Source: Salinisphaeraceae bacterium
GTDB taxonomy: Bacteria; Pseudomonadota; Gammaproteobacteria; Nevskiales; Salinisphaeraceae
Length of the DNA stretch: 46,901 nt
NCBI GenBank assembly: GCA_002683405.1
Contig: NYTH01000019.1
Span: forward strand, 1 to 46,901
Reading direction: 5' to 3'
The number at the start of each line of letters is the position of its first letter. Positions within the stretch are counted from its first letter, which is position 1. The translations under genes and the position numbers were made by a program. Positions 1 through 46,901 of the stretch are shown piece by piece. The notes beneath the pieces are model-generated. The model was not told the DNA's origin. It ran no database searches and saw only the letters and a program-made list of their open reading frames with translations.

Positions 1-235
1 GCCCTCACTAAATTCTAACGCGATCCGGCCCGCCTTCCGTGGCGGGCGCTCAGCGGGGCCGAGCTGTGCTCGTCCTTCATCCGCTTCGCCCAACTGAGCT
101 ACACCGGCATGTGGGGTGCCTGACCATTACAGACGTCGTTCGGGCTATCCAGCTTTTCAACGCGGCTTTCCTGCCGCTGCAGCCACTCGGGGCTTCCTTG
201 CCCCTCGGCCCTCACTAAATTCTAACGCGATCCGG
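1..235. repeat. 28-bp direct repeat pair, 207 bp apart
   Basis: The same 28 bases, beginning GCCCTCACTAAATTC, occur at 1-28 and 208-235 with no mismatch. Between them lie short hairpins: GCCCGCC/GGCGGGC at 28-47, GCGGC/GCCGC near 163-178 and GGGGC/GCCCC near 189-204. The last two have similar pyrimidine-rich loops, as in REP/BOX-type extragenic elements. The left copy touches the window edge, so a longer array may continue to the left. I see no convincing gene in 1-298; the short reading frames here have no recognisable domain. Confidence 0.75.
90..108 (-). other. Truncated tRNA 5' end (tRNA-like fragment)
   Basis: Read on the minus strand, 108 to 90 is GCCGGTGTAGCTCAGTTGG, a textbook tRNA start: 7-nt acceptor strand, TA, then the D-arm GCTCAGTTGG. 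After this the sequence no longer follows a tRNA: there is no closing D-stem, anticodon arm, T-arm or acceptor partner. It is a fragment, not a functional tRNA. In gammaproteobacteria the birA-coaA/coaX region is often followed by tRNA-Tyr, tRNA-Gly and tRNA-Thr genes and tuf, so a tRNA remnant downstream of coaX is plausible there. It could also be the scar of an integration event. Confidence 0.55.
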
Positions 236-298
236 GCATCGGCCAAGGCGGGTACCCGTACTCATTGTCCCAGCGGTCCTGTCCACGAGCAACCGGGC

Positions 299-1033
299 CT
301 ACCCGTCGGTACCGACGCGTGATTGAACGAGCCGCGCCAGGCCCTTGAGCACCAGGTCTGTATCCAGTCGCCACTCGGGATCGAGCGCGGGCGCCAGCCG
401 TTGCGCCTCACCGCCGGTCAGAATGCATCGCGCCGGCTGCAGCCGTGCCCGGGCTTGTGTCACCACGGCGACGGCCATGGCCAGCGTACCCGCGGCGATG
501 GCGCTGGCCGTATTGTCGGCCAGTTCAAAATCGGCCGAATCCGTGGCATCCGGCATCAGCTGCGTATCGGCGCGCAGCGATCGGCGCATCGTGTCCACCC
601 CCGGCGCGATCATGCCGCCCAGATGCCGTCCCTCGGCCGTGACGAAATCCAGCGTCAGCGCCGTGCCGGCGTCAACGACAAGCACCGACCCATCGCCCTG
701 GTGAAAGCCTTCGATACAGGCAAGCCATCGGTCCACGCCGAGCGTGGTCGGCCGGGCGTAGGCATTCCGAACCCCGCAGGCGCAGGCCTCGCTGGAAACG
801 ATGCGAGGTGGCTGGCCCCACAATGAATGACAGGCGTCCTCAATCTGCGCGTTCACGGCCGCACCGGCCACGCTGGCCAGCCAGACGGCCTTCGGCGCCG
901 GCTCGGCGCCTAGCAATGCACGAATCTCATCGGGCCACTGCGCATAGGGCACGCTGCGGCCCGCCACAAACCCGGTCCCACCGAGCGATGCCCACTTGAT
1001 GCGCGTGTTGCCCGCGTCGATCAGAAGCTGCAT
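299..1033 (-). CDS. coaX: Type III pantothenate kinase
   Basis: This 244-residue enzyme phosphorylates pantothenate, the first step of coenzyme A synthesis in the cytosol. The N-terminus carries the ASKHA phosphate-binding motif DAGNTRIKW (residues 6-14). The middle has GVDRWLACIEGF, then VVDAGTALTLD, followed by GGMIAPGV, and a late TGGEA motif. All are type III (CoaX) signatures and differ from the P-loop type I enzyme CoaA. Length is normal for the family (about 240-260). The ATG lies three bases beyond the birA stop, so the two are probably co-translated. CoaX enzymes are known to resist CoA feedback and to need a monovalent cation; that is family knowledge, not seen here. Confidence 0.95.
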   Translation of the reverse strand: MQLLIDAGNTRIKWASLGGTGFVAGRSVPYAQWPDEIRALLGAEPAPKAVWLASVAGAAVNAQIEDACHSLWGQPPRIVSSEACACGVRNAYARPTTLGVDRWLACIEGFHQGDGSVLVVDAGTALTLDFVTAEGRHLGGMIAPGVDTMRRSLRADTQLMPDATDSADFELADNTASAIAAGTLAMAVAVVTQARARLQPARCILTGGEAQRLAPALDPEWRLDTDLVLKGLARLVQSRVGTDG

Positions 1034-1036
1034 GAC

Positions 1037-1987
1037 TCAGTCGCGACGCAGGCTGATTTCGCCAGCGTAGAATCGGCGCGTCTCGCCGCCCGAGGGCGTG
1101 AACAGCAGCGCACCGTCCTCGGCCACGCCGTCCACCCGGCCCGGCACGACCTCCTGCCCCACAAGCACCTGCGCCGCCTCGCCGGCAAAGGCGTCCAGCC
1201 GCTGCCAGTCCGCATGAAACGGGGCCAGCCCCTGGCGCCCGAACTGCGCCAGCACCTGTGCTAGCGCATCGATCAGGCCCGCGGCCAGCGTATTTCGCGA
1301 CGGTGAATCCAGCAGGCTGTCCATCGCCACCCAGGGTTGATCGATCGTCGCAGACGCCTCGGCCGGCATGTGGACGTTCAGACCCACGCCCACGACCACT
1401 CGGCTTGCACCGTCGGCTTCGCTGCGATGCTCGATAAGAATTCCGGCCAGCTTTCGGCCGGCGTGAACGATGTCGTTGGGCCATTTCAGGCCGACGCCCC
1501 GACAGCCCAGCGTTTCCAGCAGGCGGACGAGACCGACGCCGACGGCCAGGCTCAGCGCGCCCAGATTGGCGGGCATCTCCGGGTAGCGCCACCGCAGCGA
1601 CAGGCACAGATTGCTCGCGTAGGGCGACAACCACTGGCGACCGCGCCGGCCGCGACCGCCTGTCTGGTACTCCGCGAGCAGGACTTCGTGGCGCTGATCG
1701 CTCGCTTCCAGAAGACGGGCATTGGTTGAATCGAGGGTATCGACCACGGTAACCGTCAGATCGCTGCCGGCGTGCTGACTGACCGCGCGAATCACCTCGG
1801 CATCCAGCAGATCGAGCGGCCGGACCAGCCGGTAGCCGCGCCCGCGAAGCGACTGGATCTGAACCCCGCAGTCCCGCGCCCGGCGAATATGTTTCCAGAC
1901 CGCAGCGCGACTGATGCCGGCGTTTGCGGCCAGACTCTCGCCGCTATGCCACTGACCATCGGCCAGCGTCTGTAGCAGCGCTCTCAC
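1037..1987 (-). CDS. birA: Biotin-[acetyl-CoA-carboxylase] ligase / biotin operon repressor
   Basis: The 316-residue protein activates biotin to biotinyl-AMP and attaches it to the AccB carrier; with its HTH it can also repress biotin genes. An N-terminal winged helix ([17 protein letters not shown]) is followed by the ligase domain with the biotin/AMP loop GRGRRGRQW, the KWPNDI motif and a small C-terminal SH3-like domain. The frame is open much further upstream, but that extension runs through plsY and is not protein-like. I place the start at GTG 1987, whose GTGA overlaps the plsY TGA. This gives about the length of E. coli BirA (321 aa) and implies translational coupling. Confidence 0.92.
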
Positions 1988-2607
1988 GACGAGCGCCGGC
2001 CCCGACGCAGCAGCATGACGCGCTCGAAACGGTTCTCGCGTCCGGCCCGCATGCGCGCGATATTCTCGCGATGGGTGTAGACCACCAGCAGGCACATCAG
2101 GCCCGCAAAGACCAGCATGGCCGCGGTGGACGGCATGATGAGGGTGTACAGCAACACGGTCAGCATGCCGAGGATGGTGGCCAGCCCCACAAAGCCGGTG
2201 AGGACCAGCGTGGCCACCCAGACCAGCACGGCCACCGCCAGCGCGGCGGGCAGCAGTACCGCAATGACGCCGATCAGCGTGGCGGCGCCCTTGCCACCCC
2301 GGAATCCGAACCACACCGGCCAGACGTGCCCCACCACGGCCAGGCCACCGCAGGCGAACGCCAGCCAGGCCGGCCCGGCCGGCGCGAGAGCGGGCAGCAG
2401 CGCGGCCGCCAGCACGCCCTTGAGCACATCAAAGAGCAGCACGCTCGCGCCATAGACCTTGCCGCCGGTGCGCAGCGCATTGGTGGCGCCGGCATTGCCG
2501 CTACCCGACAGCCGCGGGTCGCCGCGACCAAACAGCGGCGCAAGAATAAGGCTGCCCGACAGCGCGCCCAGCAGATAGGCGCCGATCATGACCAGCAGCG
2601 CCATCAT
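1984..2607 (-). CDS. plsY: Glycerol-3-phosphate acyltransferase PlsY
   Basis: This integral inner-membrane enzyme transfers acyl groups from acyl-phosphate to sn-glycerol-3-phosphate, making lysophosphatidic acid for phospholipid synthesis. The 207-residue protein begins with a hydrophobic helix ([16 protein letters not shown]) and shows the PlsY motifs [24 protein letters not shown] and [13 protein letters not shown], with further membrane helices between them. The longer frame adds an Arg-rich leader made by the overlapping peptidase gene. The start at 2607 overlaps the peptidase stop as ATGA and fits the family N-terminus. The neighbours on both sides overlap it, so it sits inside a coupled operon with the peptidase, birA and coaX. 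Confidence 0.94.
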
Positions 2608-4400
2608 GACGATGTCTCGCCCAGCCAGGCCTCGCGGCGGGCGACGGCGGCCTCGCCGGCCTCGTCGTCCAGCCGGAACTGCCACTGGCTGTCGGGCGGC
2701 TCGCCGAGGCGGCAGGTCAATCGCATCAGGGCATCATCCCGGAACAGGTGTATGTCGAAATCACCGGCGGCGGCGGTCTGCTTGAGTTTCGAAGGCAGGG
2801 TTTGCGCGCTGACGCGCCAGCCATCGATCGCCAGGACCACGTCGTCCGCGGCCAGGCCGGCCTGTTCGGCCGGGCTGTCGCTGAATACAGTCGTCACGCG
2901 TGCTTCGCTGACGCCCGGCGCGAGGCGAAGACCGGCCCAGTGCAACAGTCCGGCGGCACTGTCATCCGCGCAGCGCCGGGCCGTGACGCCGAAGTGTGCC
3001 AGCCACTGCGCCAGTTCGTCGTCCAGCGGCCGCGTGCCGCGGACATACTGGTCAAAAAACGCCTGCATGCTGCGCCGGCTGTCCTCGCCGAGGCCGTCCA
3101 GAACCAGCGATTCGAGCCCGTTGTCCGGCACCGGCGTCTGGTCGCGTCCATAGCGGTCCCACAACGCCCGCAGGACAGCATCGAGGCTGGCAAGACCCTC
3201 GTCCAGCGCGCGCAGGCGCAAATCCAGACAGAGCGCCACGAAACTGCCCTTGTTGTAGTAGCTGACGACCGTGTTCGGCGTGTTCTCGTCCTGTTTGTAG
3301 AACTTGGTCCAGGCGTCAAAGCTGGAATCGGCCAGGGACTGGCGCCGGCGGCCGGGATTACGCAGCAGCCGCGTGGCGGCCTGAGCCAGCCGGTCGAGGT
3401 AGCGCGGCGCGTCAATGACGCCGGATCGCAGCAGCCCTAGCTCATCGTAGTAGGACGTCACGCCCTCGTACGCCCACAGGTCTTCGAAATGCGCTTCCTG
3501 ATCCAGACGACTGCGCGCGACGGCTTCGGGGCGGATTCGCTTGACGTTCCACAGGTGGAAGTATTCGTGACTGCACAGGCCGAGAAAGTCGGTGTAGCCG
3601 TCTTCCGGCTCGGCGCCGACGGCCGGCAGACTGTCGCGTGCAACCTGCAGCACACTGCAGTCGCGATGCTCCAGGCCGCCGTAGCCGCGGCTGACGATAA
3701 AGGTGATGAACGCGTAATGCCGCGTTGGCAGCGTGCCCAGAGTGCGCGCCTGCGCGCTGCAGACGCGGGCCAGATCGCGGGCCAGACGGTCGGTATCGGC
3801 CCGGTGCTCGCCTACGAGAAGCATCTCGTGGGGGATACCCTCCACCTCGTAGGGCACGCGGGTGAAGTCGGCCATGAGAATGGGGCTGTCGAGCAGCGTT
3901 TCGTAGTCCGGCGCCTGATAGCGTCCCCAGCCCGCCGCATCGACCTGCCTCGCGTCCAGCGGCGTGTAGACGCGCCAGTCGGCCGCAAAGTCGCCCTCGG
4001 GTGCCAGGAGGCTGGCCGCCAGGGGCTGCCTGTCCGCCCCCTCGACCCGCACGAACACGGAGGTGCCGTTGGCAAACGCGCGGCTCTCATCGTAATAGGC
4101 CGCGCGCACCGAGGCATCCCGGGCGTAGACTTCGTAGCGGACCTCAAGCGGGCCCGCGCAGGGCGCGAACTGCCAGGTCTGCTTGTCCACGCGTTCAACG
4201 GCAACATCGGCGCCAGAGTCGTCGCGGCCGCCCTGCATGATCAGCTGCCGGGCGAAGTCGCGGATCAGATAGCTTCCCGGTATCCAGGCTGGCAGGCTGA
4301 CGCGCTGTCCGTGCTTCGCCGGCGCCTCGATCCGGCAGGTCACGTGAAATACGTGCTTGCGTGCGTCACCGGGACGCAGCGTGTAGGTCACATCGGTCAT
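2604..4400 (-). CDS. M61 family metallopeptidase with C-terminal PDZ domain
   Basis: This 598-residue protein resembles the M61 glycyl aminopeptidases of proteobacteria. An N-terminal beta domain ([15 protein letters not shown] is typical) is followed by a gluzincin catalytic domain with the zinc motif HEYFH at about 278-282, then NVKRIRP. A downstream Glu in [11 protein letters not shown] is a likely third zinc ligand. The C-terminal part holds a PDZ-like domain ([22 protein letters not shown]). No signal peptide is evident, so it is probably cytosolic. I chose ATG 4400 because the protein-like sequence [12 protein letters not shown] begins there; the extra 24 upstream residues look like leader DNA. 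It overlaps plsY by four bases. The substrate is unknown. Confidence 0.9.
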
Positions 4401-4630
4401 GAATCCCTGGCCGGCGCGATTTCGGGCGGCACATGATAGCTGAACACGGCCCGCATTCGGGGACCGGTTCATGCTGAAAAATCCGACAATCGGCAGTTCA
4501 GTCTGCGCGGCAGCGGTCGATGAACTGGATTAACAGGATTCGTTACGGGAAATTGCGCATGAAATCCGGCGCCGTGGTCCGGCACCGCTTTCACGGCGAA
4601 ACGCCCCGATACAGGAACATGGAGTTCAGG

Positions 4631-6397
4631 ATGCCGCAGTGGCACCGTCATCAGCCGGGCTTCGCGCGAGCCCTTCCCCAGCGCCAGCGGGGCGCCGCGC
4701 TCATCATGGCCGCGGGCGTCATCGTCGCCATGGTCACCATGATGGCGCTGGCCATTGATCTGGGTCAGGTCTACGCCACGAAGGAAAACCTCGACACCGC
4801 CGCCAATATTGCCGCGCTGGAAGCTTCGCGGGCGATTGCCGGCTGCAACGCCGGCGGCGTCCCTGCCAATCCGGAAGCCGCCGCCCTGGCCGCGGCCCAG
4901 GCCTCCGTTGCCCGGGCGTACGCCAACCGGTCCGAAGGCGCGCCCTCGGTTACAACGGTGGTCGGCGCCATGCAGCGCAGCGGCGGCACGCGTGAATTCG
5001 CGCCCAACGCTGCCGTGCCCGCGCCGGTGGGCGATGAACAGCCCGTTACCAACAGCGCGGTGAACGTGGTTCTGTCGGACGGCAATTACCGCAGCATTAC
5101 CGGCGCGTTCTTCAAACCCGTGCTGACCTCCTCGGCGTCGGCCTCGGCCATGCCGACGGCCACGTTCAGCGTGGGCAGCTCCCTGCTGCGGCTGAACCCC
5201 GACTTCCTTGGGCCGCTGGGCATTGATGTGGGCCTGTTCGACCAGGGCAGCCTGCTCGACTCCAATCTGAGCCTGGGCGATATCGCGGTCGAGCTGGGCG
5301 CGGGCACCGTGGACGATCTGCTGGACCTGGACGTGCAGACCGGCAACCTGCTGGAAGCGATCAATGAAGTGAGCGGCCAGAGCCTGGGCAACCTGTCGGC
5401 GGCGCTGTCGACCAGCCTGGCGGAAACACAGGTGTCGCTGGGCTCGGTCATTGCCAACGTCGGCAGCCTGGGGCAGACGGTGCAGGTCAACGCTGAGGCG
5501 CTGGCCAACTCGGTACTTCAGCTGGCGCTGGCCGAACGGGCCAACGGCATTCCCATCCCGATAAATGTTGATGTTCCAGGCGTCGCTTCTGTTCTAGCTA
5601 ACGTGCGAATCTTGCAGCCGCCGCAAATCGCGACTCTGGTTCGACCTGGCTTGCCTAATTCGACGGCTGCTAATAGTCAAATTCTTGTTGAAATAATTGT
5701 CAACATTGACCTTGGCGGAGAACTACTTGGTGGGCTGGTTGACGATATCGCAAGTGTTAGGGCCGAAATACCGATGTACGTTATCGCGGGGCAGGCGCAA
5801 GCCTCGCTAACAAACATATTTTGCGCAAACTCGTCGACGCTAGCGCACACGATAGAGATCAGCGCATTCACTCTTACCAGCGGTGTAGGTATTGGGGGAT
5901 TCGACGATATTTCATCGATCAGCCCGATAGACCCCGACAATCCGCAACCTCCGAGACCTGACAGACCCGCCACCGTTGAAGTCGAAGCACTTTTAGGCCT
6001 AGCCGGTGCTACAGCGAATATTGGACCTGTCGTCACGGAAATTGGCGGTAGGTCGGTTCCGAGGCTCGAGCCGCTGTTCTCAGACCCGCCGATCGATAAC
6101 AATATCAGAGAGATTACTGGCGGAGCCGATATTGACTTCACCAATGATCTGATTAACTCGCTTCCGAGGGGGCAGGATGTGACGTTGGAGGTGCAGCTAC
6201 TCGGGGGATTACCCGGCGGATTAGTAAGGGTTGACGTCGGCGCCGACGTTGTTGCGCTGCTTGATCCGATCCTAACATCCTTGTTGAACAATGAGGTTGA
6301 TGAACTGCTCAGCGGCCTGGGTGTAAAGCTCGGTTCGGCGGAGGTCGCTCTACTCGATACCCGCGTTGACCAACCCATCCTGTTCGAATCGAGCTAG
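4631..6397 (+). CDS. TadG-like pilus assembly protein
   Basis: The 588-residue protein starts with a short basic segment and the TadE/G-type hydrophobic helix (RGAALIMAAGVIVAMVTMMA), followed by AIDLGQVYATKENLDTAAN, the hallmark of Flp/tight-adherence pseudopilins and minor pilus proteins. The rest is a long extracytoplasmic region rich in Gly, Leu and Val, ending in a segment typical of TadG C-termini (LGVKLGSAEVALLDTR). ATG 4631 has GGAG six bases upstream; earlier in-frame ATGs (4520, 4559, 4619) lack good sites. No tad genes adjoin it, so it is isolated here. Base composition changes sharply near 5560: 39 of 60 bases are G or C at 5401-5460 but 24 of 60 at 5641-5700. The reading frame stays open throughout. 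Confidence 0.8.
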   Translation: MPQWHRHQPGFARALPQRQRGAALIMAAGVIVAMVTMMALAIDLGQVYATKENLDTAANIAALEASRAIAGCNAGGVPANPEAAALAAAQASVARAYANRSEGAPSVTTVVGAMQRSGGTREFAPNAAVPAPVGDEQPVTNSAVNVVLSDGNYRSITGAFFKPVLTSSASASAMPTATFSVGSSLLRLNPDFLGPLGIDVGLFDQGSLLDSNLSLGDIAVELGAGTVDDLLDLDVQTGNLLEAINEVSGQSLGNLSAALSTSLAETQVSLGSVIANVGSLGQTVQVNAEALANSVLQLALAERANGIPIPINVDVPGVASVLANVRILQPPQIATLVRPGLPNSTAANSQILVEIIVNIDLGGELLGGLVDDIASVRAEIPMYVIAGQAQASLTNIFCANSSTLAHTIEISAFTLTSGVGIGGFDDISSISPIDPDNPQPPRPDRPATVEVEALLGLAGATANIGPVVTEIGGRSVPRLEPLFSDPPIDNNIREITGGADIDFTNDLINSLPRGQDVTLEVQLLGGLPGGLVRVDVGADVVALLDPILTSLLNNEVDELLSGLGVKLGSAEVALLDTRVDQPILFESS

Positions 6398-6404
6398 GTC
6401 GGCC

Positions 6405-7079
6405 CTACCAATCAGCGACTTCCAGCTCCAGCCCCTGCACCTGATGGGTCAGGCGCTTGCTGGGGCAGACAGCTACGCCCACTTCGGCCCATTTGAGCAG
6501 CGGCAGGTCGGCGTGCGAATCCGAATAGGCGGTTACGTGGCGGCCGTCATCGCGGTCCGGCAAGAGGCTGCGGACCCGCCGCAGTTTTTCCTCGTCGCGG
6601 CAGTTTTCGCCGTCCATCCCGGCCAGCCGGTCCCGGCTGTCCCAGGTCACGCGCGAGGCCAGCACCTCGTCGATACCCAGCAGGCGCGCCAGCGGCTCGA
6701 CGTAGATACCGAAGCTGGCCGAGGCGAGTATCACTCGATCACCATCTTCCTGATGGGCCCGCAGGCGTTCCAGACCGCGATCACGCATGGCGTTTTCGTA
6801 GATGCCGCGGGCGAAGTGTTCGCCCCAGTCGGTCAGCTGCGTGCGCGACACGCCCCCCACGAACGCCCGCAAAAAGCAGTTCTTGACCCAGGTACGCTCT
6901 CCCCAGCGCCAGAACGCCGCCAGCGAGAACGGCAGACGGCCCACATGCGCCCACCGCGCGGGGTTGCGGCGAACATAGCCCACCAGAAACGGCAGATAGG
7001 TATCGTAGCGCGTGAGCGTGACATCCAGATCAAACACCGCGACCCGGTCGACCACGGTTTTTGTGTCCCCTGCCGACAT
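6405..7079 (-). CDS. HAD superfamily (IB-type) phosphatase
   Basis: This 224-residue HAD hydrolase resembles the phosphoserine-phosphatase-like IB group. Motif I is FDLDVTLT near the N-terminus, with the nucleophile Asp followed by the general acid Asp two residues on. Motif II is ILASASFG and motif IV is YSDSHADLPLL, where the Asp residues bind magnesium. The cap between motifs I and II is aromatic-rich and helical. ATG 7079 is chosen because MSAGDTKTVVDRVAVFDLD is the expected N-terminus; the longer frame runs into the neighbouring gene. It follows the beta-barrel gene by a few bases on the same strand, so it may act on a phosphorylated sugar or lipid intermediate of the polysaccharide pathway. 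The substrate cannot be told from sequence. Confidence 0.85.
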   Translation of the reverse strand: MSAGDTKTVVDRVAVFDLDVTLTRYDTYLPFLVGYVRRNPARWAHVGRLPFSLAAFWRWGERTWVKNCFLRAFVGGVSRTQLTDWGEHFARGIYENAMRDRGLERLRAHQEDGDRVILASASFGIYVEPLARLLGIDEVLASRVTWDSRDRLAGMDGENCRDEEKLRRVRSLLPDRDDGRHVTAYSDSHADLPLLKWAEVGVAVCPSKRLTHQVQGLELEVADW

Positions 7080-7083
7080 CAGG

Positions 7084-8349
7084 CTAACGCTGCTGCGGCG
7101 GTATCCGGGTAGACAGCGGGCGGTTCGAGGGCTCGGTATCCAGCGTGTAGCGAACGGCCAGTCCGGCGCGGATATAGTCGTAGCTCTCGTCATCCTGCGA
7201 GGAGTCGCGCTCCTCACCGGCCAGCGAGGCGATGAAGGCCAGCTGCCGGATGGGCTCGTAGATGATCTGCGATTCGAGCGAAAACCGGTCGTCCTCGCGG
7301 TTTTCGGCCATGGCGCCGGTGGGCGCCTCGTATTCGTCCGTGCTCAGCCCCAGGATGGCGACAAACGCGAGCTTGGGTGAATAATCCCAGGCTGCCTCGC
7401 CGCGCAGGCCGGTGGATTCCACATAGACCGCATCCACGTCGTCCACGGCATAGATGAGCCGGTAGACGCTGGCGGCCAGACGGGTCTTGCCGGAGACGTT
7501 GCGATCGTAGCGCAGGCGGCCTGTCACGCCGTCGAAATCGCGCTCATCGTTGTTCGCGGCCACCGCATAACCCTCGGCGTCACGCGAGCTGTAGCCCAGA
7601 CGGCCACTCAGGCGGGACTTGCCGCTGAACGCCCAGTCAGCGGAGACATAGCCAAAAATCTGGTCGTACTCGGGCGGGACAATGGCGCCGGGCAGGCGGT
7701 CGGGATATTCGCCATCGATGTACTCGGCGCCGATACCCAACTGCGAGCCGGGCTTGCCCAGAAACTGCACTTCCAGCGCGTACAGCGACTCTTCGCGATT
7801 GAAGACTTCCTGAGCCGGCAGCGAATGCTCGAAATCAAGGTAGCCCACCTCGCTGCGCAGCCGCAGGCCGGGCGAGATGGACAGAAAGGTTTCCAGGCGC
7901 GGATTGGTGGTTTCGCGGAAATCCTTCTGCTGAACGTCGAGGTCCTCGAAGTTGTTGAGCTCCTTCACCTTCAGAAAGTCCAGCGTGCCGCTGATCAGCG
8001 AGCCGAACTCGTAGAGCCAGGCGCCGTAGCCCCGGTAGTCGGTGTGGTCAAGATATTCGAATTTCGAGTAGCGGTTCTCCCGCACGAAGCCCTCGAATTC
8101 GAATTCCTGGCGCGAATACGACCAGGTGGCGTCGGCGCCCAGCGCGCCGCGCGTGATGTTGGAGCTTTCTTCGGCGCGGGTTTCGCCGTCGGCGTCCTCG
8201 TTCACACGGAACAGGTTGGTGTCGTGCGTGAACCCCAGCTGCACATAGGGCGCGAAGTTCAGCGGGCCGGCCCAGGCGTTTCCCGCCAGCAGCGCGGCCG
8301 CCAGGCCTGCTCCGATCCCCCGAAGCGACGTTTCAATAGGCTTTTTCAT
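7084..8349 (-). CDS. EpsL-like outer-membrane beta-barrel protein
   Basis: The 421-residue protein has a signal peptide (hydrophobic GIGAGLAAALLAG, cleavage after AWA). It then shows alternating aromatic/polar strands typical of a large outer-membrane barrel (PYVQLGFTHDTNLFR, YSKFEYLDHTDYRGYGA, LGYSSRDAEGYAV). This matches the EpsL-type barrels found next to EpsE/F/G genes in exopolysaccharide operons of other proteobacteria. It is probably part of the outer-membrane route or secretion apparatus for the polymer. ATG 8349 overlaps the end of the sugar-phosphate transferase gene by 17 bases; the longer frame adds unlikely Cys- and Trp-rich residues. It ends in LSTRIPPQQR, without the usual aromatic final residue of barrel proteins. 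Confidence 0.75.
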   Translation of the reverse strand: MKKPIETSLRGIGAGLAAALLAGNAWAGPLNFAPYVQLGFTHDTNLFRVNEDADGETRAEESSNITRGALGADATWSYSRQEFEFEGFVRENRYSKFEYLDHTDYRGYGAWLYEFGSLISGTLDFLKVKELNNFEDLDVQQKDFRETTNPRLETFLSISPGLRLRSEVGYLDFEHSLPAQEVFNREESLYALEVQFLGKPGSQLGIGAEYIDGEYPDRLPGAIVPPEYDQIFGYVSADWAFSGKSRLSGRLGYSSRDAEGYAVAANNDERDFDGVTGRLRYDRNVSGKTRLAASVYRLIYAVDDVDAVYVESTGLRGEAAWDYSPKLAFVAILGLSTDEYEAPTGAMAENREDDRFSLESQIIYEPIRQLAFIASLAGEERDSSQDDESYDYIRAGLAVRYTLDTEPSNRPLSTRIPPQQR

Positions 8350-9736
8350 CTCGGAATACCATGGCGATGGTTCGCAGAATGATGCGCACATCCAGTTCCG
8401 GCGACCATCTTTGTATGTAATCGATATCCAGCTGCACACGGCGTTCCATGTCAGCCACGTCCCGGGTTTCCCCCCGCTCCCCGTTCACCTGCGCCCAGCC
8501 GGTAATCCCCGGCCGAACCTTGTGCCGGACCATGTAGCCCGATATGAGCTTCCGGTACAACTCATTATGCGCCACGGCGTGAGGCCGCGGGCCCACCACA
8601 CTCATCTGGCCGCGCAGAACATTCCAGAACTGCGGCAACTCGTCTATCGAGGTTCTCCGCAGAAAACGCCCGACGCGGGTCACGCGCGGGTCGCTTTTCT
8701 GCGCCTGCTTCACGGTGGCGCCATCCTCGGAGACCTTCATCGACCGGAACTTGTGGACGCGGATTTCCCGCCCGTCCAGGCCGTATCGACTCTGGGTGAA
8801 GAAGATGGGCCGGCCCATCGACACCAGCACGCAGAGGCTGACGATCAGGAAAATCGGTGATAGCGCCAGCAGCGCGAGGCTGGCAAAGCCGATGTCGATC
8901 AGCCGCTTGAGCAGACCATCCGCGCCAAAAAACGGCGTTTCGGTGAGCGTGAGAACCGGCATGCCGGCAATATCCGAAAAGCGCATGTGCGCCAGGTCGA
9001 ACATGCGGAAATCCGGCACGTAGTAGATGGACGCCGTGGTGTCGCCGAGCTGCTCGACCACCTGGAATGCGCGATCCGAGCCATGCGCCGGCAGCACAAT
9101 GAACACCACCTCCACGTTGTGTTTGTTCACGTAGCCGGGCAGTTCAGCCACGCCGCCCAGAACCGAAGCATCTTCGGCCGCCACGCCCGTGCGATCCGGC
9201 CCGCGGTCCTCGAAAAAGCCCAGCACGTTGTAGCGGGGCGTATCCAGACGCTGCAGCAGCTCGCCCAGCCGCGCCGCCGACGGACTCACGAACACGATGA
9301 CCGCGCTGCGTACCTTGATGGCCTTCGGAAAAAAGCGCACCACGGTGAATCGCACCAGCGCGTGCGTCAGTATGAAAAGAAACGGCGTGCTGGCCAGCCA
9401 GGTCACGATGGCAAGCCGGCTGTAGTCGTCGCCCTGCTTGGTCAAGAAGGCCAGAACAATGAGCAGGGCGGAAATGACCAGCCAGTTCCACAGCGCGCGC
9501 GTGCCGATCGACCCCACGCGGCCGATCGCCCAGGGGCGAGTCAGATCGAGACCGCGATAGGCGCTGAAGACCAGGACGAAGCTCAGTACCGCGAGGACCT
9601 GATACCGCGCGGCGGCGGCCGTGTGAATGTCGAGCAACCAGAGCACATAGCCCAGATTGGCTACCGCGATCACCGCGTAAACAATGCCCTGGATGAAAGT
9701 CCCAAAGCCGCTAATGCTGGAGCTGTTCACAGACAT
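8333..9736 (-). CDS. Undecaprenyl-phosphate sugar phosphotransferase (WcaJ/WbaP type)
   Basis: This 467-residue polyisoprenyl-phosphate hexose-1-phosphate transferase starts repeat-unit synthesis by moving a sugar-1-phosphate, probably glucose, from its UDP-sugar to undecaprenyl phosphate. The N-terminal half has four or so membrane helices and a CoA-binding-like domain ([20 protein letters not shown]). The C-terminal half is the catalytic Bac_transf domain: [20 protein letters not shown] re-entrant helix, [34 protein letters not shown] and [20 protein letters not shown] 9736 gives the family length; the longer frame adds a Cys/Arg-rich leader. It leads the minus-strand run that continues into the EpsL-like and HAD genes. 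Confidence 0.93.
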
Positions 9737-10164
9737 CCCTGAACGTCGATTGAAAAACGGCCCCCCCGCCTGCCGTATGGACGCATCCCGACATGCAGCG
9801 CCTGCCCTCATGCCGGCGTCGCCTGATGATCGGGTGCTCGTCGCCGCGGTAGTTTAAACGAATCTTCGTGGAACGACCTGATGCAGCCTTTCCCCGAAAC
9901 GTCCCGATGCGACCGCCCATCGGGTCCCAAGCCGCTTAGAGGGCGACATCCGGCCGTCCGGACACACCGTTCGCCCAGTCATTCATGCGCGAAAACGGCG
10001 TCGGTCGTACAGTTCATGCGCGGCTCTGTCACAATGCGCGACTTCGACGGGGGACGCCGAACACTGACAACCGAGCGCAGGCATCGCGATGCCTGTCCGG
10101 CTCGGCTTATTGCTCCGAGTTCTGGCTTCGACAGTGCGAAGCCACGAGATCAGACCCGCGCGCC
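9737..10164. promoter_or_regulatory. Divergent intergenic region with an 18-bp palindrome
   Basis: This 428-base stretch separates the minus-strand sugar transferase from the plus-strand flippase and must hold both promoters. I see no protein-like reading frame in it. At 10078-10095 there is a perfect 18-bp palindrome, CAGGCATCGCGATGCCTG. It is framed by CCGAGC (10071-10076) and GCTCGG (10100-10105), so the whole of 10071-10105 can fold into one hairpin. It lies about 60 bases before the flippase start. An operator or a 5'-leader hairpin are both possible; there is no T-tract, so it is not an intrinsic terminator. Confidence 0.55.
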
Positions 10165-11484
10165 ATGGCTGTAAATGCGTTACTGGAAAAACTCTTGAAC
10201 CGGGACGGCCTGGCGCGCCTGTTCGGCAGCGCCATTGTGGGTCAGGCGCTGCTGTCGGCCGGCAATTTTGCCGTGGGTCTGCTGCTGATCCGCTACTCCG
10301 ACGATCTCAACTACGGCCGCTACGTGCTCGTGCAGTCCGCCATCCTGCTGCTGGTGACCGTCCAGCGGGCCTACGTGGTCGAGCCGATGACGGTGATTGC
10401 CTCGCAGGACAGTGGCGACGACAAGCGCAACATGGTGGGCAGCATCCGTACCGGCCTGCAGCGCTTTCTACGCTGGGCGCTACTGCTGGCCGCCCTGCCA
10501 ATCCTGCCCGCCTGGTACGCCGGCGGGCTGCCCGGCGAAATGGCGGCGCTGATCGCCGCAGCGGCCCTGGCCGGCTGGGCCATGCTGGAGCGCGAGTATC
10601 TGCGCTCCGTGCTCATGCTGTATTACCGCCCGGAAACCGTGTTGAAGGCCGACCTGGTATTCGTGTCGGTCCTCATCCTGTCGGTGGTCCTCGCCGTCTT
10701 CGTGGGAGGCTGGGTGGCGGTGCTGGCGGCGCTGGGTACCGCCATCGCGGCATTCGCCGGCCGCGCACCGGCCAACGCGGCCCTGCGCCGCTCCCCGGGC
10801 TGGGTGTCGGGCGACGCTTCGGCCTACTGGTCCCGCATGTCGGCGCTCGCGGTCTGGGCCACCATTGGGGCGTCGATTCACTGGCTGCTGGGCCAGGGCT
10901 ACAACTATGTGCTGGCCATCAAGCTGGACTCCTCCGCCGTGGCCCAGGTGAACGCCATTCGGCTGCTGTTGATGCCGGTCTTCCTGATGACGATCGGTAT
11001 CAAGGCGTTGCTGCTGCCCATGGCCATGCGCTGGGACAACGAGGGCGGCTTTGTCTATCTGCTCAAGCGGCTGAACCAGTTCGTGGTCGTGATCGCCCTG
11101 CTCGGCTGCCTGTATTTCGTGGCGCTGTATTTTTCGGCGGACTGGATCCTGGCCAACGTCTTCAACAAGACCTACGACGACTACCGGCTGATGATCGTCA
11201 TGTGGTCGCTTCTGGCGCTGATCGGCCTGGTTCGCGAGGGGTTTCTGGCCGCGCTGATGGTCCGCAAGCGCTTCCGCGCCACCGCCTGGATGATTGGCCT
11301 GTCGGCCTTCGTGACCCTCACATCCATGTGGTTCGCACTGGACTTCATGGGCGCGCCTGGCGCGCTGGTCAGTCTGGCCGCAGGCGAGTTCCTGTTCCTG
11401 GCCTGCGTGATCTATCTGGCGTGGCGCGAGATGCTTCGCCCGGCAGAGGCGGAGGCCGTCAATGTGTCCGGCCCCGTCGACTGA
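10165..11484 (+). CDS. Polysaccharide flippase (Wzx/MOP superfamily)
   Basis: This 439-residue membrane protein has about a dozen hydrophobic segments, starting with AIVGQALLSAGNFAVGLLLI. The RYSDDLNYGRYVL motif is typical of MATE/Wzx-like polysaccharide transporters. The likely role is flipping undecaprenyl-PP-linked repeat units to the periplasm. ATG 10165 (MAVNALLEKLLNRDGLARLF) fits the family start; the frame stays open upstream but that part is low complexity and runs through the palindromic leader. It is the only plus-strand gene between 6405 and 17569, and its last 73 bases overlap the 3' end of the oppositely oriented polymerase gene. Confidence 0.85.
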   Translation: MAVNALLEKLLNRDGLARLFGSAIVGQALLSAGNFAVGLLLIRYSDDLNYGRYVLVQSAILLLVTVQRAYVVEPMTVIASQDSGDDKRNMVGSIRTGLQRFLRWALLLAALPILPAWYAGGLPGEMAALIAAAALAGWAMLEREYLRSVLMLYYRPETVLKADLVFVSVLILSVVLAVFVGGWVAVLAALGTAIAAFAGRAPANAALRRSPGWVSGDASAYWSRMSALAVWATIGASIHWLLGQGYNYVLAIKLDSSAVAQVNAIRLLLMPVFLMTIGIKALLLPMAMRWDNEGGFVYLLKRLNQFVVVIALLGCLYFVALYFSADWILANVFNKTYDDYRLMIVMWSLLALIGLVREGFLAALMVRKRFRATAWMIGLSAFVTLTSMWFALDFMGAPGALVSLAAGEFLFLACVIYLAWREMLRPAEAEAVNVSGPVD

Positions 11485-12836
11485 CGCCGCGACTGGCGGC
11501 GCTTGAGCCAGGCCGAGTATCGCTGGCGATAATCCAGCCGCTGCATGACCGGCGACAGCGCGCGATCGACCGTGAACGAGGAAAACAGCAGCAGCAGAAA
11601 TGCCGGATGGCTGGCGCGGAACAGCGAGCTTTCCGTCCAGTTGTGTATGAACACGAACATGAAGATCGCCAGGTGCAGACTCGCCTGCCGGGCATCGAGC
11701 CGGTAGAACTGGAGCATGCGCCAGAGATAGACGAGCAGAAACAGGACCAGCAGCGTCAGACCCACCGCGCCGGTTTCGTTGAGAATGTCCAGATAGCCGT
11801 TGTGAGACTGGTTGGGCCGCCAGTAATAGGCTTCGCCCAGCTCGCCCGAAGGCCCGGTGGCGCCAAGCCAGAAGGATTCGAAGCCACGGCCCAGCCACGG
11901 ATTCTGGATGTAGTAGCTCCAGATGTCCGCCCAGATCACGTCGCGACCGGTCAGAGAGGGGTCCTTGCCGAAGGCCTGCGCGATCGGGCCCACGACGGTC
12001 TGCATGGTGGGCAATTTGCCGGTGGTCACGAAAAAGACGAACACCAGCCCCCCCACCAGCGCGATCCCCGTCATGATGGTGACCAGCATCCAGTTCGCCA
12101 CGGCCAGCACCGGCTTGACGGCCCACCAGATGACCACCAGACAGATCAGCGCGGCCAGCAGCGAGGTCGAGCTGCGCGCCATGACGATCAACAGCAGCGC
12201 GAGGCCGGCAAACGCCAGACAGACCCATTTCCGGTAGTGCCCGGCAAAGTAGGCATGCGACCAGAATATGAAACCGATGGCCGCCAGCATGCCGGCCTGG
12301 TTCTTGTGCGACGTAATACCCCGCCAGCTTCCCGCATGCGGCGCGTAAGTCGTCAGCCCTACCGAGGGAATGAACAAGACCGCGAACAGGGCGGCCAGCA
12401 TGAGCCCGGCAAAAATCCAGCAGCTGACCCGGGCGAAGCGTGACGGATACCAGCAGGCAAGCTGAAAGGCAAAGGCGGCGCCCAGATTCCCCAGCACCAG
12501 CACCAGCCGACGCAGGCTGATACCCGGCTCGGGCGACCACAACAGGCTCAGCGCGGCGAACGCGGTGAACGCCAGCACCATCGGGTTGACGTCTTTCAGG
12601 AACTGGAGCGCCACCGTCCGGCGCCGCCAGGCCACGTAAAAGCTCAGCAACAGCAGCGGCATGTACTGCACACGCCGAAGTATCGAGCCCTCGACGACTG
12701 CGCTTTCGTCAACCTCCTCGGAACCGGGGGGCGACTGCGAAAAGTCGAAGCCGCCGGGCAGAAAGCCGAGCGCCATGAACGCGGCCAGCACCAGCGCCAG
12801 CGTGTAGCCAAAACGCTTGTCGTAGATCTGCTTCAT
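11412..12836 (-). CDS. O-antigen ligase / Wzy-like polymerase
   Basis: The 474-residue protein has about ten to twelve membrane helices and the Wzy_C signature near the large periplasmic loop (GSWRGITSHKNQAGMLAAIG, with a conserved Arg, His and Asn). The second half has GRDVIWADIWSYYIQNPWLG and PNQSHNGYLDILNETG, which match the loop of O-antigen ligase/polymerase proteins. In this context it most likely polymerises exopolysaccharide repeat units rather than ligating O-antigen. It lies 65 bases downstream of the EpsG-like gene on the same strand. Its 3' end runs 73 bases into the convergent flippase gene. Confidence 0.88.
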   Translation of the reverse strand: MKQIYDKRFGYTLALVLAAFMALGFLPGGFDFSQSPPGSEEVDESAVVEGSILRRVQYMPLLLLSFYVAWRRRTVALQFLKDVNPMVLAFTAFAALSLLWSPEPGISLRRLVLVLGNLGAAFAFQLACWYPSRFARVSCWIFAGLMLAALFAVLFIPSVGLTTYAPHAGSWRGITSHKNQAGMLAAIGFIFWSHAYFAGHYRKWVCLAFAGLALLLIVMARSSTSLLAALICLVVIWWAVKPVLAVANWMLVTIMTGIALVGGLVFVFFVTTGKLPTMQTVVGPIAQAFGKDPSLTGRDVIWADIWSYYIQNPWLGRGFESFWLGATGPSGELGEAYYWRPNQSHNGYLDILNETGAVGLTLLVLFLLVYLWRMLQFYRLDARQASLHLAIFMFVFIHNWTESSLFRASHPAFLLLLFSSFTVDRALSPVMQRLDYRQRYSAWLKRRQSRRQSTGPDTLTASASAGRSISRHAR

Positions 12837-12901
12837 GGCGGCGACTGGCGGGCCGGAAAAAGGGAAGGCATGTTAACGGCAGCCGGCTCGCACGGGCCTG
12901 A

Positions 12902-13639
12902 TCAGTAATCGTTGAGTACGGTGCCCAGAATATCGGCCCCGCCGGTCGTGACGCTATCGACCAGCGTCTTGGCGTGCTTCATCTGTGTATGGTGACGACG
13001 CAGCACCAGCAGCGCCGAGCCGGCATAGCTGGAGAGCGCCTGGCCATCGGCGTAGGGCGCGCCCGGCGGCGTATCGATGATGATCTGATCACACGGGCGC
13101 AGCAGCTCGACGAATAGATCCTCCAGCGTGGATCGCGACACGATCTCACCCGGATTCATCACGGCCGGCCCCGCGGGAATGATGTACAACCCCGGAATAC
13201 TGTTGACCGGCTGGATGACGCTCCAGTCCGCCCGGCCTCGCGCCAGATTGGACAGGCCCTTGTTGTTGGCCGCACCGAACAGTTCGTGCTGCACGGGCGA
13301 GCGCAGGTCGCCGTCGATCAGCAGCGTGCGACGGCCCGCCTGCGCCAGCAGCACCGCCAGATTGGCCGCCACGAAACTGCGGCCATCCTGAGCCTGCGGA
13401 CTGATAACGGTCAGAACCCGGCTGGCGTCGGCCTTGCTGCCCACCAGAAGCTGCATGGCCATGCGGCGCAGCCGCTCCACCGTGGGGCTGTCCGGATTCT
13501 GTACCGCCGTAACGGCATGCGGGGACGGGCCGACATGGACGATGTCCTTGCGATCTCGCGGCGCGCTCCGGCTGTCAGCCTGCACCAACTCGTCATCCGG
13601 CTCGTCGTCGGGTTGCCTGTCTGCGTTGCTCTGGCTCAT
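12902..13639 (-). CDS. EpsG-like polysaccharide tyrosine-kinase family ATPase
   Basis: This 245-residue cytosolic protein is the kinase-type partner of the EpsF chain-length protein. An acidic N-terminal linker precedes the ATPase. The Walker A region reads SPQAQDGRSFVAANLA, with Arg where BY-kinases usually have Lys. Walker A' is LLIDGDLRSP and Walker B is QIIIDTPPG. As I recall, Arg here is shared by many EpsG-type proteins of exosortase-linked operons, so it may be a subfamily trait. The C-terminal tyrosine cluster of Wzc/CapB is missing; only the final residue is Tyr. It overlaps the EpsF-like gene by four bases (ATGA). The family role is control of polymer export or length through ATP-dependent interaction with EpsF. 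Confidence 0.88.
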   Translation of the reverse strand: MSQSNADRQPDDEPDDELVQADSRSAPRDRKDIVHVGPSPHAVTAVQNPDSPTVERLRRMAMQLLVGSKADASRVLTVISPQAQDGRSFVAANLAVLLAQAGRRTLLIDGDLRSPVQHELFGAANNKGLSNLARGRADWSVIQPVNSIPGLYIIPAGPAVMNPGEIVSRSTLEDLFVELLRPCDQIIIDTPPGAPYADGQALSSYAGSALLVLRRHHTQMKHAKTLVDSVTTGGADILGTVLNDY

Positions 13640-15063
13640 GCGCGCAACTCCATCAGCAGCGGCAGATTCAACTCATGCGTGACGTCGTCGGTGGTCCTGA
13701 TTCGGCGGTCCAGCAGCTCTGCGATCAACGCCGCCAGACACCCGAAGAACAGCCCGGCAAACAGGCCCACAATCATGCTGAGTTTCGGATTCGGGCTGAA
13801 CGGCTCACGCGGCGGCTGCGCCCAGCTCACCACGGTCATGTTGGTCTGCTGCAGCTCACTGCCACCCAGAATCTGGTCGTAGCGATCGAGCGCCGACTGG
13901 TACAGCTCCTTCGCGCTGCTCAGATCGCGCACGTATTTGGCAATGTCGTCCCGCTGACGCTTCACGTCGAGCACGTCGCCCTTCTCCTGTTCGATTCTGT
14001 TTTTCACGGCCGCTTCCCGCTCGGCAGCCGAACGGGCTTCGCCTTCCTGCGACTGGATGTAGGAGCTGATTTCGGAGTTCAGCCTTGAGCGAACCGTCGA
14101 TATCTCGGCGCGCACCGACTGAATCTGGGGATGATTGGGCCCCAGTGACTCGGACATGTCCGCAAATCTCGACTCGAGCTGCACCAGGCGGCCTTTCAGC
14201 TCCTGAACATAGTTGCTGTTCAGAATATCGGCCTGGGCCGAGAGTGATCGGCCCCCGCTGCGCAGTTCCTGAATGCGCCGTACCTCAGCCTGCGCGGCCT
14301 CGCGCTCGGTCTGGGCGGCGTTGAGCCGCATTTCCAGATCGTCGAGGCGCCGCGAGTCGGATGTGCCCTCGCCCTCCACGTTGATCAGCCCGAATTCCTG
14401 CTGCGCCGCGGTCAGGTTCTCCTGAGCCTCGTCCACGTCCGCCTTGAGCTGATCCAGATACGCCGAATAGCGGCTCTGTCGCTGCTGGGCGGAGTCCACG
14501 GACAGCCCGAGCGCGGCGTCGCGGTAGGCGCGCACGACGGCATTGGCCACGGCGGCGGCCTGCTCCGGATCGTTGCTCTCGTAGGTTACGTCGATGATGC
14601 GACTTTCCGAGCCTTCCTGAACCGACAGGCTCTTGCCGAGATTGTCGGCCAGCCAGACGCGAAAGGAATCCTGCGCATCCGAATCCCTCGACTCAAACGC
14701 CGCGCGGGCCTTCTCGTCGTCGGCCATGCCCAGCGCGTCCACCACTTCCAGCCGCACCTTGCGGCTGCGCAGCAGGTCGAGCTGGGTAGATACGTAGCTG
14801 TCGGCCAGGTAGGCGGGAAAATTCTGGCCGGTGACCGGGTCTTCCGAGCGAAAGTCCAGCAGGATGGCGGCGCTGGCCTCGAAGCGCCGCTCCTGCAGGA
14901 GCGTGGCCAGCAGCGCCACGATCAACATGATGGCCACGGCAATCGCCACGAAGCGCCAGCGGGAGATCAGCAGCGCGAGAAACTGCCGCGGGGTGAATCC
15001 GCCCACGCCCGGGACAAAGGCGTCGTTGAAGTCCATGGCGTCATCGTCAGAATACGCCGCCAT
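13636..15063 (-). CDS. EpsF-like chain length determinant protein (Wzz family)
   Basis: The 475-residue inner-membrane co-polymerase has an N-terminal helix (FVAIAVAIMLIVALLATLL), then the Wzz domain with DPVTGQNFPAYLADSYVSTQ. Long coiled coils fill the periplasmic middle (QLKADVDEAQENLTAAQQEF and the following 150 residues), with the conserved SLGPNHPQIQ segment. A second helix (MIVGLFAGLFFGCLAALIA) precedes a short cytosolic tail that would contact the EpsG-like ATPase encoded directly downstream. I chose ATG 15063, with AGAAG ten bases upstream; a GTG at 15087 would add eight residues. Separate EpsF and EpsG genes, instead of a fused Wzc, are typical of EpsE/F/G operons. Confidence 0.9.
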   Translation of the reverse strand: MAAYSDDDAMDFNDAFVPGVGGFTPRQFLALLISRWRFVAIAVAIMLIVALLATLLQERRFEASAAILLDFRSEDPVTGQNFPAYLADSYVSTQLDLLRSRKVRLEVVDALGMADDEKARAAFESRDSDAQDSFRVWLADNLGKSLSVQEGSESRIIDVTYESNDPEQAAAVANAVVRAYRDAALGLSVDSAQQRQSRYSAYLDQLKADVDEAQENLTAAQQEFGLINVEGEGTSDSRRLDDLEMRLNAAQTEREAAQAEVRRIQELRSGGRSLSAQADILNSNYVQELKGRLVQLESRFADMSESLGPNHPQIQSVRAEISTVRSRLNSEISSYIQSQEGEARSAAEREAAVKNRIEQEKGDVLDVKRQRDDIAKYVRDLSSAKELYQSALDRYDQILGGSELQQTNMTVVSWAQPPREPFSPNPKLSMIVGLFAGLFFGCLAALIAELLDRRIRTTDDVTHELNLPLLMELRA

Positions 15064-15158
15064 CGACCGTCTGCTTCTAATTGCCACGTGACTGTCTACT
15101 CATGGGTCTTCAAGTTGGGTAACGGACTCGATTGCGTCAGGACCTGCCTGCCTGGGGC

Positions 15159-16259
15159 CTAGAAGAAACGTTCCTTCACGAAAATCACGTCATCCGGCTG
15201 AATTGTATCGGTCAGGTCCGCCTTGTAGGTTTCGGTTTCGCCATCGGCCGAGGTGCGACGCACTTCCACGCGCGAATTGGAGCCGCGCTCGGTGACGCCG
15301 CCGCCGCGCGATATGGCCTGCATGACCGTCATGCCGGGCTTGAACTTGTACTGGTCCGGGCGCCGAACTTCGCCGTAAATATAAAATTTTTCGGCCTCGG
15401 GCACGTAAACGATATCGCCGGCATCAAGCTGAAAGCTCTGCAGCTGACCGGGCGACTGGACCAGATCATTGACGTCAATATTGAAACGCTGTTCGCCAGC
15501 ATCGGTCTTGCGAATGACGGTCACGATATTGGAGCCCGCCTGGTTGATACCTTCCGCCTCGGCAAGCATATCCAGCACCGTGGTGCGCGTCTTCAGCGCA
15601 TAGCGGCCGGGCCGGTTGACCGAGCCGAGCACCGACACCTGCCGGCTGCGGAACTCCTCGATCGTGATGTTCACCTGCGGGTTCCGGAAGTAGCCGCCCT
15701 CGATATAGGCATCCGCCACCACCTTTTGCGCCTGCACCGGATTGAGCCCGCCCAGCTTGACTTCGCCAATCAGCGGCAGCGCAACCGTGCCTTCCGGCGA
15801 CAGAAACGCCGATGTCTTCATGTCGGGCTGACCGACAATGCTGAAACCGATCACGTCGCCCTGGCCGAGCGCGAAGCCTTCGGGAGTTGCGCCCGGTTGT
15901 GCGGGTGTCGTAGGCGCAGGCATCGACTGGGCCGAGGCCGGGTCAGGGGCAACCTGATTGCGCGCGGGAGCAGGCGCGGGCGTCTGCTGACGCGGCGCAT
16001 TGGACGACGGGGTGTCCGACGACTGCGTCGGCCGGCTGGCGGGGCCGAAGGTGACGGTGTCGTTCGAAAAGCGATATCGCGGCTGCAATTCACCCTGCGC
16101 CACTTGAGTGCCCGTCTGCTCCGCGGCCTGCACCGGCATGGTGCCGAACAGGCCGCACAGGCACACCATAGCGAACAGGGCGGCGCAGCATCCTGCGCTC
16201 ATCTGCGAGCGCCATGCGGTAGCCGGCCCGGCGTAGCTTTTCAGCGTATGTCGTTTCAT
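15159..16259 (-). CDS. EpsE-like polysaccharide export protein (Wza family)
   Basis: This 366-residue periplasmic/outer-membrane export protein has a signal peptide (hydrophobic ALFAMVCLCGLFG, cleavage near VQA) with no clear lipobox. A Pro/Ala/Gln-rich linker of about 60 residues follows. The poly_export domain begins at GFALGQGDVIGFSIVGQPDM and contains VALPLIGEVKLGGL, and two SLBB-type domains follow (VSVLGSVNRPGRYAL and FYIYGEVRRPDQYKF). It lies about 95 bases upstream of the EpsF-like gene on the same strand, completing an EpsE-EpsF-EpsG run. ATG 16259 is the best start; in-frame ATGs at 16289 and 16319 would lengthen the basic leader of the signal peptide. Confidence 0.9.
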   Translation of the reverse strand: MKRHTLKSYAGPATAWRSQMSAGCCAALFAMVCLCGLFGTMPVQAAEQTGTQVAQGELQPRYRFSNDTVTFGPASRPTQSSDTPSSNAPRQQTPAPAPARNQVAPDPASAQSMPAPTTPAQPGATPEGFALGQGDVIGFSIVGQPDMKTSAFLSPEGTVALPLIGEVKLGGLNPVQAQKVVADAYIEGGYFRNPQVNITIEEFRSRQVSVLGSVNRPGRYALKTRTTVLDMLAEAEGINQAGSNIVTVIRKTDAGEQRFNIDVNDLVQSPGQLQSFQLDAGDIVYVPEAEKFYIYGEVRRPDQYKFKPGMTVMQAISRGGGVTERGSNSRVEVRRTSADGETETYKADLTDTIQPDDVIFVKERFF

Positions 16260-16387
16260 TCGCAAACTCTGCTCTCGGTCCCGGCCCATGCGGTGCCGGA
16301 TAGCTAATTCATCGGCCAAGCCGGCCGATGCCGAAGTCCTGAAAACCGCGCATTCTCAATCCACGCAGCTGAACAAAACCTGAAAAC

Positions 16388-17569
16388 TCATCCGACCGCC
16401 GCCGCTGCGCGCTGCGCACCGGAGGCGTCAACCGCGTGTCCCTGCGCCTCGAGCGCGCTGGACAGCGACGACAGGCAGAACTGAACGTTCTCCAGCGTCG
16501 CGCTCTGACCCATCAGGCCGATGCGCCAGATTCGGCCCGCCAGCGGCCCGAGACCCGCCCCTACTTCTAGACCAAATTGATCAAGAAGCGATGATCGGAT
16601 ACTCGCGTCATCAACACCATCCGGGATTTCCACGGCGTTGAGCTGCGGTGCCCGCTCCGCGACCGGCACCGCCATTTTCAGCCCCATCGCCTGCAACCCG
16701 GCGGCCAGCGCTTCGTGCGCCTGGCGATGACGCTGCCAGGTCGCCGGCATGCTCTCTTCCAGCACGATAGCCAGCGACTCGGCCAGCCCATACAGCGCGT
16801 TTACCGGCGCCGTGTGGTGATAGACCCGCTTCTCGCCCTGCCAGTAGTCGATCAGGGGCGCAAAATCCATGAACCAGCTCTGCACCGGCGTCCGGCGGGA
16901 CCTGACCCGCTCCAGCGCGCGCTCGTTCAAGCTGACCGGCCCCAGGCCCGGCGGGCAGGACAGGCATTTCTGCGTGCCCGAATACACCGCGTCCAGACCC
17001 CATTCGTCGATGCGCACCGGCACGCCAGCCAGCGAGGTGACGGTGTCGGCCAGGATCAGGCAGTCGAATTCCCGCGCCACGGCCGCCAGCGTTTCGGCGT
17101 CAGACAGGGCGCCGGTCGAGGTTTCGGCATGCACGAATCCGACCAACACGGCGTCCGGGTGGGCCTGCAGGGTATCGCGCAGCGCCTGGGGATCCACGGC
17201 CCGGCCCCAGGCTTGCTCGACGGCAATCACCTGAGCGCCGCAGCGTTCGGCCATGGCCTTCATGCGGCCGCCGAACACGCCGTTGATGCAGATCACGCAC
17301 TTGTCGCCCGGCTCCAGCAGATTGATGATGCAGGCCTCCTGCGCCAGCGAGCCCGGTCCGGACACCGGCAGCGTAAAGGTGTTCTCGGTCTGCATGACCG
17401 AGCGCAGGGCCTGTTTGATGTCGTCCATCAGCCGCACGAACGCCGGGTCCAGATGACCGATCGTAGGCAGCGAGAGCGCCTGGAGCACGCGCGGGTGTAT
17501 CTGCGAGGGTCCCGGCCCCATGAGCACGCGCTCGGGCAGCCGGTGATCGTCGGCGAGCAGTGATTTCAT
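16388..17569 (-). CDS. PLP-dependent class V aminotransferase (alanine-glyoxylate type)
   Basis: The 393-residue fold-type I enzyme resembles alanine-glyoxylate and serine-glyoxylate aminotransferases. It starts with LMGPGPSQIHPRVLQA and TIGHLDPAF, has the cofactor-contact segment SGPGSLAQEA, the Asp of ILADTVTSL that binds the pyridine nitrogen, and the Schiff-base Lys201 in SGTQKCLSCPPGLGP. A C-terminal domain carries RIGLMG with the carboxylate-binding Arg. AGGG stands just before the ATG. It is the first minus-strand gene before the EpsE/F/G run, separated from EpsE by about 130 bases. It could belong to central amino-acid metabolism rather than to polysaccharide synthesis. Confidence 0.9.
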   Translation of the reverse strand: MKSLLADDHRLPERVLMGPGPSQIHPRVLQALSLPTIGHLDPAFVRLMDDIKQALRSVMQTENTFTLPVSGPGSLAQEACIINLLEPGDKCVICINGVFGGRMKAMAERCGAQVIAVEQAWGRAVDPQALRDTLQAHPDAVLVGFVHAETSTGALSDAETLAAVAREFDCLILADTVTSLAGVPVRIDEWGLDAVYSGTQKCLSCPPGLGPVSLNERALERVRSRRTPVQSWFMDFAPLIDYWQGEKRVYHHTAPVNALYGLAESLAIVLEESMPATWQRHRQAHEALAAGLQAMGLKMAVPVAERAPQLNAVEIPDGVDDASIRSSLLDQFGLEVGAGLGPLAGRIWRIGLMGQSATLENVQFCLSSLSSALEAQGHAVDASGAQRAAAAVG

Positions 17570-17792
17570 AAGCCCTGTTCCAGTCTGCTGAATATAACGC
17601 CGGTCCGGTCACCGGCCACGCCCTCGGCCGATCAGCCGATACCGCCCGGACGGCACGATTTGCCGCACTGCAGCGAAGCCGCGCAGTATAACGGCTTGTT
17701 CCGCCTTGCCGCACGCCCGACGCGGCGTTTACGCGCGGACAGATGCCGTAACATTCTGTCCCTCGCACTCACTCCCCGGCCGGATTGTCGTC

Positions 17793-18998
17793 TTGCTGCA
17801 CATCCTTGATCTCGTCCTCCTTGCGCTGCTGGCGCTCACGCTGCTGCCCCCGGCGCTGCTCTTCGTGGTCGAGCTCTGTCTGGGCCAGACCCTGCCCACC
17901 ACACGGGTAGGTGCGTCACGCCAGGCGGGTTGCGTGGTGCTCATGCCGGCAAAGAACGAGGCTGCCGTCATCGGCCGCACGCTGGCGCGGCTGCAGCCCT
18001 GCCTGGGCCCGCAGGACCACGTGCTCGTGGTCGCGGACGACTGCAGCGACGACACCGCCGCCATCGCGAGAAGCCGCGGCGCCGAAGTCCTTGAAAGACC
18101 GGCCAGCGACCGGCGCGGCAAGGGATTCACGCTTGATTACGGGGTTCAGCACCTGCGCGATGCGCTGCCCGAGACCGTGGTGGTGCTGGACGCCGACTCC
18201 TGGCTCACCGAAGACAGCCTCGATCGGCTGGTGGCCCGGTCGCAGCAGACCGGGCGCCCCGTGCAGTCGCTCTACCTCATGCAGGCCACCCCGGCCGGCG
18301 GGCTGAAACAGACCGTGTCGGCCTTTGCCTGGAAAACCAAGAACCAGATTCGCGCAGCGGGCCTGGCCCGGCTGGGCGGTGGTGTGCAGCTGCAGGGGTC
18401 CGGCATGGCGTTTCCCGGCGTCCTGCTCGAGCGCTTCTCCTTTGCCTCGGGCAATATCGTGGAAGACCTCGAGCTGGGACTCGCGCTCGCCGAAACCGGC
18501 CAGGCCTGCCTGTTCGAGCCGCAAGCCGTGACGCTATCGCTGTTCCCGGAAAACACCGAAGGCACCGAAAGCCAGCGCACGCGCTGGATTCACGGCCATC
18601 TGGGCATTATTGCCACCCTGCCCAAGCGCATTTTCGGCGCCCTGGCGCGGCAGCAGTGGCGGTTTGCCCTGCTGGCGCTGGACGCCGCCGTGCCGCCCAC
18701 GCTGCTGTGGGTGATGATTCTGCTGGCCACCACGGGCGCTGCGGGGCTGTTCGCGCTGCTGAGCGGGGAGACCGCGACGCTGCGGCTATCCGCGAGCTGC
18801 CTGGTCGCCAGCCTGGCCGCTCTGACGCTGACCTATCTCACCCACGGCCGGCAGATGCTGCCGCCGCGCCAACTGCTGGACGTCGCGGGGCTGCTGCTGG
18901 CAAGGCTGCACGTGTTCCCGTCTTTTTTCTCGAAGCGCCAGACCCGCTGGGTGGTGACCCGGCGGGACGACGAGCCCGATGACCCGGAGCGTCGATAA
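17793..18998 (+). CDS. Membrane glycosyltransferase family 2 (processive-type motifs)
   Basis: This protein of about 402 residues has an N-terminal helix (LDLVLLALLALTLLPPALLF), a cytosolic GT2 domain and three C-terminal helices. The GT-A motifs are clear: VVADDCSDDT, VVLDADSWL (DxD), the acceptor-site NIVEDLELGLAL and QRTRWIHGH (QxxRW). This set resembles cellulose-synthase or poly-GlcNAc-synthase relatives, but no PilZ domain is present. The N-terminal start is uncertain: no in-frame ATG precedes the first helix. TTG 17793 is chosen; TTG 17706 would add 29 residues that are not protein-like. It is divergent from the aminotransferase gene. It probably adds a sugar to the lipid-linked repeat unit or makes a second polymer. 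Confidence 0.82.
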   Translation: MLHILDLVLLALLALTLLPPALLFVVELCLGQTLPTTRVGASRQAGCVVLMPAKNEAAVIGRTLARLQPCLGPQDHVLVVADDCSDDTAAIARSRGAEVLERPASDRRGKGFTLDYGVQHLRDALPETVVVLDADSWLTEDSLDRLVARSQQTGRPVQSLYLMQATPAGGLKQTVSAFAWKTKNQIRAAGLARLGGGVQLQGSGMAFPGVLLERFSFASGNIVEDLELGLALAETGQACLFEPQAVTLSLFPENTEGTESQRTRWIHGHLGIIATLPKRIFGALARQQWRFALLALDAAVPPTLLWVMILLATTGAAGLFALLSGETATLRLSASCLVASLAALTLTYLTHGRQMLPPRQLLDVAGLLLARLHVFPSFFSKRQTRWVVTRRDDEPDDPERR

Positions 18999-19031
18999 CA
19001 AACGCTGCATGCGCGGACCGATAAGCCGTCG

Positions 19032-20156
19032 CTATCGGGCCCAGGGCATGGGCGGCATCGGCTCGAAACGGCTGCGCATGCGGTAGTGGCTGCCCTGCTC
19101 TCCGGCGTTATGGATGGCCAGCGCCATTTCCGTGACGTGCAGTGAAAAGCGGGGCGACAGGCGGCTGGTCCGGCCGTTGTCCACGGCGTCCGCCAGCTCA
19201 GCCACACCCCGCATGAAATCCATGGCCGCGGCCCCCTTGCGCGACACGGTCTGGCTGGCGTCCTTCTGCAGGGGCAGACGCCGCGCGATGGGCGAAAACA
19301 GCATGCGGCGCCGGATTTTCCAGCGTTTGCGCAGCTTGACCGGCTCCCGGTAGAACCAGCAGTCCTTGATGCCGAGGAGCCCGCGGTCACCCACAACCGT
19401 CAGCGCGTGATCATGCGGCGCCACCAGGCTGCAGGTCAGCCGACACACGACGCCTTCGGCAAAACGGATCACGGCCACCGAAAAATCGGGCGAATGCGGC
19501 CGCAGCGGCTCCTCGCACTTATCCGGATACTGCAGGCTGGCCACGGCTGTGACGCTTTCCGCCGGGCCGAAGAAGGCCGCCAGCCAGGTGAGGTAGTAGC
19601 CGGCGTGCTCGAGCGTGCAGCCAATCTCGAACTCGTCCTTCCAGGGCCAGGGCGCGCCGGACTCGCTGATCCATTTGCGATAGGGCGCCAGCGGGACCAG
19701 GTCGTCATCCATTTCCGCGTAGACCAGCCGCACCGGACCGACCCGCTTTTCGCGCAGCGCTTTCCAGAGCGTCTGCGCCGTCTCGCCCAGCACCGAACAG
19801 GGCGCGGCGCTGATTTGCAGGCCGCGGGATTCCGCCAGTTCGACCAGTTCCAGGGCCTCTTCGTAGGTCATGGCCAGCGGCTTTTCGCAGTACACGTGAC
19901 GGCCCGCATTCAGGCACTGGCGGTTGAGCTCATAGTGCGCCCGCGGGTTGGTCAGATTAACGATAATCCGGATGCTCTCGTCCCGCAGCAGGTCCTCCAG
20001 ACTGGCCTTGACCGGTATTTGCCAGTGCTCGGCGAAAGCGCGGGCGCGCTGTGGATCATGATCCGCGGCGGCGACGAGCTCCAGGGCCGGGTGGGACGCG
20101 AGCGTGCGCATGTACAGATCGGCCACAAATCCGCAACCGAGAATGCCTATTCGCAT
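19032..20156 (-). CDS. Gfo/Idh/MocA family NAD(P)-dependent oxidoreductase
   Basis: This 374-residue sugar dehydrogenase-like protein begins with the Rossmann motif IGILGCGFVADLY. It has the family signature HVYCEKPLAMTYEEA, in which the EKP Lys is catalytic. The C-terminal domain has CTLEHAGYYLTWLAAFFGP, containing the His expected at the active site. Members oxidise or reduce nucleotide sugars and inositols; here it likely modifies a sugar precursor for the polysaccharide. ATG 20156 directly precedes the Rossmann strand; the upstream extension is Pro/Gln-rich and not conserved-looking. It is convergent with the GT2 gene and divergent from the epimerase gene. Confidence 0.88.
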   Translation of the reverse strand: MRIGILGCGFVADLYMRTLASHPALELVAAADHDPQRARAFAEHWQIPVKASLEDLLRDESIRIIVNLTNPRAHYELNRQCLNAGRHVYCEKPLAMTYEEALELVELAESRGLQISAAPCSVLGETAQTLWKALREKRVGPVRLVYAEMDDDLVPLAPYRKWISESGAPWPWKDEFEIGCTLEHAGYYLTWLAAFFGPAESVTAVASLQYPDKCEEPLRPHSPDFSVAVIRFAEGVVCRLTCSLVAPHDHALTVVGDRGLLGIKDCWFYREPVKLRKRWKIRRRMLFSPIARRLPLQKDASQTVSRKGAAAMDFMRGVAELADAVDNGRTSRLSPRFSLHVTEMALAIHNAGEQGSHYRMRSRFEPMPPMPWAR

Positions 20157-20340
20157 GGAGCAGTGCCTGTCTTGCTGGGCGGGTGTCTGCCGGCCAGGTG
20201 AAGCCGGCAGGCTGTTGTTCGAAGGATGCATACATTATCGTTGATTGAACCGCTGGCCCACCCGTGATGTCCGTCATGCTGGGCGGTGAGCCGCGTACGA
20301 CAGACAACCCCACACGCCCGGAAACCTCTGGAATGCGTTC

Positions 20341-21363
20341 ATGAAATTACTCGTCACCGGCGCCAACGGCTTTCTTGGCCGCGCCACCGTGGCCAGCGCG
20401 CTGGCCCAGGGCCATGCGGTCCGCGCCCTGCTGCGTCCCGGCCGCTCGGTCGACGGACTGCCCTGGCAGGGCCACGAAAATGTTGAAGTGGCGCACGCCG
20501 AGCTCAGCCAGGACGCAGCGCTGAACGACGCGCTGCGCGGGGTCGACGCCGTCATTCACACGGCGGCCGCCATGACCGGCGACTACGACAGCCAGTACGC
20601 CGGCACCATAGACACCACCCGGGCGCTGCTTGCCGCCATGCAGAACGGCGCGGTGATGCGGCTCGTGGGCGTTTCGTCGTTCTCGGTGTACGACTACGAC
20701 CGTCCGGCCGCGGGCGCCGTGCTGGACAGCAATGCGCCGCTGGAGGCCGATCCGAACCGGCGCGACGACTACACGCGCATCAAACTCCTGCAGGAACAGC
20801 TTTTTCGCGACTTCGCGCAGGCGGGTGGCCAGGTCACCATCCTGCGACCCGGCCTGATTTACGGGCGCAATCAGCTCTGGGGCTTCTTCCTGGGTCAGGC
20901 GCTCGGGCCGGACCGCTGGCTGCGCCTGGGCCCGGACAGCGACGAGCTGCCGCTGACCTACGTCGAGAACTGCGCCGATGCGCTGGTGCTCGCCGCCACC
21001 CAGGCTCAGGCTGTGGGCGAGACGCTGAATATCGTCGACGACGATCGCCGCGGCCGGCAGGCGTTCATCGCGGCGCTCAACCGCCACCCGGCGCTGCGTA
21101 AATCGGTACTGGGCTTTCCATGGCGCCTGCACCAGCTGCTGGCCGCCCTCGCCAGCTTCGTCAATGACCGGCTGGCCGGCGGACGTCTGCCGCTGCCCGG
21201 TCTGCTGCGCACCCGCGCGCTCAACGCCCGCTTCAAGGCGCTGCGCTACAGCAACGACCGCGCTAAGCAAGTCCTCGGGTGGCGGCCGGCCTACGATGTG
21301 GACCAGGCCATCCAGCGAAGCCTTCAGGATAAGGTCGCGACCGACGGGCCCCGCCGTGGCTGA
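20341..21363 (+). CDS. NAD-dependent epimerase/dehydratase (extended SDR)
   Basis: The 340-residue extended short-chain dehydrogenase starts with the nucleotide motif VTGANGFLGRATV (TGxxGxxG). It has DAVIHTAAAM, the catalytic Ser in VGVSSFSVYD and the YTRIK motif (YxxxK), followed by RPGLIYGR. The C-terminal half is the substrate domain. Such enzymes interconvert or dehydrate nucleotide-linked sugars, or reduce related substrates; the exact reaction cannot be assigned. Its TGA lies seven bases before the ATG of the GH9 gene, and a GTG of the GH9 frame overlaps it, so the two are probably one transcript. Confidence 0.88.
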   Translation: MKLLVTGANGFLGRATVASALAQGHAVRALLRPGRSVDGLPWQGHENVEVAHAELSQDAALNDALRGVDAVIHTAAAMTGDYDSQYAGTIDTTRALLAAMQNGAVMRLVGVSSFSVYDYDRPAAGAVLDSNAPLEADPNRRDDYTRIKLLQEQLFRDFAQAGGQVTILRPGLIYGRNQLWGFFLGQALGPDRWLRLGPDSDELPLTYVENCADALVLAATQAQAVGETLNIVDDDRRGRQAFIAALNRHPALRKSVLGFPWRLHQLLAALASFVNDRLAGGRLPLPGLLRTRALNARFKALRYSNDRAKQVLGWRPAYDVDQAIQRSLQDKVATDGPRRG

Positions 21364-21370
21364 CCACCGC

Positions 21371-23308
21371 ATGCGCCACGCGAGCACGCTGCCCAACCGA
21401 TGGCTCCGGCTTGCGGTAATTGTTGTCCTGGGCAGCCTGGCGCTGGGCTGCCTGACGCGGCCAAGTCAGACCCAGGCCGGCCATGAGCGCGGCGCGCCGG
21501 TCCGTCTGAATTCGCCGCCGACGCATATCCTGGTCGATCAGTTCGGCTATCGGCCCTCCGACGCCAAGGTCGCCGTGCTGCGCAGCCCGGTGGAGGGCTA
21601 CGACAGCGGCCAGACGTTCGAGCCCGGCGACAAACTGGAGCTGCGGCGTGCGGCCGATCACGCCATCGTGTTTTCCGCGCCCGCTCGGCCGTGGCGCGAC
21701 GGCCGGGTTCAGGCGTCGTCCGGTGATCGGGGCTGGTGGTTCGATTTCTCCTCGATCAGCGAACCGGGGCGCTATTACGTGCACGACCCGAAGACCGGGC
21801 AGCGCTCCGCACCGTTCCGGATCGACGGGCAGGTCTACGACGACGTGCTCAAGACCGCCGTGCGCATGCTGTATTACCAGCGCAGCGCCTTTCCCAAACG
21901 CGCGCCGCACGCGGCACGCTGCTGGCGCGATGAAGCGGCCTACGTGGGCCCCCGACAGGATCGGGCCGCACGCGATATCGCCCGACGTGACGATCCGGCC
22001 TCGGCGCGGGATCTCGCCGGCGGCTGGTTCGATGCCGGCGACACCAATCTGTACGTCACCTTTGCCGGCGACGCCCTCCACCAGTTGCTGCTGGCCTTTC
22101 AGCACTACCCCGCTGCCTTTTCCGATGACTACAACATTCCCGAGTCCGGCAACGGCATTCCGGATCTGGTCGACGAAATGCGCTGGCAGCTCGAGTGGCT
22201 CAAGAAAATGCAGCTCGAGGACGGCCGCAGTCTGCTCAAGCTGGGCACGCTCAAGCACCGGGAAGCCTCGCCGCCCAGCAGCGACCGCCTGCCGCGCTAC
22301 TACGTGGGTCCCTGCACCTCCGCCACAATTTCGCTGGCGAGCATGTTCGCTCACGCCGCGCTCGTTCTGCGGGATATCCCCTCGCTGAGCGTCTACGCGG
22401 ATGATCTGCAGGCGCGTGCCCTGCGCGCCTTCGATGCTTTCCGGTCGGCCGACGGCCTGCAGACCGACTGCGACGACCAGACCGTGCGCGCCGGCGATGC
22501 CGACCGCAGCGCGAAGGAACAGAAAGGGCTGGCCGCCACCGCCGCGATCTACCTGTTCGCGCTGACCGGCGAGACGCGCTTCGAGGATTATCTGCGCGAC
22601 AACTGGTCGTTACTGGCGCCAGACGATCAGCCAGGCTGGTCGCTGTACAAGCCGCAGATGGGTCAGGCCATGCTCTTCTACAGCCAGCTTGAGCAGGCCG
22701 ACCCCGCGCTGGCGCAACGGGCGCTGGCAGACAAGCAGAACGATGCCCGCGGCGACAGCGGCTATTACCTGCCCATTGATACCGATCTGTACCGCAGCTT
22801 CATGAAGGATAGGGCCTATCACTGGGGCAGCAACGCCGTGCGCGCCCGCACGGTTGGCAGCAATCTGGACGTCATTCGCTACGGCCTGGACGACAGCCGA
22901 CCCGATGACTATCGCGAGCGCGCGCTCGGCGCCCTGCATTATCTTCACGGCGTCAATCCGCTGGGGATTGTCTACCTCAGCAACATGTACGAGCAGGGCG
23001 CCACGCACTCGGCCAACGAGATCTACCACGTGTGGTTCCCGCCGGGCACGCGGTTCTCGAACGCCCGCAAGTCGCAATGCGGCCCCGCGCCCGGCTATCT
23101 CACCGGCGGCCCGAACCGGCGCGCGGTGGAAAACGGCGTGCCCGAGAGTCTGCGCCCGCCGGCCGGCCAGCCGCCACAGAAGGCCTACCGCGACTGGAAC
23201 GGCCGCTGGCCCGACCCGTCCTACCCGATTACCGAACCCTCCAACAGCTACCAGGCCAGCTACATCTACGCGCTGGCCGCCTTCGTGAACCGGGCACGCC
23301 TGCAGTAA
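21371..23308 (+). CDS. Glycoside hydrolase family 9 lipoprotein
   Basis: The 645-residue protein has a lipoprotein signal peptide ending in the lipobox LALGC, so it is probably membrane-anchored in the cell envelope. An N-terminal Ig-like domain (ILVDQFGYRPSDAKVAVL, typical of CelD-type enzymes) precedes the (alpha/alpha)6 catalytic domain. This has GGWFDAGD (catalytic Asp pair near residue 221), the HGVNPLG block, and a C-terminal EPSNSYQASYIYALAAF segment holding the likely acid Glu. GH9 enzymes cut beta-1,4-glucans and related polymers by inversion. Inside a polysaccharide locus it may trim or release the polymer, as cellulases do in bacterial cellulose synthesis. ATG 21371 is chosen; GTG 21356 would overlap the epimerase stop. 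Confidence 0.88.
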   Translation: MRHASTLPNRWLRLAVIVVLGSLALGCLTRPSQTQAGHERGAPVRLNSPPTHILVDQFGYRPSDAKVAVLRSPVEGYDSGQTFEPGDKLELRRAADHAIVFSAPARPWRDGRVQASSGDRGWWFDFSSISEPGRYYVHDPKTGQRSAPFRIDGQVYDDVLKTAVRMLYYQRSAFPKRAPHAARCWRDEAAYVGPRQDRAARDIARRDDPASARDLAGGWFDAGDTNLYVTFAGDALHQLLLAFQHYPAAFSDDYNIPESGNGIPDLVDEMRWQLEWLKKMQLEDGRSLLKLGTLKHREASPPSSDRLPRYYVGPCTSATISLASMFAHAALVLRDIPSLSVYADDLQARALRAFDAFRSADGLQTDCDDQTVRAGDADRSAKEQKGLAATAAIYLFALTGETRFEDYLRDNWSLLAPDDQPGWSLYKPQMGQAMLFYSQLEQADPALAQRALADKQNDARGDSGYYLPIDTDLYRSFMKDRAYHWGSNAVRARTVGSNLDVIRYGLDDSRPDDYRERALGALHYLHGVNPLGIVYLSNMYEQGATHSANEIYHVWFPPGTRFSNARKSQCGPAPGYLTGGPNRRAVENGVPESLRPPAGQPPQKAYRDWNGRWPDPSYPITEPSNSYQASYIYALAAFVNRARLQ

Positions 23309-23324
23309 GCGCGAACCGGCTGGG

Positions 23325-24422
23325 CTAGAAGTGCTTCGGACAGACCCGATCGCGCCACTTGATGGCCGGCTTTTCGATCAGCAGGTAGCCCAGATAGCCG
23401 GCGATGAAGCACAGCGCCAGCAGCGCGGGCGTCTCCAGCCAGAGGTTCAGCGCCTCGCGATTCATCACCTCCACATAGCCGCGAATGATGATGGTGTGAG
23501 TGAGATACAGGCTGTAGGAAGTCAGCGCGACCCAGTAGGTCGCCCGCCAGCGCGCCAGCTTCAGCGGCCGGCAAGTCAGCAGGGCCACAAGTAGACAGGC
23601 GCAGATCAGGCTGACCGCCGTGTAGCCGGCGTAGTAGACCAGGTATACGTTCCAGAGCGGTATGGTCAGGAACACCAGCAGGCCGGGTAGCGCCAGCCAG
23701 CGGCACAGCCGTGACACCCGGCCCCACAGGTCGCCGTCCCGGCGGTAGATGTAGGCCAGCAGCACGCCGATCGCCAGGCCCTCGAATCGAAGGTGGGTGG
23801 CGGAACGCACATAGCCGAAATCGCGACTGTAGGCGGCTACCACCTCCTCGGGGCTGATCATCAGGCGCGCCACCGGACTGATCAGCGTCGGCGCCAGCAG
23901 CGCCCATACCGCCGATACCGGCAGTCGCAGAATCAGCAACATCAGCAGCGGCAGGAGCAGGTAGAAGTGTTCTTCGATGCACAACGACCAGCTCACCGAG
24001 AACCACGGTATTTCCGGCATGTAATTCTGCAGGAAGACCAGATACTGCCAGTTGAATGTCGCACCCAGAATGACCGCCTGTCCTGCAAAGGAAATCAGCA
24101 GCCAGACGGCGTACGGCGGCAGCGTTCGAAACCACCGCCGGACCCAGAAGCGGCCAATATGCACGCCGCCCGTTTTCTCATGCTCTTTCCAGTACAGGCC
24201 GCCGATCAGCCAGCCGGAGAGCACGAAGAAGACATCCACTCCGTACAGGCCAAGCTCATGCAGCCAGTGCACGATACCGCCCGCCAGGCCGGGTAGCTGC
24301 AGATAGGGAGCGAGATGGTGCGCGAGCACCAGCAAGATGGCCGCCGCCCTGAACAGGTCGGTGTTGGCGTCGCGGTCGGTGGCGTAGGCGGGCGCCCGAC
24401 CCGTCACTGCGGCCAGAATCAT
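23325..24422 (-). CDS. Acyltransferase 3 family protein (OafA/YrhL type)
   Basis: This 365-residue membrane O-acyltransferase has about ten helices. The N-terminal signature DLFRAAAILLVLAHHL has the paired His thought to be catalytic. It also has the loop GVDVFFVLSGWLIGGLYWKE, followed by FWVRRWFRTLPPYAVWLL (the RRxxR-type motif). These proteins transfer acetyl or other acyl groups from the cytosolic donor to surface sugars. Here it most likely acetylates the exopolysaccharide. It is convergent with the GH9 gene, only 16 bases away, and divergent from the GT39-like gene. Confidence 0.9.
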   Translation of the reverse strand: MILAAVTGRAPAYATDRDANTDLFRAAAILLVLAHHLAPYLQLPGLAGGIVHWLHELGLYGVDVFFVLSGWLIGGLYWKEHEKTGGVHIGRFWVRRWFRTLPPYAVWLLISFAGQAVILGATFNWQYLVFLQNYMPEIPWFSVSWSLCIEEHFYLLLPLLMLLILRLPVSAVWALLAPTLISPVARLMISPEEVVAAYSRDFGYVRSATHLRFEGLAIGVLLAYIYRRDGDLWGRVSRLCRWLALPGLLVFLTIPLWNVYLVYYAGYTAVSLICACLLVALLTCRPLKLARWRATYWVALTSYSLYLTHTIIIRGYVEVMNREALNLWLETPALLALCFIAGYLGYLLIEKPAIKWRDRVCPKHF

Positions 24423-24683
24423 GCGAGTATTCCCGGTGTCCGAATGAAAGACTGCCGACCAGAATCAGGCGGCCGGTGAGCCTGGCGCCGCAGGAATGGG
24501 CTCTGTCAGCGTCCCCCTGTTTCGGAAAGTTATCGAGCGGCAGCCGTCGGAACCAGTATGCAGCTGACAGGCGTACCGGAACCGGAGCCCGGCGGCCATC
24601 ATTGAGCCATCGCCAAAGGCTTCATATACTCGACAACGAAACGGCGCTAGCCAGTCTTGTTCCGGGGGCCACCATTGACGGAT

Positions 24684-26009
24684 ATGTCGCACGAGGGCGG
24701 CGGGCAGGCAGTGCGCCATCTGCTGCTCCCGCTGGCTGTTTTTGCCTGCATTCACACGCTGCTGTTCCTGTTTGACCTGCAGGACCCCGAAGCCTTCACC
24801 CGCGGGGATCGGGCCGATCTGCGGATGGAGCTTGTCCAGGGCGTGCTCGCGGCGCCGGCAGGACAGCGCAGCGAAACCGTCATCCAGTACGGAGTCCCCG
24901 GGGATTACCTGTTCCACGCGCTGCTGCTGGGGACCGTCGGCCAGTACGGCACCATTGCACTACAGATAATCGCCGGCGCGCTCTGCCTGCTGCTGGTGTT
25001 CCGTCTGGCACAAATTCTGGGGGCCGGCCCACGCACCGCCAGCCTGGCGGCGCTGCTTTATACGCTGATGCCGGGCTCGTTCATGAACCCGCATCTGCTT
25101 GTCACCGAGAGCTTCTACACGCTGTTCTTTACGGCAGGTGCCTATTTCGCGGTCCGGATGTTCCGCCAGGGTGACGCGCGCGCCTTCTGGCTGGCCGCGG
25201 TCGCCTGGAGCCTGGCCGCCGCGCTGCGGCCGCAGGCCATGATTTTTATGCCGGGCCTGGCGCTCGCGGCCACGCTGTTGTATCCGCGACGGCTGCCCAT
25301 TGCGGCGCCCGCCGCACTGCTGAGCCTGCTGATTTTCCCCGGCTTGTGGCTGGCCTGGCGCTACGGGCAGGTGGGCCACTTCGGCATGGGGGAAACGTCG
25401 TTCGACCTGGGCGTGAACATGCGCATGCGTGCCGACCGCGTCTTCCACATGCTCGGCGAAAAGGCGTACCTGGCCGGCGCCGAGGAAATGCGGATCGGTC
25501 TGGGGGAGTTTCTGCGAAACCTGGCCAGCTACCCCACCCTGTTCCTGCGCACCTACGTCAGTGACGTGATCAATTTCCTGCTCAATCCGGGCGCGAACGC
25601 GGTCGCCGGCTACTATCTGGCGCTGTTTTCGGTCGCCGAGGACGTGCACGCCTGGAAGCTGCTGATGGACAGCGAGGGCCTGCTTGCAGTAATCAAGGCC
25701 ATTCTGGCCAGCGGGCATCGGATGGCCCTGGCGTTCGGCCTGTTCGGACTGGTCCACCTGGTTGCCCTGCTGGGTATTCTGCCGGGTCTGTGGTACGCCG
25801 TGGTCAAGCCGCCCCGGCAGGCCGGGGCGGTGCTGTTCGGCATCCTGCTTGTAGGCAGCGCGGTGGTGTTCGCTGCCGGTCTCGTGCGCTGGACACACCG
25901 CGCCCCGCTCGAGCCGCTGATCGCGGTGTTCGCGGTCTACGGACTCGGCATGCTCGTCTCCGCGTGGCGCGCGCGCCGAGACCCCCTGCCCTCGTCCGAC
26001 ACGCCCTAG
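24684..26009 (+). CDS. GT39-like membrane glycosyltransferase (PMT/ArnT-type GT-C)
   Basis: The 441-residue integral membrane protein has about eleven helices and a long first periplasmic loop containing the acidic residues expected of GT-C enzymes (RGDRADLRMEL). It also has MPGSFMNPHLLVTESFYTLFF and an Arg-containing helix AAALRPQAMIFMPG. Family members use polyprenyl-phosphate-linked sugars as donors and act on the periplasmic side. That makes it a candidate user of the polyprenyl-phospho-sugar predicted from the genes at 28246-31717, but this is inference. ATG 24684 is preceded by ACGGA; an upstream TTG is possible. The gene ends just before the MITE-like element. Confidence 0.75.
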   Translation: MSHEGGGQAVRHLLLPLAVFACIHTLLFLFDLQDPEAFTRGDRADLRMELVQGVLAAPAGQRSETVIQYGVPGDYLFHALLLGTVGQYGTIALQIIAGALCLLLVFRLAQILGAGPRTASLAALLYTLMPGSFMNPHLLVTESFYTLFFTAGAYFAVRMFRQGDARAFWLAAVAWSLAAALRPQAMIFMPGLALAATLLYPRRLPIAAPAALLSLLIFPGLWLAWRYGQVGHFGMGETSFDLGVNMRMRADRVFHMLGEKAYLAGAEEMRIGLGEFLRNLASYPTLFLRTYVSDVINFLLNPGANAVAGYYLALFSVAEDVHAWKLLMDSEGLLAVIKAILASGHRMALAFGLFGLVHLVALLGILPGLWYAVVKPPRQAGAVLFGILLVGSAVVFAAGLVRWTHRAPLEPLIAVFAVYGLGMLVSAWRARRDPLPSSDTP

Positions 26010-26037
26010 TCGGCGGCTCGCGGGGGGTGGCGCCGAC

Positions 26038-26478
26038 CTAGCCCGGATATTTCATGAGGGATCGCGAGTGATTTGCCCCTGTAATAATTTTTAGGGCGCA
26101 GCAAGTAGCGCGCGGTCTTGGAGCGCCAATCCTAGCCGTAGCTATTGCCCCGAAAGGCAGAGCGGGGCCCCACCGCCAGGTGGGGTGCGACCCTCGGAGG
26201 GGCAAATGAGTCCGAGCTTTGACACTTGGGGCTCGCCCGCCCGCCGACGGTTGCATCCCCAGCAAGCTGGGGCCCCTGCGCCTCGCCTCGGGCGGGGTTG
26301 GCGTGAAAGGCAAGCGATACGCCGCGCCCCCGTCATCTACACGGCGCAAAGCACCGCGATAGATTGGCGCGGAATCCAAACTGTACCGATTAAATTGTCC
26401 CTAAAATTGACTTTATTCTCATTCGAATCAGTTATTTATGCGTCCGCGCCAATCGCCCTCGTGAAATATCCGGGCTAG
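26038..26478. mobile_element. MITE-like element with 19-bp inverted ends and CTAG target duplication
   Basis: The sequence CTAGCCCGGATATTTCA at 26038-26054 recurs in inverted form at 26462-26478, and the match extends to 23 bases with one mismatch (T/C). I read CTAG at 26038-26041 and 26475-26478 as a 4-bp target duplication, with a 433-bp element between. Inside are an inner inverted pair (GCGCCAATC at 26122-26130 and GATTGGCGC at 26362-26370) and several GC-rich hairpins at about 26146-26285. No transposase-like protein is encoded. This fits a non-autonomous element moved by an IS with YTAR-type targets such as the IS5 group, but I do not recognise the parent. The gap 26010-26474 holds no other feature. 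Confidence 0.8.
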
Positions 26479-27446
26479 CGCCCGGCCTCCCACTGCTTGT
26501 AGGCCTCGAGCATCATGTCGGTATCGCTATGCTGCGGCCTCCAGTCGAGCTGTTCACGGGTGGCCCGGGTGCTGATGACGTAATCGGTGTCGGCAATCTC
26601 GAACTGCTCGGGGACCAGCAGTGGCAGGTTGATCCGGTCCAGAAAACGCAGCACGATTTTCAGGATGATCGCCGGTGTCGGCACCAGCAGCGACTTCGAG
26701 CCCGCGTGGCTGATGATGGTCTTGAGCAGATCGCGCACGGTCGGTGGATCATCCGAGCCCAGGTTGAACTCACCGTTCACCACGCCCTTGCGGGCGGAGG
26801 CCACGGCCGCGCTGGCACAGTCGTATACCGAAATCATCTGGTAGCGGTTACGGCCATTGCCGATCATGGGCACAGGCAGACTCAGGCGAATGAGCTTGAA
26901 CAGACTGCCCAGAATGCCCACGCGCCCCGGCCCGACGATGATGCGCGGCCTGAAAATCGACACTTTCAGTCCGCTCTGGCGCTTGTCGATACAGTAATCC
27001 TCCAGCGCGCGCTTGGCGTCGGAATACTCTCCGATGGGCACCCGCGGATGGTCATTATCCAGCGGTCTGGGGCGCTGGGCGTGGCCATACACCATGTCGG
27101 TGCTGAACTGAATGAGCTGCCGGCAGCCTACCTGCTCCATGTACTCGATGATGTATACGCCGCCGTGATAGTCCACCGAGAAGAAGTGCTCGTGACGATC
27201 CGCCCGCTTGACGATCGGATGGAGCATGGTGGCCGCGAGGTTGTAGACGATATCGTCCGGCGCCAGGTCCACCTTCGCGATCTGCGCTCGGTCGGTGATG
27301 TCGCAGTATTGGTGCGCCGCCTGGTCGTAGATCGGCAAATCGCTCCTGGCAATATCGCAAATGAGCACCTGCTCTCCGGATTCGAGCAGCATTTCGGCCG
27401 TGTGGCGGCCCACGAACCCGTCGCCGCCAAAAATGACGTGTTTCAT
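26475..27446 (-). CDS. NAD-dependent epimerase/dehydratase (extended SDR)
   Basis: The 323-residue protein starts with the Rossmann motif VIFGGDGFVGRHTAE. It has DDIVYNLAATM, QFSTDMVYGH around the active-site Ser/Thr, and RPRIIVGPGRVG. Where most family members have YxxxK there is GEYSDAKRALEDY, in which Tyr and Lys keep the spacing. It belongs to nucleotide-sugar or polyprenyl-sugar epimerase relatives; the substrate is unknown. The downstream SMR-type gene is actually upstream in transcription, with three bases between them, so they form one unit. The stop codon TAG lies in the CTAG target site at the right edge of the MITE-like element. Because CTAG is the duplicated target, the stop probably existed before insertion. 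Confidence 0.87.
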   Translation of the reverse strand: MKHVIFGGDGFVGRHTAEMLLESGEQVLICDIARSDLPIYDQAAHQYCDITDRAQIAKVDLAPDDIVYNLAATMLHPIVKRADRHEHFFSVDYHGGVYIIEYMEQVGCRQLIQFSTDMVYGHAQRPRPLDNDHPRVPIGEYSDAKRALEDYCIDKRQSGLKVSIFRPRIIVGPGRVGILGSLFKLIRLSLPVPMIGNGRNRYQMISVYDCASAAVASARKGVVNGEFNLGSDDPPTVRDLLKTIISHAGSKSLLVPTPAIILKIVLRFLDRINLPLLVPEQFEIADTDYVISTRATREQLDWRPQHSDTDMMLEAYKQWEAGR

Positions 27447-27449
27447 GAT

Positions 27450-27818
27450 TTAGCTTCGTCCTACAAAGAATGTGCCGACACAGATAAGCGCGACACCCAG
27501 AATACGGGATGCGTTGACCATTTCCCCGAACCAGAGCGCGCCGGCGAACAGCACGATGACGTAGGAAATGGACAGGAAGGGATAGGCAAAACTCAGTTCC
27601 ACCCGCGACAGCACCAGAAGATGCAGCGCCATGCTCGAGACCATGACCATGAGGCCGAGTATGACGAACGGGTTGAGCGCGATGGCCGGCGCCATGCGCA
27701 GCAGGCTGTCACCCGCAAAATCAAAGCGTCCTATATTGATCATGCCCTGCTTCAGCAAAAGCTGAGACAACGCATTGGTGGTCACCACCACCAGAATAAG
27801 CGGTATGTACTTGTCCAT
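27450..27818 (-). CDS. SMR/EamA-like four-helix membrane transporter
   Basis: This 122-residue protein has four hydrophobic helices (PLILVVVTTNALSQLLLKQG, ALNPFVILGLMVMVSSMALH, LSFAYPFLSISYVIVLFAGA, ILGVALICVGTFFVG), the size and layout of small multidrug resistance proteins. The pattern LSRVELSFAYPF resembles ArnE/ArnF, the subunits thought to flip undecaprenyl-phospho-aminoarabinose, more than drug exporters of the EmrE type. GGGGA precedes the ATG. It is cotranscribed with the epimerase and divergent from the HAD-UbiA operon. It could therefore move a polyprenyl-phospho-sugar across the inner membrane. That function is inferred from context only. Confidence 0.8.
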   Translation of the reverse strand: MDKYIPLILVVVTTNALSQLLLKQGMINIGRFDFAGDSLLRMAPAIALNPFVILGLMVMVSSMALHLLVLSRVELSFAYPFLSISYVIVLFAGALWFGEMVNASRILGVALICVGTFFVGRS

Positions 27819-28245
27819 TGATTCCCCAAGCTGTTATTCCGGGCCCACAGGCCGGTCGGTCACCCCGTTCCGGCAGAACGGACCACCCAATGGGCGCCGC
27901 AACCTGCCGGAAGCGCTGCGCGGTTATCGCGCCAAGCCGGCGTATTATTGCAGGATTCGCGCTGCCCATAGTTTGCCCAAGCAACGCCAATGCCAGGCTT
28001 CGCCCCACGGCCGGACTGCGGTGTAGACGGTCCCCAAACTACGCAAGACCGCTTGTCCCCTATCCGGGCCTGGGATAATCTCGATTCCGGGGGCACAATT
28101 CTTTGGCGTTGAGCGGCCTGACGCGCGCATGCGTCCGGGCCCACGCGCATGATCGGCCCGACTGCGACTCCTGGGCTTCCGACCGCTTGAATCCAGCCCG
28201 ACCCGATTTCCAACGGCCCAGCATACGGGGGATGGACCGTCGAAC
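27819..28245. promoter_or_regulatory. Divergent intergenic region with a candidate sigma70 promoter
   Basis: These 427 bases separate the SMR/epimerase unit from the HAD-UbiA operon. A possible promoter for the plus-strand operon is TTGTCC at 28053-28058 and GATAAT at 28074-28079, with a 15-bp spacer; the -10 box matches five of six consensus bases. This would leave a 5' leader of about 160 bases. I found no protein-like frame and no clear terminator or operator here. Confidence 0.35.
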
Positions 28246-29667
28246 ATGAGCAGTATCGATCGTCCGCTGTGCGTCGATCTTGACGGCAGCCTGAGCCGAG
28301 TGGACACGCTGCACGAAAGCCTGCTTGGCCTGATCAAGCAGGGCCCGTCGGCCTGGTGGAAGCTGCCCCGGCTGCTGGGTGAGGGCAAGGCCGCTTTCAA
28401 GGCCGGCGTCACCCGACTCGCCCCTGTCCGCGCGCAGACTCTTCCTTTCAACACCGAACTGCTGGCCTGGCTCCAAGACGAAAAACAGCGGGGCCGCCGT
28501 CTGGTACTGGTCACGGCGTCGGACCAAAGCACTGCGGACGCGGTGGCCAATCACCTGCAGCTGTTCGACGAAGTCATGGCCAGCGACGGTCGTATCAACC
28601 TGTCTCGCGAGGCCAAGCGCGACGCCCTGAACGCACGCTTCGGTGCGGGCGGCTATGACTATGTCGGCAACTCCGATCACGACCTGCCCATCTGGCAGGA
28701 CTGCGCCGAGGCTGTTGTCGTCGGGCCGCAGGCCATGCGTCGCCAGGCCGAGGCGGTCAGCCGAGTCGGCCGCCACTTTGCGCCACGCCAGGCCGGTCTG
28801 CGCACGTGGATTCGGGCCATGCGCGTCCATCAGTGGGTCAAGAACCTGCTCATATTCGTCTCGCCGTTGCTGGCACATAACCTCAACGAGCCGGCCATTC
28901 TGCTGGCTACCTGCCTGGCGTTTCTCTCGTTCTGCTTCTGCGCGTCGAGCGTGTACATCACCAACGACCTGCTCGATCTGGAATCGGACCGGCGCCACCC
29001 CAGCAAATGCCGTCGCCCCTTCGCCGCGGGTGTGCTGCCCGCCGACCGGGGGCTGATGCTAGCGGCCGGCCTGCTGGGCCTGTCGCTCCTGCTCGGCGCG
29101 CTTGTCAACACCTACTTCCTGCTGGCCCTGGCGGCTTACTTCGCCTGCACGCTGGCCTATTCGCTCTACCTGAAACGTTTCGCTCTGATCGACGTGATGA
29201 TGCTGGCCGGGCTGTATGCCATGCGAGTAATTGCCGGCAACTGCGCGGCGCTGATCTGGCCGTCCTTCTGGTTGCTGGCGTTTTCGATCTTCCTGTTTCT
29301 CAGCCTGGGCATCGTCAAGCGCTATACCGAACTGCGCGACGTCGTGCTGGCCGGCAAACCGGGGGCGGCCGGTCGCGGCTACTACCCCGAAGACGTGGCC
29401 ACGCTGCAGGGTCTGGGCATGGCTGCCGGCTATGCCGCCGTGGTGGTCATGGCGCTCTACGTCAACAGCACGAAATCGGGCGAGCTGTATGACCGCCCCG
29501 AGGCACTCTGGCTGCTCTGCCCGATCATGCTGTTCTGGATCAGCCGCGTCTGGCTGCTTGCGGGCCGCGGCCACATGCACGAAGACCCGATCGTGTTTGC
29601 GCTGCGTGACCGCATCAGCTGGGCGCTTGTTGTCCTGCTGGGCGCGGGCATGGCGCTATCGATTTGA
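28246..29667 (+). CDS. HAD phosphatase-like/UbiA prenyltransferase fusion (DPPR synthase-like)
   Basis: This 473-residue fusion has an N-terminal HAD domain and a C-terminal UbiA domain. HAD motifs are CVDLDGSLS (Asp11, Asp13), LVTASD, a Lys at about 124 and GNSDHDLP (141-148). The UbiA part, from about 190, has eight or nine helices and NDLLDLESDRRHPSKCRRP at 240-258. That NDxxDxxxD-xxHPxKxxRP pattern is characteristic of decaprenyl-phosphate phosphoribosyltransferase (Rv3806c) and its relatives, which join phosphoribosyl pyrophosphate to polyprenyl phosphate. In mycobacteria a separate phosphatase then removes the 5-phosphate; the fused HAD domain could do that step here (inference). It heads an operon with DprE1- and DprE2-like genes, and its TGA overlaps the next start as TTGA. 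Confidence 0.9.
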   Translation: MSSIDRPLCVDLDGSLSRVDTLHESLLGLIKQGPSAWWKLPRLLGEGKAAFKAGVTRLAPVRAQTLPFNTELLAWLQDEKQRGRRLVLVTASDQSTADAVANHLQLFDEVMASDGRINLSREAKRDALNARFGAGGYDYVGNSDHDLPIWQDCAEAVVVGPQAMRRQAEAVSRVGRHFAPRQAGLRTWIRAMRVHQWVKNLLIFVSPLLAHNLNEPAILLATCLAFLSFCFCASSVYITNDLLDLESDRRHPSKCRRPFAAGVLPADRGLMLAAGLLGLSLLLGALVNTYFLLALAAYFACTLAYSLYLKRFALIDVMMLAGLYAMRVIAGNCAALIWPSFWLLAFSIFLFLSLGIVKRYTELRDVVLAGKPGAAGRGYYPEDVATLQGLGMAAGYAAVVVMALYVNSTKSGELYDRPEALWLLCPIMLFWISRVWLLAGRGHMHEDPIVFALRDRISWALVVLLGAGMALSI

Positions 29668-30980
29668 GCACATCACCCGCCCGAATCGCCGGCAGCGCCT
29701 GGGGACGCTGGCCCCGCTATCGGCACCAGATCGAGCGAGTCCATGCGCGTACGGCCGACCCGGCGCTGACCGCGGCGTCCACCTGGCTGCCCTGGGGCAA
29801 CGGCCGCAGTTACGGTGATTCCTGCCAGAACGACGGCGGCGGCCTGCTCGACACGCGCGGGCTGGACCACTTCATCCGTTTTGACGATCAAACCGGCGTT
29901 CTGGAATGCGAACCCGGCGTCACGCTGGCCGACATCATTACGCTCTGCCTGCCGCGCGGCTGGTTTCTGCCGGTGACGCCGGGCACCAGTTTCGTCACGG
30001 TCGGCGGAGCAATCGCCAATGATGTTCACGGCAAGAATCATCACCGGGCCGGCTCCTTCAACGACCATGTGGACGGCTTCGAACTATGGCGTTCCGACGG
30101 CAGCCGGCGCTGGTGCAGCCCACAGGAAAACAGCGATTGGTTCGCCGCCACCGCCGGCGGCCTGGGCCTGACCGGACTGATTACCCGGGCGCGGCTACGC
30201 CTGCGCCGCGTGCCGGGGCCGGCGCTGGCCGGCCAAAGTCGTCGTTTTGGCGATCTCGCGGAGTTCTTTGCCTTGTCGGCCACCGGCGACCGTGCCTACG
30301 AGTACACGGTAGCGTGGCTGGACTGCGTGGGGCGGCGGCGTGGACGCGGCATCTATATGGCGGCCAACCACGCCCAGGCCGACTGCGCTGCCCCCTCGGG
30401 CCGTCCGCTGAGCATGCCGATTACGCCGCCTGTGTCGCTGGTCAATCCGCTGTCACTGGCGGCCTTCAACCGGCTGTACTACCACCGGCCGTCCGCCGAG
30501 CAGCGCGACGCCGTCTGGCATTACCGGCCCTTCTTCTATCCGCTGGACAGCATTTACAACTGGAACCGCATGTACGGCCCCCGCGGATTCTTTCAGTATC
30601 AGTGCGTTGTGCCGATGGATGGGGCCCGTGACGCGCTGGACGCCCTGCTGGCGCGCATATCACGGGCCCGTGGCGGATCGTTTCTGGCCGTACTCAAGGT
30701 GTTCGGCGACCGGCCGGCGCCGGGTCTGCTGTCCTTTCCTCGGCCCGGCGCCACGCTCGCGCTTGATTTTCCGAACACCGGCGCCGCCGTGCTGGCCCTG
30801 CTCGATGCGCTGGACGACATTGTCCGTGAAGCCGGCGGCGCCGTGTATCCAGCCAAGGATGCGCGCATGCCGGGCGCCGCCTTCAGACAGTATTTTCCTG
30901 CCTGGCAGGCCTTCAGCGACTATATTGATCCGCGTTTTTCCTCGTCATTCTGGCGCCGCGTTATGGATACCGAGACATGA
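29664..30980 (+). CDS. DprE1-like FAD-dependent decaprenylphosphoryl-ribose oxidase
   Basis: The 438-residue flavoprotein of the VAO/GlcD fold should oxidise C2 of polyprenyl-phospho-ribose to the keto intermediate of arabinose formation. The FAD domain shows GNGRSYGDS (45-53), TPGTSFVTVGGAIANDVHGK and NHHRAGSF (125-132), close to mycobacterial DprE1. The catalytic Lys lies in YPAKDAR (Lys398). The segment PGATLALDFP (361-370) aligns with the DprE1 region holding the benzothiazinone-reactive Cys387, here Ala366. Start is TTG 29664, overlapping the previous TGA. Its own TGA overlaps the ATG of the reductase gene, so the three are coupled. Assignment to this family is strong; the exact lipid carrier is unknown. 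Confidence 0.9.
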   Translation: MSTSPARIAGSAWGRWPRYRHQIERVHARTADPALTAASTWLPWGNGRSYGDSCQNDGGGLLDTRGLDHFIRFDDQTGVLECEPGVTLADIITLCLPRGWFLPVTPGTSFVTVGGAIANDVHGKNHHRAGSFNDHVDGFELWRSDGSRRWCSPQENSDWFAATAGGLGLTGLITRARLRLRRVPGPALAGQSRRFGDLAEFFALSATGDRAYEYTVAWLDCVGRRRGRGIYMAANHAQADCAAPSGRPLSMPITPPVSLVNPLSLAAFNRLYYHRPSAEQRDAVWHYRPFFYPLDSIYNWNRMYGPRGFFQYQCVVPMDGARDALDALLARISRARGGSFLAVLKVFGDRPAPGLLSFPRPGATLALDFPNTGAAVLALLDALDDIVREAGGAVYPAKDARMPGAAFRQYFPAWQAFSDYIDPRFSSSFWRRVMDTET

Positions 30981-31717
30981 AGAAAACAGTCATTGTGGGC
31001 GCCACCTCGACGATCGCGGCGTCGCTGGCGCGCGAGTTTGCCGCGCGAGGTTATCCGCTCCTGCTCGCCGGCCGGCGCCGAGCCCAGCTGGACATTCTGG
31101 CCGACGACCTTACGGTGCGCGGCGCCGATCAGGCGGCTGTGCTGGAACTGGACGCCAACGACCCGGACGCCCCGCAGCGCCTGCTGGCCGAGGCCGATGC
31201 CCGGCTGGGCGGCGTGGATATCTGCGTGATCGCCCACGGCACGCTGTCCGATCAAGCGGCCTGCGAACAGTCGGTTGATAAAACGTTGGCCGAAATTCAG
31301 ACGAACATGCTCAGCCAGGTCGCGCTGTGCACGGTCCTGGCCAACCACCTGGAAGCTCAGGGCAGCGGCCACATCGTGGTGCTTTCGTCGGTGGCCGGCG
31401 ACCGCGGCCGACAGTCAAACTACGTGTACGGCAGCGCCAAGGCGGGCATGACGGCCTTTACCAGCGGCCTGCGCCAGCGGCTGCACAAGTCGGGCGTGGC
31501 CGTGATGACCGTAAAGCCCGGCTTCGTCGATAGCGCCATGACCGCGCATATCGAGAACAAGGGCGCGCTCTGGGCGCAGCCCGATGCCGTGGCAAAATCA
31601 ATCATGCGCGGCATGAACCGCGGCGCCCCGGTCGTCTACACGCCCTGGTTCTGGTGGGGCATCATGCAGATCATCAAGAACATCCCCGAGCGAGTATTCC
31701 GCCGGATCAGGCTCTGA
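30977..31717 (+). CDS. DprE2-like short-chain dehydrogenase/reductase
   Basis: This 246-residue classical SDR starts with VIVGATSTIAASLAREFA (a TGxxxGxG-type motif in which the first Gly-rich turn is ATSTIA, as in DprE2). It has CVIAHGTL, the catalytic Ser in VVLSSVAGDRGR and the YGSAK motif (YxxxK), followed by TVKPGFVDS. In the mycobacterial pathway DprE2 reduces the 2-keto intermediate to the arabinofuranose form using NADH or NADPH. The ATG overlaps the oxidase stop by four bases, as dprE1 and dprE2 are neighbours elsewhere. It ends seven bases before the convergent GT2 gene. Confidence 0.9.
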   Translation: MKKTVIVGATSTIAASLAREFAARGYPLLLAGRRRAQLDILADDLTVRGADQAAVLELDANDPDAPQRLLAEADARLGGVDICVIAHGTLSDQAACEQSVDKTLAEIQTNMLSQVALCTVLANHLEAQGSGHIVVLSSVAGDRGRQSNYVYGSAKAGMTAFTSGLRQRLHKSGVAVMTVKPGFVDSAMTAHIENKGALWAQPDAVAKSIMRGMNRGAPVVYTPWFWWGIMQIIKNIPERVFRRIRL

Positions 31718-31723
31718 CGCTTT

Positions 31724-32665
31724 TCATGGCGGCGCCGAGCCGCGGGCGTATTCGTCGTACTGCCAGCCCCAGAATACGGTCAGCTTACCGGCATTGGCGC
31801 AGGCCGCGATCAGCCACTGGGCGCTGCGGTGCCGGCCCAGCACGAGGGTCGGGGGTACGAGCAAGAGCGCCAGCAGCAGCTTGCCGAGCGCGTTGAGAAA
31901 GAAGGTCACCCGGTCCGCCAGCGTCAGCGCGCCGTAACGGCCGCCCAGATGCTTGCGCGCATACTCCTGCCCGCCGCTGAGCGCTCGCTGCATGAGCCAT
32001 TTCAGGCTCAGCCGATCGGGCGCGACCGGCTCCTCGACGACGGCCTCGTCGCACCAGATGATTTTCTCGCCGTTGGCCCGCATCCGCAGCAGCAGGTCGC
32101 CATCTTCGCCCGTGCGCAGCCCGTAGCTGCGATCGAACGGACCGGGCAAGGCCTTGACCGGCTCCGCCCGCAGCAGCACGTTGCCGAATCGCAGGTGATT
32201 GTCGGCTACCGGATTGCCGGTGGCGGTGCGCGGAAAATCGTAGAAATTGCCGGCGCGAATCCAGTCCTGCGCAGTGTCCGGCAGCACCGGCACCACCGGC
32301 CCGAGCACGCCGCCCGCGTCGTACTGCCTGGCGCAGTCGTAAAGCTGCTCCAGCCACCGGGGGCCCGCGCGCTCGTCGTCGTCAATGAAGGCCAGCCACT
32401 CACCGCTGGCCAGATGCACCGATTCGTTGCGCGTGGTGGCGATATTGCGCTCGGCCGCCTGCTTGCCATAGATGATCGACAGCGCCGGGTGTTCTGCCCG
32501 GAATGCCTCGACCACCGGCGCCGCGGTTTCCTGCTCGTCGTTGTCTACCACCACGATCTCGAAGGGCCGAAGCGTTTGCGCGGCAAGATCAAAAAGCAGC
32601 CGCGTCAGCCGCTCGGCGCGGCGACAGGTGGCAATGCAGATACTGATGGCGGGCGTCTGAGTCAT
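31724..32665 (-). CDS. Glycosyltransferase family 2
   Basis: The 313-residue GT-A enzyme begins with ISICIATCRRAERLTRLL and has the nucleotide-sugar motifs EIVVVDNDEQE and AFIDDDERAG (DxD). A large acceptor region has RTGEDGDLLLRMRANG, and a C-terminal hydrophobic helix (FFLNALGKLLLALLLVPPTL) probably anchors it to the inner membrane. ATG 32665 is chosen because the family domain starts within six residues; the longer frame adds an unconserved basic leader. It is convergent with the DprE2-like gene. The sugar specificity cannot be read from sequence. Confidence 0.88.
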   Translation of the reverse strand: MTQTPAISICIATCRRAERLTRLLFDLAAQTLRPFEIVVVDNDEQETAAPVVEAFRAEHPALSIIYGKQAAERNIATTRNESVHLASGEWLAFIDDDERAGPRWLEQLYDCARQYDAGGVLGPVVPVLPDTAQDWIRAGNFYDFPRTATGNPVADNHLRFGNVLLRAEPVKALPGPFDRSYGLRTGEDGDLLLRMRANGEKIIWCDEAVVEEPVAPDRLSLKWLMQRALSGGQEYARKHLGGRYGALTLADRVTFFLNALGKLLLALLLVPPTLVLGRHRSAQWLIAACANAGKLTVFWGWQYDEYARGSAPP

Positions 32666-32879
32666 GCTGGCTTGGTTCCGTGATGAGTTTGATAACGGGC
32701 TTTTCTCAGGCTGGACTCGCGTTGTAGCGCCGGGCTTCGCGGCTGTCCGGGCAGCCAACGCAAGCCGCGCGACTGGCGCTGGCGTTTTCGCCGGCGCGCC
32801 TCCGTAAAACCCCGGACCATCGCGGGCGATCACGTCGCGCCGCCGCACGTTGGCGACAATATTGCTAGCCTTTCGTCAT

Positions 32880-32916
32880 GCGGCCGTAGTTTACAGGCCG
32901 CGCCGAACGGTATGCT
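32880..32916 (+). promoter_or_regulatory. Candidate sigma70 promoter overlapping an inverted repeat
   Basis: TTTACA (32890-32895) and TATGCT (32911-32916) are 15 bp apart and lie about 40 bases before the phosphodiesterase gene. The -35 box sits between GCGGCC (32880-32885) and GGCCGC (32896-32901), an inverted repeat that could be a binding site. The spacer is short, so the call is tentative. Confidence 0.35.
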
Positions 32917-32955
32917 AAGGGCCTACCACGCCTTTTTCACAGGAGCGATTCCGGA

Positions 32956-34485
32956 ATGTCCAATCCTCGCGTTTTATTCATCGGGCTGGATGCCGGCGAG
33001 CGTGATCTTCTGCTCCAGTGGAGCGAAGCCGGCCACCTGCCTCACATCAAGTCCCTGCTCGACCGCGGCCTGCGCGGCGAAGCCGAGGTCATTCCCGGGT
33101 TTGGCAGCGGCGCCATGTGGCCGTCGTTTGCCACGGCGGTCTCGCCGGCCAAGCACGGGCGCTACTTCGGGTTTTCCACGGCCGGGGGCTATTCCACCGC
33201 CAAGCGCGCGCAGGAGATTCGTTCCAAGCCCTTCTGGGAAGTCCTGAGCGAACAGGGCAAGAAAGTGGCGGTCATCAATGTCCCCTACGCCCGACTATCC
33301 GACTCGCTCAACGGCCTGCAGGTGCTTGACTGGGCTATCCATAATCCCGTGGAGTCCCGGCCGGTCAGCCTGCCCGAGCAGCTGGCGGATGAGGTCGTCG
33401 GCAAGTACGGCGACGACCCGGTGGGTCCCTGCGACCGACAGGGCCTGGGCCAGTCGGATTTCCGCATTTTCATCGATCGGCTCTGCGACCGCGTCCAGAG
33501 CAAGACGGACATGGCGCTGGAAATGCTCGACCGCGACCAGTGGGACCTGTTTGCCACCGTATTCGACGAAACCCATTGCGTGGGCCACCAGACCTGGCAC
33601 ATCCATGATCATGCCCATCCCGATCATGATGCCGATACCGCGGCTGCGCTGGGCGACCCCATGCTCAAGGTCTATCAGGCCATCGACGCGGGCATTGGGC
33701 GGCTGCTTGAACAGGCCGGTGACGACACGCAGATCATGCTGGCCAGCATTACCGGCATGGGGGCCAACTACACCGCCAACTGGATTCTCGAGGACATGCT
33801 CCGCAGCTACGAGGGCGAGCCGAAAAGCGCGGGCCTTTCGGCGCTGTCGATGGTGCGCGGCGTCTGGCGCACCCTGCCCGAAGGCCTGCGGCAGAGCATC
33901 AAGCGCGGCACGGGGTCGGCCGCGGAGAAGACGTCCGCCATGGAGCGGCGTCAGCGGGCGGCCTTCACACTCCCGCATAACGACATCAGCGGCGTGGTGC
34001 GAGTCAACCTGAAAGGCCGCGAGCCCGAAGGCGTGATCGAGCCGGAAAACTACCAGAGCTATCTGGACGGTCTGGTGGACTATCTCAAGACCTTCAAAAA
34101 CGCCGAAACCGGCGAGCCGCTCATCAAGCACGTGGTCGAGCCGCGCAAGTTCATGACCGGCAAACACCTGGAAGACATGCCGGACCTGCTGCTCGAATGG
34201 AACCGCTCGGCGCCCATCCGCATCGTGGAATCACCGAAGACCGGCCGGCTGCAGAACAGCTATGAAGGCAATCGGCTGGGCGATCACACGGTACACGGTC
34301 TGCTGGTCATGGCCGGCCAGTCAATGGGCAGCGGGTCGCTCGCCGAGAAGGCGTCGGTCATGGACCTCGCGCCCACGCTGTGCGCCATGCTGGGCGTGGA
34401 CATGCCCGGCGATCTGGACGGCAAGGTCATCGCCGAGGCGGCGACATCGCCGTCGCAGGCCGAAAGCGAGCCCGCCCTGAGCTGA
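32956..34485 (+). CDS. Alkaline-phosphatase superfamily protein (type I phosphodiesterase/nucleotide pyrophosphatase-like)
   Basis: The 509-residue protein resembles the phosphodiesterase branch of the alkaline-phosphatase superfamily. It has an N-terminal metal-site motif (VLFIGLDAGERDLL), the nucleophile region SGAMWPSFATAVSPAKHGRYFGF, a His/Asp-rich central stretch (HIHDHAHPDHDADT), and the C-terminal metal ligand region GDHTVHGLLVMAG. No signal peptide is present, so it is probably cytosolic. AGGAG lies ten bases before the ATG. Relatives occur in polysaccharide loci, where they may hydrolyse or transfer phospho-groups on glycans; the substrate here is unknown. It is convergent with the metallophosphatase gene. 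Confidence 0.83.
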   Translation: MSNPRVLFIGLDAGERDLLLQWSEAGHLPHIKSLLDRGLRGEAEVIPGFGSGAMWPSFATAVSPAKHGRYFGFSTAGGYSTAKRAQEIRSKPFWEVLSEQGKKVAVINVPYARLSDSLNGLQVLDWAIHNPVESRPVSLPEQLADEVVGKYGDDPVGPCDRQGLGQSDFRIFIDRLCDRVQSKTDMALEMLDRDQWDLFATVFDETHCVGHQTWHIHDHAHPDHDADTAAALGDPMLKVYQAIDAGIGRLLEQAGDDTQIMLASITGMGANYTANWILEDMLRSYEGEPKSAGLSALSMVRGVWRTLPEGLRQSIKRGTGSAAEKTSAMERRQRAAFTLPHNDISGVVRVNLKGREPEGVIEPENYQSYLDGLVDYLKTFKNAETGEPLIKHVVEPRKFMTGKHLEDMPDLLLEWNRSAPIRIVESPKTGRLQNSYEGNRLGDHTVHGLLVMAGQSMGSGSLAEKASVMDLAPTLCAMLGVDMPGDLDGKVIAEAATSPSQAESEPALS

Positions 34486-34491
34486 TCGGCC

Positions 34492-35889
34492 TCAGGCCGG
34501 CTCGTCGTCAAGCGCGGTGGCCCGAATGCTGAAGCGATCCAGCGTTCGGGCCGGGCCCTCGTCCAGCAGAGAATAGGCCTCGACCTCCAGCACGTCCTTC
34601 GTGGCGCGGATGTATGCGTAGTGGTGCGCCGTGTCGTCATGCACGGCAATCACTTCGGGCAGCGGGTGCTGCAACTGCGAGAAATTGTGGCCGATTTCCG
34701 ATCGTTTCCCGCCGGGGCTGCACTTCAGGTAAACCACGCCCTCGCCCTTGCGGTATTGGGCTTTCTCCCGGGTCGCGCAGCGATAATCGTGAATTGATCC
34801 GGTGACCGGAAAGCTTCTTTCGTAGTTCTGGTCATGCCCGCTGAGGTGCAGGTCGACCGAGTAGGCCTGAAAGATCGGCAGCAGCTTTTCGCGGATTTCC
34901 GGCACCGCGGGGTGGCTGCTGCCGTGCCCGAAAATCGGCTCGTGCTGAAACACGATCAGCCAGGGCACGTCACGCTCGCGGGCCTGCTCGAGTTCCCGCG
35001 TCAGCCATTCAAGCTGCTCGTCGGTCGGGTACGGGGGATTGGGCACGAACAGCGACACGATGTGCACCGGACCGATCGTCAGGCTGTAGTCGCGGTCCTC
35101 TCCGGGGCCCGGGGGATGACAGAAACGCTCGGCCCAGTCGTCAAAGCGCTCGACCAGGAAAATCTCGTGATTGCCGTACTGCGCCAGCACGGGATGGCGG
35201 CTGGCGATCGGCTGCATCTGCTCGAACCAGGCATCGACCGCATCGCCCACCGCGTCGAAACGGGTATCGGAATTGGCGTAGGCGTAGTCGCCCGCCGCCA
35301 GGATAAGCAGCGGTGCCTGCTCGCGGATGGCGTCGATGATGCGCAGCGTGCCGTCCGCGTTGCCGTCGCGCCGGCCGTGGATGCCGGTATCGCAGACAAA
35401 CGCAAAGTCGATGGCCGTATCTTCGCCCGCCGGCGCTGTCCGCGTGACGTGAATGTCGCTGAAGGGCGTCGTGTAGCCCGGGTCATTCGATACGCGGTAT
35501 TCAATCGCGGCGTCGGGCGTCAGTCCCGCCAGGGTGGCCCTGTGCAGGTAGCCATGAATGCCCGGCGAACGGAGACTGGTGGCGGTCCGGCTCTGCCAGG
35601 CGTCGTCACCGCGCCGGCGATAGGACACCGCGGCATTCCGGCCCGAGGCCGGCGTCCACCAGCAGACAGTCACGCTGGTATCGGGATCCGCCGTCCAGGA
35701 CAGGTGAATCTGGCTCGCCTGCCCGGCCCGCGCAAACCAGCGGCCCACCAGCCCACGCGCAATTACCCGGCTTCGCTTGAACGCCAGCCAGCCGAAGCGG
35801 GCCGCCTGATAGAGCGGGTTGAACAGACCGGGCGCGCTGTCGCGCAACCGCCGGGTGGCGGCGATAATCCTGGCTTCCAGCAGATTCAA
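34492..35889 (-). CDS. Purple-acid-phosphatase-like metallophosphoesterase
   Basis: This 465-residue protein has an N-terminal fibronectin-like domain (IHLSWTADPDTSVTVCWWTP) followed by a calcineurin-type phosphatase core. Metal-binding blocks in order are DFAFVCDTGIHG, LAAGDYAYA (GDxxY), YGNHEIF (GNHE), FQHEPIFGHG and LSGHDQNYER (GHxH-like, here GHDQ). This is the layout of purple acid phosphatases. No clear signal peptide was found. The long frame begins 97 bases inside the GT2 gene; I place the start at TTG 35889, whose TTGA overlaps the GT2 stop. It is cotranscribed with GT2 and the second flippase. Confidence 0.82.
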   Translation of the reverse strand: MNLLEARIIAATRRLRDSAPGLFNPLYQAARFGWLAFKRSRVIARGLVGRWFARAGQASQIHLSWTADPDTSVTVCWWTPASGRNAAVSYRRRGDDAWQSRTATSLRSPGIHGYLHRATLAGLTPDAAIEYRVSNDPGYTTPFSDIHVTRTAPAGEDTAIDFAFVCDTGIHGRRDGNADGTLRIIDAIREQAPLLILAAGDYAYANSDTRFDAVGDAVDAWFEQMQPIASRHPVLAQYGNHEIFLVERFDDWAERFCHPPGPGEDRDYSLTIGPVHIVSLFVPNPPYPTDEQLEWLTRELEQARERDVPWLIVFQHEPIFGHGSSHPAVPEIREKLLPIFQAYSVDLHLSGHDQNYERSFPVTGSIHDYRCATREKAQYRKGEGVVYLKCSPGGKRSEIGHNFSQLQHPLPEVIAVHDDTAHHYAYIRATKDVLEVEAYSLLDEGPARTLDRFSIRATALDDEPA

Positions 35890-36911
35890 AGAATCATGTT
35901 CCCTTTCTTCTTGCGCTCCCGCTCGTCCGGTTTGGCATCGGCCCGCACCGTCTGGTAGCCGCGCCGGTCGCGAAGCATCCATTGCAAGGTACGCGCCAGC
36001 TTCCAGCCCACCAGCGGCGCCGTCATCTTGAACACCTTGCCGCGGTAAATCTGGCGGCCGGAACTGCCGCCCAGCATTTCGACCCAGTAATCGGCCTTGG
36101 CGCTGAGTTCCGGGTAAAGCGGGTAGCTGACGAACTTCACTTCCTCGAAGAAGTTCGCGCAGGCCGCCCGCGCCCGCGGCGAATTCTCCCGTCGCAGAAT
36201 GCGTTCGCAGATCATTTCGGCCGAGCGCAGCCGCGACTCGATGGCCATCCGGCTGCGCGACGCGCTGATCGACCCGGTCATGCCGATCCGGTAGAACGAT
36301 TCGGCGGCCGGGCAGAAACGCACGCCCCGACTGGCCAGCAGCACCCGGGAGAAGTACTCACCATCCTGATTCTGCTTGAGTTTCTCGTGCCAGGGGCCGG
36401 CCTTGTCCACGAGTCGCCGCGGCGTCAGCCAGGCATGCGGCGCCATCATGTCATCGCCCGACCAGCTGTCAATCAACCAGTCCAGCCCGGACATGTCGCG
36501 CCAGTTGCCGGCCGGCCGGAAGGGGATATCCCCCGGCTCGGAAGAGAAATGGGCATAGGGCCCGAAATACACGTAGTTGTCGCCCAGTTCGCGCCAGCGT
36601 TCGATCTGCACCGCCAGTTTGTCGCGGCCCAGCATGTCGTCCGCATCCAGGAACTGCAGCAATTCACCGCTGGATTCTTCAATGCCGCGGTTGCGCGCCA
36701 CGCAGGCACCCTGATTCTTCTGCCGGATCAGACGCACCCGCGTGTCCGGAAAGGCTTCAACGATGGCCGCGCCGTCGTCACTGCTTTCATCGTCCACGAC
36801 GATGATTTCCAGGTTCCGGTAGGTCTGGCCCCGCAGGCTGTCCAGCGTCTGGTAGATCCAGGCCTGGGCGTTGTACATGGGGATGATGACCGACACCAGC
36901 GGCATGTTCAT
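35886..36911 (-). CDS. Glycosyltransferase family 2
   Basis: The 341-residue cytosolic GT-A enzyme starts with VSVIIPMYNAQAWIYQTLDS, then EIIVVDDESSDDG and the DxD motif LQFLDADDML. A later block, WHEKLKQNQDGEYFSRVLLA, carries the acceptor-side Glu/Asp expected in this family. The basic tail ends KKKGNMIL. ATG 36911 overlaps the flippase TGA (ATGA); a second ATG lies two codons later. The tight coupling between flippase, GT2 and phosphatase suggests one repeat-unit assembly operon. Confidence 0.9.
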   Translation of the reverse strand: MNMPLVSVIIPMYNAQAWIYQTLDSLRGQTYRNLEIIVVDDESSDDGAAIVEAFPDTRVRLIRQKNQGACVARNRGIEESSGELLQFLDADDMLGRDKLAVQIERWRELGDNYVYFGPYAHFSSEPGDIPFRPAGNWRDMSGLDWLIDSWSGDDMMAPHAWLTPRRLVDKAGPWHEKLKQNQDGEYFSRVLLASRGVRFCPAAESFYRIGMTGSISASRSRMAIESRLRSAEMICERILRRENSPRARAACANFFEEVKFVSYPLYPELSAKADYWVEMLGGSSGRQIYRGKVFKMTAPLVGWKLARTLQWMLRDRRGYQTVRADAKPDERERKKKGNMIL

Positions 36912-38374
36912 GCGCGCCTCCGGGCCAGCAGGCGCAGCTGCTGGCGGGCCAGCGGCTCCATCACCAGCAGGCAGCTCAGCCATATCGCGCCAAGCAGCAC
37001 GATGACGATCATGTCATGGGCCTGCAGCGAAAAGGCCACCGTGGCCGCAGCCAGCATGAGGCCCGCCGCCGCGGCGGGCTTGGCGCTTTCGAACAGCAGA
37101 CTGGCCAACCCGGGGCGCAAAATGCGTACCGACCAGATCAAGCGCAGCGCGGTACCGGCCACGTAGGTGGCGGCCGCGCCCCACGCGACGCCCAGGGCGT
37201 CGCCGGTAATCCGATAGCCCGCATAAATGAGCGGCAGAAACAGCAGCAGCTCCACCACCTTCGCGATGGTTTCAAGCTCCGGCTTCTTCACGGCCAGCAG
37301 CAGTGGATTCTGCGAACGATTCATACAGCGCAATATACCCAGTATGCCCAGCGGCACCAGCAACGCTGCCGCTTCACTCCATTGAGGGCCGAACAACACG
37401 AATATCACGAAGTCGCGACACAGGATAATCGGCAGGAACGCGGCAATCGTGAGCCATGTAATGTAGTTGAAACTACGCAGCCAGGCGCCGGACAGTTGCG
37501 CCGGGTTGTTTCGCAGGGTCTCGGCAAAATACGGATAAATGGTGCGGCTGGCCGTGGCGGTCAGCAGCAGCTTGGGCATTTCGCAGATGCGGTAGGCAAT
37601 CGTGTAGAAGCCCAGTGCGGCGGCGCCGATCTGTACACCGATAAACAGATTGTCCATCTGCGTGGTCAGCATGCTCATGACACTCATGGCCATGAGGTAC
37701 TTGCCGAACACCAGGCTCTGCTTCATGGGCGCCCAGTCGAACATGAGTCGCGGCCGCATGCTCGCCAGCCAGTAGGACGCAGCGGAACTCAGGCCGGCGG
37801 CCAGAATGCTGCCGATCACCAGCGCCCAGGGCGAGCGCGTCAGATAGGCCAGAATGGTGGTGGCAACCAGCGTGATGATGGCGACGACCAGATCGAACAG
37901 CGCCACCCGGGCAAAATCAATACGCTTCTCCAGCAGCATCAGCGCCGGGTTCTTGAGTGCGCGCAGCAGCGGCACCACCGCCAGCGCCAGCAACATGGGA
38001 AACAGCACCGGCTCGTCGTACATCAGCGAGGCCGGGTACGCCGCGGCCGCCAGCAGCCCGCCGATGAGCGCCTGAATACCCAGATTGCCGGTCCAGACCG
38101 AGTGCAGCCAACGGTCCTCGTCGATATCCGTTTCCTGACTCAGCGCGATGAAGGCATCTTTCAACCCGAAGTTGCCCAGCTCGATGATGGCCAGCAGCAC
38201 TACCATCGCCATGGCGAAAATGCCGAAATCTTCCGGAGCCAGCAGGCGCGCCACGATCATCACGCGCAGCAGATCGATGGCCTGGGAGGCCAGCGTGGCC
38301 AGCACGTTCCAGCGCAGTCCGTCGCGCAACCGCTGCGCTACGGTCGGTTCGGCTGGACGCCCGGAGCCGCTCAT
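36908..38374 (-). CDS. Second polysaccharide flippase (Wzx, PST/WzxC type)
   Basis: This 488-residue MOP-superfamily exporter has about fourteen helices. The N-terminal signature is LRWNVLATLASQAIDLLRVM followed by ARLLAPEDFGIFAMAM, typical of the PST/WzxC group. It also has FGKYLMAMSVMSMLTTQMDN and ALGFYTIAYRICEMP in the middle. It should flip a lipid-linked glycan across the inner membrane. It differs from the shorter plus-strand flippase at 10165-11484, so the locus has two. It is the first gene of a coupled three-gene operon on the minus strand. Confidence 0.9.
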   Translation of the reverse strand: MSGSGRPAEPTVAQRLRDGLRWNVLATLASQAIDLLRVMIVARLLAPEDFGIFAMAMVVLLAIIELGNFGLKDAFIALSQETDIDEDRWLHSVWTGNLGIQALIGGLLAAAAYPASLMYDEPVLFPMLLALAVVPLLRALKNPALMLLEKRIDFARVALFDLVVAIITLVATTILAYLTRSPWALVIGSILAAGLSSAASYWLASMRPRLMFDWAPMKQSLVFGKYLMAMSVMSMLTTQMDNLFIGVQIGAAALGFYTIAYRICEMPKLLLTATASRTIYPYFAETLRNNPAQLSGAWLRSFNYITWLTIAAFLPIILCRDFVIFVLFGPQWSEAAALLVPLGILGILRCMNRSQNPLLLAVKKPELETIAKVVELLLFLPLIYAGYRITGDALGVAWGAAATYVAGTALRLIWSVRILRPGLASLLFESAKPAAAAGLMLAAATVAFSLQAHDMIVIVLLGAIWLSCLLVMEPLARQQLRLLARRRA

Positions 38375-38495
38375 CGCGCCTCGCCGGCGGCGTTACGCAG
38401 GGGTCGTACGATGCACCCGCCCGCAGCCGCGCTGGCCGGCACGTTGTTGCCGAAAGAACAGATCAATGATTCCCCCCTGCTCGGCCCGGCGCCGG

Positions 38496-40016
38496 TCAAC
38501 CCAAGTGGTCATCCTGGCGCCGCTGAGGCAGATAGAAGTAGAAGCGGGAGCCCACCCCCAGGCTGGACTCGACCCGAAGCTCGCCGCCGTGAATCTGGGC
38601 TATCTTGGCACAGATGGACAGCCCGATGCCGGTGCCCTCGTACTCCGATTCGCCGTGAAGTCGCTGAAAAATACGGAAAATACGGGACTGATGCTGGGCA
38701 TCGATGCCGATCCCCTCGTCGCGCACGGAAATCTCCCAGACGGCCTTGTTGCAGCGGGCACTGATCTCGACCAGCGGCGCCGGACCCGGCTGAAACTTGA
38801 TCGCATTGGCGATGAGATTCTGAAACATCTGCAGCATCAGCGGCCGGTCGCACTGCAGCGTGGGCAAATCACCAACGACCACTCGCGCGCCTCGCTCCTC
38901 GATGACGCTGCGCAGCCGGCTGCAGGCCTCCTCCACCACGGTGCCAATGGGCGTAGGCTGAAAATCCTTGTCCGCGCCCGACACCCGTGAAAGATCCAGC
39001 AGCGCGAATATGAGCGTCTCCATGCTCTTCGTGCCGACAATAATCTCGTTGATGAACTCGTCGGCGCGGGCGTCCAGCCGGTTTTCGTACTGTCGCTGCA
39101 GCAGCTGTGCGAAACCGGCGATATTTCGCAGCGGCGCCTGCAGGTCGTGCGAGGCCACATAGGCAAACTGCTCGAGCTCCAGGTTGGACCGCGCCAGCGC
39201 ATCCATGGTCTGCCGGCGCTCCTCGGCCTTGCGCTTGAGATCCTCGTGGGCCTTCTCCAGCGACACCAGCAGCCGGCCCGTGCGGGACGCCAGCCGCGCA
39301 TCGAACACGGACACCATCAGCGCAATGGTCAGAATGGCCATGACGATGATCGTGACGTTCAGCGCCAGTCCGCCCCGACTCACGGCAAACAGCCCGCTCG
39401 CCAAGGAGACCGCATCGGCGGGAATCCGCGCGGCGGCGATGGCCGTGTAGTACATGCCGGCCACCGCCAGGCCCATGACGACCGACGCCCCGAGCTTGAC
39501 CGTCAGACGGTTGCGCCGGTCACCATCGCGGAACTGGAAGGCCAGCCAGAGTGCGGCCAGCGACGCGAGTACGGCGTACAGCACCGACGCAATGAACAGC
39601 AGCAGGTCGTACTTGATGTCCGGCGTCAGCTGCGTGGCCCGCAACCCCACGTAGTTCATCACCGCGATGCCCAGCCCCATCATCAGCCCGGCAAAGAGCA
39701 TGTCGTACCAGGTCATGGCCGCCAGGCTCACGAGCCTGAAGGCGAAATAGCTCGCCACGATGGCGGCCAGCATGGAAAGGGCGGTCACGCGCAGGTCGAA
39801 ACTCACCGCAAACGGCAGCTCCAGGGCCAGCATGCCGATGAAGTGCATGGCCCAGACGCCCATGCCCATGGCAAAGGCCCCGCCGAATCGCCAGCCCATT
39901 TCCACCCGGCCGGTCGCGGCGGAAATACGGCCGGTCATGTCGATGGCTACATACGACGCTGCCACCGCCACCAAGACGGAAAGTGTGACCAGGGAATAAT
40001 CAAACTGGAAGAACAC
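38496..40016 (-). CDS. MHYT-domain sensor histidine kinase
   Basis: The 506-residue membrane kinase has an N-terminal sensor of seven or so helices with MHYT-type repeats. The first is intact (MHFIGM, 57-62); the others read MNYVGL (130-135) and MYYTA (198-202) and have lost His. A coiled coil (SLEKAHEDLKRKAEERRQ) leads to the HisKA domain with phospho-acceptor His300 in SHDLQAPLRNIAGF. The ATPase follows with NLIANAIKF, DEGIGID and GTGIGLSICAKI. MHYT domains have been proposed to bind a metal and sense gases such as O2, CO or NO. No response regulator is adjacent. The start is GTG 40016; the protein ends in an ATPase segment with no receiver domain. Confidence 0.9.
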   Translation of the reverse strand: MFFQFDYSLVTLSVLVAVAASYVAIDMTGRISAATGRVEMGWRFGGAFAMGMGVWAMHFIGMLALELPFAVSFDLRVTALSMLAAIVASYFAFRLVSLAAMTWYDMLFAGLMMGLGIAVMNYVGLRATQLTPDIKYDLLLFIASVLYAVLASLAALWLAFQFRDGDRRNRLTVKLGASVVMGLAVAGMYYTAIAAARIPADAVSLASGLFAVSRGGLALNVTIIVMAILTIALMVSVFDARLASRTGRLLVSLEKAHEDLKRKAEERRQTMDALARSNLELEQFAYVASHDLQAPLRNIAGFAQLLQRQYENRLDARADEFINEIIVGTKSMETLIFALLDLSRVSGADKDFQPTPIGTVVEEACSRLRSVIEERGARVVVGDLPTLQCDRPLMLQMFQNLIANAIKFQPGPAPLVEISARCNKAVWEISVRDEGIGIDAQHQSRIFRIFQRLHGESEYEGTGIGLSICAKIAQIHGGELRVESSLGVGSRFYFYLPQRRQDDHLG

Positions 40017-40169
40017 GTGCGGGCGAATCCGGGACTCGGGTTGTTTTCAGGCCGGTCGCCGAGTGCAACACCCTGGCCGCAGCGGTCTACCGACCGCCGC
40101 GGACCGCGCAACCTGCGAGCCAGGCAACCGACCTGCGTTTTATCCTCTGTCGGCCGCGGGCCGCAGAAG

Positions 40170-40517
40170 TTAATGCCTGCGATCGACTTCCGAGGGCCGA
40201 TTGGCGGGGTCGGTCAGGCGTTTCCTGGCCTGCCGCTGCAGCCGCTGCGCGCTGCCGAGCAGGAACGACCGCGCCGACGACGTCTTCACCATGGCCGCAA
40301 AACCGGCCGGGGTCAGTTCGTAGGCCCGTTCCGACTGCGACAGATGACCGTTGTCCTCGAGCACCCGCAGCGCGGTAGCCACGTCGTTCTGACGCAGCCC
40401 GGTGTGCGCCCAGTTCTGCTCGATGGTCTGTAGCGAAATCCGGCCACGCTCCGGCAGGTTCAATTCATTGAACACCGACAGCATGACTTCACCGAGGTCT
40501 GATTCCTTGACTCTCAT
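40170..40517 (-). CDS. Small winged-helix-like protein, paralogue 1
   Basis: I do not recognise a named family for this 115-residue protein. Its N-terminus MRVKESDLGEVMLSVFNEL is followed by a helical region with GLRQNDVATALRVLEDNGHL and then YELTPAGFAAM. The helix-turn-helix-strand pattern suggests a winged helix, where YELTPAG would be the wing/last helix as in PadR- or MarR-like proteins. The tail is basic (LQRQARKRLTDPANRPSEVDRRH). It shares the GLRQ(N/T)D, ALR(V/L)LED and LT(P/H)AG blocks with the next gene, so the two are paralogues. AGGAG lies upstream of ATG 40517. DNA binding is a reasonable guess, not a finding. Confidence 0.75.
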   Translation of the reverse strand: MRVKESDLGEVMLSVFNELNLPERGRISLQTIEQNWAHTGLRQNDVATALRVLEDNGHLSQSERAYELTPAGFAAMVKTSSARSFLLGSAQRLQRQARKRLTDPANRPSEVDRRH

Positions 40518-40606
40518 GACTCGACTCTCCTGATACGCCGCTTGCCCCGTGGTCATTCCGACACGGCGTCTTGCATGAATGATACGCCGAAACCGGCGGA
40601 AAGGGA

Positions 40607-40945
40607 TCAGTGTGTCTTGCGCCGGTTCAGCCGGCGGGCCGCCTTGCGCCGCAGCCGGGCATGCGCTGTCAGGCCCAGCCAGAGCGACATCGAGAGTCTG
40701 CGCGCCTGACGCCGGCCGGCGTGGGTCAGCCGGTATTCGGGGCTGAATGTATCCGGGCAGGCGCGTTCCAGGGCCGCCGCGTCTTCCAGCAGACGCAGCG
40801 CCAGTTCAAGGTCGGTCTGACGCAGCCCGACGTCGCTCCAGCGCCGATCCAGGGCGGCGCGGTCGACCAGCGACTCTGAAGCCGGCGCCAGATCCACCAT
40901 GATTTGCAGCACGATGCCGGATACGGCCCGTTCGCTCACGCGCAT
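40607..40945 (-). CDS. Small winged-helix-like protein, paralogue 2
   Basis: The 112-residue protein is the tandem paralogue of the preceding small gene. It starts MRVSERAVSGIVLQIMVDLA, has VGLRQTDLELALRLLEDAAAL and YRLTHAGRRQARRL, and ends in a very basic tail (LRRKAARRLNRRKTH). Compared with its neighbour it has a short insertion between the putative recognition helix and the wing. GGGGA precedes the ATG. No enzyme motif, signal peptide or membrane helix is present. About 90 bases separate it from paralogue 1 on the same strand; the murB-like gene is divergent. Confidence 0.75.
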   Translation of the reverse strand: MRVSERAVSGIVLQIMVDLAPASESLVDRAALDRRWSDVGLRQTDLELALRLLEDAAALERACPDTFSPEYRLTHAGRRQARRLSMSLWLGLTAHARLRRKAARRLNRRKTH

Positions 40946-41045
40946 ATTTATCCCCGTACTGAATCCCCCTTTCCGCGTGTAAAATAGCAGCGTCTGCTGC
41001 TTTTCTCAGCACCCAATCCCCTGTTTTTTCAGCGAAATAGACCAT

Positions 41046-42017
41046 ATGGACCATGAGCGCCTCGCGCAATTCGAGGCGGCGCTGGATTTGCCGCTGCAAA
41101 CCGGCGTTCCGCTGGCGCCGCTCACCAGCTTTCGCATCGGCGGGCCGGCCCGCTGGTTCGTGGCAGCGAACACGGCGGAGGAGCTTGCGCACGCGGTGCT
41201 GGCGGCCCGCGAGGCCGGGCTGGATTACTTCCTGCTGGGCCAGGGCGCGAACATTCTGATGGGCGATCGGGGCTTTCCCGGCCTGGTCATCCACAATCGT
41301 GCTCGCGGTATCAGCCTGTCGGGCACCCGGCTTACCGCCGAAAGCGGCGCGGCCATGTACCCGGACGTCATCGACACCGCCGTGTCGGCCGGCCTGTCGG
41401 GCCTGGAGCACTTCGTGGGTATTCCGTCTTCCGTCGGCGGCGCCGTGTGGCAGAACCTGCATTTCCTGTCACCCGCGCCGGCGCGCGAGCGCACGATGTT
41501 CCTGGCCGAATGCCTGGTCGGGGCCGCGCTGCTCACCGAGGAGAACGAGCGCCGCGAGGTGGATAACGCCTATTTTCGCTTCGGCTACGACTACTCCATC
41601 CTGCATGATCGCCGCGACGTGGTGCTGTCCGCCCGCTTCGAACTGCAGCCCACCCACGCCGGCGACCTGCGCCGGGTCATGCAGGAAAACCTGGCCTGGC
41701 GGGCCGAACGCCATCCGCCGCTCGAAAGCGAGCCCTCCGCCGGGTCAATTTTTCGAAAGATCGAGGGGATAGGCGCTGGCCGCCTAATTGACGAGGCGGG
41801 CCTGAAGGGCCTGTGCCACGGCGGCGCGCAGATCAGTGAGCGACACGCCAACATCATCATCAATCGCGACGGCGCCTCGGCGGCCGATGTCTGCGCGCTT
41901 ATCATGCACGCCCAGCAGGTGGTGAAAGCGCGCACCGGCTACTGGCTGGAGCCGGAAATTTCCTTTATCGGCGACTTCGACAAGGTCAGCCGCATCCGGG
42001 CGGCCGGCCGCGAGTAA
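41046..42017 (+). CDS. murB: MurB-like UDP-N-acetylmuramate dehydrogenase
   Basis: The 323-residue flavoprotein should reduce UDP-GlcNAc-enolpyruvate to UDP-MurNAc in peptidoglycan synthesis. The FAD domain has TSFRIGGPARWFV, LGQGANILMGDRGFPG and GIPSSVGGAVWQN. The C-terminal domain has AGSIFRK (active-site Ser), AGRLIDEAGLKG, GGAQISERHANIIIN and WLEPEISFIG (the conserved Glu). Two positions are unusual. The Y-R-x-S motif that holds a substrate-binding Arg in E. coli MurB reads YDYS here, and the usual MNAGAYG block is replaced by QNLHFLSP. It may belong to a divergent MurB subfamily. ATG 41046 fits the family start. Confidence 0.82.
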   Translation: MDHERLAQFEAALDLPLQTGVPLAPLTSFRIGGPARWFVAANTAEELAHAVLAAREAGLDYFLLGQGANILMGDRGFPGLVIHNRARGISLSGTRLTAESGAAMYPDVIDTAVSAGLSGLEHFVGIPSSVGGAVWQNLHFLSPAPARERTMFLAECLVGAALLTEENERREVDNAYFRFGYDYSILHDRRDVVLSARFELQPTHAGDLRRVMQENLAWRAERHPPLESEPSAGSIFRKIEGIGAGRLIDEAGLKGLCHGGAQISERHANIIINRDGASAADVCALIMHAQQVVKARTGYWLEPEISFIGDFDKVSRIRAAGRE

Positions 42018-42029
42018 ACGGCAACACAA

Positions 42030-42058
42030 ATGTTTCGGAATTGTTACCGTTTTGTAAC
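42030..42058 (+). promoter_or_regulatory. Pho box (PhoB binding site) upstream of pstS
   Basis: TTGTTAC (42041-42047) and TTGTAAC (42052-42058) are direct 7-mers separated by CGTT, the 7-4-7 (11-bp period) architecture of PhoB boxes. A third, weaker unit (ATGTTTC, 42030-42036) precedes them at the same period. The location, about 96 bases before the pstS start, fits phosphate-starvation control of a phosphate-binding lipoprotein. The 7-mers differ from the E. coli CTGTCAT consensus, so the call rests on spacing plus context. Confidence 0.65.
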
Positions 42059-42153
42059 ATTCCGCCCCCAGACTACGTCCCGCTTACGCTGCAGCAACGC
42101 GCAGCGGTCATTTCGTCAGGCGTAGCTGCCTTCTATGAACCAGGGAGAAAGAG

Positions 42154-43254
42154 ATGATTCCCCGTCCATTTATCTATGTGACCAAGCCGCTGGCGGTGGC
42201 CACCAGCGCCGTGCTGCTGCTGTCCATGGTCGGCTGCGGCCAGCAATCCGGCGGCAACGGCCAGGCGGGCGCCCCCGCATCGGGCGATCAGGCCGCGGCC
42301 GGCTTCGACCGTGACCAGATCCGCATTGTCGGCTCGTCCACCGTCTACCCCTTTTCGTCCTATGCGGCCGAGGAATTCGGCGCCACCACCGATTATTCCA
42401 CCCCCGTGGTCGAGTCCACCGGCTCGGGCGGCGGCATGAAGCTGTTCTGCACCGGCATCGCCGAAGACACGCCGGACATCACCAACGCCTCGCGCCAGAT
42501 GAAGAAAAGCGAGTTCGACAATTGCCAGGCCAACGGCGTGAACAAGATCACCGAAATCACGATCGGCTTTGACGGCATCGTCATCGGCCAGAACAAGGAC
42601 AACCCGGCCATCAACTTCAGCCGCGAGCAGGTCACCCTGGCCGTGGCGGCCGAAGTGCCGGTGGACGGCCAGCTGGTCGACAACCCCTACAAGAAGTGGA
42701 GCGACATCGACAGCAGCCTGCCCGACCGCGAAATCCTCATCTACGGCCCGCCCACGTCCTCCGGCACGCGCGACGCCTTCGAAGAGCTGGTCATGCAGGC
42801 CGTCACCAAGAAGATGGAGGGCTACAGCGGCGAGGAATACAGCAAGATCCGTCAGGACGGCCTGTACTTGCCCTCCGGCGAGAATGACAACCTCATCGTC
42901 CAGAAGCTGGCCAACAACCCGGATGCCTTCGGCATCTTCGGCTACTCCTTCCTGGAAGAGAACAAGGACAAGATCGCCGCATCCACAATCGACGGCGTGA
43001 AGCCCGAACGCGACCTGATCTCCTCGGGCGAATACCCCGTGTCGCGCTCGCTGTTCTTCTACGTCAAGAACGACCACATCGACAAGGTGGACGGCCTGGC
43101 CGAGTTCGTGGACCTGTTCCTGTCCGACAAGCTCATCGGCAGCCAGGGCTACATGCGCAAGCTTGGCCTCATCCCGCTGCCCCAGCAGCGCCTGGCCGAA
43201 GTGCGCGACGCCTGGGAAAACCGCAAGAACCTGACCAAGGACGCCCTGCACTAG
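42154..43254 (+). CDS. pstS: Phosphate ABC transporter substrate-binding lipoprotein PstS
   Basis: This 366-residue protein binds phosphate in the periplasm for the Pst ABC importer. The signal peptide ends in a lipobox with Cys28 (LSMVGC), so it is lipid-anchored, followed by a Gly/Gln/Ala linker. The binding domain begins IRIVGSSTVYPFSSYAAEEF and contains ESTGSGGGMKLFCTGI and YGPPTSSGTRDAFEEL, which supply the Ser/Thr/Arg residues that hold phosphate. GGGAGA precedes the ATG. No pstC, pstA or pstB follows: the gene is closed off by a terminator at 43289-43318, so the permease genes must lie elsewhere. Confidence 0.92.
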   Translation: MIPRPFIYVTKPLAVATSAVLLLSMVGCGQQSGGNGQAGAPASGDQAAAGFDRDQIRIVGSSTVYPFSSYAAEEFGATTDYSTPVVESTGSGGGMKLFCTGIAEDTPDITNASRQMKKSEFDNCQANGVNKITEITIGFDGIVIGQNKDNPAINFSREQVTLAVAAEVPVDGQLVDNPYKKWSDIDSSLPDREILIYGPPTSSGTRDAFEELVMQAVTKKMEGYSGEEYSKIRQDGLYLPSGENDNLIVQKLANNPDAFGIFGYSFLEENKDKIAASTIDGVKPERDLISSGEYPVSRSLFFYVKNDHIDKVDGLAEFVDLFLSDKLIGSQGYMRKLGLIPLPQQRLAEVRDAWENRKNLTKDALH

Positions 43255-43643
43255 CGTCTTTCTAACGGTCAGTCGAACGAACTTCAAGCCGGCCCCCATT
43301 GCGGGGGTCGGTTTTTTTGTGCCCGGCCGATTGCGCCTCACGACCAGACAGTTCCCGAGCCGGGTTTTCGCTTAGTCCATTTTGGCTACCAGCGTTTGCG
43401 CACTGAAAAACGCATGCAACCAAACCGCCCGCTGCCGCGTAACCGTTCGTAAGAAAATGAAAATCCCGCAGCCTTACCGGCGTAAGGGTTCGCCCGGGGC
43501 TGCGGACTCGAACCGCCAAAACGCGCTTGACAATTTCAAATAGTTTAAGAGAGCGTGGCGGAAAGCCCGCTACAAAGGGCGAAAAGAAGATTGTTTGAAG
43601 GGAGGTGCGCGGCCTTCTCCGCGCTCAATGGAGGACTATACTT
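43255..43643. other. Intergenic region with terminator and a two-stem leader structure
   Basis: These 389 bases between pstS and the repeat protein hold the pstS terminator at the left. At 43466-43505 is a structure with alternative pairings: CCTTAC/GTAAGG (43472-43477 with 43482-43487) inside CCGCAGCC/GGCTGCGG (43466-43473 with 43498-43505), sharing two C residues. TTGACA stands at 43527-43532, but no good -10 box lies 16-18 bases on. I see no protein-like frame. GGAGGA at 43630-43635 is the ribosome site of the next gene. Confidence 0.5.
43289..43318 (+). terminator. Intrinsic terminator after pstS
   Basis: A 9-bp stem, CCGGCCCCC (43289-43297) with GGGGGTCGG (43303-43311) and one G-T pair, closes a 5-base loop and runs into seven T residues (43312-43318). 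It starts about 35 bases after the pstS stop. Confidence 0.9.
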
Positions 43644-45890
43644 ATGAGACTTGAGAAGAAATCCCGGCTGCGCAGCGGCCTGGGCGGATTGGCGGCAGGA
43701 AGTCTGCTGCTGTTCGCGCAGGGCGGCATGGCCGCTACACTTACGGTTAACTCTGAGGCAGATGAACAAATAGAAGACGCTGCCTGCACGCTTCGCGAGG
43801 CAGTGGCGTCGGTCAATACCGCTACGGATGTGGGCGGCTGTGTCGCTGATGTAAGCAATCCTTACGGCACAGATGACACCATACTTTTCTCGAACATCGC
43901 CGAAATCGCGGGGGCCGACGACTTCGACTTTTCCGTGCCTGTGACCATTGACGGCGATGGCCAGGTGACGATCGATGGCATTAACAATAACGAAGACCTG
44001 TTTGGCTTCCAGGCGCCCGCGACTGTGCGTGGTCTCACCTTCATAAACGGCAACCAATCTGCGGATCAAGGTGGCGGCGCAATTATTGCGTTGGACAGCT
44101 TGGTGGTCGAAAACTGTATGTTCTTAGACAACCAAACTACAGCCGGAGGCTCTTCCGGAGGTGCAATTCTGGCATTCGGAAATTTGACTATTTCCAATTC
44201 CTCGTTTGACAACAACAGTGCGCCAAGAGCGGGCGGCGCTGTAGAAGTAAACGAGCCTGATTCGGGCACTTCTATAGTCTCTATTAACGATAGTGATTTC
44301 TCTAACAATGATGCCACCGGAGCAATGGGATCGCCCGGCAATGGCGGCGCAATCCATATCACTGATCCAGCCGGCGCCGGTAGCGTTGCGGTCACCATCA
44401 CGGGCGGCAGCTTTACTAATAACTCGGCCGCCTCAGAAGGCGGCGCATTGTGGAACGATACCGGCGGGATGGATCTCTTGGAAGTTATCGTCGGCGGTGC
44501 CGAGGGGTCAGGTAATACAGCCTTAGGCGGCGCCGTGGATATGAACGACGGCAACGGCCAAGGCGGCGGCGGCGTTTTCAACAACGGCGGCACCGTCGAA
44601 GTTGAAGACAGCGTCATCTCCTACAACAGCGCAGCCGGCGATGTCAGTTCCGGCGGCGGCCTGTTCAATAATGAAGGCGGCTCGATGTTCATCTCGAACA
44701 CCAATGTCGACTTCAACACCGCGAATCGCGCGGGTGGCGGCATCGAATCGCGCGCCAATACCACGACACGCCTTGACGAAGGTTCGACGCTGTCGAGCAA
44801 TACAGCCAACACGACCAATACGATGGCAGCAGCCGGTGGTAACGGCGGCGGGCTTCACGTGACCGGCAACGGCAACGTGGACCTTGAAGATGTCACGGTG
44901 GACTCGAACACGGCGGCCAAGGAAGGCGGCGGCCTGTGGCCCAACACCGGCACCATGAACGTGTTTTTCTCCGTCGTGAGCAACAACCAGTCGCTGGGCG
45001 ATATTGGTGGCGAGCCCCAGGGCGCTGATGGCCAGGGCGGCGGCGGCATCTTCCTGAACGCAGGTGATGGCGAAGGCGGCATGCTCAACATCAACGGCTC
45101 GCAGATCACCGGCAATTCAGCCGTAACCGGCAGCGGTTCAGGTGGCGGCATCTTCGTCAACCAGAACGGCGTCATGAACGTCGCGGCGTCCATTATTGGC
45201 GGCAACACGGCCGCGCGCGCCGGTGGCGGCATCGAGAGCCGTGCCGGATCGACGGTCGAGCTTGTTGGCGTTGTGCTATCCGACAACAACGCTAATGGAG
45301 CAAATGATTCTCCGGGCAACGGCGGTGGCATGCACGTTAGCGGCACGGGCGCCAACACCAATGTTCGCGCCTCGCTGGTCGCCGACAACGTCGCAGCTTC
45401 CGAAGGCGGCGGCCTGTGGAACGCCGGCGGTAGCGAGATGACCGTGGACGGCACCTCGTTGCTGCGCAACACCGCGGCCGGCGCGACTGCTACCGAAGGC
45501 GGCGGGGCGCTGTTCCAGCAGGCGGGCACGGGCGGCGGCATGAACGTCTCCTTCAGCCGTATTCTGCTCAACTCCGCAACCGGTGCAGCCGGTTCGGGCG
45601 GCGGCATATTTGTCGACGTTGGCGGCGAACTGGATGTCGACAACTCGGTGATCGCTGGCAACAGCGCCAATCGGGCTGGCGGCGGTGTTGAAAACAGGGC
45701 CGGTACCGTGGATCTGTTCCGGGTGAATCTGGGCGGCACGGACAGTTCGTTCGGCAACATGGTGGGCACCAACCCCGGCAACGGTGGCGGCCTGCACACG
45801 TCCGACGTAGAAGGCGAGTCTCCAGGACAGGTTGAGATCAACGAAAGCCTCGTGGGTTACAACACTGGTGTTGAAGGCGGTGGCCTGTGA
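43644..45890 (+). CDS. Glycine-rich repeat surface protein with CSLREA-like N-terminus (5' part, ends at premature TGA)
   Basis: This 748-residue part has a signal peptide (GLGGLAAGSLLLFAQGGMA, cleavage after AMA or nearby). A CSLREA-like motif follows (DAACTLREAVASVNTATDVG), then a long right-handed beta-helix made of polymorphic-membrane-protein-type repeats (GGAI, NNSAPRAGGA, NTAxRAGGGIESRA, EGGGLW). Higher-order units of about 150-165 residues begin near 44155, 44650, 45137 and 45594. ATG 43644 has GGAGGA about nine bases upstream. The frame ends at TGA 45888-45890, exactly where three other repeats have the Trp of GG(A/G)LW; the same frame continues to 46577. The first 900 bases are less GC-rich than the rest. 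The probable role is a cell-surface or secreted adhesin-like protein. Confidence 0.85.
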   Translation: MRLEKKSRLRSGLGGLAAGSLLLFAQGGMAATLTVNSEADEQIEDAACTLREAVASVNTATDVGGCVADVSNPYGTDDTILFSNIAEIAGADDFDFSVPVTIDGDGQVTIDGINNNEDLFGFQAPATVRGLTFINGNQSADQGGGAIIALDSLVVENCMFLDNQTTAGGSSGGAILAFGNLTISNSSFDNNSAPRAGGAVEVNEPDSGTSIVSINDSDFSNNDATGAMGSPGNGGAIHITDPAGAGSVAVTITGGSFTNNSAASEGGALWNDTGGMDLLEVIVGGAEGSGNTALGGAVDMNDGNGQGGGGVFNNGGTVEVEDSVISYNSAAGDVSSGGGLFNNEGGSMFISNTNVDFNTANRAGGGIESRANTTTRLDEGSTLSSNTANTTNTMAAAGGNGGGLHVTGNGNVDLEDVTVDSNTAAKEGGGLWPNTGTMNVFFSVVSNNQSLGDIGGEPQGADGQGGGGIFLNAGDGEGGMLNINGSQITGNSAVTGSGSGGGIFVNQNGVMNVAASIIGGNTAARAGGGIESRAGSTVELVGVVLSDNNANGANDSPGNGGGMHVSGTGANTNVRASLVADNVAASEGGGLWNAGGSEMTVDGTSLLRNTAAGATATEGGGALFQQAGTGGGMNVSFSRILLNSATGAAGSGGGIFVDVGGELDVDNSVIAGNSANRAGGGVENRAGTVDLFRVNLGGTDSSFGNMVGTNPGNGGGLHTSDVEGESPGQVEINESLVGYNTGVEGGGL

Positions 45891-45908
45891 AACTCAGCGG
45901 CCGGCACC

Positions 45909-46577
45909 ATGGTCGTGGCCAACACCACGGTGTCCAACAATCAGGCCACCGGTGACGGTGGTGGCGTTTACCAGGATGGCGGTGACGGTGACGGCTCCGG
46001 CACCACCGAAGTGGCGTTCAGCACGATTACGCAGAACACCGCCGGCGGTATCGGCGGCGGGCTGGGTACCGGCAACAACGCGCCGGTGCTCACGGTCGAC
46101 GCAAGCATCATTGCCGAGAACAGCGATTCCAGCGGTAGTGAGTCGGTGATCATGGTCGCCACGTACATGCCGCAGGAATGGAATCCCGGTGTGGTGGAGA
46201 TTGTTGGCGCTCACCCGCAGAAACCCGCCCCTGCCCTGAACTGGCAGACACCGGCGATTGCGGGCGGCGCGCTGCTCGGGCTGCTCAGCCTGGTCAGCGT
46301 GGGCCGGATCCGGCGTCGCACCCGCGTGTTCCTGCTGGCCACCTCTGCAGCCCTCGTGCTGACCGCCTGCGGTGGCGGCGGTGGCGGCGGTAGTGGCGGC
46401 GGCGTCATCCCTGATGGTTCCGAGGATCCGATGAACCCGCTGGTCCGGGGCGATATCCAGTTCGTGGTGGATACGCTGCTGGGTAGCGGAATGGAACCGG
46501 ATCTGATTGGTGACGGCCTGCCGGTGAACGGCCCGGGCATTACCATTCAGGGTCTGCCGGAAACGCAGGACTTTTAA
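45909..46577 (+). CDS. 3' part of the interrupted repeat surface protein, with C-terminal anchor-like region
   Basis: This 222-residue segment is in the same frame as the preceding gene, with only the TGA and six codons between that stop and ATG 45909, which has no clear ribosome site. It completes the last beta-helix repeats (NNQATGDGGGVYQDGG, TQNTAGGIGGGLGTG). It then has a hydrophobic helix (IAGGALLGLLSLVSVG), basic RIRRRTR, and a second hydrophobic stretch ending LVLTAC followed by eight Gly residues. About 70 polar residues complete it (PLVRGDIQFVVDTLLGSGM). The helix plus Arg cluster resembles C-terminal sorting tails, and LTAC resembles a lipobox. It is probably the C-terminus of one gene split by a nonsense change; a separate small lipoprotein starting at a GTG near RIRRR is an alternative. 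Confidence 0.6.
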   Translation: MVVANTTVSNNQATGDGGGVYQDGGDGDGSGTTEVAFSTITQNTAGGIGGGLGTGNNAPVLTVDASIIAENSDSSGSESVIMVATYMPQEWNPGVVEIVGAHPQKPAPALNWQTPAIAGGALLGLLSLVSVGRIRRRTRVFLLATSAALVLTACGGGGGGGSGGGVIPDGSEDPMNPLVRGDIQFVVDTLLGSGMEPDLIGDGLPVNGPGITIQGLPETQDF

Positions 46578-46901
46578 AGCCCTCGCTCCGCCCTGTCGGG
46601 CGGACACAAAGAAGACGGGCCGCCTTGTGCGGCCCGTTTTTTTTTGGTTCTTCGCACTTTAGCGGGAAAGTATCCCGTAACCAGTTCGATGAGATTGAAT
46701 CGGGGTATAAGCATTGCGCCGCTGCTACGCAGCTGATGCGCCTTCCTTTTTCGATAAACGTCGAAAAAGGAAGCAAAAAGACGTTCCCCGCGAACTCGCC
46801 CGGTAGCAAAACTGCGTTTCGCTACCGGGTGCCCTGCGCGCCTGCACCAGCCGAGGGTCCGAGTGAGGGACTCCTGTCCCACACTCGGAGCATGGACATC
46901 C
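46578..46901. repeat. Terminator plus cluster of three perfect hairpins
   Basis: Right of the repeat protein these 324 bases carry no convincing gene; minus-strand frames of 89 and 102 codons overlap the terminator and look spurious. After the terminator come three hairpins: CTTCCTTTTTCGA (46742-46754) with TCGAAAAAGGAAG (46761-46773); CCCGGTAGC/GCTACCGGG at about 46799-46829; and TCCGAGTG/CACTCGGA with an inner GGGA/TCCC pair at about 46858-46889. Their density suggests an extragenic repetitive element, possibly continuing beyond the window. Confidence 0.6.
46615..46645 (+). terminator. Intrinsic terminator after the repeat protein
   Basis: The stem ACGGGCCGC (46615-46623) with GCGGCCCGT (46629-46637) has a 5-base loop and is followed by a run of T to 46645. 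It ends the transcript of the interrupted surface-protein gene. Confidence 0.92.

Follow-up and report, generated by a model that had tools for sequence, protein, structure and literature searches.

A single TGA at a conserved tryptophan position splits the gene of a large repeat surface protein in the window, i.e. the whole stretch of DNA analysed here, which is an entire contig (G000:C19, 46,901 bases) from a draft assembly totalling 3.72 Mb. We consider this TGA to be probably a nonsense mutation of very recent date in a surface-protein gene that these bacteria can dispense with, which would thus be a nascent pseudogene or a truncated allele. Recent inactivation, one of the options raised in the original prediction, is supported by the tryptophan that all ten relatives carry at the TGA position and by the undecayed frame downstream.

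An in-frame TGA at a conserved tryptophan position

The sequence around the TGA reads GGCCTG-TGA-AAC. The fourth repeat of the protein carries the motif EGG(A/G)LW with TGA replacing its final Trp, which is present in repeats 1–3. We took ATG 43644 as the start of the gene, GTG 43605 being an alternative, and after the TGA the frame runs on for 228 sense codons until a second stop ending at 46577. The original prediction was thus accurate in coordinates and content: it had described an in-frame TGA at a Trp codon splitting a large surface protein, three earlier GG(A/G)LW repeats with Trp (found as EGG(A/G)LW, codons 44451, 44937 and 45417) and a frame open for 229 codons past the TGA, corresponding to the 228 sense codons and the stop. 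The location at a Trp codon is not improbable in itself: a stop could arise in this gene by any of 37 single transitions, and the four repeat Trp codons account for 8 of these.

Table 1. Features of the split gene and its surroundings (positions in the window)
Feature	Position	Strand	Remarks
Strong terminator-like site before gene	43286-43314	+
Upstream part of split gene, CSLREA-like repeat surface protein	43644..45890	+	748 codons, then TGA
Probable Sec signal peptide, retained in truncated product	43644..43736	+	by eye from translation; relatives begin alike
CSLREA-like N-terminal motif	43743..43817	+	TIGR04214, 23 bits, cut-off 25
Weak terminator-like site inside gene	43909-43926	+
Trp codon, repeat motif EGGALW	44451..44453	+
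Trp codon, repeat motif EGGGLW	44937..44939	+
Trp codon, repeat motif EGGGLW	45417..45419	+
In-frame TGA, fourth repeat's conserved Trp position	45888..45890	+
Downstream part, frame shared with upstream part	45891..46577	+	228 codons and stop; codon usage intact
First in-frame ATG after TGA, 18 bases on	45909..45911	+	without Shine-Dalgarno-like sequence (by eye)
C-terminal tail: hydrophobic segment, RRR cluster, second hydrophobic segment, LTAC lipobox-like motif	46215..46397	+
Tail motif IGDGLPVNGP	46506..46535	+	GD.LP..G positions invariant in 9 relatives
Strong intrinsic-terminator-like hairpin, 16 pairs, after second stop	46608..46644	+	strongest of three + strand sites

Relatives in the bacterial family

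Of 16 other genomes of the bacterial family, 10 contain a relative of the split protein and the other six gave no match. In local alignments of 150 residues around the TGA, the aligned residue was Trp in all ten; the residue counts at this position rest on local alignments, global alignment having misplaced the repeats near the TGA. Nine of the ten relatives are intact (963-1042 aa), with both parts in one frame. The tenth (L040, in genome G014, given as 87% complete) has a frame of 675 aa and a frameshift further along, near codon 675 (L040:4638-4665), which is either a second break among the relatives of the split protein or an error in this incomplete assembly. Independent witnesses are fewer than ten because some relatives form close pairs, with 99% identity in one pair and 91-92% in two others among the nine that have the tail. 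We counted four Trp-bearing repeats in the window gene (43644-46577), the TGA position included, and three in the relatives. Loss of the protein seems tolerated, since six family genomes lack a match and L040 is frameshifted.

The genome itself contains one match to the split protein at E ≤ 1e-5, i.e. a single copy was found. A contig scan with the tail alone as query found no relative, and many weak matches to the tail were obtained in genomes outside the bacterial family. At the loci of the ten relatives (8.0-11.0 kb), no neighbour matches a window ORF at E ≤ 1e-8; the L035 relative, for instance, adjoins a class II tRNA synthetase, a zinc-ribbon protein and a UDP-sugar dehydrogenase. With such different neighbourhoods, the window gene is a family member and not a positional counterpart. 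Its PstS-like neighbour (42154-43254) may have been horizontally transferred: the best 80 of its 94 relatives are scattered over several phyla and, among the matches listed, from which near genomes are possibly left out, are Halomonas, Guyparkeria, Sulfurospirillum and Alphaproteobacteria.

State of the part downstream of the TGA

As reference for codon usage we took the 116 ORFs that passed acceptance in a sample of 212,143 bases. The in-frame score was +0.40 for the downstream part and +0.24 for the upstream part. The other forward frames of the downstream part scored -0.58 and -0.45 and the opposite strand at most +0.19, and the continued frame therefore exceeds what chance would give. On synonymous codons, the downstream part scored 0.50 and the upstream part 0.19, against a median of 0.45 for the 116 ORFs. 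It is the first part of the gene that lowers the upstream value: windows of 228 codons scored -0.18 to 0.04 there and 0.32 to 0.45 further on. Synonymous codon usage at 43644-44500 is atypical, as if this region and the subsequent repeats had different origins.

Residues invariant in the relatives are largely kept after the TGA (30/32, namely 7/7 beside it and 23/25 in the C-terminal tail), compared with 28/35 in the 90 residues before it; the counts beside and before the TGA rely on the ten relatives and that of the tail on the nine with an in-frame tail. The 25 invariant tail positions lie in 46215-46535. A scan of 43240-46901 for terminator-like sites returned nine over the two strands, where shuffled sequence would give 3.7; the stretch from the TGA to the second stop has none on the + strand. 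The undecayed frame, and a terminator-like site after the second stop with none between the two stops, together indicate that both parts formed one gene until very recently, or still do. Thus, as in a pseudogene made by nonsense mutation, the stop is premature relative to intact homologues, but the relaxed selection or decay that such a pseudogene would show after the stop was not found, as expected if the change is very recent.

N-terminal, repeat and C-terminal features of the protein

We label the protein 'CSLREA-like' because its score with TIGR04214 is a near miss (E 5.3e-05, positions 2-27 of the 27 in the model). All matches to models of chlamydial PMP / POMP-type repeats were similarly below cut-off (PF02415, 14.8 and 15.7 bits against 20.6; TIGR01376, 13.8 against 15). 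A structure predicted for the read-through protein had a mean pLDDT of 37.3 and was discarded.

The layout of the tail (two hydrophobic segments, RRR and LTAC) is common to the nine relatives that have it in one frame. Its best NCBIfam match is NF058595, the lipo-invert putative C-terminal anchoring domain, with which it shares the order of hydrophobic segment, arginine cluster, second hydrophobic segment and LTAC-like motif. The tail covers positions 21-81 of the 113 in this model, and scores of 26.9, 27.6 and 28.7 bits remained under the cut-off of 37. The anchor presumed in the original prediction corresponds to this two-segment hydrophobic tail with its arginine cluster and lipobox-like LTAC, which stays below the NF058595 cut-off. 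There were 32 further matches to NF058595 in the same genome at E ≤ 1, none above cut-off, and the tails of the ten relatives were absent from its matches at E ≤ 0.001 in the family genomes. The lipo-invert label is weak in view of these three observations; many of the weak matches are plain lipoprotein signals, and a literature search on the term 'lipo-invert' did not find it in the best 20 of 22 papers. With scores below the cut-off of this model, the tail could represent a variant sorting tail or a separate one.

The tail resembles the GlyGly-CTERM / rhombosortase system, as outlined in PMC3237569 and PMC6219818, in its glycines, hydrophobic segment and then arginines, and differs in running on beyond the arginines. 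With the rhombosortase model, none of the 17 family genomes gave a match over cut-off; weaker matches were found in all 17, and likewise in controls. The genome also encodes GspD, a secretin of type II secretion (545 bits, cut-off 351); a link between that system and the split protein would be conjectural.

Genetic code and decoding of UGA

TGA is the commonest stop in the sample, where it ends 63 of the 116 ORFs, and RF2 is present (497 bits, cut-off 370). All 43 tRNA matches in the genome were read with ARAGORN, and among them were one tRNA-Trp (anticodon CCA), no UCA anticodon and no tRNA named Sec. The tRNA-Trp looked normal by eye, with a 5-bp anticodon stem, A9 and G24. Changes A9C, G24A and in the anticodon stem of tRNA-Trp are linked to UGA decoding in the available part of PMC13092985, and by eye none of the features described there occurs in this tRNA-Trp. 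A suppressor tRNA was rejected. The best SelB match in the genome, 195 bits, lies below the cut-off of 242.25. No Rfam family reached gathering score within the window, and the predicted RNA fold of 101 bases around the TGA was ordinary (z -0.82; 41 of 200 shuffles fold as well).

A genome recoded to read UGA as Trp would be expected to carry tRNA-Trp(UCA) or an altered tRNA-Trp(CCA), to leave TGA unused as a stop and to have lost RF2, and none of this was observed. For a selenoprotein, SelB falls short, and the homologues carry Trp at the position, not Sec or Cys. Recoding is thus very unlikely, with TGA as the commonest stop, RF2, an ordinary tRNA set and SelB below cut-off; the same observations bear out the doubt about genome-wide recoding already voiced in the original prediction.

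Other in-frame stops in the genome

We surveyed the window and nine further stretches (215,744 bases, <6% of the genome) for junctions, defined as two in-frame open stretches of at least 60 codons each meeting at a stop. Eight of 515 junctions passed a codon-score filter, among them the TGA of the split gene. An in-frame start lies 3-33 bases past the stop in the seven others and 18 bases past it in the split gene. In five of the seven, the two sides belong to different Pfam families; one of these five pairs EamA with an epimerase, the EamA match being below cut-off. The remaining two have a nearly complete family before the stop and a downstream side without family, and are not fully excluded as further splits. 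Only the TGA of the split gene was shown to split one protein among the eight.

Five additional loci were picked from rows of weak matches that reported internal stops, one of them, L026, from the tail matches outside the bacterial family, and none is a split. In L026, L173, L177 and L205 the stops precede the starts of ordinary lipoprotein-type genes, and L156 holds an open release-factor-like frame with a TGA just before its start.

Probable consequences of the TGA

Should the TGA be genuine, most ribosomes would stop at it, at codon 749. The product would be an exported repeat protein that keeps its signal peptide and is deprived of the last repeat coils and the C-terminal hydrophobic tail; without this tail it would presumably be released rather than held at the membrane. 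A working protein is probably not produced from the second half, because the downstream ATG has neither a visible ribosome site nor a signal peptide. Natural leakage at UGA may yield traces of full-length protein, mostly with Trp at the TGA; nothing in the data indicates selection for leaky decoding.

Origin of the TGA

The main rival to a recent mutation is a single-base error from base calling, assembly or culture, with a gene that is truly intact. We regard it as unlikely, although the sequence evidence is just as compatible with a base-call error. In its favour, the stop is single and isolated, no other lesion was seen in the gene, and the TGA lies ~1 kb from a contig end in a draft assembly of 58 contigs. 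On the other side, genome completeness is 99.11% and contamination 0.2%, and no second stop was shown to split a protein in the 215.7 kb surveyed. The contig end itself (46634-46901) is a dispersed intergenic repeat that begins ~745 bases past the TGA; it matches 16 other places in the genome at 75-100% identity, several of them near contig ends (C28, C29, C37, C38, C40). This repeat probably causes assembly breaks, and since the contig ends in it, proximity to the end need not imply poor data or coverage.

A functional leaky readthrough, in which a normal tRNA reads UGA as Trp and yields mostly a released form and a minority of full-length protein with tail, would also leave the downstream frame undecayed. 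It agrees with the available part of PMC11126739, in which leaky UGA codons of E. coli receive mostly Trp, with some Cys: here too the stop is UGA and the family residue is Trp, whereas leakage at the TGA of the split gene is presumed. The reported widespread occurrence in bacteria of in-frame stops flanked by purifying selection (PMC7918605, available part) also speaks for it. We nevertheless judge such readthrough improbable: the stop occurs in 0/10 relatives, where programmed readthrough would conserve it, the tRNA-Trp lacks the changes mentioned above, the RNA around the TGA gives no fold signal, and a recent mutation accounts for the absence of decay without any function, most such stops being held short-lived in PMC7918605. 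More elaborate, and a long shot, is a translational dial in which the leaky UGA would give mostly a tail-less released product and a membrane-attached minority by readthrough with Trp, the very residue of the family, dependent on growth conditions, with display varying from cell to cell. It is hardly credible that the two parts are separate genes of one operon, the second starting from the ATG at 45909: this ATG is conveniently close to the TGA, but nine of ten relatives have both parts in one frame, and the second gene would start inside a repeat, devoid of the signals already noted as missing. The chance that UGA stands for Trp or selenocysteine in this genome is practically nil, the position of the TGA at a Trp being all that speaks for it against the stop usage, RF2, tRNA, SelB and Rfam results.

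The four options offered for the TGA in the original prediction were supported in part. Recent inactivation and the doubt on recoding stood, and a sequencing error is the main rival described above. Programmed readthrough found no specific signal, with an ordinary RNA fold, no Rfam family and relatives without the stop, and strain-level on/off switching found no support, a slippage tract at the TGA not being seen by eye. What the tests used (homologue residue, decay after the stop, tRNAs, release factor and junction survey) suggest is either an error or a recent lesion of ordinary kind, and the split gene illustrates cleanly that one in-frame stop can mimic recoding. If strains shared the TGA with the downstream part kept under selection, the gene would offer a natural setting in which to test functional UGA leakage at the anchor of a surface protein.

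Comparison with described in-frame stops

The recent nonsense mutation favoured here agrees with the cases of Belinky et al. 2021 (PMC7918605) as far as the available part of that study describes them. Similarly to those cases, the split gene has one nonsense codon, both sides of which can be aligned, without other signs of decay. A difference is that a stop had to be present in at least two genomes to enter that study, while the TGA of the split gene was seen in one. The split gene is one more instance of the already described in-frame stops in otherwise intact bacterial genes.
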